Assembly (NCBI RefSeq): GCF_002214805.1
Contig: NZ_CP019914.1
Coordinates: forward strand, 1,488,001 to 1,552,000
Origin: Brachyspira hampsonii
Lineage (GTDB): Bacteria > Spirochaetota > Brachyspiria > Brachyspirales > Brachyspiraceae
Length of the DNA stretch: 64,000 nucleotides
Reading direction: 5' to 3'
A program made the translations under genes and the position numbers. This document shows, in pieces, positions 1 to 64,000 of the stretch; within the stretch, counting starts at the first letter, position 1, and each line of letters starts with the position of its first letter. A model generated the notes under the pieces. The model was given only the letters and a program-made list of their open reading frames with translations, did no database searches and was not told where the DNA came from.

Positions 1-1125
1 TGAGGCAGAATGATTATCTTTTAAATAGTTAGGTATAGAATATAGCTCTCCGTTTCTTATATCTCTTATAGCTTTATTAATTGCATTATAGGCCGAATTT
101 GATTTAGGGCATAATGCTAAATAAATAGTAACCTCAGCTAATGGAATTCTTCCTTCAGGCATACCTATAAAATCAACAATGCTTACAAGAGAAGAAGCAA
201 TATTCATAGCATTAGGCTCAGCAAGTCCAATATCTTCAGAAGCTAATATACATAATCGTCTTGCTATATATCTAGGATCCTCGCCGGATTCAAGCATTCT
301 AGCTAAATAGTAAATTGCCGCATTAGGATCGCTTCCCCTTACACTTTTTATAAATGCACTTATAGTATTGTAATGCTCATCTTCATCGAAAGTTATAGAC
401 TGCTTGCTTGTAACATCTCTAACTATTTCTTCTGTAATTGTGAGTTTTTCTTTAGTTTCATCAATTTGAGTTGCTAAATATGATGCTTCAAGATATGTAA
501 AAGCCTTTCTCACATCGCCATGAGAATAACGGACTATTAAATTAACGGCCTCATCTTCAACATACACATCATCTTCGCCTAAACCTCTTTTATCAGTAAT
601 AGCTTTTAATACTGCTTCTCTTATATCATTATCATCAAGATTCCTAAACTCAAAAAGCATTATACGAGAAAGAAGGGCATTATTTAAATAGAAGTACGGA
701 TTTAATGTGGTGCTTCCTATAAGTATAACAGCTCCGTTTTCAACTGCCGGAAGTAAAGCATCTTGCTGGCTTTTATTGAATCTATGTATCTCATCTATAA
801 ACAGTATAGTTTTTTTTCTGTTTTCTAAATTTTTCTCTGCTTTTTTTATAGCTTCTCTTATTTCAGAAACATTTGAAAGAACGGCATTAAGTTTAATATA
901 TTCGCTTTTAGTTTTTTTTGCTATAATTGATGCTACAGTAGATTTTCCTACACCGGGAGGTCCAAAGAAAACCATAGATGTTATTTTATCATTATCTATC
1001 ATTTTCCTTAAAGTTTTATTCTTATCTAGTATATGATGCTGCCCGAAAACTTCTTCTATAGTAAGAGGACGCATTCTTTCAGCCATAGGTCTGAAATTAT
1101 TAATATCCTCTTCAAAATCAAACAT
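1..1125 (-). CDS. rarA: Replication-associated recombination protein A (RarA/MgsA AAA+ ATPase), C-terminus beyond the window
   Basis: Read by translating the minus strand from the ATG at 1125; about 375 codons lie in the window and the 3' end runs off base 1. The N-terminus (FDFEEDINNFRPMAERMRP) matches the RarA opening, followed by a Walker A motif (GPPGVGKS) near residue 55, a Walker B FIDEIHRF, and the RarA-type region LARMLESGEDPRYIARR with LASEDIGLA. RarA is a clamp-loader-like ATPase acting at stalled replication forks. The start codon lies inside the end of the upstream gene (8-nt overlap, 1118-1125), which implies translational coupling. A later ATG (MAERMRP) is possible, but the first one keeps the family's N-terminal segment. 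The assignment is secure; the missing C-terminus cannot be assessed. Confidence 0.93.
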   Translation of the reverse strand, partial: MFDFEEDINNFRPMAERMRPLTIEEVFGQHHILDKNKTLRKMIDNDKITSMVFFGPPGVGKSTVASIIAKKTKSEYIKLNAVLSNVSEIREAIKKAEKNLENRKKTILFIDEIHRFNKSQQDALLPAVENGAVILIGSTTLNPYFYLNNALLSRIMLFEFRNLDDNDIREAVLKAITDKRGLGEDDVYVEDEAVNLIVRYSHGDVRKAFTYLEASYLATQIDETKEKLTITEEIVRDVTSKQSITFDEDEHYNTISAFIKSVRGSDPNAAIYYLARMLESGEDPRYIARRLCILASEDIGLAEPNAMNIASSLVSIVDFIGMPEGRIPLAEVTIYLALCPKSNSAYNAINKAIRDIRNGELYSIPNYLKDNHSAS

Positions 1126-2110
1126 TGAGTTTTTCAATATGTTCCTCTACAAGCGGTATATAATTCATAATATTTTCTATTCTTTCTTTGATTTCATATT
1201 CAAGCAAATCGGCTATTGATATATAATCTTCATTTGCAAAAGCATCTAAAACATTATTCATCATTTCATTAAAATCACTTATGGCATCTGTAAGAGTAAC
1301 AGAATTCAAAGAAATTTGAGAATAATCTATGGAATAAATAGAAGCTACATTTGAAAGTATGCTGAATGCATAACTTACTATACGCGAAAATTTTTCTGCA
1401 TATATAAAAGCCTCTTTATCATTTCCGGACTGAAGTTTATTGACAATAGAATCCAATATATCTAGTATTAGCGGTAAGAACTTAGGCAGACTTCCTACTT
1501 TGTATAGAGCATTACTGCTTGTTATATTTCCTGCAAAAAGGAATATCGTATTTATTTTAGCCTCCTCTATAACAATGTACATAGTAGGAAGCATTTTTTC
1601 ACTTAAAAAAGGCTTAAACTCATTATTAAAAAATTCATTAAATTTATCTATATTATCTGAAGCATTATTAAATTTTTCCAATTTCACTTCAAGCATTTTT
1701 AATATATGAATAATTCCGTAGGACTCTAAACTCATATTAAATAGGAATATAGTTCTAGGTATGGAATCCAATACCCAATACATACCATCTTTTAAATCTT
1801 CTATATCTTTACTGCTGACTGAATCGGTATTTAATACCTTTTCTATATACTCAGCAATAGACACAATAGAATATAAAGAATATTCAGCCTGACTTAATGC
1901 CTCTACTTCTATTTTTTGTATATTTTCTATCGGTATAGTTTCATATTCTTCATCTATATACGGCTGCATTTCTTTATTATCTATAATAACTTTATTGATT
2001 AAGAAGTCATTAGAATTGCACCAACTTTCTATAGGTTTTAATATTTCATAAGCGTTAGTTTCATTCTCAAGTATTACTGATAATTCTTTGCCGTTAATAA
2101 AAATTTTCAT
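1118..2110 (-). CDS. Conserved hypothetical protein coupled to rarA (330 aa)
   Basis: I do not recognise a family. The first 70 residues (MKIFINGKELSVILEN...) have the alternating hydrophobic pattern of a small beta-rich domain, possibly beta-grasp-like. The rest is mostly helical and acidic (VLDAFANEDYISIADLLEYEIKERIENI). There is no signal peptide or membrane segment, so it should be cytosolic. Its stop TGA overlaps the rarA start, so the two are co-transcribed and probably translationally coupled. A role near replication or repair would be guilt by association only. The ribosome-binding site before the ATG at 2110 is weak. Confidence 0.75.
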   Translation of the reverse strand: MKIFINGKELSVILENETNAYEILKPIESWCNSNDFLINKVIIDNKEMQPYIDEEYETIPIENIQKIEVEALSQAEYSLYSIVSIAEYIEKVLNTDSVSSKDIEDLKDGMYWVLDSIPRTIFLFNMSLESYGIIHILKMLEVKLEKFNNASDNIDKFNEFFNNEFKPFLSEKMLPTMYIVIEEAKINTIFLFAGNITSSNALYKVGSLPKFLPLILDILDSIVNKLQSGNDKEAFIYAEKFSRIVSYAFSILSNVASIYSIDYSQISLNSVTLTDAISDFNEMMNNVLDAFANEDYISIADLLEYEIKERIENIMNYIPLVEEHIEKLNV

Positions 2111-2260
2111 AATTTTTGCACCATAATTTTATATTTAAAAATTCTATATTGTAAATAATATTCGGATTTTATCAGCTATTAATGATTACTTTTTAGCTGT
2201 TAATTCAATTAAAAATACCTAAATATTTTTTAGAAAAACTATAAAAATATAAAAAAATTA

Positions 2261-2288
2261 TTGACGATATGAAAATAATTATTATATT
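2261..2288 (+). promoter_or_regulatory. Sigma70-like promoter for the MCP gene at 2331
   Basis: TTGACG at 2261-2266 and TATATT at 2283-2288 are separated by 16 bp, about 40 bp before the start codon of the chemoreceptor gene. Assigned by eye in AT-rich DNA, where such boxes can arise by chance; the good -35 box is the main support. Confidence 0.55.
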
Positions 2289-2330
2289 CAAAGCGTTAAT
2301 GATTTTTCATAAAATATATGGAGTATATGG

Positions 2331-4181
2331 ATGAGTAAATTTAATAGTTTGGCGGTGAAAGTGCCTGTAATTCTTTGCATTGTTACTACAATATTGATAA
2401 CAATAATGCTTATAATTTCACTTACAATAGCAGGCAACGGGATATCAAAAAGCAGATTTGAAGGTTTTGAAACAACAGTAAAGGGATATTCATCAGTATT
2501 TGATGCTTGGTTTAGAACGCAGTCATATTTACTAGAAACTTATGCTTCAGTTCCTATAGTAGGAGAATATCTTGCCTACAAAGATTATACAAGAACTGAC
2601 AGATTAAATGCTACATTAAAAACATTCAGAGAAAAAAATGCCTGTTCTATTAATGTAGGAATAGTTGATAATAATGGTATTATAATAGCTGACAGTGATT
2701 ATCCAAAATTGATAGGAAGTAAATTTGCAGACAGCAATATTGATATATGGAATAAATTAAGAAATAGACAATACGGATACGGCAATGTAAGCTACGGTAA
2801 TGAACTTGTACCTTCAATAGTTAATGGCGAATTATCTTTTATTTTTGCTACTCCTGTAAAAAACGGAAATGAAGAGGTAGGATACTTATATACTGTTTTT
2901 AATTGGAGAGAATTTTATAAAAATTATATAGAAGGCATCAAATTGGGAGAAACAGGCGGTCTCGATGTAATAGCACCTAATCTAAAAGTATTAATGAATA
3001 CGGATTATAATAAAGTTAATACAGATGCTCCTCAGGTTTATAAAAATGTATTTGACAATAATTTATCAAAAGGGGTTGTTGAATATATTGCTAATAATCA
3101 TAAAACAATGGGGTCATATACTAAAATGAAATATGTGCCTTGGATAACTTCTATGACTATGACTTCAGAAGAAATATTTGCTGAAAGCAGAAAAGCTATA
3201 TTAAGCGGAATCATTCTTGGAATTATCACTATAATTTCTATAGCAATATTTATTAATATATTTATACGCTCTATAACAAAACCTTTATCTTTAGTAGTGC
3301 ATGAAGCTCAAAAAATAGAAAGAGGAGATTTAACAGAATTTGCAGGCAAAATAAAACCTAGAAAAGATGAAATCGGAATACTTGCAGAAAGTTTTGCTAA
3401 TATGAGACATAAATTGGTTGAAACTATTAAAGAAGTTAATGATGCTTCTATATGTATAATGAATGCCTCAGAAAAGCTGGCTAAAGGAAATGTAGAATTA
3501 TCAAAAAGAACTGAAGCTCAGTCAGCAAGTTTGCAGCAGACAGCAGCATCTATGGAACAAATGGCTTCTAATATAAAATCATCTACAGAATACTCTATAA
3601 CAGGAAATAATATGATGATATCTTCAAAAACTTCTATAGATGAAGCAGGCGATATCATTATACAAACTACAAAAAATATAGAAGAAGTATATGAAGCTAG
3701 TACAAAGATAAGAAACATTACTAAAATAATAGAAGACATAGCATTTCAAACTAATATACTAGCATTGAATGCATCTGTAGAAGCAGCAAGAGCAGGAGAT
3801 CAGGGAAAAGGTTTTGCGGTTGTAGCAAGCGAGGTTAGAAATCTTGCTCAAACTACTCAGTCATCAGTAAAAGATATTACCGATTTAGTAGATAATGCAT
3901 ACGATAAAATCAATAAAGCTACAGGAACAGCAAGACAATCACAGGAAATATTTAAAGATTTAAAAACTAAAATAGATGAAACAGCTAATATCATGAGAGG
4001 AATAAGTTCAGCAGCCGTAGAGCAGCAGTCAGGCGTTGAACAAGTTAATAAAGCAGTGTCTGAAATGGACGGAGCTACTCAAATGAATAATGCTCTTGTT
4101 AATGATGCTGAAAATGCTTCAAAAGATTTAGTTGTTCAGGCTAATTCATTACAGCATGCTATGAAGTTTTTCAAACTATAA
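2331..4181 (+). CDS. Methyl-accepting chemotaxis protein, dCache type (616 aa)
   Basis: Transmembrane chemoreceptor feeding the CheA/CheW pathway. Visible order: TM1 about residues 12-34, a periplasmic dCache-like sensor about 35-285, TM2 about 290-312, HAMP (RSITKPLSLVVHEAQKIERGDL) about 312-365, then the helical signalling hairpin with tip motif [18 protein letters not shown] near 473-490 and [13 protein letters not shown]. It ends in FFKL with no NWETF-type CheR-tethering pentapeptide. The second methylation helix is unusual: QMNNALVNDAENA stands where the paralogue at 45971 has [13 protein letters not shown]. It is paralogous along its length to that receptor. Ligand cannot be inferred. 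It is followed by a strong terminator. Confidence 0.95.
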   Translation: MSKFNSLAVKVPVILCIVTTILITIMLIISLTIAGNGISKSRFEGFETTVKGYSSVFDAWFRTQSYLLETYASVPIVGEYLAYKDYTRTDRLNATLKTFREKNACSINVGIVDNNGIIIADSDYPKLIGSKFADSNIDIWNKLRNRQYGYGNVSYGNELVPSIVNGELSFIFATPVKNGNEEVGYLYTVFNWREFYKNYIEGIKLGETGGLDVIAPNLKVLMNTDYNKVNTDAPQVYKNVFDNNLSKGVVEYIANNHKTMGSYTKMKYVPWITSMTMTSEEIFAESRKAILSGIILGIITIISIAIFINIFIRSITKPLSLVVHEAQKIERGDLTEFAGKIKPRKDEIGILAESFANMRHKLVETIKEVNDASICIMNASEKLAKGNVELSKRTEAQSASLQQTAASMEQMASNIKSSTEYSITGNNMMISSKTSIDEAGDIIIQTTKNIEEVYEASTKIRNITKIIEDIAFQTNILALNASVEAARAGDQGKGFAVVASEVRNLAQTTQSSVKDITDLVDNAYDKINKATGTARQSQEIFKDLKTKIDETANIMRGISSAAVEQQSGVEQVNKAVSEMDGATQMNNALVNDAENASKDLVVQANSLQHAMKFFKL

Positions 4182-4194
4182 ATAATAAATACTT

Positions 4195-4230
4195 AAAAAG
4201 CACATATATCAAAAAATATATGTGTTTTTT
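4195..4230. terminator. Bidirectional terminator between convergent genes
   Basis: Arms 4195-4209 (AAAAAGCACATATAT) and 4216-4230 (ATATATGTGTTTTTT) pair with one G-U, and A/T runs on both sides serve the MCP gene (+) and the TPR gene (-) that converge here. Confidence 0.85.
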
Positions 4231-4232
4231 AT

Positions 4233-5993
4233 TTATAAATTATTTTCTATTATTCTCATTAATATTAAATAAAGCTCTATATCTTTCTTTCTATAATAAT
4301 AATGCATAGTATTTAATATACATTCAGAAGTATAATTGAATAATTCTTCTATATCATCTATTACTTTTTCAGCATCTTTTATTTCCGCATCGCTTATAAC
4401 ATCAAAATTAGTTATAATATTTTTTACCGTTGTTATTTTTCCGGAATTATTAAAATTATCTTTTACGGCATTATTGATTATATTTCTATAGGATAAAAAA
4501 TTATCTATATTAAAATCATTAAAATCTATATAAGATTTTTTTTCGGTATTAGATGAGTACAAACTATATAAATCATTCTTCTCTATATCCTGAAATAAAA
4601 GATTAATAAAATGATAAATATCTGTTTTTTTAGAATAAATTTCATCATCATTTAATGCATCTTCTATTTTGGAATAATTTTTTTCATCATCATTTAATAT
4701 ATCTTCTTCTTTTTTATAAATACTTTCTATTTTTTCATTATTTTCATAATCATCATATATATTGGCATTCTTAATAAGTTTTTTATATTTGCTTATATAA
4801 TTATTGTATTTTTCTTTCTTTCCTGCTTTTAAATATAATTCAGATATTAATTTATAAGCATCAGCCTCATCATCTTTAATTTCTATAGATTTTTTTAAAT
4901 TAAATAAAGCCTTTTTATAATTACCTAACCTAAAATAGCAGTCTCCAAGCCATAATAAAACTAAATAATTTTCCTCGCTGTCATTATTTAAATTTAAAGA
5001 CTTTTCAAAATATTTTACAGCATCTTCATATTCACTGTCTATATAATTAATATACCCTATCCAATAATATGCAAGATAATTATTTTCATTATCATATTTT
5101 TCATTTACTTCTATAGATTCAAGTAAATAATGAACGGCATTTTTATAGCTTTCAAGTTTAGCATAGCAGATTCCAAGATATAAATAATTTAAATATTCAT
5201 CACTTTGAGAATCTGTAAGTTTAATAAAACAGTCAAGCTCTTTATCAATATCATTATTATCCAAAGCAATATTTCTTGCCTTTTCAAAACATTCATCTGA
5301 TAAAGTATTTTCATCTATTACTTTATATATCAAACCTAAAGCAAACCAATTATCAAAATTATCATCTTTTAATTTTACAGATTCGCTTAAATGCTCTAAA
5401 GCTTTGTCATATACCTGCATTATAAAATATGTGCTGCCCAAATAATATCTGCTTAAATAATCATTATCTTTTAACTTTACAGATTTATTTAAATACATAA
5501 TAGCTTTATCATAATTCTTTAACTGAATATGACAATATCCAATATATCCGTATACCAAATAGTCTTCAGAACCTAAAGACATAGACAAATACATTAATGC
5601 TGTATTATAATTATTATCATTTACAGCGGTTTTGGCATAAGTTATTCCAAGCCATAAAGTATAATATTTATTGTTATTATCTAAATTATATGAAGCTTTA
5701 AAATATTCTAATGCCTCTTTATATACGCCCAAAGAAGCATAACATCTTCCTATATAGTATTTATATATAGCCTTATTAGTGCTGAATTTCTCTAATGAAG
5801 AAGCCTTTAGAAAATGCATCATAGATATATCATATTTTTTTAATCTATAACAGCAATAACCTGCTTTAAACATAGCCTCTATATTATTTGGGTTTATAGA
5901 TAAAATATCATTGCATAAGGAAAATGCATCATTATAATTTTTGTTTTTTATACACTCATCTACTTCATGCAGATATTTATTAATATTTTCCAT
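4233..5993 (-). CDS. TPR repeat protein (586 aa)
   Basis: A string of tetratricopeptide repeats covers roughly the first 420 residues, with typical units such as YYLGSTYFIMQVYDKALEHLSES. A charged acidic linker follows, then a C-terminal helical domain of about 130 residues. No signal peptide or TM segment. The reading frame is open to 6032, but the ATG at 5993 is preferred: it has AAGGA a few bases upstream and starts the first repeat (MENINKYLHEVDECIK). TPRs mediate protein binding; the partner is unknown. A second large TPR gene lies at 7408 on the other strand. The family call is safe, the function open. Confidence 0.85.
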   Translation of the reverse strand: MENINKYLHEVDECIKNKNYNDAFSLCNDILSINPNNIEAMFKAGYCCYRLKKYDISMMHFLKASSLEKFSTNKAIYKYYIGRCYASLGVYKEALEYFKASYNLDNNNKYYTLWLGITYAKTAVNDNNYNTALMYLSMSLGSEDYLVYGYIGYCHIQLKNYDKAIMYLNKSVKLKDNDYLSRYYLGSTYFIMQVYDKALEHLSESVKLKDDNFDNWFALGLIYKVIDENTLSDECFEKARNIALDNNDIDKELDCFIKLTDSQSDEYLNYLYLGICYAKLESYKNAVHYLLESIEVNEKYDNENNYLAYYWIGYINYIDSEYEDAVKYFEKSLNLNNDSEENYLVLLWLGDCYFRLGNYKKALFNLKKSIEIKDDEADAYKLISELYLKAGKKEKYNNYISKYKKLIKNANIYDDYENNEKIESIYKKEEDILNDDEKNYSKIEDALNDDEIYSKKTDIYHFINLLFQDIEKNDLYSLYSSNTEKKSYIDFNDFNIDNFLSYRNIINNAVKDNFNNSGKITTVKNIITNFDVISDAEIKDAEKVIDDIEELFNYTSECILNTMHYYYRKKDIELYLILMRIIENNL

Positions 5994-6192
5994 ATAATCC
6001 TTTTTAATTATTAGTTGTATATTATAAATCATATTTGAGAAATTTGAAACTACTTGTAAATAATTATATATATAATATGATAAAAAATCATTTTATTACT
6101 TATAACTATAAAGATATATGATTTTAGAATTATTATCAGTTTTTTATGGTATATTAATAAATGTAAAAATAATTTAAAATTAAGGAAACATA

Positions 6193-6294
6193 ATGGATAA
6201 TATAATAAATTTTACAATCAAAGATAAAGAAAATTATTTTGAAAGTGAAACTACTGCATACATTAAACCTCCAAAAAAATTTTATTATTGCTAG
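6193..6294 (+). pseudogene. Truncated 5' fragment of a CMD/AhpD-like gene
   Basis: An ATG at 6193 with AAGGA upstream opens a 33-codon frame. Its residues ENYFESETTAYIKPPKK nearly match DNYFESETTAYIKPPKR of the intact gene at 6410. Similarity stops right after the CCTCCAAAAA sequence at about 6270-6279, where the hairpin element at 6280-6358 begins, and the frame ends at TAG 6292-6294 inside that element. This is most simply the left end of a duplicated gene whose remainder was lost or displaced. The conserved Shine-Dalgarno means a short peptide could still be made. Confidence 0.8.
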
Positions 6295-6358
6295 CTATAA
6301 ACTCGCTTAAAAATAGCTGATAACTTGGCAGTTATCAGCTGCTCGTTTATAGCCTAAG
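6280..6358. repeat. Hairpin (MITE/REP-like) element, copy 1
   Basis: A long imperfect palindrome: outer arms GCTATAAAC (6294-6302) and GTTTATAGC (6345-6353) are perfectly complementary, inner arms AGCTGATAACT and AGTTATCAGCT likewise, around a TGGC loop. A second copy in inverted orientation is at 30932-31012. Shared sequence begins at TTTATTATTG just outside the outer arm in both copies, so the element is about 75-85 bp. No coding capacity. It follows directly on the truncated gene at 6193. Confidence 0.8.
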
Positions 6359-6409
6359 AAACGATACTTAATATATAAAAAAATAAAAATATTTTAAAAG
6401 GATAATTAA

Positions 6410-7027
6410 ATGAATAACATAAATCTAAATATACAAAGCACAAAAGACAATTACTTTGAAAGTGAAACTACTGCATATATAAAGCCTCCAAAAAGAATAC
6501 CTCTATTTTTAAGACTGCCTATGTGGATAGCAAAAAAGAAAGTAAAAAAAGACCTGCTACTTCCAAAACTTTTAGCTTGGAATCCTAAAACTGCAATAAG
6601 CTCCGGTATAATGGAGGCATTAATTACGCATGATGATAAGGAAGTGCCTAAAAGACTTTTAAAACTCATAAGAATACAAATCTCAATAGATATAGCCTGC
6701 CCATTTTGTATAGACATGAACAGCTTTGAATATGATAAAGAAAATGTAACAGAAGAAGAAATAAAGTATTTACAAAATAAAAATATAGATTCATGCCCTA
6801 CTATGTCAAATAAAGAAAAGATTGCTTTAAAATATATTTCAGCCATTACAAAAACACCTGTAATAATATCCGAAGAATTAATAACAGAAATAAAAAAAGA
6901 GTATTCAGAGAGAGCAATATTAATATTAGCCTCCACTGCTGCACAGGTGAATTATTGGGCTAGGCTTATAAGGGCTTTGGGAGTGCCTACTGCAGGGTTT
7001 ACAAATATATGTAAAATTAATAAATAA
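6410..7027 (+). CDS. Carboxymuconolactone decarboxylase / AhpD-like protein (205 aa)
   Basis: The all-helical CMD/AhpD fold is suggested by the CPFCIDMNSFEY segment (around residue 101) and the downstream helices KEKIALKYISAITKTP and LASTAAQVNYWARLIRALG. In AhpD the active site is CxxCxxxH; here the two cysteines are present but the histidine position is Asn. Members act as peroxidases or decarboxylases; this variant most resembles the broader CMD family of uncertain substrate. An AGGA site precedes the ATG. A truncated relative lies immediately upstream at 6193. Cytosolic, no signal peptide. Confidence 0.82.
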   Translation: MNNINLNIQSTKDNYFESETTAYIKPPKRIPLFLRLPMWIAKKKVKKDLLLPKLLAWNPKTAISSGIMEALITHDDKEVPKRLLKLIRIQISIDIACPFCIDMNSFEYDKENVTEEEIKYLQNKNIDSCPTMSNKEKIALKYISAITKTPVIISEELITEIKKEYSERAILILASTAAQVNYWARLIRALGVPTAGFTNICKINK

Positions 7028-7080
7028 AAAATGAATTTTTAATTATATTTTAAAAATATAATAAATTGAAAAATACAATT

Positions 7081-7332
7081 ATGAACATAGAAGTTAAAGT
7101 AACAGCGGGAGCTAAATCCAATAGTTTTAAATTTGAGAATGGGGCTTATTCTATTCGCATTATGGCTAAGGCTATAGACGGTAAAGCTAATAAGGCTATA
7201 ATTGATTTTTTAGCCTCTGAACTCAATATCAAAAAGAGAGATATTGAAATATTAAAGGGTGAGAAAAACAGTAAAAAACTTATCTCTATAAATATAAATG
7301 ATGATAATTTAAAAAAGTATTTTAATAAATAA
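7081..7332 (+). CDS. DUF167/UPF0235 (YggU) family protein (83 aa)
   Basis: Small alpha/beta protein with the family's features: N-terminal IEVKVTAGAKSN, central IRIMAKAIDGKANKAIIDFLA, and C-terminal IEILKGEKNSKKLISI. Molecular role of the family is unknown. The frame extends to a TTG at 7066, but the ATG at 7081 is chosen because it places the first beta strand at the N-terminus as usual. Neither candidate has a clear ribosome-binding site. It lies 54 bp after the CMD-like gene and may be co-transcribed with it. Confidence 0.85.
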   Translation: MNIEVKVTAGAKSNSFKFENGAYSIRIMAKAIDGKANKAIIDFLASELNIKKRDIEILKGEKNSKKLISININDDNLKKYFNK

Positions 7333-7349
7333 AAAATTGCATTTTATTG

Positions 7350-7379
7350 TTGACATAATATACATATTCATTGTAAAAT
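7350..7379 (+). promoter_or_regulatory. Sigma70-like promoter for the TPR gene at 7408
   Basis: TTGACA at 7350-7355 and TAAAAT at 7374-7379 with an 18-bp spacer. A GGGG ribosome-binding site and ATG follow within about 30 bp. Confidence 0.6.
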
Positions 7380-7407
7380 ATTCACAATAATTGTATACGG
7401 GGTTTTT

Positions 7408-9714
7408 ATGTACAATACAAGGATGGAAAATCTTTTAAATGAAGTTTCATACAGACTTAATAATGAAGATTATCATCAAACTCTTGAAATATTAGATGTC
7501 ATACTTAAAAAAGTTCCTAAAAATTATAGAGCAAATCTATATAAAGGACAGGTATGTGTAGAACTTAAAGAATATGAAGATGCTGTAAGATATTTTGAAG
7601 AGGCAAAAAAAGTAGATATAAAAACTTTTAAATCTTATAACCTTCTTGGAATAAGTTATCATGCCATAAAACAGTATGACAAAGCTATAGAATGTTTTAA
7701 TGAAACTTTAAAAATTACCCCTAATTCTTTTAAAGCATACAATCTTCTTGGTATAAGCTATTTTGAAAAAAAAGATTATACTAATGCTATAGAAAATTTT
7801 AATAAAGCTATAGAAATTAATCCTAAATATGATAAGGCTTTTAATAATTTGGCTCTATTCTATTATAAAAATAAAAAATATAATGAAGCTATAGAGTTTT
7901 TTGAGCATTCAAAATCTTTAGATGAAAGAGTATTTAAAGCTTATGATATGCTTGGAATGAGTTACTATAATATAAATAATTATGACAAGGCTATAGAATG
8001 CTTTTCTAAATTCCTTCAGTATAATAATAAATCATATAAAATAGCAAATACTTTAGGTGCGGTTTATTCTTTCTTAAAAGATTATGATAATGCCATAAAA
8101 TATTTCAATATAGCCATAGATATTAACCCTAAATATGCAAATGCCTATAATAATTTAGCTTTAGTATATTTTAATAGAAAATTATTTGATAAGGCAGCAC
8201 TTTATTTTGATAAGGCTAAAAAATTAGATATTAATGCTTTTACTGATTATAATAAACTAGGAATAAGCTACTACTCTAAAAAATATTATTATGAAGCTAT
8301 AGAATGTTTTGAAAAAGTTATAGAAAAAAATAATAATGCTTATAAGGCTTATAACTTTATAGGTATATGCTACTCATCTAATGAAGAATATGATAAAGCT
8401 ATAAACTATTTCAATAAATCTATAGAAATTAATGACAGATATTATAAGGCTTATAATAATTTAGCACTCGCCTATTATAATTTAAAAGATTATAATAATG
8501 CAATAGAAAATTTCAATAAAGCAATAGATATAAATAATAATAATGCAGATTCATATAACGGCATAGGTTTATCCTACTATAATTTAGGGGAAAAAGAAAA
8601 ATCATTGATTTATTTAAATAGAGCGTTAGAACTTAATCCTTCATACAGTAATTCTTATCAGATATTATTTAATATATATTTTGATTTGGAAGAATATGAT
8701 AATGCTTTAAGTATTGCAGACAAAATTATAGAAGTAAATCCTTATTCATTTAAGCATTATGATAAATTGATTTCAATATGCTTTAATAATAAAGATTATA
8801 ATAAAGTGATAGAATATGCATCAAGAACAGATAAAAGAGATGATGATATTTATAATATGCTGGCACAGTCATACTATAGAATAAAAGATTATGATAATTC
8901 TTCTATATGCTATAATAAATTAATAGAAAATAAAAAATCAGATTTTGAACTTTATAATAATTTAGCTGTTATATATTACTTGAAAAAAGATTATGATTCA
9001 CTTTTAAATACTTATTTCAGATATATAGATAATTTTGATTTAAATCATCATAATTTTGCAAGCTACAATATATTTTTACTATCATATACTTTATTGAAAG
9101 CAAATATAATAAAATACAATGACTTTCTAAACCTATTTGAAAAATCTTTAAATAAAACTATAGAGTTTCATAATATACATAAAACTAATTCTTCTTATAC
9201 TCTATATAAAAATATTAACTATAATACAGATACTCTTAAATTATTATTAGATAAAAAAACAGAAACTGAAAATATATTGAATATCTTAGAAAATACAATT
9301 GATGCCGGAAAATTTGCGGCTATTAAACCTGTTATAGAAAAATTTAATGAAAAAATGAATATTAATTTATCTTCATTTAGTTCATCTATTAATAATTTAG
9401 AAAATAATATTATATGCTTAGAATATGAAACCCAAGACTCAATTATAATCAAAACAAAAAACCGTAATGAAGAAGAAAACATTTACGGAAAAACGGCTAA
9501 GTTTATTACTAAAGAAGATAATATACATTATGATACTTTACTTTCAATATTCAGCTATAATTCAGAAAATAAAAGTGATGATTACAGAGTAATTTTTAAC
9601 AATATAAAAATAAAAAATATATATTTCCCTAAAAACTTTGATGATTCTAATATAGAGATTATAAGAAGAATTATAAATGATGAGAGTATTAAACTCTGCA
9701 AATTAGAGAATTAA
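7408..9714 (+). CDS. Large TPR repeat protein (768 aa)
   Basis: At least 14 consecutive TPR units of about 34 residues fill residues 1-530 (for example YNLLGISYFEKKDYTNAIENF then NKAIEINPKYDKAFNNLALF). They are close to one another in sequence, which suggests internal expansion. Residues 530-768 form a separate, non-repeat domain with helical and beta segments that I cannot assign. No signal peptide or TM helix. TPR arrays are binding scaffolds; no partner is evident. It has its own promoter. Brachyspira-like genomes are rich in such genes; this one is unrelated in its C-terminus to the one at 4233. Confidence 0.88.
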   Translation: MYNTRMENLLNEVSYRLNNEDYHQTLEILDVILKKVPKNYRANLYKGQVCVELKEYEDAVRYFEEAKKVDIKTFKSYNLLGISYHAIKQYDKAIECFNETLKITPNSFKAYNLLGISYFEKKDYTNAIENFNKAIEINPKYDKAFNNLALFYYKNKKYNEAIEFFEHSKSLDERVFKAYDMLGMSYYNINNYDKAIECFSKFLQYNNKSYKIANTLGAVYSFLKDYDNAIKYFNIAIDINPKYANAYNNLALVYFNRKLFDKAALYFDKAKKLDINAFTDYNKLGISYYSKKYYYEAIECFEKVIEKNNNAYKAYNFIGICYSSNEEYDKAINYFNKSIEINDRYYKAYNNLALAYYNLKDYNNAIENFNKAIDINNNNADSYNGIGLSYYNLGEKEKSLIYLNRALELNPSYSNSYQILFNIYFDLEEYDNALSIADKIIEVNPYSFKHYDKLISICFNNKDYNKVIEYASRTDKRDDDIYNMLAQSYYRIKDYDNSSICYNKLIENKKSDFELYNNLAVIYYLKKDYDSLLNTYFRYIDNFDLNHHNFASYNIFLLSYTLLKANIIKYNDFLNLFEKSLNKTIEFHNIHKTNSSYTLYKNINYNTDTLKLLLDKKTETENILNILENTIDAGKFAAIKPVIEKFNEKMNINLSSFSSSINNLENNIICLEYETQDSIIIKTKNRNEEENIYGKTAKFITKEDNIHYDTLLSIFSYNSENKSDDYRVIFNNIKIKNIYFPKNFDDSNIEIIRRIINDESIKLCKLEN

Positions 9715-9789
9715 ATTATTATTCGTTAATAAAATATATATATTAAAAAATTATAATTTATATGATTATATAAAAATAGGAGTATAAAA

Positions 9790-10914
9790 ATGAAAAAATG
9801 CTTATTACTTATAATATTTTCAGTTTTATGTTTTATTTCATGCCACAATACAAAAGATGACAATAGTACAAATAATTCAGAATATACTGTAACAGTTACA
9901 GATGCTTTAGGAAGAGAAGTAACTTTAAAAAAAGACATAAAAAAAATAATATCAATAGACAGAGGTTTCATTCCGCAGACTTTAAAAGCATTGGGAAAAG
10001 ATAATTTATTAGCAGCCATAGGAGGAGTATACCCTCAGTCTGGTCCTTACAACATAGACAAATCAGATAACTTTTATATAGTAACAAATATATTATCAAT
10101 TCCGAATATAGGTTGGGCAGGATACGGCAGCTATAATTTTGAAAAAATATTAGAAGTGTCTCCTGATGTCATTATAATAGTGCCTTATGGTTCTTTAGCT
10201 GAAAATAGCTATCATCAGGAATTAATTAACCGAATAGAAAATGAATTCAAAATACCTGTAATAATATTGAATGACCACACTATAGCTACAAATTTAAACT
10301 CTTACTATGATAATATAAGAATAATATCAAAAGTTGTTAATGCTGAAGATAAATCAGAAGAGCTTATAAAAAAACTGCAGGGATATGTTGATCTAGCCTC
10401 ATCTTTCAAAAAAGATAATGATACAAATAAAATGCTTTTCTTGGGACTTACCGATTCAGAAACAGGAGCCGGATATGTTCATGGAAAAGATTATGGCGGA
10501 GCAGCATATACAACTTCAATATTAGGAATCAGAAATGTTTATGAAAAATCAGATATGCCTATTCTTGGTGCTGAGGAAATATTAGAGATGAATCCTGATA
10601 TCATAGCAATGATAGACTCGCCTCAATATTCAAAAGCTGTAGAAACATATACAAAAAATGCAGTATTTCAAAATATTAATGCGGTAAAAAATAAAAGAGT
10701 ATATAGTATGGGACAAGTTTTATGGTGGTCTGATCCTAAATTATTACTTCCTGTACAGCTTCTTTTATTCAGTTATATATATTATATGCCTGAAAATGTT
10801 AATATTAGAGAAGTATATGATAATTACATGTCAGATATATTCGGTATAAAAGAAACAGATAAACTTGTTGTGCTTCATAAATTAGAGCCGTTTTTTGAAC
10901 AAATAAAGAATTAA
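9790..10914 (+). CDS. Iron/cobalamin-type ABC transporter substrate-binding lipoprotein
   Basis: Lipoprotein signal (MKKCLLLIIFSVLCFISC, Cys18 as likely lipidation site). It is followed by the helical-backbone periplasmic-binding fold of the FecB/BtuF/FhuD family: VTVTDALGREVTLKKDIKKI, two lobes, and the C-terminal pattern NPDIIAMID...FQNINAVKNKRVYSM. It would capture a metal chelate (siderophore, haem or cobinamide-type) and deliver it to the permease starting 4 nt after its stop codon. The specific ligand is not visible. First gene of a three-gene import operon. Confidence 0.92.
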   Translation: MKKCLLLIIFSVLCFISCHNTKDDNSTNNSEYTVTVTDALGREVTLKKDIKKIISIDRGFIPQTLKALGKDNLLAAIGGVYPQSGPYNIDKSDNFYIVTNILSIPNIGWAGYGSYNFEKILEVSPDVIIIVPYGSLAENSYHQELINRIENEFKIPVIILNDHTIATNLNSYYDNIRIISKVVNAEDKSEELIKKLQGYVDLASSFKKDNDTNKMLFLGLTDSETGAGYVHGKDYGGAAYTTSILGIRNVYEKSDMPILGAEEILEMNPDIIAMIDSPQYSKAVETYTKNAVFQNINAVKNKRVYSMGQVLWWSDPKLLLPVQLLLFSYIYYMPENVNIREVYDNYMSDIFGIKETDKLVVLHKLEPFFEQIKN

Positions 10915-10918
10915 AAAT

Positions 10919-11911
10919 ATGAAGAATAAATCATTAATAATATTATCATCTATACTTGTAATATTATTTATATTATCACTGTTTATAGGTTCATGGGATA
11001 TTTCACCTATAGAAATTATTAATATATTCTTTAATAAAACAGAAGATATTAATAAAGCAATAGCAATACTGAATGTACGGCTTCCTAGAATACTTTTAGC
11101 TGTATCAAGCGGGGCAATACTTGGAGTATGCGGAGTTATATGCCAATCTTGTTTTCAAAACCCATTGGTTGACCCTTATTTTTTAGGGATATCATCAGGT
11201 TCTGCATTCGGAGCTGCCTTTGCTATAGTTTTTTCATTACCTATATTTTTAATAGCACCTTTATTTACTTTTATAGCCGTACTAATACCAATGTTTTTTT
11301 CTTTTAGAAGCTCATCGGTATTAAAACTGCTTTTTATGGGTATAGTTATTAACTCAGTATTTTCTTCAGGGCTTTCTATATTAAAAGTGGCTGCTGAAAT
11401 TGGTAAACTTAGAGAAATCACTTTTTGGCTTATGGGAAGTTTGGGAAATACCAATATAAGATACACATTAATATTATTAGCTGTATTTATCATAGCATTA
11501 TTTTTCTTCTTGATGCAGTCATCAAAAATAGATGCCCTCACATTAGGAGAGCTTCATGCCTATGATAAAGTAAAAGATATTAGAATTTTTAGGATTCAAT
11601 TACTTATTGCAGTTTCAATATTAATGTCTATGTCTGTACTTGCTACAGGAATAATAAGCTGGGTAGGATTGGGAGTACCGCATCTTTCAAGAATAATATG
11701 GAAAACTTCAGCTTCTTCAAAATTGCTTATCAATTCTGCATTCGGCGGAGCAATACTTCTATTATTATGTGATTTGGTTATAAGATCTATAATAAAAATG
11801 CCTATATTAGGCGGAAGAATAGCAGGGGAACTTCCTATATCAGTTGCTACTTCATTATTTGGAGCAATATTTTTATTTGTATTTTTATTTAGAAAAAGTA
11901 AATATGATTAA
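10919..11911 (+). CDS. FecCD-family ABC transporter permease (330 aa)
   Basis: Integral membrane permease of the BtuC/FecCD type. Family marks include LNVRLPRILLAVSSGAILGVCGVICQ with NPLVDPYFLGISSGSAFGA in the N-terminal third, ISWVGLGVPHLSRIIW, and ILGGRIAGELPIS before the last helix. About nine to ten hydrophobic segments, usual length for the family. Starts 4 nt after the binding-protein gene, implying translational coupling. Forms the channel for the metal chelate captured by the upstream lipoprotein. Confidence 0.94.
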   Translation: MKNKSLIILSSILVILFILSLFIGSWDISPIEIINIFFNKTEDINKAIAILNVRLPRILLAVSSGAILGVCGVICQSCFQNPLVDPYFLGISSGSAFGAAFAIVFSLPIFLIAPLFTFIAVLIPMFFSFRSSSVLKLLFMGIVINSVFSSGLSILKVAAEIGKLREITFWLMGSLGNTNIRYTLILLAVFIIALFFFLMQSSKIDALTLGELHAYDKVKDIRIFRIQLLIAVSILMSMSVLATGIISWVGLGVPHLSRIIWKTSASSKLLINSAFGGAILLLLCDLVIRSIIKMPILGGRIAGELPISVATSLFGAIFLFVFLFRKSKYD

Positions 11912-11933
11912 TAATTTATAAAGAGATTATTAT

Positions 11934-12668
11934 ATGATATATTGTAAAGATTTGATTTTAGAATATAAAAATAAAAAAGTTCTGCAATTAGATGAACTTA
12001 GCATAAATGAAAATGGGATATATATACTTTTAGGGGCTAACGGAAGCGGGAAAAGTACATTTATAAAATCTCTTATAATGGACAGCAGTGTAAAAAGAGG
12101 CGGTATTATAAATATTAATAATAAAGCACTTTCTAAAGAAGTAATATTTAATGACATAGCATTTATGCCTCAATTTTTAAATGTAAATTTTCCTTTTAGA
12201 GCCATTGAAGTAGTTATGATGGGACATAAAGAATACGGTATATTTTCAGATGAGAAAAAAATAAAAATTAAGGCTTTGGAAGTAATGGAGTCTTTAAATA
12301 TAATTCACCTGCAAAATAGAAATGTTGAAAACTTATCAGGCGGAGAAAGGGCTTTAGTATTTTTGGCTAAAACATTATGCAAAAATACAAATATAATTCT
12401 TTTGGATGAGCCTGACAGTTCATTAGATTTTCAAAACAAAGTAAAACTTTTTCATTATTTAGAAAATAATAAAAGTAATAAAATTATTATACTATCATCA
12501 CATGATATAGTATCAATTACAAAAACTGATTATATCATAAAATTTTCAAAATATTCTAATTATAAACCTATACACAAAAAAGATATAAATAAAAATGAAT
12601 TAAAAGATATATTTCCAGATGTAAATTACGATGAAATATTAAAAGATATATCCTCTATAATTAATTAA
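11934..12668 (+). CDS. FecE/BtuD-type ABC transporter ATPase (244 aa)
   Basis: Nucleotide-binding subunit of the importer. Walker A LGANGSGKST near residue 33, signature LSGGERALVFLAK, Walker B IILLDEPDSSLDF with the catalytic Glu, and the switch histidine in LSSHD. The gene lies 22 nt after the permease gene with an AGAG ribosome-binding site. It completes a self-contained binding protein-permease-ATPase operon. No adjacent TonB-dependent receptor is visible, so outer-membrane uptake must be encoded elsewhere. Confidence 0.94.
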   Translation: MIYCKDLILEYKNKKVLQLDELSINENGIYILLGANGSGKSTFIKSLIMDSSVKRGGIININNKALSKEVIFNDIAFMPQFLNVNFPFRAIEVVMMGHKEYGIFSDEKKIKIKALEVMESLNIIHLQNRNVENLSGGERALVFLAKTLCKNTNIILLDEPDSSLDFQNKVKLFHYLENNKSNKIIILSSHDIVSITKTDYIIKFSKYSNYKPIHKKDINKNELKDIFPDVNYDEILKDISSIIN

Positions 12669-12721
12669 AGAATAAATTTATATTCACATAAAAATATATA
12701 CACAAAATTATGTCTAAACGA

Positions 12722-12749
12722 TTGAAAAAAGTTTTTAATATGATATAAT
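12722..12749 (+). promoter_or_regulatory. Promoter with extended -10 for scpB
   Basis: TTGAAA at 12722-12727 and TATAAT at 12744-12749 with a 16-bp spacer; TG one base before the -10 gives an extended -10 element. It lies about 50 bp before the scpB start. Confidence 0.65.
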
Positions 12750-12800
12750 CTAAATATATTAAAAAATAAAAAGGAAGTTATTTTTTAGGGATTAAACATT

Positions 12801-13472
12801 ATGGATGAAATGATTGAAACAAGCGGTGCTCTTTTAGAGAATGAAATTGCAGAAAATAATTCTGATAATAATGCAGAAGTTCGGGCAGCAAATACTGAAA
12901 ATAAAAACACTTTAGAAATAGATGATTCTATACTTGCAAACGAAGAAGAACTTGAAAAGATTATGGAAGCTATCATATATGTTGAAGGAAATGTTCCTAT
13001 AAGCAGATTAAGAACTCTTTTCAAATGCGAGAATTCAGATATAAGAACTCATATAGAAAATATTAATAATAGATATAGAAATGCTAAAAGTGCTATAGAG
13101 ATACTTGAGGTAGGAGATTCAATACTTATGACTATAATACCTTCTACATTTGGTACTTTATCAGCAATATATGATAAAAAAAGAAAGAAAAAAATATCAA
13201 AAGCAATGCTTCAGACTCTTTCTATAATAGCTTATAAACAGCCTTTAACTAAAGCTGAAATTGACGATATAAGGCAAAGCGACAGCAGTTATCATTTAAG
13301 GGCTTTAATGGAAGACGGTTTTATAGCTTGGAAAGGAAGAAAGGACTATTTAGATAAAAGGCAAACTTATGGAACTACTGATAAATTCCTAATGCATTTC
13401 GGTATAAATAGTTTAGATGATCTTCCAAAATTAAGAGAATTGAAGGACTTAGAATTCAATAAAGATGAGTAA
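12801..13472 (+). CDS. scpB: Segregation and condensation protein B
   Basis: Winged-helix kleisin partner of the SMC-ScpAB complex for chromosome condensation and segregation. After a 50-residue acidic N-terminal extension, the ScpB core starts at LEKIMEAIIYVEGNVPISRLRTLF. It continues to the hallmark stretch MLQTLSIIAYKQPLTKAEIDDIR (about residues 138-160) and ends with YGTTDKFLMHFGINSLDDLP. ScpA is not adjacent on either side. An AGGG site precedes the ATG at 12801. A terminator follows at 13476. Confidence 0.94.
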   Translation: MDEMIETSGALLENEIAENNSDNNAEVRAANTENKNTLEIDDSILANEEELEKIMEAIIYVEGNVPISRLRTLFKCENSDIRTHIENINNRYRNAKSAIEILEVGDSILMTIIPSTFGTLSAIYDKKRKKKISKAMLQTLSIIAYKQPLTKAEIDDIRQSDSSYHLRALMEDGFIAWKGRKDYLDKRQTYGTTDKFLMHFGINSLDDLPKLRELKDLEFNKDE

Positions 13473-13475
13473 TAA

Positions 13476-13517
13476 ATAATAGGGCTTTGCTTGATAAGGG
13501 TAAAGCCTTTATTATTT
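13476..13517 (+). terminator. Terminator after scpB
   Basis: AATAATAGGGCTTT and AAAGCCTTTATTATT form a long stem with one bulge, followed by TTTT. It sits a few bases after the scpB stop codon. Confidence 0.75.
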
Positions 13518-13540
13518 TGTCATAATTTTAAAATTTTATT

Positions 13541-13875
13541 TACATACCCCGCCCTTTATGCTTTGCTGCTATTTTTTAAATTCTAGTTTTAATTATCTTT
13601 AAAGCCAAATTAGAATAGTTAACACCCACCCAAGTGTTATTTAAATTCAAAAACTGCTTAACGCACGGTAAATAAAATTTATGATATAATAAAATTTGAA
13701 TTAAAAATAAACTTATATTTTAGCTTCATTCTGCGTGCGGTATATGGTTATAAACTTAAAAAAATCTTGGGTGGGCAGCTAAAAATTCTAATTAAACAAA
13801 AAAGAAAAGAAAAATTGAAATTACAAATAAAAGTTATAATACTAAAGGGTGGGAAAATGTAATTAAAAACTTAAA
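13541..13875. repeat. Dispersed G-rich modular repeat, copy 1 (large imperfect palindrome)
   Basis: Fills the gap between the converging scpB and the gene at 13897. From left to right: ACCCCGCCCTTTA (13546-13558), CACCCACCCAAG, ACGCACGGTA (13661-13670), about 60 bp AT-rich, CTGCGTGCGG (13731-13740), CTTGGGTGGGC, and CTAAAGGGTGGGAAAATG (13842-13859). The boxes are arranged symmetrically, so the whole region is one large imperfect inverted repeat. The same boxes recur at 28104-29005, 30391-30910, 37037-37497, 55339-55660, 62813-62907 and 63935-63953. No ORF of note. Confidence 0.8.
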
Positions 13876-13896
13876 TACACTGTTAATTAAAAAATT

Positions 13897-14649
13897 TTAT
13901 ATACTATCATTATTTCTGCCAAAAGATACACCTATATAAAACATAAATGATAAAGAAGATAATTGATAATTCTTTATTAAAGTTTTATCAATTATTTTTA
14001 TATTATTAGTATTATAAGGCATTGAAAAATCATAAAGTATATAAGCTCCGTATAAAAAAGCTAATTTTTCAGTGATATAAGAAAGTCCGTCGAAGTTTAT
14101 TTTTATATAAGGAGATACAGGAACTTTATATATTGTTTTTATAGTATCGAAATTCCAGCTTTTTTTATCCTGATGCATTAAAGAGCCTTCAAAAAAACCT
14201 TCTTTTCTATTTCTATCAATTTGAGCATATAAAGGTATTTTTATTCCCGCACCTATTCCTAATGAAAAATTATTAAAATTGATTTTAGGATTAAAGCCAA
14301 TTAAAATATTATGAAATGTTAAAGTTTCTGTAACTTTAAAATAATTATATGAATCAGCATAAGGATATTCATAAGTTATAGTATTAGCATTTAAATAATA
14401 TCCCAATTCAAAAAGAAAACTTATAGAGCTTATGGATATATTTTTATTCAATGCCAAATTATAACCAAGCTGAGTAATTACTCCAAACTCTCCTGCTAAA
14501 TTTCCTTTTATACTTTCATAAGTATGACTAGGACGGCTTAATGTTATAGATGCAAAACTCCAATTGATACCAAAGGGAATAAATGCATTTACTTCAAATT
14601 GTGCAAATAAAGTTATATTTACAATTAAAAAAATAATTACTGCTTTCAT
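13897..14649 (-). CDS. Probable outer-membrane beta-barrel protein (250 aa)
   Basis: Signal peptide (MKAVIIFLIVNITLFAQ, cleavage after about residue 16). The mature part is rich in alternating aromatic and hydrophobic strands (FELGYYLNANTITYEY, SLGIGAGIKIPLYAQI, FMFYIGVSFGRN), as in small spirochaetal outer-membrane porin-like proteins. No named family recognised. There is no Shine-Dalgarno before the ATG at 14649; a perfect 19-bp inverted repeat ends 7 nt upstream. Function unknown; the barrel call is from pattern only. Confidence 0.7.
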   Translation of the reverse strand: MKAVIIFLIVNITLFAQFEVNAFIPFGINWSFASITLSRPSHTYESIKGNLAGEFGVITQLGYNLALNKNISISSISFLFELGYYLNANTITYEYPYADSYNYFKVTETLTFHNILIGFNPKINFNNFSLGIGAGIKIPLYAQIDRNRKEGFFEGSLMHQDKKSWNFDTIKTIYKVPVSPYIKINFDGLSYITEKLAFLYGAYILYDFSMPYNTNNIKIIDKTLIKNYQLSSLSFMFYIGVSFGRNNDSI

Positions 14650-14656
14650 ATTATTG

Positions 14657-14713
14657 TTAAATAAAAATTGTTCGCTTATAATCCTATGCCAGAGGCGAAC
14701 AATTTTTATTTAA
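14657..14713. terminator. Perfect 19-bp inverted repeat in front of the 13897-14649 gene
   Basis: Arms TTAAATAAAAATTGTTCGC (14657-14675) and GCGAACAATTTTTATTTAA (14695-14713) are perfectly complementary around a 19-nt loop. It lies 50 bp downstream of the lipoprotein gene at 14763 and 7 bp upstream of the next start codon on the same strand. It is probably a terminator for the former, but its position could also control translation or processing of the latter. Confidence 0.65.
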
Positions 14714-14762
14714 TCCTCCTTAATTATTTAATTTCAAAAATTATTCTGCATCTTTATAAAAA

Positions 14763-15332
14763 TTAATAAACTGGTATTATACCATTTGCCTGAAGTGAAG
14801 AATATATAAGTATTGTAAGGATAACAATTTTATAATTATAATTTTCTTTATCTGATAAATAGCTGTAAGTTTTAATGCTGTTCATTAGGCTGTCTAAATC
14901 TGTCCCCAAATCTATTATCATAGTATTACTGCCATTAACTTGTTTGTAAAAAGTTAATGTTAATTGACTGCCGTTTATACTTACATTAGTAATTCTAAAA
15001 TTAACTGTTAACCCCATACCTCTATAAGAAGCATAAAGTATATGGTCTATATTTTTATAATCATTTCTGTTAAAATTTATAGTAAATAGATCATTTTTTA
15101 TATATAAATCGTATGATGTACTAGTACCCAATTCTAAACACCATATATTTGTAAAATCATCGGCAAAATCTTTTAATTTAAATTGCATTGTAGAAGTTAC
15201 ATTTTGGGAAATATATCCATTTTCTACATACTGAATTTCAACATCTCTTTCATTAGGGTCTAGTATTTTTACATTATTGCAAAAAGTTATAAAGAGCATT
15301 AAAAAAGCTATTAATAATATATTTTTAATCAT
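14763..15332 (-). CDS. Hypothetical lipoprotein (189 aa)
   Basis: Short hydrophobic leader ending in FITFC (MIKNILLIAFLMLFITFC), a plausible lipobox with Cys18. The mature part is beta-rich with no family I recognise, and a hydrophobic stretch IVILTILIYSSLQANGII is near the C-terminus. AAGG precedes the ATG. It sits upstream of a probable outer-membrane protein gene on the same strand, separated by a strong hairpin. Role unknown, probably envelope. Confidence 0.7.
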   Translation of the reverse strand: MIKNILLIAFLMLFITFCNNVKILDPNERDVEIQYVENGYISQNVTSTMQFKLKDFADDFTNIWCLELGTSTSYDLYIKNDLFTINFNRNDYKNIDHILYASYRGMGLTVNFRITNVSINGSQLTLTFYKQVNGSNTMIIDLGTDLDSLMNSIKTYSYLSDKENYNYKIVILTILIYSSLQANGIIPVY

Positions 15333-15631
15333 AAAAAACCTTAAAATATATATTTTTTTATATTATAAAATAATAAAATACTGACATTATGTAATTTATA
15401 TACTATTTCAGCAAATAATGCAAAATAAATGGATATAATAAAAAAGAGATTATTAATATAATTTTTTGCTAGTATAAATAGTATTATAAACCAAACTTAT
15501 TATAAAAGTTTGTTAATTATTAGTTTAATTATATAAAAATAACTTATTAAAATATGCCTTTACAATATACTATTTTTAATATATCATCTTTAGTAATTAT
15601 AAAACAATCAATAAAATAGAGAGAAATCCTA
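15333..15631. other. Intergenic gap between divergent genes
   Basis: About 300 bp of plain AT-rich sequence between the lipoprotein gene and mnmG. No hairpin, repeat box or convincing ORF seen; it must hold the two divergent promoters but I cannot place them. Confidence 0.5.
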
Positions 15632-17488
15632 ATGATGAATAATAATAAATACGATGTTATAGTAGTAGGTGCTGGACATGCCGGAATAGAAGCTGCACTT
15701 TCATCAGCAAGACTAGGAATGAAAACTTTAATTATATCTATTAATTTAGATACTATAGGACAAATGTCATGCAACCCTTCTATAGGAGGTGTTGCTAAAG
15801 GAACTATTGTTAAAGAAATAGATGCACTCGGCGGTGAAATGGGAATATTAATAGATAAAACTATGATGCAGTTTAGAATGCTTAATAGAAGCAAAGGCAA
15901 AGCCGTATGGGCACCAAGAGCTCAGGCAGATAAATATGCATATAAGGAAGAAGCTGCTAAAACATTGTATGCAGAGAATAATCTCACACTTCATCAGGAT
16001 ATAGTAACAGAGATAATAGTTGAAAATAATGTACTTAAAGGATTAAAAACAGAAAGAGGCAGAGAATATGAATGTAATGCTGTAATACTTACTACAGGAA
16101 CATTTTTAAACGGACTTATTCATATAGGAACATATCAAAAACAGGCTGGAAGAATTGGAGAGCTTCCTGCTATAGGACTTTCTGATAATTTGAGAAGTTT
16201 GGGGCTTGAAGTAGGAAGGCTAAAAACAGGTACGCCTGCAAGAGTGGACTATAATTCTATTAATTTTGATATATTAGAAATTCAAAAAGGCGATGATGAA
16301 ATAATACCATTCTCTTTTTTAGATGACAAAATTGATATAGTTCAGGAGCCTTGCTATATAACATATACTGATGCTAATATTCATAAAATCATTCAAGATA
16401 ATATACATTTATCACCAATGTACAGCGGAGTTATTACAGGAATAGGACCAAGATACTGCCCAAGCATAGAAGATAAAGTTGTAAGGTTTGCAGATAAGCC
16501 TAGACATCAGCTTCATTTAGAGAGAGAAAGCTACAGAACTAATGAAGTCTATATAAACGGTTTCTCTTCAAGTTTACCCGAAGAGGTGCAGATAAAGATG
16601 ATAAGAGCATTGAAAGGACTTGAAGAAGTGAGGATATTAAAACCAGCCTATGCAGTAGAGTATGATTATGTAAACCCTATAGAATTAAAGCCTACACTAG
16701 AAACAAAGAAAATAGAAGGCTTATTTCTAGCAGGACAAATTAACGGAACAAGCGGATACGAAGAAGCAGCATGTCAGGGACTTATAGCAGGAATAAATGC
16801 TGCATTAAAAATAAAAAAAGAAGCTCCATTTATACTTAAAAGAAGCGACGGATATATTGGAGTTTTAATTGATGACTTAACTACTAAAGGAACTAAAGAG
16901 CCTCATAGAATGTTTACTTCGCAGGCAGAACATAGAATGCTTTTAAGACAGGACAATGCTGATGAAAGACTTACAGAACTTTCTTATAATATAGGGCTTG
17001 CGAGTAAAGAAAGGCTTGATAAAGTAAGAGACAAAAAACAAAAAACTCAAATACTTGTTGAATATTTAAATAAAAGAACATTAACTCAGAAAGAGGCAGA
17101 AGATTTAGGATTTACAAAAGAGGCTAAAGAATACAGAAGCATGACATTATCTTCTATAATAAAGCGTCCCGAATGCAGTATTGATATGCTTGTATCTTTA
17201 ATAGATAATGACTATAATAAAGATGTTTTAAATAATGCAGAAATTGCTATTAAATACGAAGGCTATATTGCAAGGTATTTAAATGAAATAAAAGACATTG
17301 AAAAATACGAAAACATGCTTATACCAGAAGACTTTGATTATTCTAGTTTAAAAAGTGTAAAGATAGATGCCATTAACAAATTAAAACAGTACAAGCCCTA
17401 TAATATATCACAGGCACTAAGAATACCTGAAGTAGATAAATCAGTAGTGCATATTCTAATACTTGCACTTACTAATAAGAAAAAATAA
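15632..17488 (+). CDS. mnmG: tRNA uridine-5-carboxymethylaminomethyl modification enzyme MnmG (GidA)
   Basis: FAD-dependent partner of MnmE that modifies U34 of several tRNAs. The N-terminal dinucleotide fold ([23 protein letters not shown], residues about 7-29), [45 protein letters not shown] and [21 protein letters not shown] are all diagnostic. 618 aa, normal length, ending in the helical C-terminal tRNA-binding domain. mnmE is not adjacent. Confidence 0.97.
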
Positions 17489-17549
17489 TTTATTAAAACT
17501 TCATATTGTCATTAGTGCTTTTATAAAAATAAAATTGTTAGGAATAGTT

Positions 17550-18864
17550 ATGAAAAAAACTTATATATTTTTATTTATTATTTTCATGTTCATTGTTTCA
17601 TGTGCCAATAAGATTACATCGCCTTCAGAAATTATAGGAGACATAAAATATTATAATCCTTCTATTGCCGAAACTAAAACTTATAATTATTATAAAAATG
17701 ACGGACAAACTGGTGAGTATTTAGTTTATAGAGATAAGTTTAAAAAATTGGCAGAATCAAAAAATGCAATTATTTATGTAGAAGAAAGCCAAATTGACAA
17801 AAGCATTACAAAAGAAGTTATATTAAATTTTATAAAGGAATACGATAGTAATGTGAATAAAGAAATAGAAATATATGGAGAAATTCCTGATTTTGACGGA
17901 AATGGAAAAGTAATATTCTTAATGGCTGATCTTAATACAAATAAATAATAGCTTTTTGGGAGGATATTTTGATAATGATGATCTAGTATATGGTAAAGAA
18001 GGAAAATCAGGAGAATATTTATATATTAATGTACCAACTTATGAAGGAACAGTTGGTACTATGATGCATGAATTACAGCATTTAATTAACTATTATAATA
18101 ATGCAATAAAGAAAGGTAAGGATATGGATATTTGGCTTAATGAAGCACTTTCAGAATCTACATCTTATATATTTTCAAAGTATAAAATTGATGAAAGAAA
18201 GGTACTTTTTAATGATATGCCTTCTTATTATTCTTTTTATTCTTGGTATACTCAATATGATAATAATGAGTATATATTTTCAGAACCTTATTATGTTTTA
18301 ATAAGCTATGGTTCTGCATCTATATTTATGAACTGGATAAATACTAAAACAGGCGGAAATTATAATATTTACAAAGAAATAGCACATTCTAGTTCTTCAT
18401 TAACAAGCGAAGAAAGACTTACAGGTATTACATCTAAATATAGTCTTGGAAACAATATGGATGATGTAATGCTTAATTGGATAGACGGATTAAGTAAAGG
18501 GGATCTTCCCGGAATAAGTATTTCTGCTATAAATCCAAGCGATCCAAGTGTAAGTCAAAATGGAAGCATACCGTTATTGCCTAGATCAGTGATAGTTTAT
18601 AATACATCTTCTATTCCTACTGATGCAAAAACTAAGACAATACAGTTAAGCGGACAGGGTTGGAATGGGTTTTCTGCTGTAGTAAATACTTCTGAAAATA
18701 ATATGGTAGGATATGTTGATGAAGCGGATATTGTAAATCTTAATTTGCATCAGGTAAATGGGCTTAACTCTTCAATGAAATATAAATCACTTGATTTAGA
18801 CTCACTTGAAGGCGATTATTTTATGGATAGAGTTTTTAGTAAAGACTATATAATAGAAGAATAA
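17550..18864 (+). pseudogene. M30 (hyicolysin)-like metallopeptidase lipoprotein, copy 1, frameshifted
   Basis: The start ATG at 17550 has TTAGGA upstream and a lipoprotein leader (FIVSCANK). The frame stops at 17948 after MADLNTNK and resumes one base over with GGYFDNDD. In the two neighbouring copies this point is the continuous MADINTNGNSTGGYF. Removing one A from ACAAATAAATAATAGC (about 17935-17950) restores a single 437-codon frame. The second part carries the zinc motif HELQH (His codon 18067) and WLNEALSE. Either a recent loss-of-function mutation, a slippage-controlled switch, or a sequencing error. The C-terminal half is nearly identical to copy 2. Confidence 0.85.
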
Positions 18865-18903
18865 AATAGTATTTCATAAAAATTATTTAATAAAGGAATT
18901 GCT

Positions 18904-20157
18904 ATGAAAATAAATTACATATTTTCATTAATTATTTTTATATTTATTTCTTCATGCGGTAATAAGATTACAGCACCTTCAGAAGTGAACGGCATAATAT
19001 ATTATGATGTTGAAACTACAGAAACTAAATCTTTTTCTTTTTTTAAGATTGATAACTCTACAGGTAAAGCTCTTGAAGCTAAGAGTAAGTTCAAAAAACT
19101 AGCAGAATCTCAAAATGCTATTGTTTATTTTGAAGACGGATATAGTATTACGAGAGATCAATTAAGAAGTTTTCTCGCTCAATTTGAAGAATCTTATGAA
19201 AAAGAAGTAAGCATATATGGAGAGCCGTCAGATCTTGATAGAAACGGAAAAATAATATTTTTAATGGCTGATATTAATACAAATGGAAATAGTACAGGAG
19301 GGTATTTTTCTAGTAGTGATTTGATTGATGGAAAAGATGGAATAAGAGGGGAATATCTTCATGTAAATGTTAAGTGGGAATTGGAATCAGTATTTGGTGT
19401 TATGATGCATGAACTTCAGCATTTAATTAATTATAATATGAATGCAATTAATGGAAATAAAGAAATGGATATTTGGCTTGATGAGGCACTTTCAGAATCA
19501 ACATCTTATTTATTTTCAGAATATATTACAAAATCAAGAGAAGAGGATTTTGTAAACACCCCTTATTATTCTTTTTATTCTTGGAATATGCAATTAAATA
19601 ATGGAAATGATATCTTTGGATCAAGCGGTATTTTTATAAGTTATTCTTCTGCATCTATATTTATGAACTGGCTAAATACTAAAACAGGCGGAAATTATAA
19701 TATTTACAAAGAAATAGCACATTCTAGTCCTTCATTAACAAGCGAAGAAAGACTTACAGGTATTACATCTAAATATGGTCTTGGAAACAATATGGATGAT
19801 GTAATGCTTAATTGGATAGACGGATTAAGTAAAGGGGATCTTCCCGGAGTAAGTATTTCTGCTATAAGTCAAAGTGGAAGCATACCATTATTGCCTAGAT
19901 CAGTGATAGTTTATAATAATACATATTCTATTCCTCCTGATGCCAAAATTAAGACAATACCATTAAGCGGACAGGGTTGGAATGGTTTTTCTGCTGTAGT
20001 AAATACTTCTGAAAATAAAAATGCAGGGTATGTTGATGAAGCAGATATTGTAGATATTAATTTATCTCAGGTAAATGGGCTTAACTCTTCAATGAAATAT
20101 AAATCAATTGATTTAGACTCACTTGAAGGCTATCATTTTATGGATAAAGTTTTTTAA
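18904..20157 (+). CDS. M30-like zinc metallopeptidase lipoprotein, copy 2 (417 aa)
   Basis: Lipoprotein leader with FISSCGNK (Cys about 18) predicts an anchored envelope or surface protease. Zinc-binding HELQH at residues 169-173 and a probable third ligand Glu194 in WLDEALSE fit the gluzincin arrangement of family M30 (hyicolysin). The N-terminal 180 residues are almost identical to copy 3, the C-terminal half to copy 1. The last codons differ: the frame ends at KVF*, while one base over it reads FKDHIEE*, homologous to copy 1's SKDYIIEE tail. So a poly-T slip has trimmed about 8 residues. Substrate unknown. Confidence 0.85.
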   Translation: MKINYIFSLIIFIFISSCGNKITAPSEVNGIIYYDVETTETKSFSFFKIDNSTGKALEAKSKFKKLAESQNAIVYFEDGYSITRDQLRSFLAQFEESYEKEVSIYGEPSDLDRNGKIIFLMADINTNGNSTGGYFSSSDLIDGKDGIRGEYLHVNVKWELESVFGVMMHELQHLINYNMNAINGNKEMDIWLDEALSESTSYLFSEYITKSREEDFVNTPYYSFYSWNMQLNNGNDIFGSSGIFISYSSASIFMNWLNTKTGGNYNIYKEIAHSSPSLTSEERLTGITSKYGLGNNMDDVMLNWIDGLSKGDLPGVSISAISQSGSIPLLPRSVIVYNNTYSIPPDAKIKTIPLSGQGWNGFSAVVNTSENKNAGYVDEADIVDINLSQVNGLNSSMKYKSIDLDSLEGYHFMDKVF

Positions 20158-20215
20158 AGATCATATAGAAGAATAAAATAATATTTAATAAAAATTATTT
20201 AATAAAGGAATTGCT

Positions 20216-21520
20216 ATGAAAATAAATTACATGTTTTTATTAATTATTTTTATATTTATTGCTTCATGCGGTAATAAGATTACACCCCCTTCAGAAAGTA
20301 ATGGCATAATATATTATGATGTTGAAACTGCAGAAACTAAATCTTTTTCTTTTGTAAAGTTTGATGACTCTACAGGTCAAGCTCTTGAAGCTAAGAGTAA
20401 GTTCAAAAAACTAGCAGAATCTCAAAATGCTATTGTTTATTTTGAAGACGGATATAGTATTACGATAGATCAATTAAGAAGTTTTCTCACTCAATTTGAA
20501 GAATCTTTTGAAAAAGAAGTAAGCATATATGGAGCACCGTCAGATCTTGATAGAAATGGTAAAATAATATTTTTAATGGCTGATATTAATACAAATGGAA
20601 ATAGTACAGGAGGGTATTTTTCTATGATGGATTTGATTGATGGAAAAGATGGAATAAGAGGGGAATATCTTCATGTAAATGTTAAGTGGGAATTGGAATC
20701 AGTATTTGGTGTTATGATGCATGAACTTCAGCATTTGATTAATTACAATGTAAATGTTTTTGAACATAATAAAGAAATGGATATTTGGCTTAATGAGGCA
20801 CTTTCTGAGTCCACATCACATACATTTAATAATAGCATTGTACAAATGAGAGTAGAAGCATTTAATGGAATACCTTATTATTCTTTTTATTCTTGGTATT
20901 TGAAATATGAAGACACAACAGATATATTTGGAGAAGATATGGCTCCTTTAAGCTATTCTCAAGTATCAATTTTTATGAAATGGATTGACACTAAAACAGG
21001 AGGAAATCAGGAAGTTTATAGAAAAATAGCTTCTTCTACCATAGCAGACAGTGAACAAAGACTTGTAAATTCTGTAAAAGAATTAGCACCCTCTTTAGGC
21101 AGCGATATGGATACTTTATTGATTAATTATATTTCTGATATATATAAGGGAAATAACTTAGGGTTAAATATTGGTGCTATTCCTTTTTCTGAATCTTATC
21201 CAGAAGTTATTGAACATTTAGCTGTAAACGGACAATTACAATTAGTTCCTAGAGCATTAATAGTTTGCTCTGCTGAGGATGCTAGTAAAGTTACTGATCC
21301 TAAAATCAGAAAAATAGATTTAGATGGTAGTTATTATCTTCTATTAAATACTTCAAAAAATACAATACCAGGATTGGTTTCAGCGAATAATATGGTAGGT
21401 GTTTCAATAACTTTGCCGCTGTCATCAAAATCTTTAAGCGTACAATATAATGATTTTAAAGATTTAACCATATTCAAAGATAATTACTTCAGAGATGTGA
21501 TAATTAATGAAAAGGATTAA
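20216..21520 (+). CDS. M30-like zinc metallopeptidase lipoprotein, copy 3 (434 aa)
   Basis: Leader FIASCGNK, zinc site HELQH at residues 169-173 and WLNEALSE as third-ligand motif. The first about 185 residues nearly match copy 2, including the DNA just upstream (AATAAAGGAATTGCT before each ATG). From about residue 195 it diverges strongly, and its C-terminal domain (SYPEVIEHLAVNGQLQLVPRALIV...) is only distantly related to copies 1 and 2. This points to tandem duplication followed by gene conversion of the 5' halves. Full-length and apparently intact. A strong terminator follows and closes the array. Confidence 0.86.
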   Translation: MKINYMFLLIIFIFIASCGNKITPPSESNGIIYYDVETAETKSFSFVKFDDSTGQALEAKSKFKKLAESQNAIVYFEDGYSITIDQLRSFLTQFEESFEKEVSIYGAPSDLDRNGKIIFLMADINTNGNSTGGYFSMMDLIDGKDGIRGEYLHVNVKWELESVFGVMMHELQHLINYNVNVFEHNKEMDIWLNEALSESTSHTFNNSIVQMRVEAFNGIPYYSFYSWYLKYEDTTDIFGEDMAPLSYSQVSIFMKWIDTKTGGNQEVYRKIASSTIADSEQRLVNSVKELAPSLGSDMDTLLINYISDIYKGNNLGLNIGAIPFSESYPEVIEHLAVNGQLQLVPRALIVCSAEDASKVTDPKIRKIDLDGSYYLLLNTSKNTIPGLVSANNMVGVSITLPLSSKSLSVQYNDFKDLTIFKDNYFRDVIINEKD

Positions 21521-21538
21521 GATAATATATTATTTAAT

Positions 21539-21578
21539 AATCAGGCTATTATAAAAAATATAATAGTCTGATTTTTTT
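21539..21578 (+). terminator. Rho-independent terminator after the metallopeptidase array
   Basis: Arms AATCAGGCTATTATA (21539-21553) and TATAATAGTCTGATT (21559-21573) with one G-U pair, followed by a run of T. Confidence 0.9.
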
Positions 21579-21635
21579 ATATCAAAAAGTATACTGCAAT
21601 AATTAGAATTTATTAATTAACATAATATTTTTTAA

Positions 21636-21667
21636 TTGACAAAACCTTATATATATAATAGTATATT
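21636..21667 (+). promoter_or_regulatory. Promoter region for mraY
   Basis: A consensus TTGACA at 21636-21641 is followed by AT-rich candidate -10 boxes (TAGTAT at 21659 with 17-bp spacing is the best placed). The exact -10 is uncertain. Confidence 0.5.
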
Positions 21668-21715
21668 TACAATAAATATTTAACTTTTTTAATTATATAA
21701 AGGTTGTATATAATC

Positions 21716-22864
21716 ATGCTGTATCAAATTTTTTATCCATTAAGGGAATCATTTTTTGGTTTTAACCTATTTAGATATATCACATTCAGAACTGCCGGTG
21801 CTGTAGCTACTGCATTGATATTAGTGCTTTTATTTGCTCCTAATGTTATAGAAAAATTAAAAAAACTTCATTTCGGACAAGTTGTAAGAGATGACGGTCC
21901 TGAAACACATTTAGTTAAAACAGGTACTCCTACTATGGGAGGTATATTTATAGTAGGAAGTATTTTAATCAGTGTGCTTTTATGGGCTGAATTGGATAAT
22001 TTAAAAATAATACTTCTTACTTTATCATTAATAATACTTTCTATAGCAGGTTTCTTAGATGATTTTTTAAAAATTAAATATAAAAACTCAAAAGGTCTTC
22101 CCGGAAAATACAAAATATTTTTTCAAACTTTTGTAGGAATTATAATAGGAGTTTATTTATATTATTTTGATAAATCAACTTTTTTAATGACATTTGAACT
22201 TAATCAAGGTATAGGAGTATTAGAAGCTGTAAAAGTGGCACAAGTACCTTCTTCAACAATATTCCTTCCATTTGCAAGTACAATATATATAGATTTAAAA
22301 ATATTATACATACCATTTGCAACATTTGTAGTTGTGAGTATGAGTAATGCGGTTAATCTTACCGACGGACTTGACGGACTTGCTATAGGGCTTTTAATAA
22401 TAATGTCTATGGCTTTAGCAGTTCTCTCTTATGTATCAGGAAACTCACTAATAGCAACTTATTTAAAAATACCTTTCATATCAGATGCAGGAGAAGTTAC
22501 TGTTTTTGTTGGTGCTTTAATAGGTGCCGGATTAGGATTTTTATGGTTCAATGCTCACCCTGCTCAAGTTTTTATGGGAGATGTAGGAAGTTTATCACTT
22601 GGAGGAGTTTTAGGTATCATAGCCTTATTTATAAAGCATGAATTACTTCTTGTTATAATAGGTGCTGTTTATGTGGCAGAAGCATTCAGTGTAGTTTTAC
22701 AGGTTTTTTCATATAAACTATTTAAAAAGAGAGTATTTAAAATGGCTCCTTTGCATCATCATTTTGAAAAATCGGGCTGGAAAGAAACTCAGGTGGTATT
22801 TAGATTTTATATTATAGGAATTATAATGGCTCTTATTGGAATAGCTACGCTTAAAATAAGATAA
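21716..22864 (+). CDS. mraY: Phospho-N-acetylmuramoyl-pentapeptide transferase MraY
   Basis: Makes lipid I at the inner membrane for peptidoglycan synthesis. Ten hydrophobic helices with the family motifs FGQVVRDDGPETHLVKTGTP, the catalytic-site segment NAVNLTDGLDGLA, NAHPAQVFMGDVGSL and MAPLHHHFEKSGW. The open frame reaches a TTG at 21704, but that codon abuts the AAAGG ribosome-binding site. The ATG at 21716 (MLYQIFYPLRESFFGFNLFRY) gives the usual N-terminus and about 382 aa. It stands apart from other mur genes here. Confidence 0.96.
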   Translation: MLYQIFYPLRESFFGFNLFRYITFRTAGAVATALILVLLFAPNVIEKLKKLHFGQVVRDDGPETHLVKTGTPTMGGIFIVGSILISVLLWAELDNLKIILLTLSLIILSIAGFLDDFLKIKYKNSKGLPGKYKIFFQTFVGIIIGVYLYYFDKSTFLMTFELNQGIGVLEAVKVAQVPSSTIFLPFASTIYIDLKILYIPFATFVVVSMSNAVNLTDGLDGLAIGLLIIMSMALAVLSYVSGNSLIATYLKIPFISDAGEVTVFVGALIGAGLGFLWFNAHPAQVFMGDVGSLSLGGVLGIIALFIKHELLLVIIGAVYVAEAFSVVLQVFSYKLFKKRVFKMAPLHHHFEKSGWKETQVVFRFYIIGIIMALIGIATLKIR

Positions 22865-22944
22865 AATTATATATTGATTTATTTTGAATAATTAGTATAT
22901 TTATGATAGGGGTATGTAGTAAATATAATTTAGGAATATAATTA

Positions 22945-23556
22945 ATGGAAGGAAAACTAATAGTATTAGAAGGCATAGATGGTTCTGGAAAATCTAGTAT
23001 TGGTATGATGCTTACTGATACTTTGAATAATCTTGGAATAAAATCTATATATACATTTGAGCCTACTCATGCATATTATGGTTCTAAATTGAGAGAAAGC
23101 ATGCTCTCTAAAGATTTAAAACCTGAAGAAGAATTATCATTATTTATAGCTGATAGAAAAGAGCATATAAAACATATGATTAAGCCTGCCGTTAATGACG
23201 GATATGTAATAGTATTAGACAGATATATGTATTCCTCTATAGCATATCAGGGAGCTAAGGGTATAGACAAAGAATATATATATAATCTGCATAAAGATTT
23301 TATATTACAGCCTGATTTAGTATTTATACTTCATCTCGATATAGAAACTGCATTAAACAGAATCATGGAAAAAAGAGGATTCGTTGATAGATTTGAAAAT
23401 AAGAATTATTTAGAAGAGGTTGATAAAATATTCTTCTCTTTTAATGCTCCATATATACATCATATAGATGCTTCCAAATCTCAGGAATCAATCAAAAATG
23501 AAATTTTAAATACTATAAAAGAATCTAAAATACTTCCTCCAAATTATCTTCAATAG
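22945..23556 (+). CDS. tmk: Thymidylate kinase
   Basis: Phosphorylates dTMP to dTDP. P-loop EGIDGSGKSS (residues about 8-17), the dTMP-contact FEPTHAYYG, DRYMYSSIAYQG, and lid region MEKRGFVDRFE. 203 aa, normal for the family. Its 3' end overlaps the convergent ssb gene by 32 bp (23525-23556), so the two transcripts share antisense 3' ends. Confidence 0.95.
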   Translation: MEGKLIVLEGIDGSGKSSIGMMLTDTLNNLGIKSIYTFEPTHAYYGSKLRESMLSKDLKPEEELSLFIADRKEHIKHMIKPAVNDGYVIVLDRYMYSSIAYQGAKGIDKEYIYNLHKDFILQPDLVFILHLDIETALNRIMEKRGFVDRFENKNYLEEVDKIFFSFNAPYIHHIDASKSQESIKNEILNTIKESKILPPNYLQ

Positions 23557-23941
23557 AATCTGATATTACTTGATTGTTAGCTGTTTTTGTATAATAAGTA
23601 TTGCCTATAGATTTTTTATCTAAATTTTTTATCTCTAATGCTAGTATATAAACAGTGCTTTTTTTAGTTCCGTCTTTGGATGTATAAATATTTTGTCTTA
23701 ATTCTCCATTGATAAGTACATGTCTTCCTTTAAATAAGCTAACTGCCGCTTTATCTGCATTATATCCCCAAGTTACTAAATCAAAGAAATATACTTCATT
23801 TTGTAAAGTGCCGTTTGTATAATAGAATCTATTATTGGCTACAGAAAATTTGCATAAAGATTTTCCATTTTTAGTTTTCATGTAAGTAGGGTCTTTTGTT
23901 AATCTTCCTTCTATTACTATAATATTAGCATTTCCTGACAT
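23525..23941 (-). CDS. ssb: Single-stranded DNA-binding protein
   Basis: OB-fold SSB of 138 aa: NIIVIEGRLTKDPTYMKTKNGK at the N-terminus, FFDLVTWGYNADKAAVSLFKGRHVLINGELR in the core, and an acidic tail ending DSIEDNLEEVF, a version of the protein-interaction tip (acidic residues then terminal Phe). It converges on tmk with a 32-bp overlap of coding ends. It may be the housekeeping SSB or a second copy; the shortened tail linker leaves this open. Confidence 0.92.
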   Translation of the reverse strand: MSGNANIIVIEGRLTKDPTYMKTKNGKSLCKFSVANNRFYYTNGTLQNEVYFFDLVTWGYNADKAAVSLFKGRHVLINGELRQNIYTSKDGTKKSTVYILALEIKNLDKKSIGNTYYTKTANNQVISDSIEDNLEEVF

Positions 23942-24024
23942 ATTAAAACTCCTATTAATTATTGTCTTTATGCTAATAGTTAAACAAATTTTTTTATCAA
24001 TTCAAGCCTAACTTTTATAAAAAA

Positions 24025-25071
24025 TTATAAAAATAAATAATATAAAGGAGAATCCTCTTTTATATAAGGTTTTAATTCTTCAAATGTAAAACTTATCTCT
24101 GTAATTCCTACTGTATACGGCGATATATCATTGGCCTGCCATACAAAATTTAAAGAATTAGGAAGTACTCTAAAAGTTGAGCTTTCCAATGTTATAGAAT
24201 CAAATTCATAATAATCTTCTTTTGAATAGCCTGTTTTTAATATTTTATCTCTCATTAATGATATTAAATCAGCATTATTAAAGTCCGATATTAAATCTCT
24301 TATAGTAATTAGATTAGAACTTTCTAATGAAAATACTTCCTGAATATTAGCTTTTGCAGCATAATCTCCGCCTGTATACAATGATGAATAATTATCAAGT
24401 GCTATTATATGGCTGTCTATATATCCTACATTTACTGTATTATCTATTTCATAAGTAGTATTACTTGAACCTACATATAAAAGTCCTTTCCATTCATTAT
24501 AGTAATTATCACATTCTTCCTCGGCATAATTAATAGATGATTCCATATCTGAAGAGCTTATATCATTACTCTTACTGAATAGAAGTAAAGTTTTATGATA
24601 AGAAAATATAGAATTACTTATATTTTCATTTTTATAATAATCTACTATATCAGCATAATATACAGGAAGATTTCTATTTAAAGAAAACTCCATATCTTTA
24701 ACTTCATTTAATTCCTCATACTTTATTTCGGCATTTAATACTATATCATCGCTTAAGCTGCCTACTATAGAAGCATGCATATTATTATTATCATCAATTT
24801 CTTGTAAATTTAATTTATTATTATTAATACTGCCTGTAATTACTGATTTTTTATTTTTAGTATAATAATACCCGCTTACTTTTTTATTTTTTTCATTTAC
24901 ATACAAATACATATCAGCCTTTTCACCGGATATATTCCCTTCAAGCAAATAGAATTTAGATTCCTGTATTTCTGAACCATTCTTAGTTTTATCCGTTGTA
25001 ATGCTTTTAGAGTTATTGCAGGAAATAATTAAAATAATAACAATTACCAAAGATAAAAACTTTTGAAACAT
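24025..25071 (-). CDS. Lipoprotein with DUF3298-like C-terminal domain (348 aa)
   Basis: Leader VIIILIISCNN marks a lipoprotein. Residues about 35-130 are beta-rich (LLEGNISGEKADMYLYVNEKN, IVGSLSDDIVLNAEIKYEEL). The C-terminal 200 residues look like the DUF3298/RsiV type: HIIALDNYSSLYTGGDYA, then LITIRDLISDF, and FVWQANDISPYTVGITEISF, the family's typical NPYEIAPY-G-xxEV region. Envelope-located; function unknown. Transcribed alone on the minus strand. Confidence 0.78.
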   Translation of the reverse strand: MFQKFLSLVIVIILIISCNNSKSITTDKTKNGSEIQESKFYLLEGNISGEKADMYLYVNEKNKKVSGYYYTKNKKSVITGSINNNKLNLQEIDDNNNMHASIVGSLSDDIVLNAEIKYEELNEVKDMEFSLNRNLPVYYADIVDYYKNENISNSIFSYHKTLLLFSKSNDISSSDMESSINYAEEECDNYYNEWKGLLYVGSSNTTYEIDNTVNVGYIDSHIIALDNYSSLYTGGDYAAKANIQEVFSLESSNLITIRDLISDFNNADLISLMRDKILKTGYSKEDYYEFDSITLESSTFRVLPNSLNFVWQANDISPYTVGITEISFTFEELKPYIKEDSPLYYLFL

Positions 25072-25231
25072 ATATAATACACCCTTAATTTTTTTACTAT
25101 AACTGTTAATATATAAATTAATATCAATAAATCAATACAAATAATTAAAATTATTATAAATAATTGACTTTTTATAAAATTAATAATATCATTGATTAAT
25201 TATAAATTTCTTCTAAAAAGAGGATTAAAGT

Positions 25232-26125
25232 ATGGAAAAAGTGCAAATAGAAAATGTTGAACTCACATTATCTCACCCGGATAATTTAAATATAAAATGG
25301 ACAGGACAGAATGATTTAGTAAGACAGATAATGGCTTCTTGGCATTTAATTTCAGAAGATGACATACCTCTAAATCCTAGAATTGTAGGAAAACCAGGTG
25401 CAGGAAAAACTACGCTTTCATATTATGTAGGAAAAGAGATTCTAAATAGAGATGTTTATATTTTTCAATGTACTGTGGACACAAGACCTGAAGATCTTAT
25501 AATTATTCCTGTAATATCTGAAAACAATAAAATAAGCTATCATGCTTCTAGTTTGGTTACTGCTATGATTAAAGGGGGAGTAGCTATACTAGATGAAGGA
25601 AACAGAATGAGCGAAAAAACTTGGGCTTCTCTTGCTCCGCTTCTTGATGACAGAAGATATGTAGAAAGTGTAATAGCCGGAATAAAGATAAAGGCTCATC
25701 CTGATTTCAGAGTAATAGTTACTATGAATGATGATGCCAGCACTTTTGAGCTTCCTGAATATATACATTCCCGTCTTCAGCCTACTATAGAACTTCCTTT
25801 CCCTGATGTTAAAGAAGAATATGATATATTAAAGATGAATCTTCCTTTTGCTGATGATGAAATATTAAAAATCACTGTAGGTTTTTTACAAAAATCACAT
25901 ATTCATAATGCCTCTTTTTCTGTGAGAGATGGTATTAATATGGCCAGATATGCTATGAAACTATATAAAGGAAATATTGCAAGCAGCAGAGATACCGCAT
26001 TTTTAATAGCATTAAAATCTGTACTTGGTACTGAGGGGCTTAGAATATTAAGTCTTAATATGGACGATAGAGATAATAAAGATAATAGAAGAAATATGGA
26101 CGATGACGGCACTAATATCTTATAA
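25232..26125 (+). CDS. MoxR-type AAA+ ATPase (297 aa)
   Basis: Single AAA_5/MoxR ATPase domain: Walker A GKPGAGKTT (about residues 53-61), Walker B VAILDEGNRM (about 118), sensor-1 VIVTMNDD and arginine region YIHSRLQPTIELPFP. Members act as chaperones for metal-protein or complex assembly and usually sit beside a VWA-domain gene; none is adjacent here. The acidic tail (MDDRDNKDNRRNMDDDG) is unusual. Cytosolic; client unknown. Confidence 0.87.
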   Translation: MEKVQIENVELTLSHPDNLNIKWTGQNDLVRQIMASWHLISEDDIPLNPRIVGKPGAGKTTLSYYVGKEILNRDVYIFQCTVDTRPEDLIIIPVISENNKISYHASSLVTAMIKGGVAILDEGNRMSEKTWASLAPLLDDRRYVESVIAGIKIKAHPDFRVIVTMNDDASTFELPEYIHSRLQPTIELPFPDVKEEYDILKMNLPFADDEILKITVGFLQKSHIHNASFSVRDGINMARYAMKLYKGNIASSRDTAFLIALKSVLGTEGLRILSLNMDDRDNKDNRRNMDDDGTNIL

Positions 26126-26159
26126 TCATACAATGCATTTTTTATATGCATTATATGAT
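26125..26159. terminator. Hairpin between convergent genes
   Basis: Arms ATCATACAATGCAT (26125-26138) and ATGCATTATATGAT (26146-26159) pair with one G-U, overlapping the last base of the ATPase stop codon and just before the 3' end of the MCP on the other strand. No clear U-run, so terminator activity is only likely. Confidence 0.6.
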
Positions 26160-26166
26160 ATTGATA

Positions 26167-27969
26167 TTATCCTATTTTATGTAATTTAAAATATTCTAAT
26201 TCTGAATAAACCCTTTCTGTATTATTAGCAACTTCTTTTCCTAATATGGAGCTATTATGTACTAGGGCAGAGTTTTCATGAGTGATATTATTTAGTTCAT
26301 TCATAGCAAGTGCAATTTCTTTTACGCTTCCTTCTTCCTCTGAAACTGCATTATACAGATTATTTAAAACTTCTGAAACTTCATTTGCAGAAGCCTCTAT
26401 ATTTAAAAGTATTTCCAAAGAATGTTTAACAGATTCATCTCCTGTTTCTATTTTAGCAACTGTGTTTTCTATTATATTTGTAATCTTTCCGGCAGCATCA
26501 TTAACATTTTGTGCAAGCGAACGGATTTCTGAAGCAACAACTGCAAACCCTTTACCTTGTTCACTGGCTCTGGCAGCTTCTACAGCAGCATTCAAAGAAA
26601 GTATATTAGTTTGAAATGCTATAGATTGTATAAGCTTTATTATATCTGATATCTCTTTACTAGACTGAGATATATCTGCCATATTATTAGAAATCTGTGT
26701 TACAGCATCAACTCCAACTCTTGTAGAATCAGCTACTTTATTACTCATATCTTTTACATCATTAGTATGCTTAGATGTTTCAGATATAGAAGAAAAAAGA
26801 CTTTCTATAGCACCGCTTATCTGTTCTATGGCAGCAGCCTGAGAAGATGTTCTGTCTGATAAGTTATCTATGCCATTGGATATTTGACCGCTTGAATTAT
26901 TTATAGAAGCCATATTCATTTTTATTTCTGATACTATCGATGATATTTTGTTTTGCATATCATTGACCGAATTAACCAAATGTCCTGATTCATCTTTTAA
27001 ATGCAAATCTTCTTTATCAAATACACTATTAAAGTTGCCTTCTTTCATTAAATCTATAATCTTTATTGTGTTCTTTAATGGTTTTACTATTTTATAAACT
27101 AAAAATCCTTCAAGCAATAAAAGAAAAATCATAACAATAAATATTACAAACATCAATATCATAAATTGATTATTTAATTCTCTGGCATCTCCTTTGAATA
27201 TTAATATCCATGGAGCATTATCTGTTTTTTGTACGGCATACCATTGATTGCCCACAATTTTTACTTCTCCTACATGTGATATGAGATTTCCTTTAAAAGA
27301 ACTAAAAAGCGGATCTTTAAATAAATTATTATTTTCATTTAAAATATAATCATTATTTTCATGCGTCATATATATTCCATCAGCAGATACTATATAAAAA
27401 CTTTCATCAAAATTTTCTTTTATATCTTTCATAATGCTATTCATATTGGCAAAGTCTATGGCAAATACACCCTTTAATTTTCCATTTGTATATACAGCTT
27501 TACTGAATGTAACAGTAAGTTCATTAACAGCAAAGTCTATATATGGATCACTTATTGCTATATCATTTGTAGCTACTGCATCATTATACCAAGGTCTTGA
27601 AGTTTGATTATATGTACGCGGATATTCTTCTAAAGTGTTTATATATATTCCGCCTTCTGAATATGGTACAGTATCACCAAAATACATATTTAAATAACCT
27701 GAGCCTGTTTTCTGAACATTTGTTATAAAATCACCGAATGTTTCTAAACTTGGATTTGCTTCTAAATTATTAACTATCAAATTAACTGTGTTTTTTATTT
27801 CTTTTACATACGCTTCTGTTTCATTTTTTGAGTTTAAAGTTTGAAAATATTTTTCTTTTAAAAATTTTGATTTATATATTGGTTTGTATATAAATAATAT
27901 CGCTAAAAATGCTGCAAATAGGAATACAGAAAAAATACTCAAAAATTTGAACATTAATCCTCTTTTCAT
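26167..27969 (-). CDS. Methyl-accepting chemotaxis protein, dCache type (600 aa)
   Basis: TM1 about residues 8-29, periplasmic dCache sensor about 30-265 (with YPRTYNQTSRPWYNDAVATND, the Cache segment followed by SDPYIDFAVNELTVTFSKAVY), TM2 about 270-295, HAMP-like linker, and signalling tip [28 protein letters not shown] and RPWY are typical of amino-acid-binding dCache receptors, an inference only. The open frame reaches a TTG at 27981, but GGAG directly after it is the ribosome-binding site for the ATG at 27969. No CheR-binding pentapeptide at the C-terminus. Confidence 0.93.
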   Translation of the reverse strand: MKRGLMFKFLSIFSVFLFAAFLAILFIYKPIYKSKFLKEKYFQTLNSKNETEAYVKEIKNTVNLIVNNLEANPSLETFGDFITNVQKTGSGYLNMYFGDTVPYSEGGIYINTLEEYPRTYNQTSRPWYNDAVATNDIAISDPYIDFAVNELTVTFSKAVYTNGKLKGVFAIDFANMNSIMKDIKENFDESFYIVSADGIYMTHENNDYILNENNNLFKDPLFSSFKGNLISHVGEVKIVGNQWYAVQKTDNAPWILIFKGDARELNNQFMILMFVIFIVMIFLLLLEGFLVYKIVKPLKNTIKIIDLMKEGNFNSVFDKEDLHLKDESGHLVNSVNDMQNKISSIVSEIKMNMASINNSSGQISNGIDNLSDRTSSQAAAIEQISGAIESLFSSISETSKHTNDVKDMSNKVADSTRVGVDAVTQISNNMADISQSSKEISDIIKLIQSIAFQTNILSLNAAVEAARASEQGKGFAVVASEIRSLAQNVNDAAGKITNIIENTVAKIETGDESVKHSLEILLNIEASANEVSEVLNNLYNAVSEEEGSVKEIALAMNELNNITHENSALVHNSSILGKEVANNTERVYSELEYFKLHKIG

Positions 27970-28103
27970 TAATTTCTCCAAAGTTTACTTTTTATTATCT
28001 TTTTATAAGATTAAATATAATAAAAAATACAATTTTTTTTAGAAAAAAATAAAAAAAAATTTATTTTTATGATTTCTAAAATTCATATTATACTATTACT
28101 TTT

Positions 28104-28611
28104 AAACGCACGCAAAATAAAACTAAAAATATAGATTTCTTTGTAATTCAAATTTTATTATATTTTTAATTTGGTTTACCGTGCGTTAAATGATTTTTTA
28201 AATCTAATCATCACTAGGGCGGGGGCTAGCAAATTCTAATTGGGCTATAAAGATAGTAAATATTAAAATCCAAAGTAAAGCAGTAAATTTTAAAGGGAGG
28301 GGTATGTAGATAAAGTTTTAAAACTTATTTTTCACTCCCCACCCTCTAGGATTATGACTTTAATTTGTAATTATTGTTTTTCATTTCTTTTTTATTTTAC
28401 CTGTTATTTTTGCTGCCCACCCAAGATTTTTTTTAAATTTATAGCGTATTCACCGCACGCAAAGTAAAATTAAAAATATAGATTTATTTGTAATTCAAAT
28501 TTTATTACATTGTTAATTTAGTTACCGTGCGTTAAATGATTTTTTAATCTCTAATCCTCGCTAGGGCGAGTACTAACAAATTCTAATTAGGCTATAAAGA
28601 TAGTAAATATT
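28104..28611. repeat. Dispersed G-rich modular repeats, copies 2 and 3
   Basis: Two 82-bp units bounded by ACGCACGC/ACCGCACGC and ACCGTGCGTT: 28106-28190 and 28452-28533. Between them lie CACTAGGGCGGGGGCTAGC (28212-28230), a GGGAGGGG box (28295) paired with CTCCCCACCC (28335-28344), and GCTGCCCACCCAAGA (28412-28426). Much of the sequence between boxes is also conserved between copies, including the CTAATT-GGC-TATAAAGATAGTAAATATT stretch. No coding capacity. Confidence 0.8.
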
Positions 28612-29005
28612 AAAATCCAAAGTAAGGCTGTAAATTTTGAAGGTCTAGTTTTTAAATTAAAGTTTAAAAGTTATTTTTTATCAACTTTTCCCGCAGCAAA
28701 AGTTGCAAAAGTGCTAATTTTTTATAATATGATTTTATAAATTATTATTAAATAAATTCTTAAATTTACTCAACACTTTTGTAAATACTATAATTTCTAA
28801 TTAAGTTATAAAGATAATCAATATAAAAATCCAAAGTAAAGCTATAAATTTTAAAGGGAGGGGTATGTAGATAAAGTTTTAAAACTTATTTTTCACTCCC
28901 CCACCCTATAGGATTATGACTTTAATTTGTCATTATTATTTTATGTTTTCTTTTTGTTTAAAAAGAGTTTATAAAAACCCACCTAATATTTTTTTAAATT
29001 TGTAA
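28612..29005 (+). repeat. Long direct repeat, left copy, flanking the zinc-ribbon gene
   Basis: About 390 bp that recurs almost base for base at 30391-30777, on the other side of the gene at 29163. It contains the hairpin CAACTTTT-CCCGCAGC-AAAAGTTG, an AAAGGGAGGGG box (28853-28863) and a CCCCCACCCTATAG box (28898-28911), and ends in the ACCCACCTAATATTTTTTTAA stretch. Confidence 0.85.
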
Positions 29006-29162
29006 TGAGTTCACATCATTAACAATATATTAAATGAATAAAGATCAATCAATTAAAGCATGTTAACTATAAAATTAATATATTTATTATGCATAGAGTT
29101 TAACTATTATAAAAATTAATTGTTATAAATTAGTCAGATTTATTTAAAAAAGAGGTAAAACC

Positions 29163-30287
29163 ATGTTTAAATATAAATGCGATAAATGTGGATTAGAATT
29201 AGGTTATAAAGGTTTATGCTTTAAATATAAGGCAGAAGAGGAGAGAAACAAAACTCTTACCTTAACCGATAATGAAATAAAAGAAATGATAAGTAAATAT
29301 GTAAAAAATCTAAAAGAAAAAGATGTTGATAAAGAATTGATAAAAGGCATTTACATTTATGATTTAATTGCATATATAAATATAGACTTAAAAGATGTAG
29401 CTAAAAAAGCATTAGAGAAAGAAATCTACTATCCTGAAGTATTTTATTATAAAGCTAGTGAAGAAATAAGAGATGAACTTATAAAAAGAATAAGAGCGAC
29501 TAAAGATTATTCTGAAGGAGCCAATTTACTATCATGTTTGGCTATGCAGGGAGATGATGTTTCACTTGACTGCTTATACGATTTTGAAATGAATCCAAGA
29601 GAATGGAGGAATAAACTTCATGTAGATCCTTCTATTTATGCTGAATGTGCAGGTTGGACTTTTGATAAAGATAAAAAAAGACAAATACTTAATTTTGATA
29701 AATGTTATTATTTAGATAAGGCTAAAAGCAAAGAAGAAAAAGAAAAAAGCCCTATTAAAATATCTTCATTAAGAGATGAAAATTGTCCCGAATGCGGATG
29801 CCAAACTATGGATATGGTTACTATTAATGGCAGAGATGAAAGACTTAAATTTATAGGTGTTGATGGCATAATAAAAGCTTCATGCTGTCCTAACTGTGTA
29901 ACTTATAATACAACTTATTCACAATATGATTTAAAAGGTGGAAGCCAAATACTTCCTTTTGATAAAGAGTCTGAAAATTATTATCATTCTGAAGAAAATT
30001 ATATAGAGGAAGAAGAATTAAATTTAATGCATAATAATAATTATATACTTTCAAAACAGGAAGTTCCTTTATTTTATGGTGCATTTGATGATACTTTAAA
30101 TACCATAGGTGGATTTGCTAATTGGGTTCAAGATTGGGAATATATAAAATGTCCAAACTGCGGAAAGAAAATGAAATATTTAATGCAAATTCATTGGCAT
30201 ACTATTGAATCTATGGCAGAAGGTACTTTATTTATAGAAATTTGTACAGACTGTAATATTACAGCAATGTTCCACCAGCAAACTTGA
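29163..30287 (+). CDS. Zinc-ribbon protein with DUF1963-like C-terminus (374 aa)
   Basis: Three Cys-pair motifs: CDKCGLELGYKGLC at the N-terminus, CPECGCQT...CCPNC around residues 212-245, and CPNCGKKM...CTDCN in the last 45 residues. A helical middle part contains EWRNKLHVDPSIYAECAGW and CYYLDKA. The C-terminus (IGGFANWVQDWEYIKCPNCGKKMKYLMQIHW...EGTLFIEICTDC) resembles the end of YwqG/DUF1963-type proteins. Function unknown. AGAGG precedes the ATG. The gene sits alone between two near-identical repeats of about 390 bp, suggesting acquisition or mobility of the segment. Confidence 0.7.
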   Translation: MFKYKCDKCGLELGYKGLCFKYKAEEERNKTLTLTDNEIKEMISKYVKNLKEKDVDKELIKGIYIYDLIAYINIDLKDVAKKALEKEIYYPEVFYYKASEEIRDELIKRIRATKDYSEGANLLSCLAMQGDDVSLDCLYDFEMNPREWRNKLHVDPSIYAECAGWTFDKDKKRQILNFDKCYYLDKAKSKEEKEKSPIKISSLRDENCPECGCQTMDMVTINGRDERLKFIGVDGIIKASCCPNCVTYNTTYSQYDLKGGSQILPFDKESENYYHSEENYIEEEELNLMHNNNYILSKQEVPLFYGAFDDTLNTIGGFANWVQDWEYIKCPNCGKKMKYLMQIHWHTIESMAEGTLFIEICTDCNITAMFHQQT

Positions 30288-30390
30288 TTTTATATGTTTT
30301 TTTATTATTTACTCTATCTCTGTATGAGTATAAATAATCCATTCATTATATTTATATCTATTGTACTTTTTTTATTGTTTTTATTCTTTA

Positions 30391-30910
30391 AAATAAAGCA
30401 GTAAATTTTAAATGTCTAGTTTTTAAATTAAAGTTTAAAAGTTATTTTTTATCAACTTTTCCCGCAGCAAAAGTTGCAAAAGTGCTAATTTTTTATAATA
30501 TGATTTTAGCAATCATTATTAAATAAATTCTTAAATTTACTCAACACTTTTGTAAATACTATAATTTCTAATTAAGTTATAAAGATAATCAATATAAAAA
30601 TACAAAGTAAAGCTATAAATTTTAAAAGGCGGGGTATGTAAATAAAGTTTTAAAGCTTAATTACATTTTCCCACCCTATAGGTTTATAATTTTAATTTGT
30701 AATTGTTATTTTATGTTTTCTTTTTGTTTAAAAAGAATTTATAAAAACCCACCCAAGATTTTTTTAAATTTATAGCGTATTCTCACCGCACGCAGAATAA
30801 AATTAAAAATCTAAATTTATTTATAATTCTAATTTTATTATATTTTTAATTTGGTTTACCGTGCGTTAAATAATTTTTAAATCTAATCAACACTTTGGCG
30901 GATACTGAAA
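30391..30910. repeat. Long direct repeat, right copy, continuing into dispersed repeat copy 4
   Basis: 30391-30777 repeats 28612-29005 with a few substitutions (same CCCGCAGC hairpin, AAAGGCGGGG at 30626, CCCACCCTATAG at 30670-30681). It then runs into a complete 82-bp unit: ACCGCACGC at 30785-30793 and ACCGTGCGTTAAA at 30858-30870. In the left copy the corresponding unit is degenerate. Confidence 0.82.
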
Positions 30911-30931
30911 TTTATAATTATGAGTTTTAAA

Positions 30932-31012
30932 GTGATAAACGAGCAACTGATAATTGACAAAGGAAGTTGTCAGCTATTTCTTAGCGAGTTTATCACTAGC
31001 AACAATAATAAA
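30932..31012. repeat. Hairpin (MITE/REP-like) element, copy 2, inverted
   Basis: Outer arms GTGATAAAC (30932-30940) and GTTTATCAC (30988-30996) are perfectly complementary, with an inner stem related to copy 1 (CTGATAATT / AGTTGTCAG). The right flank CTAGCAACAATAATAAA is the complement of the left flank of copy 1 at 6280. It abuts the stop codon of the gene at 31013. Several arm differences from copy 1 are compensatory, so the folded structure is kept. Confidence 0.8.
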
Positions 31013-31681
31013 TTAAATATATTTGCTTGCTTCTTTTATACTTAGATTAGCCATGTTGTCTTTATGCTTTTCTATAAAGTCTCTTACCCAATTAGCATTG
31101 GTTTTGCTGTAATCTCTTAATGCCAAGCCTATTGCTTTGTTTATAAAAAACTCTTTATTGTTTAAATTGTTTATTATAATTTTCTCTAATAATTCTCTAT
31201 TTGTTTTTTCTTTTCTTGAAAGCTGATGATCTATAGATATTCTTCTAAGCCAAATATTATCAGATAAAGACCATTCTAAAAGTATATTATTAACTGTTTC
31301 ATCTTTTAAAGCAATATCACCGATAATTCTGTCCAAAAAATCTATAGTATCCCACCATGATTTTGTGAGGGCATATTCTTTTAGCTTTTCTATATGAGTT
31401 TTATTTAAATATTTATTTTTTAAAATAATATAATCTATTGCCGCATACTGAAATTCTCTGTATTTATTTTTATAACATTTGTCTGTGAAGTCAAAATCAA
31501 TATATTCTTTTTCATCTTTTGAAATTGTTTTAAATACTTTTTTCTGAGCTTCTTTTCTATCTTTTGAATGAATACCTAAAAACTCAAAATTATTTTTCAT
31601 GTATTTAGCCATTGAAGCAGCTTCTTTATTGTTTTTTAATATTTCAAATTCTTTTGAAAGCTTATTATATAAATCATTCAT
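31013..31681 (-). CDS. AlkD-like DNA alkylation repair protein (222 aa)
   Basis: HEAT-like helical repeat protein of the DNA_alkylation family, which removes alkylated bases by a non-flipping glycosylase mechanism. Typical segments: FLGIHSKDRKEAQKKVFK, EFQYAAIDYI, TKSWWDTIDFLDRIIG (Trp and Asp of the active region), LSDNIWLRRISIDHQL and FFINKAIGLALRDYSKTNANWVRDFI. 222 aa, normal. It lies 17 bp downstream of the dehydrogenase gene at 31699 on the same strand and is probably co-transcribed. Confidence 0.9.
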   Translation of the reverse strand: MNDLYNKLSKEFEILKNNKEAASMAKYMKNNFEFLGIHSKDRKEAQKKVFKTISKDEKEYIDFDFTDKCYKNKYREFQYAAIDYIILKNKYLNKTHIEKLKEYALTKSWWDTIDFLDRIIGDIALKDETVNNILLEWSLSDNIWLRRISIDHQLSRKEKTNRELLEKIIINNLNNKEFFINKAIGLALRDYSKTNANWVRDFIEKHKDNMANLSIKEASKYI

Positions 31682-31698
31682 TTAGTGAAACCTTAAAA

Positions 31699-32703
31699 TT
31701 ACTTATCAAAAATATATTTATAAACATGCTCTGATAAAGGTATTCCATTTTTTAAGTAATCAGCAGAACAGGACTCTTTTCTCTCACCGGGTATTGATAT
31801 AGTTTCACCTTCTTTTAGAGCAGGTTCTTTTCTTATATCATCAATGAATGACTGCACAGTATTTAAATAAGTGTCTAAATCATTATAAACAGCAGGATCA
31901 ATAACAAGCATAAATGTGGATAGATTTCTTTTTTTATCCATATCGCCGTACATCTTTACTAAATTATTGCAGTATGCCTGCCCTATTAAAAGCCCTGTAA
32001 AAGCTTCTACCATAGTCATTATCAAATATCCCTTAACTCCTCCGAAAGGTACAACATATTTTATTTCATGCGGATTAGAACTAGGATTACCATTTTCATC
32101 AACACCCCAATTCATAGGTACTGTTTCATTGTTTTCACGGGCGGTAAATATGCGGCCTAGCGATACCTCACTTGTAGCCATATCACCAAGTATAAAATCT
32201 TTTTTGGCAGGAAATCCATAGCTTATAGGATTGGTACCAAAAAAAGATCTCTTTCCTCCAAAAGGTATAACGCAAGGATCCGTATTAACCATTATAAGAG
32301 AAACTTTATTTCTATCTATAGCCATTTTATTATAATACCCTAATGCCCCAGCATGACTATTGTTTTTTATTCCTATTAAAGCAATTCCTTGTTTTTCAAC
32401 AGTTTCCAAAGCCCATTCCATAGCATACTGTGTTGCAACATGTCCGAATCCTCCGTCAGCATCCATTAATGCAAAAGACGGTTTTTTCTCTTCTATATTG
32501 AACTCTGAATTTAAATTTATTCCGCCTGCTTTTATTCTTTCTATATAATGCTCTACCCTTAATACTCCATGTGAATGTATTCCTCTTATATCCGCGTAAA
32601 TTAATAAATCCGTAACAATTCCAGCCTGTTCATTAGGCACTCCGGCCATTTTAAATTTATTGTATACAGCTTCCATTAATTCTTTTGTATTAACTTTTAT
32701 CAT
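31699..32703 (-). CDS. Malate/L-lactate/ureidoglycolate dehydrogenase (Ldh_2 family)
   Basis: NAD(P)-dependent 2-hydroxyacid oxidoreductase of the Ldh_2 fold. RGIHSHGVLRVEHYIERIKAGGIN (residues about 40-63, His-Ser-His catalytic region), SHAGALGYYNKMA, GTNPISYGFPAKKDFILGDMATS and VPFGGVKGYLIMTMVEAFTGLL are family motifs. 334 aa, normal. Substrate within the family (malate, lactate, ureidoglycolate or 2,3-diketogulonate) cannot be set from sequence; no pathway partner is adjacent. AAGG precedes the ATG. Confidence 0.9.
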   Translation of the reverse strand: MIKVNTKELMEAVYNKFKMAGVPNEQAGIVTDLLIYADIRGIHSHGVLRVEHYIERIKAGGINLNSEFNIEEKKPSFALMDADGGFGHVATQYAMEWALETVEKQGIALIGIKNNSHAGALGYYNKMAIDRNKVSLIMVNTDPCVIPFGGKRSFFGTNPISYGFPAKKDFILGDMATSEVSLGRIFTARENNETVPMNWGVDENGNPSSNPHEIKYVVPFGGVKGYLIMTMVEAFTGLLIGQAYCNNLVKMYGDMDKKRNLSTFMLVIDPAVYNDLDTYLNTVQSFIDDIRKEPALKEGETISIPGERKESCSADYLKNGIPLSEHVYKYIFDK

Positions 32704-32792
32704 GTAAAAAAACCTTTTTATTATTCGATAAACATAATAAAGTTTACATAATTATAGATATAATGTCAATAATTTTATTTAAATATTAAATT

Positions 32793-32830
32793 AAAAAAAA
32801 GAACAAGAGATACTTTATATCCCTTGTTCT
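32793..32830 (-). terminator. Terminator after the PepSY-like genes
   Basis: On the minus strand, AGAACAAGGGATA pairs with TATCTCTTGTTCT (one G-U) across a short loop, followed by eight U. It separates the PepSY-like cluster from the dehydrogenase gene. Confidence 0.88.
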
Positions 32831-32862
32831 AATATAGTTTTATATTCAAGTATATTTATATA

Positions 32863-33114
32863 TTAATCGTCCCATTCCTGACCTAATAAATTACCTGCTT
32901 TATCAATGTATAATTCCATCATATTATTCATTTTAACTTTATATACATTGTAATGCTCCATCTCTACTGCCCAAATCTGAGCCTGAGGATAAGTTCTCTT
33001 AGCAGTTGCTATTACAGCTTGAGGAACTTGATTAAGAGGCACATACCAATCAGCAAATAAAGCTGAAGTGCTTAAAACTGTTAAAGCTACTAATAAACAA
33101 AGTATTTTTTTCAT
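32863..33114 (-). CDS. PepSY-like (DUF2874) periplasmic protein, copy 1 (83 aa)
   Basis: Signal peptide MKKILCLLVALTVLSTSALFA followed by one small PepSY-like/DUF2874 domain: QVPQAVIATAKRTYPQAQIWAVEMEH, YKVKMNNMMELYIDKAGNLLGQEWDD. The protein is identical to that of the next gene (33144-33395), and the DNA differs only at a few synonymous positions. The 281-bp repeat unit includes the intergenic spacer. Family members are secreted and often bind or inhibit periplasmic enzymes; the role here is unknown. Confidence 0.87.
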   Translation of the reverse strand: MKKILCLLVALTVLSTSALFADWYVPLNQVPQAVIATAKRTYPQAQIWAVEMEHYNVYKVKMNNMMELYIDKAGNLLGQEWDD

Positions 33115-33143
33115 AATATTACTCCTTTTTTATATATATTAAA

Positions 33144-33395
33144 TTAATCGTCCCATTCCTGACCTAATAGATTGCCTGCTTTATCAATGTATAATTCCAT
33201 CATATTATTCATTTTAACTTTATATACATTGTAATGCTCCATCTCTACTGCCCAAATCTGAGCCTGAGGATAAGTTCTCTTAGCAGTTGCTATTACAGCT
33301 TGAGGAACTTGATTAAGAGGCACATACCAATCAGCAAATAAAGCTGAAGTACTTAAAACTGTTAAAGCTACTAATAAACAAAGTATTTTTTTCAT
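33144..33395 (-). CDS. PepSY-like (DUF2874) periplasmic protein, copy 2 (83 aa)
   Basis: Encodes exactly the same protein as 32863-33114, with the same ribosome-binding site and 29-bp spacer (AAAAAAGGAGTAATATT before the ATG). Visible DNA differences, such as GATTGCC for AAATTACC in the Asn/Leu codons, are silent. This points to a very recent tandem duplication or ongoing gene conversion. It lies between copy 1 and the larger two-domain relative at 33425. Confidence 0.87.
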   Translation of the reverse strand: MKKILCLLVALTVLSTSALFADWYVPLNQVPQAVIATAKRTYPQAQIWAVEMEHYNVYKVKMNNMMELYIDKAGNLLGQEWDD

Positions 33396-33424
33396 AATAT
33401 TACTCCTTTTTTATATATATTAAA

Positions 33425-34039
33425 TTAATCGTCCCATTTTTGACCTAATAACTGACCATTATTATCAACATATAATTCCATCATATTATTTAATTTGATT
33501 TCAAATATAGTGAACTGTTTTTCTATTTTGATAATTTGAGCATTAGGATAAGTTCTTTTTACTGTATTCATAACATTAGCAGGAAGTATAGTAGAAGGCA
33601 TATTACCATAACATTTTACTTCTTTCCAATCGCCATTAGGGAAGAAATCGATTTGAGTACCATTTTCTAAATATACTTCAATATCGTCCCAATCTCTTTC
33701 TATAAAAGTTACTTTCACATTAGCAAAATGCTGTTTTATAAAATTCTGAGCATTTTGAGGTATAGAAGACAATTGCACTCCGTATCCATATTGTGCACCT
33801 TGACCTCCTTGTTGAGCATAAGGATCTTGATAATTTTGCTGTCCTTGAGCTGGAGGCTGAGCATAAGGATCTTGATAGCCTCCTTGTCCTCCTTGCTGTC
33901 CATAAGGATCTTGATAGCCTCCTTGTCCGCCGCCTTGACCTTGATTATTGTCATAATATCCATTATATTGAGCAAACAATGATCCTGTAAGCATTGCTGA
34001 AACAAAAATTATAGATAAAGCTTTTTTTATAGTAGTCAT
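33425..34039 (-). CDS. Two-domain PepSY-like secreted protein with QGGYQDPY repeats (204 aa)
   Basis: Signal peptide MTTIKKALSIIFVSAMLTGSLFAQ, then a low-complexity Gly/Gln/Tyr/Pro segment with repeated QGGYQDPYGQ/QNYQDPYAQ units (residues about 25-85). Two DUF2874/PepSY-like domains follow: SSIPQNAQNFIKQHFANVKV and LPANVMNTVKRTYPNAQII...NNMMELYVDNNGQLLGQKWDD. The last domain matches the 83-aa proteins downstream. The frame is open to 34084, but the ATG at 34039 has AGGAG at correct distance and begins the signal peptide. First gene of a three-gene cluster. Confidence 0.85.
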   Translation of the reverse strand: MTTIKKALSIIFVSAMLTGSLFAQYNGYYDNNQGQGGGQGGYQDPYGQQGGQGGYQDPYAQPPAQGQQNYQDPYAQQGGQGAQYGYGVQLSSIPQNAQNFIKQHFANVKVTFIERDWDDIEVYLENGTQIDFFPNGDWKEVKCYGNMPSTILPANVMNTVKRTYPNAQIIKIEKQFTIFEIKLNNMMELYVDNNGQLLGQKWDD

Positions 34040-34241
34040 AAAAATTCTCCTGTTTTTTATTATGTAAAAACAATTTTGTATCAAGTAAATTATCTTTACA
34101 TTAATTATTATAGTATAATTTTAAGATTATGTCAATTAATTTTACTAGTTTTTTACTAAAAATTTACATTTTTTTTGAAAAAATTATAATAAATCTATTA
34201 GATTAAACTAGAAAAACTATAGTTTTATATGTAAAAAAATC

Positions 34242-34270
34242 TTGATTTTAATATATAATCGATGTATAAT
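34242..34270 (+). promoter_or_regulatory. Sigma70-like promoter for asd
   Basis: TTGATT at 34242-34247 and TATAAT at 34265-34270, spacer 17 bp, 40 bp before the asd start. Confidence 0.65.
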
Positions 34271-34309
34271 TATATGAATAAAAAATAAATAATTAATGGT
34301 AATACAATT

Positions 34310-35389
34310 ATGAAAAAAGTAAATTTATGTTTATTAGGGGCTTCTGGTGCTGTGGGTCAGGAAATGCTTAAAGTATTGGAAGAAAGAAAATTCCCTATCA
34401 ATGAATTAAGACTTCTTGGAAATAGAGAAGCAGGAAAAAAAGTTAAATTTAATGGAAAAGAATACACAATCGAAAAGACAACTAAAGATTCATTCAAAGA
34501 TATGGATATAACATTGGTTGCGGTGGGAGCTGATTTAAGTAAGAAGCTAAGCCCATTAGCAGTAAAAGCAGGAAGTATAATTGTAGATAACAGCAGTGCA
34601 TTTAGAATGGATAAAAATGTTCCTTTAGTAGTTCCTGAAGTTAATCCTGAAGATGTTAAACTTCATAAAGGAATAATAGCCAATCCAAACTGTTCTACAA
34701 TAATAGCTTTAGTAGCATTAGCTCCTCTTCATAAATTTGGAAAAATAAAAAGAATAATAGCTTCTACCTATCAGGCTGTTTCCGGTGCCGGTAAAGAAGG
34801 TATGGAAGAATTAGAACAGCAGATTCAAGATTATGTTGCTAAGAAAAAACTTGTTAACAAAACATTTAAATATCAAATACTTCATAATTTAATTCCTCAA
34901 ATCGACTCATTCGATAAAAACGGATATACTAAAGAAGAATTAAAAATGACTAATGAAGGAAGAAAAATACTTCATGCACCTGATATACAAATAAGTTGTA
35001 CTTGTGTAAGAGTTCCTGTTATAAGAAGCCATAGCGAATCTATTACAGTAGAAACTGAGAAAAAAATCACTGCTAAAAAAGCTAAAGAATTATTATCTAA
35101 AGCAAAAGGCGTGAAAGTAGTTGATGATCCTGCTAAGTTTAAATATCCTATGCCTTTGGATACTTCTGATCAAGATTTAATATATGTTGGAAGAATAAGA
35201 GATGATATCAGTGCTAAAAACTCATTAACATTTTGGTGTGCAGGAGATCAAATAAGAAAAGGGGCTGCTACAAATGCTGTACAAATAGCTGAGCTCCTTT
35301 TACCTGAATTAGAGAAAAAATCTGATAATTCTGTTCAAAAGAAACCTGCTAGAAAACCATGTGTAAGAAAATCAGCAAAAAAACAATAA
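34310..35389 (+). CDS. asd: Aspartate-semialdehyde dehydrogenase
   Basis: Reduces aspartyl phosphate for lysine/diaminopimelate, threonine and methionine synthesis. NADP-binding GASGAVGQEMLKVLEER at residues 9-25, DNSSAFRMD, catalytic Cys128 in ANPNCSTI, YQAVSGAGKEGMEEL, and VPVIRSHSE with the substrate-binding Arg and His. After the normal end (AVQIAELL) a basic tail of about 20 residues (KKPARKPCVRKSAKKQ) is added, which is unusual for the family. Single-gene unit with promoter and terminator. Confidence 0.96.
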   Translation: MKKVNLCLLGASGAVGQEMLKVLEERKFPINELRLLGNREAGKKVKFNGKEYTIEKTTKDSFKDMDITLVAVGADLSKKLSPLAVKAGSIIVDNSSAFRMDKNVPLVVPEVNPEDVKLHKGIIANPNCSTIIALVALAPLHKFGKIKRIIASTYQAVSGAGKEGMEELEQQIQDYVAKKKLVNKTFKYQILHNLIPQIDSFDKNGYTKEELKMTNEGRKILHAPDIQISCTCVRVPVIRSHSESITVETEKKITAKKAKELLSKAKGVKVVDDPAKFKYPMPLDTSDQDLIYVGRIRDDISAKNSLTFWCAGDQIRKGAATNAVQIAELLLPELEKKSDNSVQKKPARKPCVRKSAKKQ

Positions 35390-35407
35390 TTAAATAATTA
35401 GAAATAT

Positions 35408-35446
35408 AGAGGCTATGTAATATATAATACATAGCCTCTTTTTTAT
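35408..35446 (+). terminator. Rho-independent terminator after asd
   Basis: AGAGGCTATGTA (35408-35419) and TACATAGCCTCT (35428-35439) form a perfect 12-bp stem followed by TTTTTT. Confidence 0.93.
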
Positions 35447-35550
35447 TATAAAAAATTAATCTGTTTACTGAAACAAATATAATACTTATTCAAAACTAAA
35501 TCAATAAATATTAGATTTAGTTCAAAAGTATAATTTCAATTAATTAAAAT

Positions 35551-35585
35551 AAAAACAGAGAGATTAATAAAATCTCTCTGTTTTT
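35551..35585. terminator. Terminator after the purine permease gene
   Basis: Perfect 15-bp arms AAAAACAGAGAGATT (35551-35565) and AATCTCTCTGTTTTT (35571-35585). It serves the minus-strand gene at 35618; symmetrical, so it can also act on the plus strand. Confidence 0.92.
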
Positions 35586-35617
35586 AATCTTTAAACAATC
35601 AATTAATTAAATATTAA

Positions 35618-36928
35618 TTATCCTAAATGTTTCTGTATTATAGGCATAAGTATTTTAATTAAAAGAAGTGCTGATAATATCCAAGTTAATAATGATATAT
35701 CTTTATTTTTACCTGAAACAAATTTTAATATAGTAAATGATAATACTCCGAAAGTTATACCTTCAGCTATACTATAAGCGAAAGGCATAAATATTATACA
35801 TATAAAAGCAGGAATTGCCTCTGTATAATCATTGAAATTGATTTCTAATATAGGAGTCATCATAAATAATCCTACTATAATTAAAGCGGGAGCAGTAGCA
35901 GCAGAAGGTATAGCTAAAAATATATGCGATAAAAATAATGAAACAGCAAACAATATAGCAACAACAAGCGAAGTTAATCCGGTTTTACCTCCTTCAGCAA
36001 CACCTGAAGCACTTTCAACATAAGTAGTAACAGTAGAAGTACCTAAACATGCACCTACAACTGTTCCTACAGCATCGGCAAATAAAGCCTGCTTACATCT
36101 AGGAACTTCTCCATTTTTTGTAAGCATATCTGCTTTAGTACATACTCCTACTAATGTACCCACTGTATCAAACATATCAACAAAAAGGAAAGTAAATAGA
36201 ACTATAAACATATTAGGAGTAAATATATTACTGAAATCTAATTTAAAAGCTATTGGTTCTAATGAAGGCGGAATAAAACTTGCATCAGGAGAAAGTTTTG
36301 TAAGTCCCATAGGAATGCCAATTATTGCTGTAATAAATATTCCTAAAAGTATAGCTCCTTTTACATTATATGCTAATAAAATTGCTGTTATAATAAGTCC
36401 TATAATAGCAAGCAATGCACTTCCTGAAGTGATATTTCCAAGTCCAAGCAAAGTAGCATCATTATTTACTATAATCTTAGAATTTTGAAGTCCTATAAAA
36501 GCTATAAATAATCCTATTCCCACAGAAATAGCTCTTTTCATATTAACAGGTATACTATTAACTATAGCCTCTCTTACATTAAAAATGGTAAGAACAACGA
36601 AAATAATACCCTCTATAAATACAGCAGTTAAAGCAGTTTCCCAGCTATACCCCATACCCAATACTACAGTATAAGCAAAGAAAGCATTAAGTCCCATTCC
36701 CGGTGCTAAAGCAAAAGGAAGATTTGCTAGTAAAGACATTATCAAAGTTGCTATTATTGAAGATACTACTGTGGCTGTAAATACTGCCCCCTTATCCATA
36801 CCGGTAGCACTTAGAACACCAGGGTTTACCGCTAGTATATAAGCCATTGTCATAAAAGTAGTAAAACCTGCTATTATCTCTGTTTTTACATTAGTACCAT
36901 ACTCTTTAAGCTTAAAAAATTTTTCCAT
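35618..36928 (-). CDS. AzgA-type NCS2 purine (guanine/hypoxanthine) permease (436 aa)
   Basis: Polytopic inner-membrane transporter with 12-14 hydrophobic segments. It opens with the AzgA pattern EIIAGFTTFMTMAYILAVNP and continues with LPFALAPGMGLNAFFAYTV, FVDMFDTVGTLVGV (TM8 acidic motif), and GTSTVTTYVESASGVAEGGKTGLT (TM10 motif). These place it with hypoxanthine/guanine/adenine permeases rather than uracil or xanthine carriers. No purine riboswitch is recognisable in the roughly 100 bp upstream. Monocistronic with a clear terminator. Confidence 0.93.
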   Translation of the reverse strand: MEKFFKLKEYGTNVKTEIIAGFTTFMTMAYILAVNPGVLSATGMDKGAVFTATVVSSIIATLIMSLLANLPFALAPGMGLNAFFAYTVVLGMGYSWETALTAVFIEGIIFVVLTIFNVREAIVNSIPVNMKRAISVGIGLFIAFIGLQNSKIIVNNDATLLGLGNITSGSALLAIIGLIITAILLAYNVKGAILLGIFITAIIGIPMGLTKLSPDASFIPPSLEPIAFKLDFSNIFTPNMFIVLFTFLFVDMFDTVGTLVGVCTKADMLTKNGEVPRCKQALFADAVGTVVGACLGTSTVTTYVESASGVAEGGKTGLTSLVVAILFAVSLFLSHIFLAIPSAATAPALIIVGLFMMTPILEINFNDYTEAIPAFICIIFMPFAYSIAEGITFGVLSFTILKFVSGKNKDISLLTWILSALLLIKILMPIIQKHLG

Positions 36929-37036
36929 AGAATATATCCCTTATAACAGTTTTTTTATCCATAACTATTTATAATTATGAAAGCTATACTATATATGAGA
37001 TTATAATTTTTGCAATATTTTTTATTTATAAAAACC

Positions 37037-37497
37037 GCTTGGGCGGGCATGCTTTTTCTAAATTAAACTATAAAAATATTTTTAGCAAATATTTAAATAA
37101 AAGCTATAAATATAAAGAGTGGGGAGTGAAAATAATTTTTTAAAATAAAATAAATCTTATTTTTATACTTATTTTATTTAAATTTTTTAGAATTTTCTCT
37201 GAATGATATGTACTTTATTTTACAATAAAAAATGAAAACTAATATAATGTACGATTAAAATATTTTTTTAGTTTATAAAAAATTCTGTTTGAATTCCCGC
37301 CCTTTATAGTTCTGAACTTTATTAAAATATATATGATTTATTATTTTTTTAAAACTAAAACAGAAATATTAGCACCCACCCAAATGCTTTTTTTATTTGT
37401 AATCTATACAACGCACGCAGAATAAAACTTGAAATATAAAGCGGTTTGAAAATGTAAATCCTTATAATATTTTAAATATTGTTCACCGTGCGTTAAA
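37037..37497. repeat. Dispersed G-rich modular repeat, copy 5
   Basis: Boxes in order: GCTTGGGCGGGCATGC (37037-37052), AAAGAGTGGGGAGTG (37114-37128), TTCCCGCCCTTTATAG (37294-37309), GCACCCACCCAAATGC (37372-37387), then the 82-bp unit from ACGCACGC (37411-37418) to ACCGTGCGTTAAA (37485-37497). The first and fourth boxes are inverted relatives, as are the second and third, giving a nested palindrome. It fills most of the gap between the permease gene and creD; I see no gene in 36929-37525. Confidence 0.8.
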
Positions 37498-37525
37498 AAA
37501 ATACAATTAATTATTTTGCATTACC

Positions 37526-38887
37526 TTAATTATTCTCTCCGTACCAATCAACATTACGAGTGAAATACATAGCAAGAGCTATAACAGCAAATAATCCTAA
37601 TGTTCCCATAAGAAGGGCATAATCAGTAAGCTGAAGTATACCAAATAGGAATATATAAATTAATATATTTACCAAAGCCATTGAAAAAGCGTATTTATTA
37701 GATTTTATAATGTAGCCTATATAAATAGAAGTTAATGCCGTTACCATTAAAGCACTTAAAAAATAGCTTAAGTTAAATATTAAATGCTCTGATATAGCTA
37801 AAAGAAGAAGGTAAAATACCGCATTAGCTATTCCTATTAATATATACTGCACTGGGTGTATGCGTTTCTTTGAAAGCACTTCGCATAAAAATAATACAAA
37901 AAATGGTATGAAGATAAAAAGTATGGCATACTTTACACTTCTTGAAGTTTTCTGATAATTATCATTAAGAAGAAGAAAAGATATTAAAACATCATTAGAA
38001 TTTTGATTAATATCTTTCAAATATTCATTATCATTTACTCTATTTGCATTTTCATCACTAGTCCAATACTTCGTGAATGCTGTATTAAAACTTGCTATAT
38101 TCCACTCAGCATTAAAACCGTCATTATTAACTTCTCTTCTCGTTGGCAGAAATCCTCCTGTAAAACTAGGATCTTTCCATTTTGAAGATATTTTAAAAGT
38201 ATTCTCAGAAGCTAAAGGTGTGATTATCAGAGAGTTTCCTCCCTGAATATCCATAGTTATATTAAAATCAAAACCATTTAATATTTTATCTCTTGAAATA
38301 GTATATAAAAATTTATTGTTAAACATATTCAAAGATATATTAATATTCTTCTCATAATATTGAAGCTCTTCATTTTGATTTACCGATACATTAGGAAGCT
38401 TCATAAGATTTTTTTTGTTTCCTATTCCCAATATAATCATAGCCTCATCATAAAGTATAATATTATTATTTTCATCTAAATTAAATATTTCAGCATTATA
38501 TTTATCAAATCTCCCTGTAATATTTAATTTGGAATTAAAAATAGGAGCCTTAAATATGCCTCTGTTCAAACTTGATACTTCAACATCGCCTTCAACATTA
38601 TATTCATTAGGCATATAAAAAATGTATTTTCTTATGTAGCTTATTTCTTTGGTTTCACTGTCAATAACTCTATTTAAATACGGTATTGCAATAACAATTC
38701 CCTGTATATTTGCACTATTTCCAACAGGCTCTATTATAGAAGATACCGCCTCATCTTGATATCGTATTCTATCTCTTACAACGCCGTTTATAAAACTCAT
38801 AGGAATTAAAAGCAAAAGCCCTAATATCACTATTATAAGTATCTTAAAACCTAAAGTAGCTGTTAGTTTATTTAAATTTCTAATCAT
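37526..38887 (-). CDS. creD: CreD-family inner membrane protein (453 aa)
   Basis: One N-terminal TM helix (about residues 14-36) with LGLLLLIPMSFINGVVRDR, a periplasmic beta-rich domain of about 270 residues (GSNSLIITPLASE-like segment, DPSFTGGFLPTRREVNNDGFNAEWNI), and six TM helices from about residue 310. The motif SVKYAILFIFIPFFVLFLCE followed by HPVQYILIGIANAVFYLLLLAISEH is diagnostic for CreD. Members are linked to envelope stress and colicin tolerance; no CreBC regulators are adjacent. 453 aa, normal. Confidence 0.92.
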   Translation of the reverse strand: MIRNLNKLTATLGFKILIIVILGLLLLIPMSFINGVVRDRIRYQDEAVSSIIEPVGNSANIQGIVIAIPYLNRVIDSETKEISYIRKYIFYMPNEYNVEGDVEVSSLNRGIFKAPIFNSKLNITGRFDKYNAEIFNLDENNNIILYDEAMIILGIGNKKNLMKLPNVSVNQNEELQYYEKNINISLNMFNNKFLYTISRDKILNGFDFNITMDIQGGNSLIITPLASENTFKISSKWKDPSFTGGFLPTRREVNNDGFNAEWNIASFNTAFTKYWTSDENANRVNDNEYLKDINQNSNDVLISFLLLNDNYQKTSRSVKYAILFIFIPFFVLFLCEVLSKKRIHPVQYILIGIANAVFYLLLLAISEHLIFNLSYFLSALMVTALTSIYIGYIIKSNKYAFSMALVNILIYIFLFGILQLTDYALLMGTLGLFAVIALAMYFTRNVDWYGENN

Positions 38888-38924
38888 TAAAATAATCCAT
38901 ATTTATTATACTGAAAATTTGTAA

Positions 38925-41762
38925 TTACCATTTAAGTACGAATTCAGTATAAAACTCACCATCTTTAATGGATTTAGTAATTTCCATAGTTGCTCTAATA
39001 TGAGTTACAGACTCAAGTAAAAGTGTAGACCAAGAAAGTATAGCAAGTTCAATAACTTCAGGATCTTCATTAAAGTTTACTAAATGCACCACTAATAGTT
39101 TTTTTCTGGCCTTAATTAATTCTATTCTTGCCGGATCAAATAAATCAGTGAATATATGTTCTGCCGCATAACTTAAAATAAAATGCTTAGGTAAAAAGAA
39201 CAATATAGGTCTTAAATACTTAGGTACAATTTGCTTAAAATGATATTCGGAAATCTCTTTAATACCTGTATTAGTACCTGCATAAAATAAATCACATACT
39301 AATTTATATGGTTTATCAAATGATGTAGAATATGGATACCATTCTTTACTTGATATTTCATTTTTAAATATTAAAGCAGATGAAGGCTCCATTGCAGTTA
39401 CCCATTTCTGATATCCTTCTTCTCCAAATTTTGTTTTTATAAATTCTTTTAATATGATTAATGTTATACCTTTAACTCTCTGTGTAACAGTATCTCTTTT
39501 AGTCTTTATGTCTCTAATTTTATACTGAGATATTTCTGTTTCAAGTTCTGACAACAGTTTATTATTATCATTTGCAAATTTATTCATAATATTTGCAGAA
39601 GCAGATAAATCATTAGAACTATCAGAAATATTTATTACGCTAGTATGTATAGACTCAGATATATTTTTAAGCTTATTCATAGTTTTTGATGTAGAAATAG
39701 AAATATTATTAAGAGATTCAAGACTATTTCTTATATTACCGAGTTTATCTGCCATATCAATATACTGAGTTTTAATATGTTCACTGGACTGTGAAATTTT
39801 AGTAATAGAATCTACTATTTCATTAATAGCTTTTAACTGTTCTACAGAAGACACATGCACTGTATCCATAATCTCTGTAACTTCCTGTACATCTTTAGTA
39901 AGTACATCAAACTGCTCTGTAGATTCTGTTAAATCATTTGTAGTAATAATTATTTTTTCTTCTATGTTTTGAAGAACTTTATTAGCATTATCTGCCTGTT
40001 CATTTGAAACCTCAGATAATTTACGTATTTCTTCTGCAACAACGGCAAAACCGGAACTATATTTACCAGCATGGGCAGCCTCAATAGCAGCATTCATAGC
40101 TAAAAGGTTTGTCTGATGTGCTATATTTCTAATAGAACTTACGAAATTAGAAATAAATCCTAAAGCATTTCTCAAATCTCCTGTAGCCATAGAAGTAGCC
40201 TGCATTTTCTCTTTACTTTTTACAGAAGCCAATGACAAATCTTTAGCTTTATTTGTAGCTTTAGAAATAATAGAGTCTATATTTTCAATAGTTTTACTCA
40301 TCTCCTCAACTGATGTAGCTATTTGCTCTATATTTTCGCCTTCTTCAATAATTTTATTCTGAAGTTCTCTAGTATCTCTTTCAACCAAATCAATATTACT
40401 TGTATTTGCAGATATATATTCCTGCATATTTAGATTGCTGCTTTCTACTATTTCCACCTGATTCAATTCATCATTAACATTGTTTTTAATAACTTCAATA
40501 TTGTTATTAATTCCATATATTATTTCTAAATTAGAACTGATTTTTTGAGAAAGCGTATCACTCTGCTTTTTTGAAGTCAAAATAGTTCTCTTTACACTAG
40601 AAAGTATGGACTGTAAAGAATTATTTAAAAGTCCTACCCATTTAGTCATTTCCCCTATTTCATCGCCTCCGGAAATAGTAGGTATCTTAACAGTCAAATC
40701 TTTATTATCAACAGAATTACCTATAGCATCTGATATCTTTGTTATAGAACTGAATAATAATTTAATGAAGAATACAATAGTAATTATTGCCATTAAGAAT
40801 GCTATTATTATAGTATAGAATATAGTATTATTCATATCTTTTATCTGTGCTGTATAATATGAATTAGGAATAAGCATTACTATATTGATAAGCCCTGAAA
40901 TATTGGCAACATAAGATTTATATAATGCGTTATTTATTTCTACTTCATCTGTTCTGCTGTATCCTGCAGCTAAATTAGAATTAAATATTTCATAGTATTG
41001 AGGGAATAGTACATCTACTCGTGCATTTATTAAATCAGGATTTTGAGAATTCATAATAGCTGAATTTTTTTTATCAATTATCATTATATCAGCACCTTCT
41101 ATGGCAAGAATGTCTTTTATAATATCTGAAGAATAATTAAAAAGCACCCCTACATTTGCTATTCCAACAATTCTTTCTTCATTTTCAATATCAGGTATTG
41201 TTGAAGATATATTAAAAGTTATACCGATATTTTTACCTTCATCAATCATATATGGCTTTAATATTTGTCTTCGTAATATACTTCTATATACCTGATTATA
41301 ACTATTTGTTAAAGTATCCCACATAATTCTATTTGTAGTATTTATTTTCACAAATTCCTTATTAAAGGTAGAATATCTATAAAGAGTAAAAGGCTCATTT
41401 GCATTTCCCATAGATTGAGGGTGAAATAAAATACTAACTATTCTATTAAAATATAATTGAGATTCATTTACAGTAGCTGATAGGAAATTTTTAAAATACT
41501 CATCTCTTTGCTGAGTAGGCATATTTTTTATATTATTATAAACGACTGAAAGAGTAGTAGAAATCTTTGCCGATTCTTCTCTTGCTGAAATTATATTATA
41601 TTCAAATTCTTTTTCTATTAGTTTAAATCTATTATCCAAACTTCTTTCTATGATAGCAGAAAAAGTTTCAGTATTTAAAGTATTACTCAAGAAATTGGTG
41701 CTGAAAGCAACCAAAACCATAACTCCGACTATTATTAAAATTATACGAATCTTTATACCCAT
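38925..41762 (-). CDS. Methyl-accepting chemotaxis protein with an extra C-terminal domain (945 aa)
   Basis: TM1 about 5-25, large periplasmic dCache-like sensor to about 310, TM2 about 312-335, HAMP, long coiled coil, and signalling tip [36 protein letters not shown] near residues 541-577. After the second signalling helix, residues about 757-945 add a globular domain beginning [25 protein letters not shown] with an EWYPYS motif. It resembles by eye the helical domain of DUF2378/V4R-like proteins. The ATG at 41762 has AGGAG upstream and is preferred to the one at 41795. No CheR pentapeptide. Confidence 0.92.
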
Positions 41763-41891
41763 TTCAAAATGCTCCTGTGTAATTAATATCGGCATTGGAA
41801 GTATATATTTTAAAGAATTATATCTATAATATATTTAAAACTAATAGCTGTAAAGAGATATTAATAAAAAAGTATAATATTTTTTAAATAT

Positions 41892-41926
41892 AAAAATAGG
41901 CGGCATCTGCTTTTATGATACCGCCT
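41892..41926 (-). terminator. Terminator after flgK
   Basis: On the minus strand AGGCGGTATC pairs with GATGCCGCCT (one G-U) followed by ATTTTTAT, 20 bp beyond the flgK stop codon. Confidence 0.85.
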
Positions 41927-41944
41927 CAAAAATCTATATATTAC

Positions 41945-43858
41945 TTACACACCCATTCTATTTATCACAACATCTAAAAGCTGATCCATAATGCTTACAA
42001 CTCTTGCAGATGCATTATAACCATGCTGATACATAGCCATTTGAGCAACTTCTTCATCTAAATTAACTCCGGATACAGACTGTCTCAATTTTTCAAGATA
42101 TTCCATAACAACAGTTTGTTTTTCAGTTTCAGCATTAGCTGTTTCTGTTCTTGAAGATATTTTAGCAAGACTTCCTGTATAAAAATCATTGAATGTAGAT
42201 TTGCTGTCTATCATTATCTCTTTATTTTTCAAATTAGCTATAGCCAAAGCATTGGATCCGTCGCCTATTCCATTCCATTTGTCATTAAAACCGTTGCCTG
42301 TAGTATCTATACCTTTAGAAGCGGCTATGTAATTAACATCATTTCTTATAATGTCATTAATAGCAATAGCTGAAGCAGGGTGTCTGTCAGGAGTAACTGT
42401 AAAGTTCCTAAAATCGCCTGCTAATTGGTTAACTTGATCTATTGTCTGCCAATTATAAGCTCCGTTAGCTCCGGACTGATTTAATACTCCTGTTATTCCA
42501 ACTAAGAAATCGCCTGAATCTTCTATATGCTTAATAAAATACGAAGGTCTCATATAATCATCAAAGCCTCTGGCTTTAAGCACAAGTCTGTTATTATTAT
42601 CTAAATAAGCTGAAACATTAGCCTCGCTTGAGTTGATTTTATCTATCAATTCTCCGACTTTCATCTGAGCAGTATAATCTATAGCAACATCGGCACCTTC
42701 TCTTGATTTATTACCGAATACTAAAGTTCCGCTGCTTCCTATGCTGGCAGTAGAATCCACTGAATTAATACCGCTTACTTTGAACATTATAGTAGAATCT
42801 TCCTGTCCGTCATTATTAATATCAAAATTACCTATTACAGAAGGAGTAGTTTTTGTAACTGTAAAGAAGTCAATACCTGTTTCCTGATTAAGACCGAAAC
42901 CGCTTCTATGTATTTCATTTACGCTATCAGCCAAATTCATAGCAAAAGTATCTATATCATTAATAGCATCAACTGTATCAACATCTCTAAGTTCTAATAA
43001 AGCCTTTAATTCTCCGCCTTCAAACTGTACCTGAACATGATCTTTTTTCCAATAAATATCATACATTCCTTCATTATTGATATTTTTTTCGGCACTTAAT
43101 TCGCTTACAATATTACCTTGAATCAAAGCTCTTCCGCCTATATAAATCATAGTTTCATCAGGATCAACAGATTTTATATCAACATTAGCAAGAGAAGAAA
43201 GCTCATCAACAAGTAAATCCCTTCTGTCTAATAAATCATTAGGGCTTTGTCCCAATGCCTGCTGTTTTACTATTTCAACATTTAAATCTTTTATAGAATT
43301 AGCTATATCATTAATTCTCTTAACCTTATTTTCAACTAAGTTATTCAAATTATTACGCATACCGTTCATTTGATTAAACATTTGATTAATAGAATTATTT
43401 ATTCTGTCTGCTCTCTCTACAAGCACCATTCTTGTTCCTCTTTCTGCAGGATTAGCAGCCATTTCCTGCCAAGAATCCCAAAAAGCATCTAAATCGCTTC
43501 TTAAATTAGCATTTCCCGGCTCATTATATATAGCCTCAAGCTGCTTTAAATAATCAGACTTAGTTTTCCAATAACCGTCTGTACCAAGCTCCATCATTAT
43601 TTTAGAGTCTATAAACTGATCTCTTATTCTCTCTACTGTAGTTATTTCAGCACCCTGTCCTAATTGACCAGCACGTTCTGCTCTATTAAGGCTAGGAGCT
43701 TCCAAAGGCTTATCAAATGTACGCATTACCACTCTTTGTCTGCTGTAGCCTTTAGTTGCAACATTATTTATATTATGTCCTGTAACTTCCAATGCTGTTT
43801 TGAAGTTTTGCAGAGATCTTTTACCTAATTCTATACCAAAAAATGAGCTTGTTGACAT
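41945..43858 (-). CDS. flgK: Flagellar hook-associated protein 1 FlgK
   Basis: Hook-filament junction protein of the periplasmic flagella. The N-terminal rod-type motif (GIELGKRSLQNFKTALEVTGHNINNVATKGYSRQRV) and the C-terminal heptad region (EEVAQMAMYQHGYNASARVVSIMDQLLDVVINRMG) are hallmarks; both ends would form the coiled-coil D0 region. 637 aa, typical. AAGGAG precedes the ATG. A terminator follows directly, and flgL, which commonly comes next, is not here. Confidence 0.96.
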   Translation of the reverse strand: MSTSSFFGIELGKRSLQNFKTALEVTGHNINNVATKGYSRQRVVMRTFDKPLEAPSLNRAERAGQLGQGAEITTVERIRDQFIDSKIMMELGTDGYWKTKSDYLKQLEAIYNEPGNANLRSDLDAFWDSWQEMAANPAERGTRMVLVERADRINNSINQMFNQMNGMRNNLNNLVENKVKRINDIANSIKDLNVEIVKQQALGQSPNDLLDRRDLLVDELSSLANVDIKSVDPDETMIYIGGRALIQGNIVSELSAEKNINNEGMYDIYWKKDHVQVQFEGGELKALLELRDVDTVDAINDIDTFAMNLADSVNEIHRSGFGLNQETGIDFFTVTKTTPSVIGNFDINNDGQEDSTIMFKVSGINSVDSTASIGSSGTLVFGNKSREGADVAIDYTAQMKVGELIDKINSSEANVSAYLDNNNRLVLKARGFDDYMRPSYFIKHIEDSGDFLVGITGVLNQSGANGAYNWQTIDQVNQLAGDFRNFTVTPDRHPASAIAINDIIRNDVNYIAASKGIDTTGNGFNDKWNGIGDGSNALAIANLKNKEIMIDSKSTFNDFYTGSLAKISSRTETANAETEKQTVVMEYLEKLRQSVSGVNLDEEVAQMAMYQHGYNASARVVSIMDQLLDVVINRMGV

Positions 43859-44021
43859 TATTATGCTCCTTAAAAATAATAATTTACTTCTAATTAATTA
43901 TTAGAAGTATCGTATTTATAAAAAAATTTATTACATTTTTTTTATTATTATTGTAACATAAGGTAACATAATAAAAGTATTAAATATTTATCTATATATA
44001 AAAATTATTTGTTAAAATATA

Positions 44022-44954
44022 TTATAGTTCTTCTATATCTTCTATACTTAATCCTGTAAGTTCTCTTATAAGCTCTATATTCATATTTTTGTTTTTCATT
44101 TCTTTAGCTATAGCAATCTTTTCAGATTTTTTACCTTTCTCTATTCCTTTCTCTATTCCTTTCTCTATTCCTTTCTCTATTCCTTTCTCTATTCCTTTCT
44201 CTATTCCTTCTTTTATTCCTTCTTCCCGCTCCTTCTTAAGCATAACAGTCTGACCGTATAAAAAAGCATCTCTTGCATTATAAACTTCCATTTCATCTTC
44301 ACTAGATATAAAACGTTCATATTTGCTAATTACTTTATCCATTATAACATTTACCTCCTTTAATCTTTCTTTTACTTTATCTAAATCTTTTGCTGTAAAA
44401 AACTCTATCCAAGATAATATTTTATTTCTCCTTATATCTTCAATATTAGAGGCATATAAAATATTTTTAAATCTTGGCACTTCCAATATATGCATCTGCA
44501 CCATATCTAAAACAACATTATGATTTTCTGTATCTATTAATTTAAAACATCTATGAGGTTTTCCTTTATCATTAAAATCCATATTGAAATTAACAAAATT
44601 AATACTTATAATTTCACTAATTATATCATACGGTTCTTTTTCCTCTACTTCACTTACTATATTCCTAGATATATAATAATATATTCTCTTTAAAAAATCT
44701 ATATTGCCTGATAATTGTATTTCTATAATTATTTTTTTATTACTTTTTGTAATGGCTTTAACATCTAGTACGGATTCTTTTAAATTAATATTTTCAGGAA
44801 GATTATGAGGATTAATAATATGCAGATTATGAACTTCTTCAAATCCTAAATCTTTTAGTACAGAATTTACTATATTTTCAAGTATATCCTCATTTCCTTC
44901 AGATGCCAGCAAATATCTTACAAAATAATCATTCATTCTATTTATGTTTCTCAT
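44022..44954 (-). CDS. PD-(D/E)XK nuclease-family (Rpn/PDDEXK_2) protein with EKGI tandem repeat (310 aa)
   Basis: Matches the transposase-like recombination-promoting nuclease group: NDYFVRYLLASEGNEDILENIVNSVL at the N-terminus, then the catalytic pattern SVLDVKAITKSNKKIIIEIQL (Asp, then Glu-x-Gln), and FIEFFTAKDLDKV-like and FLYGQTVMLKKEREEG further on. Residues about 247-275 are six to seven repeats of EKGI encoded by a 12-bp tandem repeat (about 44135-44221 on the + strand). Such genes are often multicopy in spirochaetes. GGGGTG lies about 10 nt upstream of the ATG. Confidence 0.88.
   Translation of the reverse strand: MRNINRMNDYFVRYLLASEGNEDILENIVNSVLKDLGFEEVHNLHIINPHNLPENINLKESVLDVKAITKSNKKIIIEIQLSGNIDFLKRIYYYISRNIVSEVEEKEPYDIISEIISINFVNFNMDFNDKGKPHRCFKLIDTENHNVVLDMVQMHILEVPRFKNILYASNIEDIRRNKILSWIEFFTAKDLDKVKERLKEVNVIMDKVISKYERFISSEDEMEVYNARDAFLYGQTVMLKKEREEGIKEGIEKGIEKGIEKGIEKGIEKGIEKGKKSEKIAIAKEMKNKNMNIELIRELTGLSIEDIEEL
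44135..44221. repeat. 12-bp tandem repeat inside the nuclease gene
   Basis: CTCTATTCCTTT repeated about seven times on the + strand, coding EKGI units on the minus strand. Repeat number changes would stay in frame and lengthen or shorten a charged helix. Confidence 0.9.
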
Positions 44955-45071
44955 TTATTACACCCCAAAATATAAGTATATAGGCTTTACTTTTAATATT
45001 GGTTAAACAAATTCTTTTTATAAAATAAGCCTAAAATAATATATTTTCGTTTGATGAAATCATTTTGTAAA

Positions 45072-45103
45072 TTAACAATTTTGTTATCGTACGATAGTAT
45101 AAT
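45072..45103. promoter_or_regulatory. Stacked dyads and a -10-like box upstream of the nuclease gene
   Basis: A perfect palindrome TATCGTACGATA (45085-45096) overlaps TAACAATTTTGTTA and is followed by TATAAT (45098-45103). Candidate operator, about 130 bp upstream of the start at 44954 and downstream of the lipoprotein gene's 3' end. No regulator known. Confidence 0.35.
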
Positions 45104-45171
45104 TTTTAAAGACTAAACTTTGAATAATATTTTATAAGCTAAATAAATACATATAATAAGAATGCATGATA

Positions 45172-45208
45172 AAAAATATGCGGGCAAAAACATATAATTT
45201 CAGCCCGC
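45172..45208 (-). terminator. Terminator after the lipoprotein gene
   Basis: GCGGGC (45203-45208, minus-strand reading) and GCCCGC (45180-45185) enclose a 17-nt loop, followed on the minus strand by ATATTTTTT. Confidence 0.75.
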
Positions 45209-45222
45209 TTTAGAAATTAATT

Positions 45223-45774
45223 TTATTTATTTACAAAATCATTTTTGTCATATTCATCATCTGTAATCTTATAAATATAATCATCTTTAGTATATTCCCT
45301 ATCTTCAAATCCTAGATCTGATATCTCCATTTTAGGATAATTGTCCCAATTAGCACCTTCTCTTCTCCATTTAGAAATTTCAGAGGAATAATCAGATGAT
45401 TCAAGATAGATTCTAATAAGCGTTTTATCTTCAGATAAAGTTATAGCTGTATATGCATCTGCATATTCATTTGCAGTCTCTTGTCTTTTTCTTGAATATA
45501 TAGCATAGTTATTGGTCATACCTATAAAAATTAAATCACCTTGTAGAATAGGGTGATGATAACGGCTTGCTATATCTCCATTATCTTTAAAATACCCGAC
45601 AGGAAATCCTCTTGCAGATCTTAAAGGCACAATAGCTTTTCCTTTAACTGTATTCAAAAACTCAGCAGCTTCTTTACTATTTTTCTCAACTCCAGGTACT
45701 GAAACTTGACCTACTTCATTTCCGCCGCATGCAGCTATAAATACAAAAGAAAAAATAATTAAAAGTTTTTTCAT
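45223..45774 (-). CDS. Hypothetical lipoprotein (183 aa)
   Basis: Leader MKKLLIIFSFVFIAACGGN with a canonical lipobox (IAAC, Cys16). Mature part is soluble and charged: LNTVKGKAIVPLRSARGFPVGYFKDNGDIASRYHHPILQGDLIFIGMTN... with a C-terminal acidic region (ITDDEYDKNDFVNK). No family recognised. An AGGAGG ribosome-binding site gives an excellent start. Monocistronic with its own terminator; function unknown. Confidence 0.8.
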   Translation of the reverse strand: MKKLLIIFSFVFIAACGGNEVGQVSVPGVEKNSKEAAEFLNTVKGKAIVPLRSARGFPVGYFKDNGDIASRYHHPILQGDLIFIGMTNNYAIYSRKRQETANEYADAYTAITLSEDKTLIRIYLESSDYSSEISKWRREGANWDNYPKMEISDLGFEDREYTKDDYIYKITDDEYDKNDFVNK

Positions 45775-45907
45775 TTTTACCTCCTAATTTTTTTTAATAA
45801 AAAATCTTTTCAAGAGTACAATATAATATATAAGTTGTCAAGTTTTTTAATATACAATACATAGGTATTATATATTTATCAAATTAATTATTGGCATTTA
45901 AAAAATA

Positions 45908-45938
45908 ATAAGCTGTCTTTCAAAAAGGCAGCTTATTG
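45908..45938 (-). terminator. Terminator after the MCP gene at 45971
   Basis: AATAAGCTGTCTTT (45908-45921) and AAAGGCAGCTTATT (45925-45938) pair with one G-U; the minus-strand transcript then runs into six U. Confidence 0.88.
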
Positions 45939-45970
45939 ATTTTTTATTAAATTTTTATACTTAAAAAATC

Positions 45971-47812
45971 TTATACTTTAAAGAAACTCATAGCATTAAC
46001 TAATTCTTCAGCCTGATTTAATAAGGCATTAGCCGAAGCAGAGGCCTCCTCTACCAAAGCGGCATTCTGCTGAGTTACTGTATCCATATCTGTAACTGCT
46101 CTATTAACCTGTTCTACACCTTCATGCTGTTCTACTGCTGTTGAGCTTATATCACGCATTATTTTTGCAGTATTTTCTATCTTTTCCTGAAGCTCATTGA
46201 ATATATCCTGTGAAGCTCTTGCAGATTCTGTGGCCTTATTGATTTTATCATAGGCATTATCAACTAAGTGAGTAATATCTTTTACTGATGATTGTGTAGT
46301 TTGTGCCAAATTCCTCACCTCACTTGCTACAACCGCAAAACCTTTACCCATATCGCCTGCCCTTGCAGCCTCTACTGCAGCATTGAGAGCAAGTATATTA
46401 GTTTGAAAAGCAATATCTTCTATTATTTTTGTAATATCTTTAATCTTAGTGCTGGCATCATAAACCTCTTCTATATTTTTAGTAGTATCAAGTATTATTT
46501 CGCCTGCATTTTCAATAGCCTCTCTTGAATCTATCATCATTTTATTACCCTCTACAGACTGATCTGCAGATGATTTTATTGTAGAAGCCATTTGCTCCAT
46601 TGAAGAAGCTGTTTCCTCCAAACTTGCCGCCTGAGACTCTGTTCTTTTTGATAAATCCGCACTTCCGGAAGAAAGCTCTTTTGCATTCATTCTTATTTCA
46701 TCAGATGAAGTTCTTACTTTTATAATAATACTTGAAAGTCTGTCTCTCATATCAAAGAAAGAATTCGCCAATACTCCCAATTCATCTTTGCGGTTTATAT
46801 TTCTATGAGTAGAAGTTAAGTCCCCATTAGAAATTTCTCTGGATATAAGTACTAATTCATCTAAAGGTTTAGTAATGCTCTTAATATACATAAATATTAA
46901 TATAGCACATAATATTATAAAAATAGGTCCTATTATTACTGTACGAATAATTGTATATTTTATTTCTTTATATATTTCGCTATTAGCCTTAGCAAATATA
47001 ACAGTCCAAGGCATCATATCAATATTTTTATAAGCTGCTGAACGTTTTCCTTCCTGACCTTCACTATAATAAGATTCAATAATACCTTCGCTTTTTGTTT
47101 TTATGACACTGTAAACATCCGGAAGACTGCCTCCTATATTATTGTCATCTGATGATAATAATATATTTCCATCATTATTAGCTACGGTTATTCTTCCATT
47201 AATATTTAAACTCTTTATAAACTCATCATTGACTTTTTTCAAGTCCAAATTAATATAAACTAATCCTACAAAATTTCCCTGAGTATTCTTTACTCCTCCG
47301 CAAAGAAGCAATGCCTGACCTCCTGTTGTAGATGAAATACTTGTAGAATTATCAAATGTATACTTATAATTATTAGCTTTCATTTTAGCAAATAAATCTT
47401 TATGAATCTCTGCTATAGATACTCCTACAAGTTTAGGATTAGCACTGTCAAGCAAAACAATACCATTAATATCTGCCAAACCTATATTTATAGCATAAGT
47501 ATTAACTGAGGCAAAATCTTTTAATCTCTTTTCTGCCTCATTTCTTACAGCTATATCATCTATATTTAAAATACCGCTTGCTAATGTGCCGGACTGAGAA
47601 TAAGTTGCTATTGCAAGCAGCTGTTCATGAAGAACCATATCTATCATATAAGAATAGCCTGAAGCTGTAGAAGTAAAACCTTCTAAAGCAGCTTTTCTAA
47701 TAGCCCTTGAAGAAGACCAAATAGAAATCGATGCCAATGAAACTATTGTTATAAATATAATAGAAATTATTATAACAGGAACTTTAAAAGATAAACTATG
47801 TATTTTTTTCAT
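45971..47812 (-). CDS. Methyl-accepting chemotaxis protein, dCache type (613 aa)
   Basis: Closely parallels the receptor at 2331: TM1 about 12-33, dCache sensor ([27 protein letters not shown]), TM2 about 290-312, HAMP ([24 protein letters not shown]), tip [23 protein letters not shown] and adaptation helix [19 protein letters not shown]. Ends FFKV without a CheR-binding pentapeptide. AGAGG precedes the ATG. Sensor domains differ enough to expect different ligands. Confidence 0.95.
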
Positions 47813-48008
47813 TTATAAAAACCTCTGTACTTTGTATTTGATATAAAATAAAAAACTAATTAGAAAAGATAAATAACATATTGATTTTAATATAACAATT
47901 AAATTTTTTAAGTCAATTTTTTTTATTCTAAATTTATAAATTATTTTACTATAGATTTTATAAAAATATCATATATAATAATCTATAAATAAAGAAAAAG
48001 GATTTGTC

Positions 48009-49073
48009 ATGAATAATTTTCTAAGTAATAAAGCTAAATCTATAGAACCATATACTCCGGGTGAACAGCCTAAAGATAAAAATTATATAAAATTAAATAC
48101 AAATGAATCTCCCTATCCTCCTTCTCCTCATGTAAAAAAAGCTGTAATTGAAAGCAGATTCGATGATTTAAGACTTTATCCGGATCCTAATGTAATAGAT
48201 TTGAAAAAAGAAATCGCTGAATTATATAATGTAAATACAAATAATATATTCATAGGAAACGGCTCTGATGAAATATTGGCTTTTTCTTTTATGGCTTTCT
48301 TTAATAAGGGAGATAAAATTTATTATCCGAATATTACATACAGCTTTTATTCGGTATATTCAGCTCTTTTTGATTTAAATGAAGTGAAAATACCTCTTAA
48401 AGATGATTTCAGTATAGACATTAATAATTATAAAAATTTAGATTCAGGAATATTTATAGCAAATCCTAATGCCCCTACAGGATTACTTCTTAATCCGTCT
48501 CAGATAGAAGAAATTATAATGAACAATAAAAATAATATAGTGATAATAGACGAAGCGTATATTGATTTTGCTGAAACAGAAAGTGCATATAAACTTATAA
48601 ATAAATATGATAATCTTTTAGTAATACAAACTTTTTCAAAATCAAGATCATTAGCAGGAATGCGTTTAGGTTTTGCTATAGGCAATGAAAATTTAATTCA
48701 AGGACTTAAAAATATTAAATATTCTTTTAATTCATACACTATTAATAGACTTTCTATAATTGCAGGAATTGAAGCGGTAAAAGATAATGAGTATTTTAAA
48801 GATACTGTTAATAAAATTATAAATACAAGAGAAAGAACAAAAATTAAATTAAAAGAATTAGGATTTAATGTTCTTGATTCTAAATCTAATTTTATATTTA
48901 TATCGCATAAAAATATATTCGCTGAGGATATTTACCTAAAATTAAAAGATAAAGGAATATTAGTAAGATATTTCAAAACTGATATTATAGATAATTATAT
49001 AAGAGTAACAATAGGATCAGATAAGGAAATGGATATATTTTTAGAAAAAATAAAAGATATAATAAGAAATTAA
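48009..49073 (+). CDS. hisC: Histidinol-phosphate aminotransferase
   Basis: PLP-dependent class I/II aminotransferase of 354 aa. KLNTNESPYPPSPHVKKAV at the N-terminus, GNGSDEILAFSFMAF, NPNAPTGLLL, VIIDEAYIDFAE, PLP-binding Lys211 in TFSKSRSLAGMRLGF, and the C-terminal Arg region YFKTDIIDNYIRVTIGS. These are HisC marks; the enzyme may also transaminate aromatic substrates. AAGGA precedes the ATG. No other his genes are in the window. Confidence 0.93.
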   Translation: MNNFLSNKAKSIEPYTPGEQPKDKNYIKLNTNESPYPPSPHVKKAVIESRFDDLRLYPDPNVIDLKKEIAELYNVNTNNIFIGNGSDEILAFSFMAFFNKGDKIYYPNITYSFYSVYSALFDLNEVKIPLKDDFSIDINNYKNLDSGIFIANPNAPTGLLLNPSQIEEIIMNNKNNIVIIDEAYIDFAETESAYKLINKYDNLLVIQTFSKSRSLAGMRLGFAIGNENLIQGLKNIKYSFNSYTINRLSIIAGIEAVKDNEYFKDTVNKIINTRERTKIKLKELGFNVLDSKSNFIFISHKNIFAEDIYLKLKDKGILVRYFKTDIIDNYIRVTIGSDKEMDIFLEKIKDIIRN

Positions 49074-49179
49074 ATATTTTAACAATATATATAAGGGTAT
49101 AATAAAAATTCAAAAATTTATTTAAAGTTTTTAATTTTTTTTATATAATAAAAAAAATACAAAAGATTGGATAAAAAAT

Positions 49180-50859
49180 ATGAGCGATAAAACATTATAT
49201 ATCATAATTGCAGTAATATTCATTATTATATTAATATCTACAATTATAATGATTAAAAATATTTTTTCTAAAAAGAAAAATAATCCGCAGAAAAACATAA
49301 AAAAGATGATGAAGGAGCTTCAGAAAAACATAGAAGAAAATGAAAATGATTTGGACTCTCTTTATCAATTAGCTATGCTTGAAGAAAAATACGGCGACTT
49401 TAATGATGTATTAGATAAATATGAAAAACTTATAAAAGAGAGATATTTTGCAGATAATGATATTAATGAAGTTGAGATATACAAAAAATTAGAACCGGCA
49501 TATTCTCAATTAGGAGATAAAGAAAAAAGTTTTAAATATTCTCTTTTAATTGAAAAAGCTGAGCCTAATAATATTTATTATGCAATCAAATTAGGTACTA
49601 TGCTTGGAAAAGAAGGTAAATATAAACTTGCCTGCGAATACTTTAATAAAGTTATAGTATCAAAAGAAAATATAGATATAGAAGAAGCAAAGACGGCTGC
49701 TTTATCTTTTTTTATGATTAAAGATTATAAAAAGTCTATAGTATTTTTGGAGGAATTATATAAAAAGATATTAAATAATAAAGAAATAGATGTATCAGAA
49801 ATTTACAATCTTGAAATATTGATGATATCTATGTATATATCGGCAGATGAACTTAACAGAGCAATTGCATTCATAGAACAAATATTATCTAATAAGAATA
49901 TAAACGAAGATCATAAATTATATATTAATAAAATGTACATGTACACATTATATAAATTATCTGATAATGAAAGATTTAGAGAAATGTATAATAATATAAT
50001 TAGTTTATATAATTTAGAAGAGGCAGACTATAAATATGCTAGTCTTATATTCGATTTTGCTTTCTATTCATATTTCTTGAAAGATATAAATGCTTCTATA
50101 AGATTCTTTACAAAATTGAATTCTTTTCATAAATTGGAATACAGCGTTTACTATTTAGATCAAATACTGCAGTATCTTAATGAAGTTAATAAAGCTTTTA
50201 TTCAATTAACCAAATTAAGAAACTCCATGAAATTGAATGATGAAAAATATGTAAATGAAAGATATGATAAATATATCGATAGCGAATTAATAAAAATATG
50301 GGAAAAAGTGTTGGGATTGTGGGAAGGAAATTTCTGTAATTTTGACTATATTAATTCATTAGTAGAAATTGAAAACTCTATTGATGTTGATAAGATATTA
50401 AATGAATATAATATGGAAAAGCAATTAAATGATGATAATAGACAAAAACGAATTACAAATATAGATTCTATATATTCATTAAGTTTGAGTAATTTCAAAA
50501 AACTTTGCCAGAATATCATTCAAAATAAATTATCATATTCCATATTACAGGAATATTCAGATAATATAATAAATTATGAATATGGAGATGATGTTAATTA
50601 TTTGGCATATCCTACTAATAAAAACAGAAAAGAAGTAACATTAATTTCTATAAAAAGATGGAAAAATACGGAGGTAGGAGAACTTATAATCCGAGATTTT
50701 TTACTTATGGTTAATGAATCTGGGGCAAAAAACGGAATACTAATTCTTCCTGTAAAATTGTCCAATAGTGCAATAAGCTATGCAAAACATAATGAAAAAA
50801 TTACTGTTTATACAAGAAGCCAATTTAATTCATTTTTAAAAAATAATTTTGCAAAATAA
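49180..50859 (+). CDS. Membrane-anchored TPR protein with Mrr-like C-terminal domain, copy 1 (559 aa)
   Basis: One N-terminal TM helix (LYIIIAVIFIIILISTIIMI), a basic linker, TPR-like helices from about residue 60 to 400 (SLYQLAMLEEKYGDFNDVLDKYEKLIKER), then a C-terminal domain of about 100 residues. That domain is laid out like the Mrr restriction-endonuclease fold: YEYGDDVNYLAYPTNKN, VTLISIKRWKNTEVGELIIRDF, GAKNGILILP, SYAKHNEKITVYTRSQFNSFL. The usual catalytic Asp and Gln/Glu-x-Lys appear as Asn and Ser-x-Lys, so nuclease activity is doubtful. A paralogue follows directly. Confidence 0.75.
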   Translation: MSDKTLYIIIAVIFIIILISTIIMIKNIFSKKKNNPQKNIKKMMKELQKNIEENENDLDSLYQLAMLEEKYGDFNDVLDKYEKLIKERYFADNDINEVEIYKKLEPAYSQLGDKEKSFKYSLLIEKAEPNNIYYAIKLGTMLGKEGKYKLACEYFNKVIVSKENIDIEEAKTAALSFFMIKDYKKSIVFLEELYKKILNNKEIDVSEIYNLEILMISMYISADELNRAIAFIEQILSNKNINEDHKLYINKMYMYTLYKLSDNERFREMYNNIISLYNLEEADYKYASLIFDFAFYSYFLKDINASIRFFTKLNSFHKLEYSVYYLDQILQYLNEVNKAFIQLTKLRNSMKLNDEKYVNERYDKYIDSELIKIWEKVLGLWEGNFCNFDYINSLVEIENSIDVDKILNEYNMEKQLNDDNRQKRITNIDSIYSLSLSNFKKLCQNIIQNKLSYSILQEYSDNIINYEYGDDVNYLAYPTNKNRKEVTLISIKRWKNTEVGELIIRDFLLMVNESGAKNGILILPVKLSNSAISYAKHNEKITVYTRSQFNSFLKNNFAK

Positions 50860-50880
50860 TTATTAAATATAGGACATATT

Positions 50881-52565
50881 ATGCTTGATTCTTACACTTA
50901 TATAATTATCGTTCCGGTATCTATAATAATAGTATTAGGAATAATTTTCTTCTTAAAAAGTATAATGGGAGGAAGTAATCGTACATATAAGCCAAAAGAC
51001 ATAAAGAAAAAAATAGATGATCTTGAGAAAAAATACAAATGAATCCTAAAGATTATAATTCAATATATGAATTGGCTGTAATAGAAGAACAGTACAATAT
51101 GACCGAAAAAGCTTTAGAAAAATATGAACAGCTTATTAATATTAAATATTTTGAAGGAGAGGAATTAAATATATATAAGAAGCTTGAAGAGTTATATAAT
51201 AAATTAGATAATAGAGAAGAAAGTTTAAAATATACTTTAAAAATAGCTCAAATAGATATTAATAATGCATACTATTCTATAAAAGCAGCTACAGAACTTG
51301 GCAGAGAAGGTGCTTATAAATTAGCTTCAGAATATTTCAATAGAGTTTTAAATAATAAAAATGATTTTGAAATATATGAGCTTAAAATAGCTGCTGTATC
51401 TTATTTCATAAACAAAGAGTATAAAAAAGTGATTTCTATGCTTGAAGAACTTCATAAGAGGTTAAATAGAAATATAAGCAATATTGAAGAAGACTATGAT
51501 GAAATGATATTGGTAGAGAAAATACTAATTTCACTATATATTATAAATGATGAGATTAACAGTGCAAGAAACTTTACAGAATCTATACTGTCATCAAGAG
51601 CGATTAAGAATGATTCTAAGTATCATTTCTTTATAAACAGAATATATCTATATATATTATACAAATCAGATGATAATGAAGCTTTTATCAATTTATATAA
51701 TCAATATTCAAAACAGTATAAAATAAATGAAATAAAAAAAGAGGAAACTATTATTATTTTAGATTTTGGTTTTTACAATTATTTTATAAAAGATATTAAT
51801 AGTGCTATAAGTTATTTTGAGCATATAAAATTATTCAATGATCCTGAATTTAGTATATATGATTTAGATAGTATATTTAATTATTTATCTGCTATTGCCA
51901 AAGCTGAAGTTCAATTAAAAAAATTAAGAGGAGATATGCCGTTAAATAATAATGATAAATATGTAAAAGAAAATTATGAAAAATATGTTAATGCTCAGTA
52001 TATAGAATCTTGGGAAAACTCTGTGAGATTGTGGGAAGATTCTTTTAATAGTTTAGATAAAGTATTAAATTTAATAGAAATAGAAAGAACTGTAGATATT
52101 GAAAAAATATTATTGGAATGCAATATAAATGAAAATAATGCCACTATAGAAAATGTAAGCACTAAGAAAGTAGATAAAATTTATGATATAAGTTTATCAT
52201 CTTTTAAAAGTATATGTCAGGATATAATACAGAAAAAACTTTTATATTCAGCTGTGCAGGAGTATAATGAAAAATTAATAGATTATGATTACGGAGATGA
52301 AGTTAATTACTTGGCATTTGCTGCAAATAAGAGTAAAAAAGATTTGACTTTAATATCTTTCAAGCGATGGAGAAATACTGAAGTTGGAGAACTTGTAATT
52401 AGAGATTTTATGCTTCTTATTAATGAGGCGGGAGCAAAAAATGGTATATTAATTCTGCCTCTTGAACTTACAAATAGTGCTAGAAGTTATGCTACGCATA
52501 ATGATAAAATTAAAGTTTATACAAGAAATCAATTTAATTATATGCTTAGAGACAGTAAAATATAA
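50881..52565 (+). pseudogene. Membrane-anchored TPR/Mrr-like protein, copy 2, split by a frameshift
   Basis: The ATG at 50881 (AGGA upstream) encodes the TM anchor and stops at TGA 51040-51042 after DLEKKYK; the next frame starts at ATG 51039 (MNPKDYNSIYEL) and runs to 52565. Adding one A to the six-A run at 51027-51032 joins them as LEKKIQMNPKDYNSIYEL. That aligns residue for residue with LQKNIEENENDLDSLYQL of copy 1. The C-terminal domain keeps the same Ser-x-Lys and Asn substitutions. The ATGA overlap could allow coupled translation of a soluble form. Recent mutation, phase variation or sequencing error cannot be told apart here. Confidence 0.82.
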
Positions 52566-52606
52566 TGATTGATAAATACAAAATTTAAAATAATACTAAT
52601 TATAAC

Positions 52607-52939
52607 TTATTGTTTTTCCTTGTTAATATCTTTAGTTTCATCTATAAGTCTTATAAGCTCATTGGATCTGGAAGCGATGCTTTCTTTTAATGCTAATAAT
52701 GTATCTTTTCCTGCTTTATTATTTGCTATTTCTCTTTTTAAAAGATCCGCTATATTAAGACATGCTAGTATGGCTATAGTATCCCTTGGATAATTAGGAC
52801 CATAATGCTCTGCTATATCATTCATACTCTCATTAACAAATTCTGCAACTTCTTTTAAATATTCAGCATTGCCCTCTTGAGATTTTATGCTTAGCATTCT
52901 TCCGTATATATTAACCTCTACAATAGTAATATTATCCAT
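52607..52939 (-). CDS. zapA: Cell division protein ZapA
   Basis: Small FtsZ-ring-associated protein (110 aa). N-terminal VEVNIYGRMLSIKSQEGNAEYLKEVAEFVNESM is the ZapA globular head, TIAILACLNIADLLKREI the start of the dimer helix, and the C-terminus is coiled coil. It starts 13 bp after the coiled-coil gene at 52953 on the same strand, an operon. No 6S RNA follows, only about 40 bp to the next gene end. Confidence 0.88.
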   Translation of the reverse strand: MDNITIVEVNIYGRMLSIKSQEGNAEYLKEVAEFVNESMNDIAEHYGPNYPRDTIAILACLNIADLLKREIANNKAGKDTLLALKESIASRSNELIRLIDETKDINKEKQ

Positions 52940-52952
52940 AATTATTTACCTA

Positions 52953-54029
52953 TTATTTTGATTCATTATCAAAGAAAAATTCTTCCTCGTCATCATCACC
53001 AAACATATACTGATCATCTTCATTTATATCAAATTCATAATTATCTTCTTTGCCGTTTTTATCATCAATTTCTTCAATATTCTCTTCTGCCGCAATATCA
53101 GTTTTATTTTCTATCTCTTCATTTTTTATATCATTATCCCAACTAGCATCTGAAGCATTACTAAATGGGTCTTCATCTTCAGTAACTTTTACATTTGAAA
53201 CTTCTCTTACTTCTTTTATTTCATTTACTTCTTTTGCATCATTGCTTTTATTAATATGATTTTCAGCTTTATACTCTTCATATTCATCAGATAATTGAGC
53301 ATCACTTTTAAAAGGATTTTCTTCATCAGGCTCTTCTAAATTACTTACAAACTCATTTTCAGTATTTTGTACTTCTTCTTTAATAATTTCTTTAGGAGAT
53401 TCTTTTAATTCTTTATTATTATTTTCTTCACTAACTGAATTTACATTAACTGCATTTACATTATTAACTGATGCAGCATTGTTAACTAAATCATTATGAG
53501 AGGCATTTTCTGAATTATGAATAATAGCAGAATGATGAGATTTCTTAGATTCAAAACTAGATTTTCTAACATTGTCTATTCTTTCTATCAGAATACTTAA
53601 TTTTTCTTTAAGATCATTATTTTCTTTGCTTAAAGAATCTATAGCTCTTATTGCTTTTTCTAATTCTTTTTTAAGATTATCATTTTCTTCTATTAAGGTT
53701 ATAGAATCTTTTTCTATATTTTCCAAATTAGATTTAAGAGTATCTCTCTCTATTCTGGTAGCCTCTAATTGTTTTATTAAATTATCTTTATCTTCTTTTA
53801 TAGAATTATAATTATCTGTAGCATTTCTTTTATCAGCCTCTAGTATAGTTTTTTCTTCTTTTAAAAGATTGAAACTATCTTTTACATTTTTCAAACTGTT
53901 TATTAATTCTTCTTTTTCTGATTTTAGCTGTTCTATAACTTGGCATAATTCTTTATTATCAAATGAAATTAATTGGTATTCATCTAAAATATCTTTCAAT
54001 TTTTCTTCTAAAATTGTAAATTCTTTCAA
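52953..54029 (-). CDS. Coiled-coil protein upstream of zapA (358 aa)
   Basis: Residues 1-170 are a near-continuous heptad coiled coil (LEEKLKDILDEYQLISFDNKELCQVIEQLKSEKEELINSL...). The remaining half is acidic, low-complexity and rich in Asn/Glu (ENPFKSDAQLSDEYEEY, DDQYMFGDDDEEEFFF). The start is TTG at 54027-54029, preceded by a G6 tract used as ribosome-binding site next to T7. Position before zapA suggests a division-linked partner comparable in role to ZapB, an inference; sequence alone gives only coiled coil. Confidence 0.78.
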   Translation of the reverse strand: MKEFTILEEKLKDILDEYQLISFDNKELCQVIEQLKSEKEELINSLKNVKDSFNLLKEEKTILEADKRNATDNYNSIKEDKDNLIKQLEATRIERDTLKSNLENIEKDSITLIEENDNLKKELEKAIRAIDSLSKENNDLKEKLSILIERIDNVRKSSFESKKSHHSAIIHNSENASHNDLVNNAASVNNVNAVNVNSVSEENNNKELKESPKEIIKEEVQNTENEFVSNLEEPDEENPFKSDAQLSDEYEEYKAENHINKSNDAKEVNEIKEVREVSNVKVTEDEDPFSNASDASWDNDIKNEEIENKTDIAAEENIEEIDDKNGKEDNYEFDINEDDQYMFGDDDEEEFFFDNESK

Positions 54030-54034
54030 ATTTT

Positions 54035-54047
54035 CCCCCCAAAAAAA
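54035..54047 (-). promoter_or_regulatory. G6/T7 homopolymer tract at the ribosome-binding site
   Basis: The + strand reads CCCCCCAAAAAAA; on the coding (minus) strand seven T then six G stand just ahead of the TTG start. Length changes would alter Shine-Dalgarno strength or spacing. Confidence 0.55.
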
Positions 54048-54145
54048 TATATATTAAAAATTATATCACATATAAATTCAATTGTCAATTTTTTATTTAT
54101 ATGATAAAATATAATCTATACAACATAATATAAAAATAGGTTTTT

Positions 54146-55318
54146 ATGAAGAATATATTAAAATTTATTGTTCTGCCCTTAATATTGATATACACTCCAA
54201 TAATATACGGACAATCTCCATATACCGATAAAGAACAAAATCTATTGAAAGGTGCTGTAGATGTTTGGCCTTATATAGGTATAGAATATGAAAGACCTAC
54301 AGAAAGTTATATGCCTTTTGATTATATACATGAAAGTCATAAAAGAGAAAATAGATTAAAAAATTCATTTCCATCAAGATTATTATATGAGCTTTCCACT
54401 ATAGAAATACATATGAATACTTTAATAGGCGTTAATTTAAAAGACGGACATTTCAGTATACCTGACATGTATTTATCTGTAGGTAAAAGTTTCCATTTCG
54501 ATTGGATGTTCTCTGCAACTCCGTTTGTAACTATGACTTCTAAATTTGATGTATTTAATAAAGATTATGCTACAGGAAGTATAGGATTATATGATGCTGG
54601 TATAGAAACTGTTACTTTAACTAGAATATTATTATCTTTTAGAATGAAAGCGGTTAATGATATTAATGGTTCTACATTTATGCTTTTGCCTTCTGTTATT
54701 GACAGTGAATCGGCAAATTTTGCTCCGCATTGGTATCTTCCTAGAGTTAATAATGAAATGGGTTTTAGAGCTGGATTTATAGGTTCTTATTATGAATTAT
54801 CTTATTCTCAAGGTTATTCTAAAGATTCAAATCCATTGGCGGCTGTTTTCAAAATTAACGGCGACTATTTCAGAGCTCAGTTTCTTTATCAATATAATAA
54901 AAATTCTCTTTCTCCTGACAATTTTAAAAGCAGATATAATACCCCAAATAATATTAACGATGAAAAGGAATATTATACTCATCATTTGGTGCAATTATCC
55001 GGTATGGGAAGAATTCCATTTCTTAATAAGGACTTATGGCTAAACTTATTAGGTGAATATACTTGGAGGGATAATGACGCACACTATTTAAGGTTTGAAC
55101 TTGGACTTGAATGGAAAATGATAAATGTTGCTGTAAGACCTCTATTTTATATACCTGTTAACTATGATAATAGCTATAATCATGGTTACAGATTTGATCC
55201 TAAAAAAGATCTATTCTGTTTAGAATATTCTGCTTATATAAAATTTGATCCTATTTCATTTGGATTTCAGGGTTCTACTGACGGAAGATACTATATTGCT
55301 ATGAAAGCTGTATTTTAA
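54146..55318 (+). CDS. Probable outer-membrane beta-barrel protein (390 aa)
   Basis: Signal peptide MKNILKFIVLPLILIYTPIIYGQ, then a mature protein rich in amphipathic strands with aromatic girdle residues (VDVWPYIGIEYERPTESY, FRAQFLYQYNKNSL, RFELGLEWKMINVAVRPLFYIPVNYDN). It ends in an aromatic residue (YYIAMKAVF), the usual Bam-recognition signature. No named family recognised. AGG precedes the ATG. A repeat region follows its stop codon. Confidence 0.72.
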   Translation: MKNILKFIVLPLILIYTPIIYGQSPYTDKEQNLLKGAVDVWPYIGIEYERPTESYMPFDYIHESHKRENRLKNSFPSRLLYELSTIEIHMNTLIGVNLKDGHFSIPDMYLSVGKSFHFDWMFSATPFVTMTSKFDVFNKDYATGSIGLYDAGIETVTLTRILLSFRMKAVNDINGSTFMLLPSVIDSESANFAPHWYLPRVNNEMGFRAGFIGSYYELSYSQGYSKDSNPLAAVFKINGDYFRAQFLYQYNKNSLSPDNFKSRYNTPNNINDEKEYYTHHLVQLSGMGRIPFLNKDLWLNLLGEYTWRDNDAHYLRFELGLEWKMINVAVRPLFYIPVNYDNSYNHGYRFDPKKDLFCLEYSAYIKFDPISFGFQGSTDGRYYIAMKAVF

Positions 55319-55338
55319 TTAAAAATATTATTATAAAA

Positions 55339-55660
55339 AACGCACGGTAAACTAAATTTTATAACTAATTACATTATTAATGCAGTTTAATCTATTATAA
55401 AAAAACCGTTAATCGTGCGTTAAGAGATTTTAAAATTTAAATAAAATTTGGGCGGGTGTTAACATTTCTAAATAAGCAGTAAAAATAATTTAAATTAAAA
55501 TATAAAAAATACGCTGTAAATAATAAAGGGCGGGGTATGTAATTAAAGTTTTAAAATTTATTTTCATTTGCCCACCCTTTAGACTTTTTAATTAATTTTT
55601 AATTTCTAATTTTTTATTTCTTTTTTATTTATATCACATTTATTAGCTGCCCACCCAAGA
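55339..55660. repeat. Dispersed G-rich modular repeat, copy 6
   Basis: 82-bp unit from AACGCACGGTAAAC (55339-55352) to CGTGCGTTAA (55414-55423), then TTTGGGCGGGTGTTAAC (55447-55463), AAAGGGCGGGGTATG (55525-55539) paired with GCCCACCCTTTAG (55570-55582), and GCTGCCCACCCAAGA (55646-55660). It occupies the 466-bp gap between the outer-membrane protein gene and trmB; no gene seen in it. Confidence 0.8.
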
Positions 55661-55725
55661 TTTATTTAAATTTTCAGCGTAAATACCGCATATATAAAAT
55701 TATAATGCTTAATATATTAAAAGTA

Positions 55726-55753
55726 TTGACATAAAAATTAAGTAATATATCAT
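55726..55753 (+). promoter_or_regulatory. Sigma70-like promoter for trmB
   Basis: TTGACA at 55726-55731 and TATCAT at 55748-55753, spacer 16 bp, about 30 bp before the TTG start. Confidence 0.6.
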
Positions 55754-55784
55754 TCAAGTAAAACATTAGTAATGAGGAATATAA

Positions 55785-56432
55785 TTGAGAAATTTAAATC
55801 TTGATGAATCAATATTAAAAAAATATTTATTAGATGATTTTAATTCAGAAAATAGTTCTGCAATATCAAATGAACTGCAAAACAGATTATCAGGTTATGA
55901 AATAGTAGAGTTAGAAATAGGATGCGGCAATGGTAAATTTATAGTAGAACTTGCTATGAATAATAAAGATAAATACTTTATAGGAATTGAATATTCGTAT
56001 AAAGCTGCTAAAAAAGCAGTATCAAAAGCATATAAAAGAAACATAAAAAATCTAACTATTATATTCGGAGAGGCTAATAATGTAATAGATAAATATCTAA
56101 ACGGCAAATATTATTTTGATAAAATATATTTAAACTTTCCTGATCCTTGGCCGAAGAAAAAACATGCTCATAGAAGAATATTTACTAAAGATTTTTTGGG
56201 TAAGATGAATATTTTGCTTAAAGATGATGGTATATTCTATTCAGTTACAGATGATGATAATTATGCATTAGAAATAATGAATCCTATTTATAAAGAGTCA
56301 TCAATATTTAAAAATTCTTTAGAAACAGATTATGTCAATAAATTAGAAGGCTACGGCATTACACTTTATGAGGAGAAAATGAGGGCAATTGGGCATAATA
56401 TATACTTCTTTGCTCACTCTAAAAATATATAA
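55785..56432 (+). CDS. trmB: tRNA (guanine-N7-)-methyltransferase TrmB
   Basis: SAM-dependent enzyme methylating G46 in the tRNA variable loop. SAM site LEIGCGNGKFIVELA (about residues 44-58), IGIEYSYKAAKKA, and the signature LNFPDPWPKKKHAHRRIF (about 118-135). 215 aa. The start is TTG at 55785 with GAGGA six bases upstream; no in-frame ATG would give a full N-terminus. The lipoprotein gene at 56445 follows after 12 bp, likely the same transcript. Confidence 0.95.
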   Translation: MRNLNLDESILKKYLLDDFNSENSSAISNELQNRLSGYEIVELEIGCGNGKFIVELAMNNKDKYFIGIEYSYKAAKKAVSKAYKRNIKNLTIIFGEANNVIDKYLNGKYYFDKIYLNFPDPWPKKKHAHRRIFTKDFLGKMNILLKDDGIFYSVTDDDNYALEIMNPIYKESSIFKNSLETDYVNKLEGYGITLYEEKMRAIGHNIYFFAHSKNI

Positions 56433-56444
56433 GCATATAAATTT

Positions 56445-57434
56445 ATGATAACTAATAACTTAAAAATTATATTATTGCTATTAATTCTTTTTTTAGTTTC
56501 ATGCGGCAATGAAGAAAACTCAAAAAAAACTACTATTATAAGCATAATAAAAGAAAAAAATTCCAGAACATACGATTCTATAGAAAAAGGACTTTTAGAT
56601 CAAATATCCTCAGATAAAATTGATGTTAATATTAATTTTTACGAATTAGATAATGATGATCTTTCAATAATAAAAACTGCTAATAATGTAAGAGATGATA
56701 ACTCTAATATAGCAATAATTATAGGTGAAAATGCCACTTTACTATCTATGAATATAATAGTTCCTCAATCTATAATATTTGCCGGCTCTTTTGATAATTT
56801 ATCCTTAAGCAGCATAACTAAAAATAAAATTCAAAATAATAATATTACAGGTGTTTATGTATACTTAGATATAACTAAATATATAAAAATAATTTCTGAA
56901 AATGATGTTAAAAGTATTGCCTATTTATACACTAAAAATTCTGCAATGTCAGCTAATATATCTACATATATTACAAAATACTGCAGCAATGAAAATATAG
57001 TATATTATCCTTTGGAAATAGAAAAAGATTTTAATTTGTATAATATAGAAAATATTATCAAATTAAAAGATATAGACTATATGATTTTAGCAAATGAAGA
57101 ATACATAAATAATAATATATATTCTATAGCACATTTATGCGATAAATATTCTATTCCCTTGATAAATACTGATATTTCGGAAGCTGTAAATACAACGGTA
57201 TTATTCTCATTAGATTTTAATTATTATTACTTAGGCCGACAATTGGCATTGCTTCTTAATGATGTAATAAATAACAATGGCAAAACAGAAGGATTAAATT
57301 TTGTAAAATTATCTGATTCCTACAGAATTCTCATCAATGAAGATATAGCCAAGGAATATAATATAAAATTTACAAAAGAAATACTGGATAAAAGTTCAAT
57401 AGTAATAAGAGATGGAAAAGTTATAAGAAAATAG
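56445..57434 (+). CDS. ABC-type substrate-binding lipoprotein (TrpX-like, 329 aa)
   Basis: Leader with LFLVSCGN (Cys about 20) marks a lipoprotein. The mature protein has the type-1 periplasmic binding fold of the ABC_sub_bind family (two Rossmann-like lobes): IISIIKEKNSRTYDSIEKGL, IAIIIGENATLLSMNI, NITGVYVYLDITKYI, YMILANEEYINNNIY, LGRQLALLLNDVI. Related proteins bind tryptophan, tyrosine or similar ligands; the ligand here is unknown. No permease or ATPase gene is adjacent, so it would work with a transporter encoded elsewhere. Confidence 0.82.
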   Translation: MITNNLKIILLLLILFLVSCGNEENSKKTTIISIIKEKNSRTYDSIEKGLLDQISSDKIDVNINFYELDNDDLSIIKTANNVRDDNSNIAIIIGENATLLSMNIIVPQSIIFAGSFDNLSLSSITKNKIQNNNITGVYVYLDITKYIKIISENDVKSIAYLYTKNSAMSANISTYITKYCSNENIVYYPLEIEKDFNLYNIENIIKLKDIDYMILANEEYINNNIYSIAHLCDKYSIPLINTDISEAVNTTVLFSLDFNYYYLGRQLALLLNDVINNNGKTEGLNFVKLSDSYRILINEDIAKEYNIKFTKEILDKSSIVIRDGKVIRK

Positions 57435-57457
57435 ATTATATATTATGTTAATTCTGC

Positions 57458-57486
57458 TTGACAAAATTGATGCTTCATAGTATTAT
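57458..57486 (+). promoter_or_regulatory. Strong sigma70-like promoter for rpmF-plsX
   Basis: TTGACA at 57458-57463 and TATTAT at 57481-57486 with the optimal 17-bp spacer. About 83 bp of leader precede rpmF. Confidence 0.78.
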
Positions 57487-57569
57487 AGTGTAAAATTTAT
57501 ATCGTATAATAGCGATAATTATCTTAATTTTTGAATTTATTTGCAACATTTTAATATAAGGAGAAGAAA

Positions 57570-57764
57570 ATGGCGGTACCAAAGCATAGAAAATCGAAAT
57601 CAAAAAAAAGATCAAGACAAGCAGCTAATGATAAAAGATTCTTAGGCTCATTATCAATCTGTCCGCAATGTGGTGCAGAAAAAATGCCTCATAGAATCTG
57701 TCCGGAATGCGGTTTTTATAAAGACAGAGTAATCAAAGCTCCAAAAACTCAAAACGCCGGATAA
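57570..57764 (+). CDS. rpmF: 50S ribosomal protein L32
   Basis: 64 aa. MAVPKHRKSKSKKRSRQAAN start and a four-cysteine zinc ribbon CPQC...CPEC, both typical of L32. AAGGAG ribosome-binding site. It heads the rpmF-plsX-fabH-like run, an arrangement common in bacteria. Confidence 0.97.
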   Translation: MAVPKHRKSKSKKRSRQAANDKRFLGSLSICPQCGAEKMPHRICPECGFYKDRVIKAPKTQNAG

Positions 57765-57785
57765 AACTAATTTTAGGAAGTTATT

Positions 57786-58805
57786 ATGAATTTAGCCATA
57801 GATGTAGCCAGCGGAGAAAAACCTCTTGAAGAACTAGTATTAGGTGCTGTTAGTGCCCTACAAGAAAATAAAGATATTAATTTAATTTTAGTAGGCAACG
57901 AAAAAAACATATCTAAAGCCATATCTAAAACTAAATATGATCATAATCGTATAGATATAAGACATACAGACGAAATAATAGATATGAATGAAAGTCCTGC
58001 TAACGGCATAAAACATAAAAAGAATGCCTCCGTTTTATTGGCTGCTCGTTTGGTTAGAGAGAAAGAAGCAGATGGTTTCTTCTCGCCCGGAAATACAGGT
58101 GCTACTTTAGCGGCAGCTCTTACTGAAATAGGACGCTTAAAAGGCGTTATGCGTCCGCCCCTTATATCTACACTTCCCAAATTAAACGGCGAGTTCTGCA
58201 TGCTGGATATGGGGGCAAATGTGGACTGCACTACAGATTATATAGTTCAATTTGCAGTTATGGGCAGAGTATTTGCTAAAAGATACTTAAAGATAGATAA
58301 TCCTAGAGTCGGACTTTTAAATATAGGAGAAGAAGATTCTAAAGGAAATACTAATGCCAAAAAATCATTCGAGCGTCTTCAAAAAATGAAAAAAATTAAT
58401 TTCATCGGCAATATAGAGCCTAATGATATGTTAAAATCTGATAGTGTTGATGTTGTTGTAGCTGACGGCTTCGATGGAAATATAGTATTAAAAACTATAG
58501 AAGGAACAGCTTCTTTTATTGTTAATTTATTAAAAGAAGAAGTTAAGAAAAATCCTGTTAGTGTTATGGGCGGACTTATGATGAAACCTGTATTTAATAG
58601 TTTGAAATCAAAAATGAGTTCCGATTCTTATGGTTCTGCTATATTATTAGGCTTAAATGGCGGAGCTTTTGTAGGACATGGCAAAACTAGCGGTTTAGGT
58701 ATGAAAAATGCTGTACTAAATATGTATAGATTTTTAGATGCCAAAATAAATGAAAAAATAGCTAAAGAACTTTATGACTCGGGAGCTAAAAGAAGAATTT
58801 TTTAA
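57786..58805 (+). CDS. plsX: Phosphate acyltransferase PlsX
   Basis: Makes acyl-phosphate from acyl-ACP for phosphatidic acid synthesis. ADGFFSPGNTGATLAAAL (about 95-112), FCMLDMGANVDCTTDYIVQFAVMG, RVGLLNIGEEDSKGN, FIGNIEPNDML and DVVVADGFDGNIVLKTIEG are family motifs. The N-terminus DVASGEKPLEELVLGA departs from the usual DAMGGDHAP opening. 339 aa. AGGA before the ATG; 12-bp gap to the next gene. Confidence 0.94.
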   Translation: MNLAIDVASGEKPLEELVLGAVSALQENKDINLILVGNEKNISKAISKTKYDHNRIDIRHTDEIIDMNESPANGIKHKKNASVLLAARLVREKEADGFFSPGNTGATLAAALTEIGRLKGVMRPPLISTLPKLNGEFCMLDMGANVDCTTDYIVQFAVMGRVFAKRYLKIDNPRVGLLNIGEEDSKGNTNAKKSFERLQKMKKINFIGNIEPNDMLKSDSVDVVVADGFDGNIVLKTIEGTASFIVNLLKEEVKKNPVSVMGGLMMKPVFNSLKSKMSSDSYGSAILLGLNGGAFVGHGKTSGLGMKNAVLNMYRFLDAKINEKIAKELYDSGAKRRIF

Positions 58806-58817
58806 AGGAATTTTTTA

Positions 58818-59672
58818 ATGGTATATATTAAATCTTGTAAAGGCACTTATAAAAACAGTAAAACCAATATGGCAGCCTCAGATTTAGCCCTACTATCAAT
58901 AAATGAAGTAATCAAGGATATGGACCCAAAGAATATAGATGCTATTCTTTGTGCTACAGTTACTAAAGATTATATTTATCCTTCCACAGCTTGTATATTA
59001 GCCGGAAAAATTAAAGCAAAGAATGCTTTTTGTTTTGATATAGAAAGTGATTTTACAGGCTTCTTATCAGCATTAAGACTCGCTTATGCCTTTATTAAAA
59101 GCGGAAGATATAAAAATATTTTAGTAGTTGCAGCAGAATCATTTTATATCTGCGATGATGAAAATAGATTCGATGATGCAAGTGCCGCTGCTTTAGTAAC
59201 AAATGAAAAATCAGATATTCAAATAGATTTTATAGATTCAGTAACAGACGGAAATGCATTAGAAAATTGTTATATACCTATGGGCGGAACAGCTAAACCT
59301 TATACTAAAGAGGGCGTACTTAATAAAGAACATTTTATTTCTATAAAAGATAGCAGTATTTTTGAAGAAGAAGCTAAAAAAGCCGGTCTTTATGTTAAAG
59401 ATGTTTTATCATCTAATAACATAAATCCCGATTTATATATACCATCTTATTCAAGCCCCAATGCATACAATGCATTTGTTGATGGTTTGTCAGTAAACAA
59501 AGATATAGTATATTCTAAAATGGAAAATGCTCACTCATCTTTAAGTGCTTCATCTGGTGTGGCATTATCTATGGCTTTGGAAGATGGTTCTATAAAGAAA
59601 AACAGTAAGGTAGCTATATGCAGTTATGGAAGCGGTTATACCAAATCTGTAGCTGTTATTTCTATAAATTAA
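58818..59672 (+). CDS. FabH-like ketoacyl-ACP synthase III homologue lacking the catalytic triad (284 aa)
   Basis: Thiolase fold recognised by CFDIESDFTGFLSALRLAYAFIKSGRYKNILVVAAES and IKKNSKVAICSYGSGYTKSVAV, and by position after plsX. In FabH the Cys sits in the AACAGF segment; here it is Phe79 (SDFTGF). The His of PHQAN becomes Ser210 (PSYSSPN) and the Asn of GNTSAAS becomes Ser241. The N-terminus is about 30 residues short (no WIVTRTGI segment). A condensing role is therefore unlikely; it may be a pseudo-enzyme, regulator or substrate-binding subunit. AAGGA precedes the ATG. Confidence 0.85.
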   Translation: MVYIKSCKGTYKNSKTNMAASDLALLSINEVIKDMDPKNIDAILCATVTKDYIYPSTACILAGKIKAKNAFCFDIESDFTGFLSALRLAYAFIKSGRYKNILVVAAESFYICDDENRFDDASAAALVTNEKSDIQIDFIDSVTDGNALENCYIPMGGTAKPYTKEGVLNKEHFISIKDSSIFEEEAKKAGLYVKDVLSSNNINPDLYIPSYSSPNAYNAFVDGLSVNKDIVYSKMENAHSSLSASSGVALSMALEDGSIKKNSKVAICSYGSGYTKSVAVISIN

Positions 59673-59723
59673 CTTATAATTAAAAAATAGTATTTATTTT
59701 TAATTGAGTGAAGGATTGATAAT

Positions 59724-61031
59724 ATGAACTTAGGTAGATTTCGTTTTGGCGGAGTTCATCCGCATGACAGTAAGGATACAGCCGATATTGCTTCATCTGC
59801 TCTATCCAAGCCCCCTAAAACCGTCCTAATATCTATGTCCCAACATATTGGTGCTCCAGCCAAAATGTTAAAAAACAAGGGGGATAAAGTTGAAAGAGGA
59901 GAACTTATAGGAGAAGCTGGCGGTTATGTATCAGGAAATGTACATTCTTCTGTTACAGGTACTGCTGCATCTGTAGAAATTGCTTCGCCACCTTTAGGAC
60001 GCGGGGCTAATGCTTTACTTATCAATGTTGACAGCAATGCTGATAATTTAGCTTATTTTGAGAGTTCTGATTACATGTCTATGCCTGTAGAAGAAATGTC
60101 AAAAAGAATACAGCAGGCTGGTATAGTTGGTATGGGAGGTGCAACTTTCCCTACTCATGTAAAAGTTGATGGAGCTGCTAAGGGAAATGCTGATACTTTA
60201 ATCATTAACGGAGTTGAATGCGAACCTTATATTACCAGCGACTACAGACTTATGATTGAATATACTCAGCATCTTTTCAAAGGTATTGAAATACTAAGAA
60301 AAATAATTCCTTCTGTGAAAAGAACTATTATCGGTATAGAAAATAATAAGCCTAAAGCAATAGAAGAAATGGCAAAAATGGGAAAAGAATATAATGTTGA
60401 AGTTATGGCTTTAAGACTTCGATATCCTCAAGGTGCTGAAAAAATGCTCATAGAAGCTACTACAGGAAGAATAGTACCTGTAAGTAAACTTCCTATGGAT
60501 GTAGGTGTTATAGTTGTTAATATAGCTACTCTTTATGCTATATATGAGGCTGTAGCTAAAAATAAACCTCTTATAGAAAGGCTTGTTACAGTATCAGGAG
60601 ATGCTATAAAAGAACATAAAAATATATGGCTTCCTTTAGGTACGCCTATTTCTCATGTCGTTGAAGAATGCGGCGGAATCACTGCTGAAAATGTACTTAT
60701 ACTTTCAGGCGGTCCTATGATGGGTGCGGCTATACCTAATCTTGAACAATGTGTTAATAAAGGTACTAACTCGCTTCTATTCTTAGATAAAGACAAATTA
60801 CCTAAAGAAGTTGAATATCCTTGTATTAAATGCGGAAGATGCGGTAATGCTTGCCCGCTTCATTTATCTCCTACTGAAATTGCTCATACTGCAAAAGCAA
60901 AAATCAAAGATAAATTGAATGATTTAGATATAGCAACTTGTTTTGAATGCGGATGCTGTACTTATATATGTCCTTCAAAAATTCCTTTGGTGCAGTGGAT
61001 TAGATTTGGTAAAGATTTATTAAGAAGATAA
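59724..61031 (+). CDS. rnfC: Ion-translocating electron transport complex subunit RnfC
   Basis: Peripheral flavin/Fe-S subunit that takes electrons from NADH in the Rnf complex. GGVHPHDSKD start, biotinyl-like hammerhead (GDKVERGELIGEAGGYVSGNVHSSVTG), the NAD/FMN region GIVGMGGATFPTHVK with INGVECEPYITSDYRLM, and two [4Fe-4S] motifs CIKCGRCGNACP (about 367) and CFECGCCTYICP (about 406). 435 aa. First gene of rnfCDG. Confidence 0.95.
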   Translation: MNLGRFRFGGVHPHDSKDTADIASSALSKPPKTVLISMSQHIGAPAKMLKNKGDKVERGELIGEAGGYVSGNVHSSVTGTAASVEIASPPLGRGANALLINVDSNADNLAYFESSDYMSMPVEEMSKRIQQAGIVGMGGATFPTHVKVDGAAKGNADTLIINGVECEPYITSDYRLMIEYTQHLFKGIEILRKIIPSVKRTIIGIENNKPKAIEEMAKMGKEYNVEVMALRLRYPQGAEKMLIEATTGRIVPVSKLPMDVGVIVVNIATLYAIYEAVAKNKPLIERLVTVSGDAIKEHKNIWLPLGTPISHVVEECGGITAENVLILSGGPMMGAAIPNLEQCVNKGTNSLLFLDKDKLPKEVEYPCIKCGRCGNACPLHLSPTEIAHTAKAKIKDKLNDLDIATCFECGCCTYICPSKIPLVQWIRFGKDLLRR

Positions 61032-61046
61032 ATTAAGGAGATAATA

Positions 61047-62144
61047 ATGAAATTTTATATAGAATCATCTCCGCATGTTAAAGACGGAGATACTACAAAT
61101 AAGATAATGTTAAGAGTTATTATAGCTCTTTTACCTGCTGTTATATATAGTATAGTGCTGTTCGGAGCTAGAGTTATAGTTTTATATTTAGCAGCAATTA
61201 TCAGCTGTGTACTTTCAACTGTAATAGTAAAAAAAGTTAGAAAAAAACCTTTGATACCTGATTATGCTGTTATGGTTACTGCTATACTTTTGGTTATGAC
61301 TCTTCCGCCTGCTTCAACTATTACTATGGTTGTAATAGGAAGTGTTATTGCTATAGTATTTGCTAAAGAGGTTTTCGGCGGTTTAGGTTCTAATATATTC
61401 AACCCTGCTTTAGTTGGAAGAGCTTTCTTACAAGTGGCTTTCCCTGCTCAGATGACTATATATACTCCGCCTAAAAATGTTCCTTTCTTAGGCGTATTTG
61501 AAAATATAGTAAAAGATTTAAGTCTTACAGTTTCTGGAGCTACTCAGTCTTTGGATGCAGTTAGTGCTTTAACTTCTGCTACTCCTTTAACTTTCTTAAA
61601 ATTTAATGCTATTGATTTCGGAGGCTCTTTAGCTTCTCAAATACAAATAGAATCTCATTATTATTTACAGATGCTATTAGGAAGTACTGCAGGTGCTATA
61701 GGTGAAACTTCATTCCTTCTTCTTTTAATAGGAGGAATATTCCTTCTAATTACCAATACTATAGATTGGAGAATACCTTTAGGAATGTTTATTTCTTTAG
61801 TGGTAGTTAGTTTCCTTCTTTGCTTAGCTATGCCGGGTAAAGTTGCTTCTCCTATATATCAAGTATTAGCAGGCGGTTTCGGACTTGGTGCTTTCTTTAT
61901 GGCTACTGATATGGTTACTTGCCCTTCAAGCCATTTAGGTGCTTGGGTATATGCTCTTTTAATAGGAACTGTACTTGCTGTATTAAGAACTTTCGGTTCT
62001 TCTCCGGAATATATGATGTATTCTATACTTATAGGAAATATGTTTATGCCTTTAATTGCTATGCTTACTAGACCTATGACTGTTGGTAAAAAAGAGCTTC
62101 TTGCAATTAACAAAGCTAATGCTCAAAAAGAAGGAGGTAAATAA
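61047..62144 (+). CDS. rnfD: Ion-translocating electron transport complex subunit RnfD
   Basis: Integral membrane subunit with about 9-10 hydrophobic segments. Covalent FMN attachment site in SALTSATPLTFL, KEVFGGLGSNIFNPALVGRAFL and FGLGAFFMATDMVTCPSS are RnfD/NqrB marks. 365 aa. AAGGAG before the ATG, 15 bp after rnfC; the rnfG start follows two bases after its stop codon. Confidence 0.95.
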   Translation: MKFYIESSPHVKDGDTTNKIMLRVIIALLPAVIYSIVLFGARVIVLYLAAIISCVLSTVIVKKVRKKPLIPDYAVMVTAILLVMTLPPASTITMVVIGSVIAIVFAKEVFGGLGSNIFNPALVGRAFLQVAFPAQMTIYTPPKNVPFLGVFENIVKDLSLTVSGATQSLDAVSALTSATPLTFLKFNAIDFGGSLASQIQIESHYYLQMLLGSTAGAIGETSFLLLLIGGIFLLITNTIDWRIPLGMFISLVVVSFLLCLAMPGKVASPIYQVLAGGFGLGAFFMATDMVTCPSSHLGAWVYALLIGTVLAVLRTFGSSPEYMMYSILIGNMFMPLIAMLTRPMTVGKKELLAINKANAQKEGGK

Positions 62145-62146
62145 TT

Positions 62147-62719
62147 ATGAAAAAAGAGGTTGGTTATACTGCCGTTATTTCTGTTACAATTACTGCATTA
62201 TTAGCTGGTTTTTTGCTTTCATTTGTATATTCTTCTTTTGAAAAGGATATTTTAGCTAACAATGAAAAAACAGTACTTAATGGTGTTAAAACTGTTATTG
62301 AAGGTGCTGATGAATTAGAAGGTCCTTTAACTGATAATTCTGCTTATCCTTACTATATAGGTAAAAAAGCTGATGGTACTGTAGTTGGTTATGCTATGCT
62401 TTCTTCTGCAGGCGGATACAATGGAGAAAATAAAGTGCTTGTTGGTTTTGATGCTAATGTTGATAAAATAACTGCTATAGTAGTTACTGAACAAGCTGAA
62501 ACTCCGGGACTTGGTGCTAAAATTATTGAAAATAGTTTTAGAGATCAATTCAAAGAGCAAAGTACAATAGTGCCTTTAACTGTTGTAAAAGGAATTAAGC
62601 CTGAAGAAGCAGCTGATGCTCAAATTGCGGCTATAAGTGGTGCTACTATATCATCTACTTCTGTTGTTAATGCTGTTAATAGTGCTAAAGATGAGGCTGT
62701 TAATTTATTTAAAAACTGA
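62147..62719 (+). CDS. rnfG: Ion-translocating electron transport complex subunit RnfG
   Basis: One N-terminal TM helix (about 9-30) and a periplasmic FMN-binding domain with the covalent flavin motif SGATISSTSVVNAV near the C-terminus and VVTEQAETPGLGAKI. 190 aa. GGAGG lies in the end of rnfD. A terminator follows; rnfE, rnfA and rnfB are not here. Confidence 0.94.
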   Translation: MKKEVGYTAVISVTITALLAGFLLSFVYSSFEKDILANNEKTVLNGVKTVIEGADELEGPLTDNSAYPYYIGKKADGTVVGYAMLSSAGGYNGENKVLVGFDANVDKITAIVVTEQAETPGLGAKIIENSFRDQFKEQSTIVPLTVVKGIKPEEAADAQIAAISGATISSTSVVNAVNSAKDEAVNLFKN

Positions 62720-62739
62720 TTATATTAAATAAAATATAT

Positions 62740-62780
62740 AAAGGCTTATAAATGTTAATCATTTTATAAGCCTTTTTTAT
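62740..62780 (+). terminator. Rho-independent terminator after rnfG
   Basis: AAAGGCTTATAAA (62740-62752) and TTTATAAGCCTTT (62763-62775) form a perfect 13-bp stem followed by TTT, ending the rnfCDG transcript. Confidence 0.92.
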
Positions 62781-62812
62781 TTTAAATATTATTCACTATA
62801 AATTTAATAAAA

Positions 62813-62907
62813 GCTTGGGTGGGAATGCTTTTTCTCATTTAAACAACAAAACAAATAAAAATAAAAAAGTGAAAATGAAATAATAAAAATAAAGGGCGGG
62901 GAGTTAG
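62813..62907. repeat. Dispersed G-rich repeat, partial copy 7, upstream of thiL
   Basis: GCTTGGGTGGGAATGC (62813-62828) and AAAGGGCGGGGAGTTAG (62891-62907) between rnfG and thiL. No 82-bp unit here. The matching inverted box lies after thiL at 63935. Confidence 0.75.
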
Positions 62908-62979
62908 AATAAAATTTTTAATGTTTAAAACTTTTATTATATGTGTTATAATCATACAAAATATTACGGAAATATAAAT

Positions 62980-63924
62980 ATGCATGAATTCAAACTTATA
63001 GAAAAAATAAAAGAATTAACAGAATATCATAATACAAACAATTTGAATATAGGCGATGATTGTGCTGTTATAAAAAATATAAGTAGCGATAAAGACATTT
63101 TAGTTACAACTGACATATTAGTAGAAAATATACATTTCTCTTTAGATTATTATTCTTTTTATGATATAGGATATAAATCAGCTCAGGCAAATATTAGCGA
63201 TATAATATGCAAAGGAGCAAATCCTACAAATGCTTTTATATCTCTTTCAATACCTAAAAAAATTAATGATGAAAATATATTAGAATGGTATAGAGGTTTT
63301 TTAGAAGCATGTAAACAATATAATATAGAAATATCAGGCGGAGATACCACTTCATCAAATGACTTTTTTTTCATTTCCGTAACATTAATTGGTACTATAG
63401 AAAAAAACAAATCCATATTAAGAAGCAATGCTCAAATTGAGGATAATGTTTATGTGCTTGGATTTGTAGGAGAAAGCGATTTAGGACTTAAAAAACTTTT
63501 ATCTGGAAATTATGACTATAACGATGAAAGCATTAAAACCCATTTAAGACCTACACTTTTTTATAATAAATGGCAGGAGATTATTAATAAATACAAAATA
63601 AACTCATCTATAGATATAAGCGACGGACTCTTGCAGGATGCATCCCATATTGCTGAAAACTCGAATAAAACTATAGAGATATATGAATCTTCTAATTGGT
63701 CTTTAGTAAATAGATTTTTTAATAATAACAAAAAAATACTAAAATCTATACTTACAGGAGGAGAAGATTATGCTGTTATTTTTACAACTTCAGACAATAT
63801 ACCAGAAGAAAATAATTTGATAAAAATAGGAAAAGTAAAGGAATACTCAAATAAATATATAAGATTCATAGATTCTAATAATAAAGAAATCAATTTTGAT
63901 TCATTAGGATTTGTACATTTTTAA
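62980..63924 (+). CDS. thiL: Thiamine-monophosphate kinase
   Basis: Phosphorylates thiamine phosphate to the diphosphate cofactor. IGDDCAVIK (Asp residues for Mg), LVTTDILVENIHFSLDYYSFYDIGYKSAQANISDIICKGANP, ISGGDTTSSNDFFFISVTLIG, SIDISDGLLQDASHIA and TGGEDYAVIF are diagnostic. The frame is open from 62941, but the ATG at 62980 (MHEFKLIEKIKEL) gives the usual N-terminus with GGA upstream. 314 aa. No other thi genes are in the window. Confidence 0.93.
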   Translation: MHEFKLIEKIKELTEYHNTNNLNIGDDCAVIKNISSDKDILVTTDILVENIHFSLDYYSFYDIGYKSAQANISDIICKGANPTNAFISLSIPKKINDENILEWYRGFLEACKQYNIEISGGDTTSSNDFFFISVTLIGTIEKNKSILRSNAQIEDNVYVLGFVGESDLGLKKLLSGNYDYNDESIKTHLRPTLFYNKWQEIINKYKINSSIDISDGLLQDASHIAENSNKTIEIYESSNWSLVNRFFNNNKKILKSILTGGEDYAVIFTTSDNIPEENNLIKIGKVKEYSNKYIRFIDSNNKEINFDSLGFVHF

Positions 63925-63934
63925 AAATATTATT

Positions 63935-63953
63935 ACACTCCCCACCCTTTATA
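63935..63953. repeat. Dispersed G-rich repeat box after thiL, running to the window end
   Basis: ACACTCCCCACCCTTTATA, the inverse of AAAGGGCGGGGAGT at 62891. This is the start of another copy cut by the window edge; the rest to 64000 is AT-rich with no gene. Confidence 0.7.
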
Positions 63954-64000
63954 CTTATAGAATTAATTTAAATATAAGTTTTTAATTTCTTATTTGCTTA

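Follow-up and report, generated by a model that had tools for sequence, protein, structure and literature searches.

The window analysed here, a stretch of 64,000 nucleotides (G000:C1:1488001-1552000), belongs to the 3.19-Mb, single-contig genome of Brachyspira hampsonii. Within it, genes encoding a methyl-accepting chemotaxis protein (MCP) and a DNA alkylation repair enzyme anchor a slot that holds non-coding repeats and one accessory gene, the only ORF between two direct repeats designated L and R (Table 1). A preliminary description had reported direct repeats of about 390 bp bracketing a single gene, and this arrangement is real: positions 8-393 of 28612-29005 align with 30390-30774 at 93% identity (BLAST, E 2.6e-162), the longest exact runs common to both copies are 95 and 87 bp, and the local alignment of L with R ends at 29004/30775. 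Transposase-coding flanks, as in a composite transposon or an IS-flanked gene, were not found, no ORF of 80 aa or longer lying inside the repeats.

Table 1. Features of the slot and its anchors (coordinates of the window)
Feature	Position	Strand	Remarks
Left anchor, methyl-accepting chemotaxis protein (MCP), 604 aa	26167-27981	-	Pfam MCPsignal, 4.8e-40
A unit 1	28107-28190	+	nhmmer; ~86 bp, inverted CGCACG/CGTGCG ends
B unit 1	28221-28433	+	nhmmer; ~216-bp imperfect palindrome
A unit 2	28453-28536	+	nhmmer
Half B unit	28551-28681	-	nhmmer; overlaps the start of C
Left direct repeat L	28619-29005	+	End of half B, C and B
C piece of L	28650-28785	+	Second dispersed family; 98% identical to 30421-30556
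B unit 2	28788-28999	+	nhmmer; inside L
Upstream segment	29101-29162	+	Common to G006, G008, G022, G023 and G025
Accessory gene, 374 aa	29163-30287	+	Helical N-terminal part and zinc-ribbon parts; possible orphan immunity gene
Imm26 gene remnant (3' end)	30290-30385	-	blastn; in-frame stop
Right direct repeat R	30390-30775	+	End of half B, C and B
B unit 3	30559-30769	+	nhmmer; inside R
A unit 3	30786-30870	+	nhmmer
Right anchor, DNA alkylation repair enzyme, 222 aa	31013-31681	-	Pfam PF08713, 3.7e-61

The repeats are organized as tandem, regular arrays in which A units (~86 bp) and B units (~216 bp) alternate with a period near 345 bp and into which, in this slot, a C piece is inserted. The nhmmer profiles that delineate A and B pooled matches from both strands and are hence symmetrised. 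The imperfect palindrome of the B unit extends over its full length: in a copy-by-copy retest, with the orientation of each copy chosen by means of the symmetrised profile, B matches its own reverse complement at 69.3% (shuffles 59.6 ± 4.3%), and its consensus is predicted to form a hairpin of -61 kcal/mol. A value of -100 kcal/mol was discarded as it derived from a symmetrised consensus. The A unit ends in conserved inverted CGCACG/CGTGCG motifs; an RNA-structure reading of this unit was abandoned, since RNAalifold, given 44 A copies, yields no predicted base pair. No Rfam family was detected in the window, and terminator-like sites occur at chance level (one found, 0.7 expected).

These elements are dispersed well beyond the slot. 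The left repeat is matched in all 26 genomes of the genus, weakly (best E above 1e-7) in G001, G003 and G019, and 63 of its 66 matches in its own genome fall inside positions 112-394, mainly the B part. The earlier assignment of the repeats to a single dispersed family accordingly stands for B, which belongs to the main family, and has to be amended for C, which represents a second one. The C family has eight matches in its own genome, and the only full-length ones among the matches listed are those in these two repeats. C (28650-28785), too, has matches in every one of the 26 genus genomes, those in G003, G019 and G020 being weak. Among the 150 matches listed for the A model in its own genome, at least 116 copies form 77 clusters, 65 of which (84%) lie in the half of the chromosome opposite dnaA (KS p 1e-9); placement is expressed in these terms because noise in the sampled GC skew prevents the replication terminus from being located. 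In relatives scored with the model built from the window genome, the clusters listed in that half number 33 of 43 in G006, 48 of 58 in G008 and 9 of 9 in G009, while G010 lacks such a lean (6 of 13). Searches of phage and plasmid collections gave no match to the array, and a strict pattern found none in viral contigs. A second array in the window (half B-A-half B) lies within the interval 13524-15332 and is followed by two genes, 13897-14649 and 14763-15332, neither with a Pfam match; both are unmatched in the compared stretch of G005, which has about 575 bp between the flanking genes.

The accessory gene belongs to a family characterized by six Cys pairs, which we interpret as three zinc ribbons. 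The Cys-pair motifs noted in the preliminary description are present in the flanked ORF (C6/C9, C208/C211, C242/C245, C330/C333 and C361/C364), and in the window genome the first ribbon lacks an intact second pair, residue 22 being a tyrosine in place of the cysteine found in the 11 other aligned Brachyspira proteins. Loss of this likely zinc ligand possibly marks early decay of the gene. Domain databases offer little guidance: no Pfam model exceeds its cut-off (best PF01096, E 0.021, and DUF6300, E 0.051), nor does any NCBIfam model, PADLOC returns nothing, PHROGs matches are weak (E 0.024 at best) and the protein matches no named immunity family of the Imm type. A structural model based on 14 sequences, five of them from outside the genus, reached a pLDDT of 87.4 and a pTM of 0.87, an earlier one from 12 close sequences having been unusable (pLDDT 39.5). 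Foldseek found no match of the model at E <= 0.001, its best structural match (VIA) has a Z score of 8.4 with an rmsd of 4.0 over 120 residues, the matches being mostly helical-repeat chains, and sequence searches of solved structures yielded marginal matches only.

The gene is matched in 14 of the 26 genus genomes (12 full-length copies, one cut at a contig edge in G020 and a fragment with stops in G017), and Brachyspira accounts for 14 of the 16 matches among 392 Spirochaetota genomes. Plasmid and phage collections contain no match to it. Outside Brachyspira lie five of the 12 loci identified in named genomes, with homologues in Flavonifractor plautii and two Clostridia metagenome-assembled genomes (MAGs; 40-46%), an Oscillospiraceae MAG (35%) and an Accumulibacter MAG (32%). 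The family scan of neighbouring genes covered three of the five outside loci (L079, L080 and L082; neighbours at L081 and L083 were read without it) and identified DUF2262/DUF7021 (L079, L080), DUF6138 (L079), DUF4241 and UPF0167 (L080) and ankyrin repeats (L082); one scanned neighbour has no family and another a sub-threshold match only. Several of these families are, we presume, common in immunity-gene clusters. Given these neighbours and a convergent Imm26 partner in related genomes, our best guess is that the accessory gene is an orphan-immunity gene, an assignment that could prove right or wrong with about equal chance, and against which we count the other Brachyspira loci, where the neighbours scanned include a short-chain dehydrogenase, an acetyltransferase, an acyltransferase, a glycosyltransferase and a flagellin.

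Occupancy of the slot is polymorphic across the genus. Nine Brachyspira genomes carry the two anchors together on a single fetched stretch; the gene occupies the slot in five of them (the window genome G000, G006, G008, G022 and G025) and is absent from the other four (G004, G005, G021 and G024), two of which, G004 and G005, are the closest relatives of the window genome. Fixation of the gene, which the preliminary description had named, for strains, as refuting its reading, does not hold between species. In G023 the gene adjoins the MCP gene on one contig and the alkylation anchor lies on another; the alkylation-gene side, the only side seen in these genomes, lacks the gene in G002 (B. alvinipulli ATCC 51933), G007 (B. 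innocens ATCC 29796), G009, G014, G015, G017 and G018. Genomes G001, G003, G010, G011, G012, G013, G016, G019 and G020 stood outside this survey. The cargo itself varies. Imm26 (PF15428, 1.7e-11) occupies the slot as a whole gene in G006 and G022 and as a split one in G008 and G025, TPR proteins lie between or beside the repeats in G002, G004, G006, G007, G008, G018, G022, G023, G024 and G025, and the barest slot, that of G021, consists of A-B-A. At the alkylation-gene site of G002 (L036/L039, oriented 9134-9268), a 44-45-aa Imm26 fragment of 64-66% identity lies beside the array. Between repeats, the G025 slot (L031, 5496-8752) carries a tandem set of four ORFs of one family, 255-273 aa in length, whose N termini look signal-like; the one that was scanned has no Pfam match.

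The surroundings of the slot are conserved. In a collinear block spanning 21.5-34.3 kb of the window, eight of the 11 gene junctions outside the slot match those of the window to within 12 bp in G004 and G005 alike; the remaining three comprise a junction at 21.5 kb (1758 bp in G004 versus 184) and two at tandem 83-aa genes whose copies could not be distinguished. These tandem genes (32863-33114 and 33144-33395) number one copy in G004 and two in G005. Collinearity with both genomes ends at 35389-35618, beyond which no gene more than 70% identical was found in at least 30 kb fetched further in G004 or G005.

The gene-free slots supply the architecture of an empty site. G004 and G007 display an uninterrupted half B-C-B-A order, with a single repeat beside the alkylation gene; in G007 the gene resides at another locus, and the fetched stretch does not contain the MCP anchor. 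When the left flank of L was joined to the right flank of R inside an identical run, the modelled L x R product aligned with G004 over 584 and with G007 over 548 columns, at 88.7% identity each, while single repeats with their own flanks aligned over less (422-519 columns, 87.2-89.1%). We count against the proposed recombination that R with its own flank reaches a slightly higher identity to G007 (89.1%), over a shorter alignment of 516 columns. The empty slot of G005 lacks C and is therefore not a simple L x R product, and the single-repeat form of G004 and G007 could be ancestral. Of the two outcomes that the preliminary description had envisaged for homologous recombination, excision has comparative support from relatives, whose single-repeat slots align with the modelled product, and amplification finds no support in a genome that holds one copy of the gene.

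L resembles R more closely than it resembles the corresponding copies in relatives. L and R are 93% identical, whereas L and the copies of G004 and G007 are 88% identical; the C parts of L and R agree at 98%, compared with 93% and 96% for G004 and G007; and a tract in the B arm is common to L and R and absent from G004 and G007. Such a pattern is consistent with conversion or duplication within the window lineage. Against the favoured explanation we count a tree of slot copies in which L and R form no clear pair, the tree being unrooted and built from segments with unequal flanks.

The DNA adjoining the gene bears on its age in the slot. The 62 bp preceding it match five slot genomes (those listed for the upstream segment in Table 1) at 55-57 of 61-62 positions, a score reached by none of 300 shuffles; at six other loci of the gene the similarity is at chance level (G002, G007, G009, G013, G014) or weak (G015, 11 of 300). 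In G013 (L004, L028), the upstream DNA of the gene resembles that of G014 in the alignment. An A unit precedes the upstream segment in the same five slot genomes and is unrecognisable in the window. A decayed A unit before the gene was considered and rejected, 29009-29101 scoring at chance level against all 11 loci, and the left junction is consequently not demonstrably shared with relatives. On the other side, Imm26 is the convergent neighbour of the gene in relatives, and the 96-bp remnant in the window is 83-89% identical to the Imm26 genes of G006, G008, G022 and G025 (E 4e-24 to 1e-30). Since only this remnant persists beside R, the window lineage has lost most of Imm26, and a deletion has already happened there. 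R starts directly after the remnant at a junction without repeat-to-repeat homology, which looks illegitimate and likewise counts against the favoured explanation.

With the upstream 62 bp shared by five genomes and the Imm26 partner, whole or split, by four of them, the gene was probably not freshly inserted, and insertion within a repeat copy, the other origin suggested in the preliminary description, finds no backing in the window lineage. Between G000 and G008, the gene and its neighbouring genes have diverged equally (90% and 90%). Discordance in G015 (gene 76%, neighbours 91%) and G013 (gene 89%, alkylation gene 69%) implies that the gene has also moved or evolved unevenly. For the distant G013 lineage, the identity values and the likeness of its upstream DNA to that of G014 suggest horizontal transfer. 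The gene tree has low supports and places G000 with weak support.

The locus is a real, well-resolved case of repeat-bounded gene turnover. We favour, with moderate confidence, the explanation that an accessory gene, perhaps one for orphan immunity or protection, occupies a variable slot of an array prone to homologous recombination. According to this explanation, the slot between the MCP and DNA-alkylation-repair genes would have been built from a genus-wide mosaic repeat of alternating A and B, and the optional gene and its convergent Imm26 would have entered it in an ancestor common to several Brachyspira species or, alternatively, reached it in both lineages as one piece. Directly oriented copies of A, B and C flanking the cargo would then permit homologous recombination, presumably RecA-dependent, through which cargo could be deleted and stretches of repeat exchanged or made uniform. 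Most of Imm26 has been deleted in the window lineage, where L and R would also have become nearly identical by duplication or conversion; one more crossover between L and R, should the process be ongoing, would delete the gene and leave a single-repeat slot as in related species. The mechanism is thus probably ordinary homologous recombination, judging from comparisons of sequence, and the repeats look like a route for the loss and reshuffling of such genes, with the direction of change in each lineage likewise read from these comparisons.

Other explanations were weighed against the same evidence. The A/B arrays might instead be terminator- or REP-like elements of gene ends that reside in gaps and merely flank the gene, whose gains and losses would then arise by illegitimate recombination or by exchange in the flanking genes. 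Such a role agrees with the occurrence of elements in 17 of 41 gaps between convergent genes, as against 19 of 126 between tandem and 8 of 33 between divergent ones (convergent enrichment, p 0.0014, in own-genome regions picked because they bear repeats and with gap length uncontrolled) and with the homology-free junction between Imm26 and R; it is nevertheless unlikely, as C, standing outside the A/B alternation, is duplicated around the gene at 98%, the modelled product matches real slots, and the left array in the window lies between divergent genes. Recent integration of a circle with one repeat, creating the direct repeats in a Campbell-type event, would account for the close similarity of L and R, the lack of the gene in the closest relatives, its discordance with its neighbours in G013 and G015 and a left junction not demonstrably shared with slot genomes. 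We regard it as improbable, because the gene has the same 62-bp segment in front of it and the same Imm26 partner as in the other slot genomes, and its divergence equals that of its neighbours.

A site-specific system, in which A units would serve as integron- or MITE-like attachment sites and a recombinase or transposase would move the cargo, appears very improbable. The cargo borders differ, at an A end on one side and, on the other, at C, at a half B or in the middle of a B unit; the arrays are tandem, with a regular period; the array goes unmatched in the phage, plasmid and viral searches described above; and the genome has no match to the Y1 tyrosine transposase of the RAYT type (PF01797), which is matched in five of 14 control genomes. 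These observations outweigh the conserved inverted ends of A and the varied cargo between units, the two features that speak for such a system.

In integron gene cassettes and VCR arrays, successive palindromic repeats are separated by different genes. The Brachyspira slot shares this layout, but its boundaries are variable and its gene orientation is mixed, in contrast to uniform, attC-like cassette borders. A broader reading, which we hold to be doubtful, is that the A/B arrays are landing pads concentrated opposite dnaA, at which single genes (orphan immunity, TPR and outer-membrane-like genes) would be acquired, exchanged and deleted by homologous recombination, possibly fed by VSH-1, as a recombinase-free counterpart of cassette arrays.

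Repetitive extragenic palindromes and bacterial interspersed mosaic elements (REP/BIME arrays), on which PMC3733652 and PMC2817692 report, consist of short palindromes. Typical units of 20-40 bp occur in high copy, regularly spaced and in alternating orientation, and are associated with a Y1 transposase. The Brachyspira units resemble them in being palindromic, dispersed in large numbers through intergenic gaps, arranged in regular arrays and over-represented at convergent gene ends in the sample from the window genome. They differ in that units of ~86 and ~216 bp, despite their high copy number, are not short palindromes, and in that two distinct palindromes alternate here instead of one REP in alternating orientation, a comparison constrained by the ill-defined orientation of a palindrome. 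Orphan-immunity loci and acquired interbacterial defence (PMC12247911, PMC10470768) share with the slot the optional immunity-type genes, Imm26 standing beside the gene in G006 and G022 and split in G008 and G025; the slot is distinguished by a chromosomal palindromic array, by its one to few genes and by an immunity role that is putative. For tandem paralogous immunity genes in firmicutes, homologous recombination is proposed as the driver of turnover (PMC9484751), the homology there residing in the tandem genes and here in non-coding repeats around unrelated cargo. Brachyspira genome papers, in the sections available, report rearrangements and the VSH-1 gene transfer agent (PMC3163572, PMC2897892, PMC2650404, PMC3532143), with mobile elements near rearrangement sites (PMC3532143); the same sections of these four papers do not describe an intergenic palindromic repeat, and no description of an alternating long-palindrome array in Brachyspira was found in the literature as judged by titles.

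Repeat-mediated gain and loss of genes is of a known kind, and the array appears to represent a new form of dispersed palindromic mosaic repeat. If the favoured explanation is true, this locus illustrates how optional genes enter, replace one another in and leave the genomes of a gut spirochaete genus with no visible mobile element involved, the homology for gene turnover being supplied by non-coding palindromic arrays, and the alternation of long palindromes provides a concrete, testable substrate for genome plasticity in Brachyspira.
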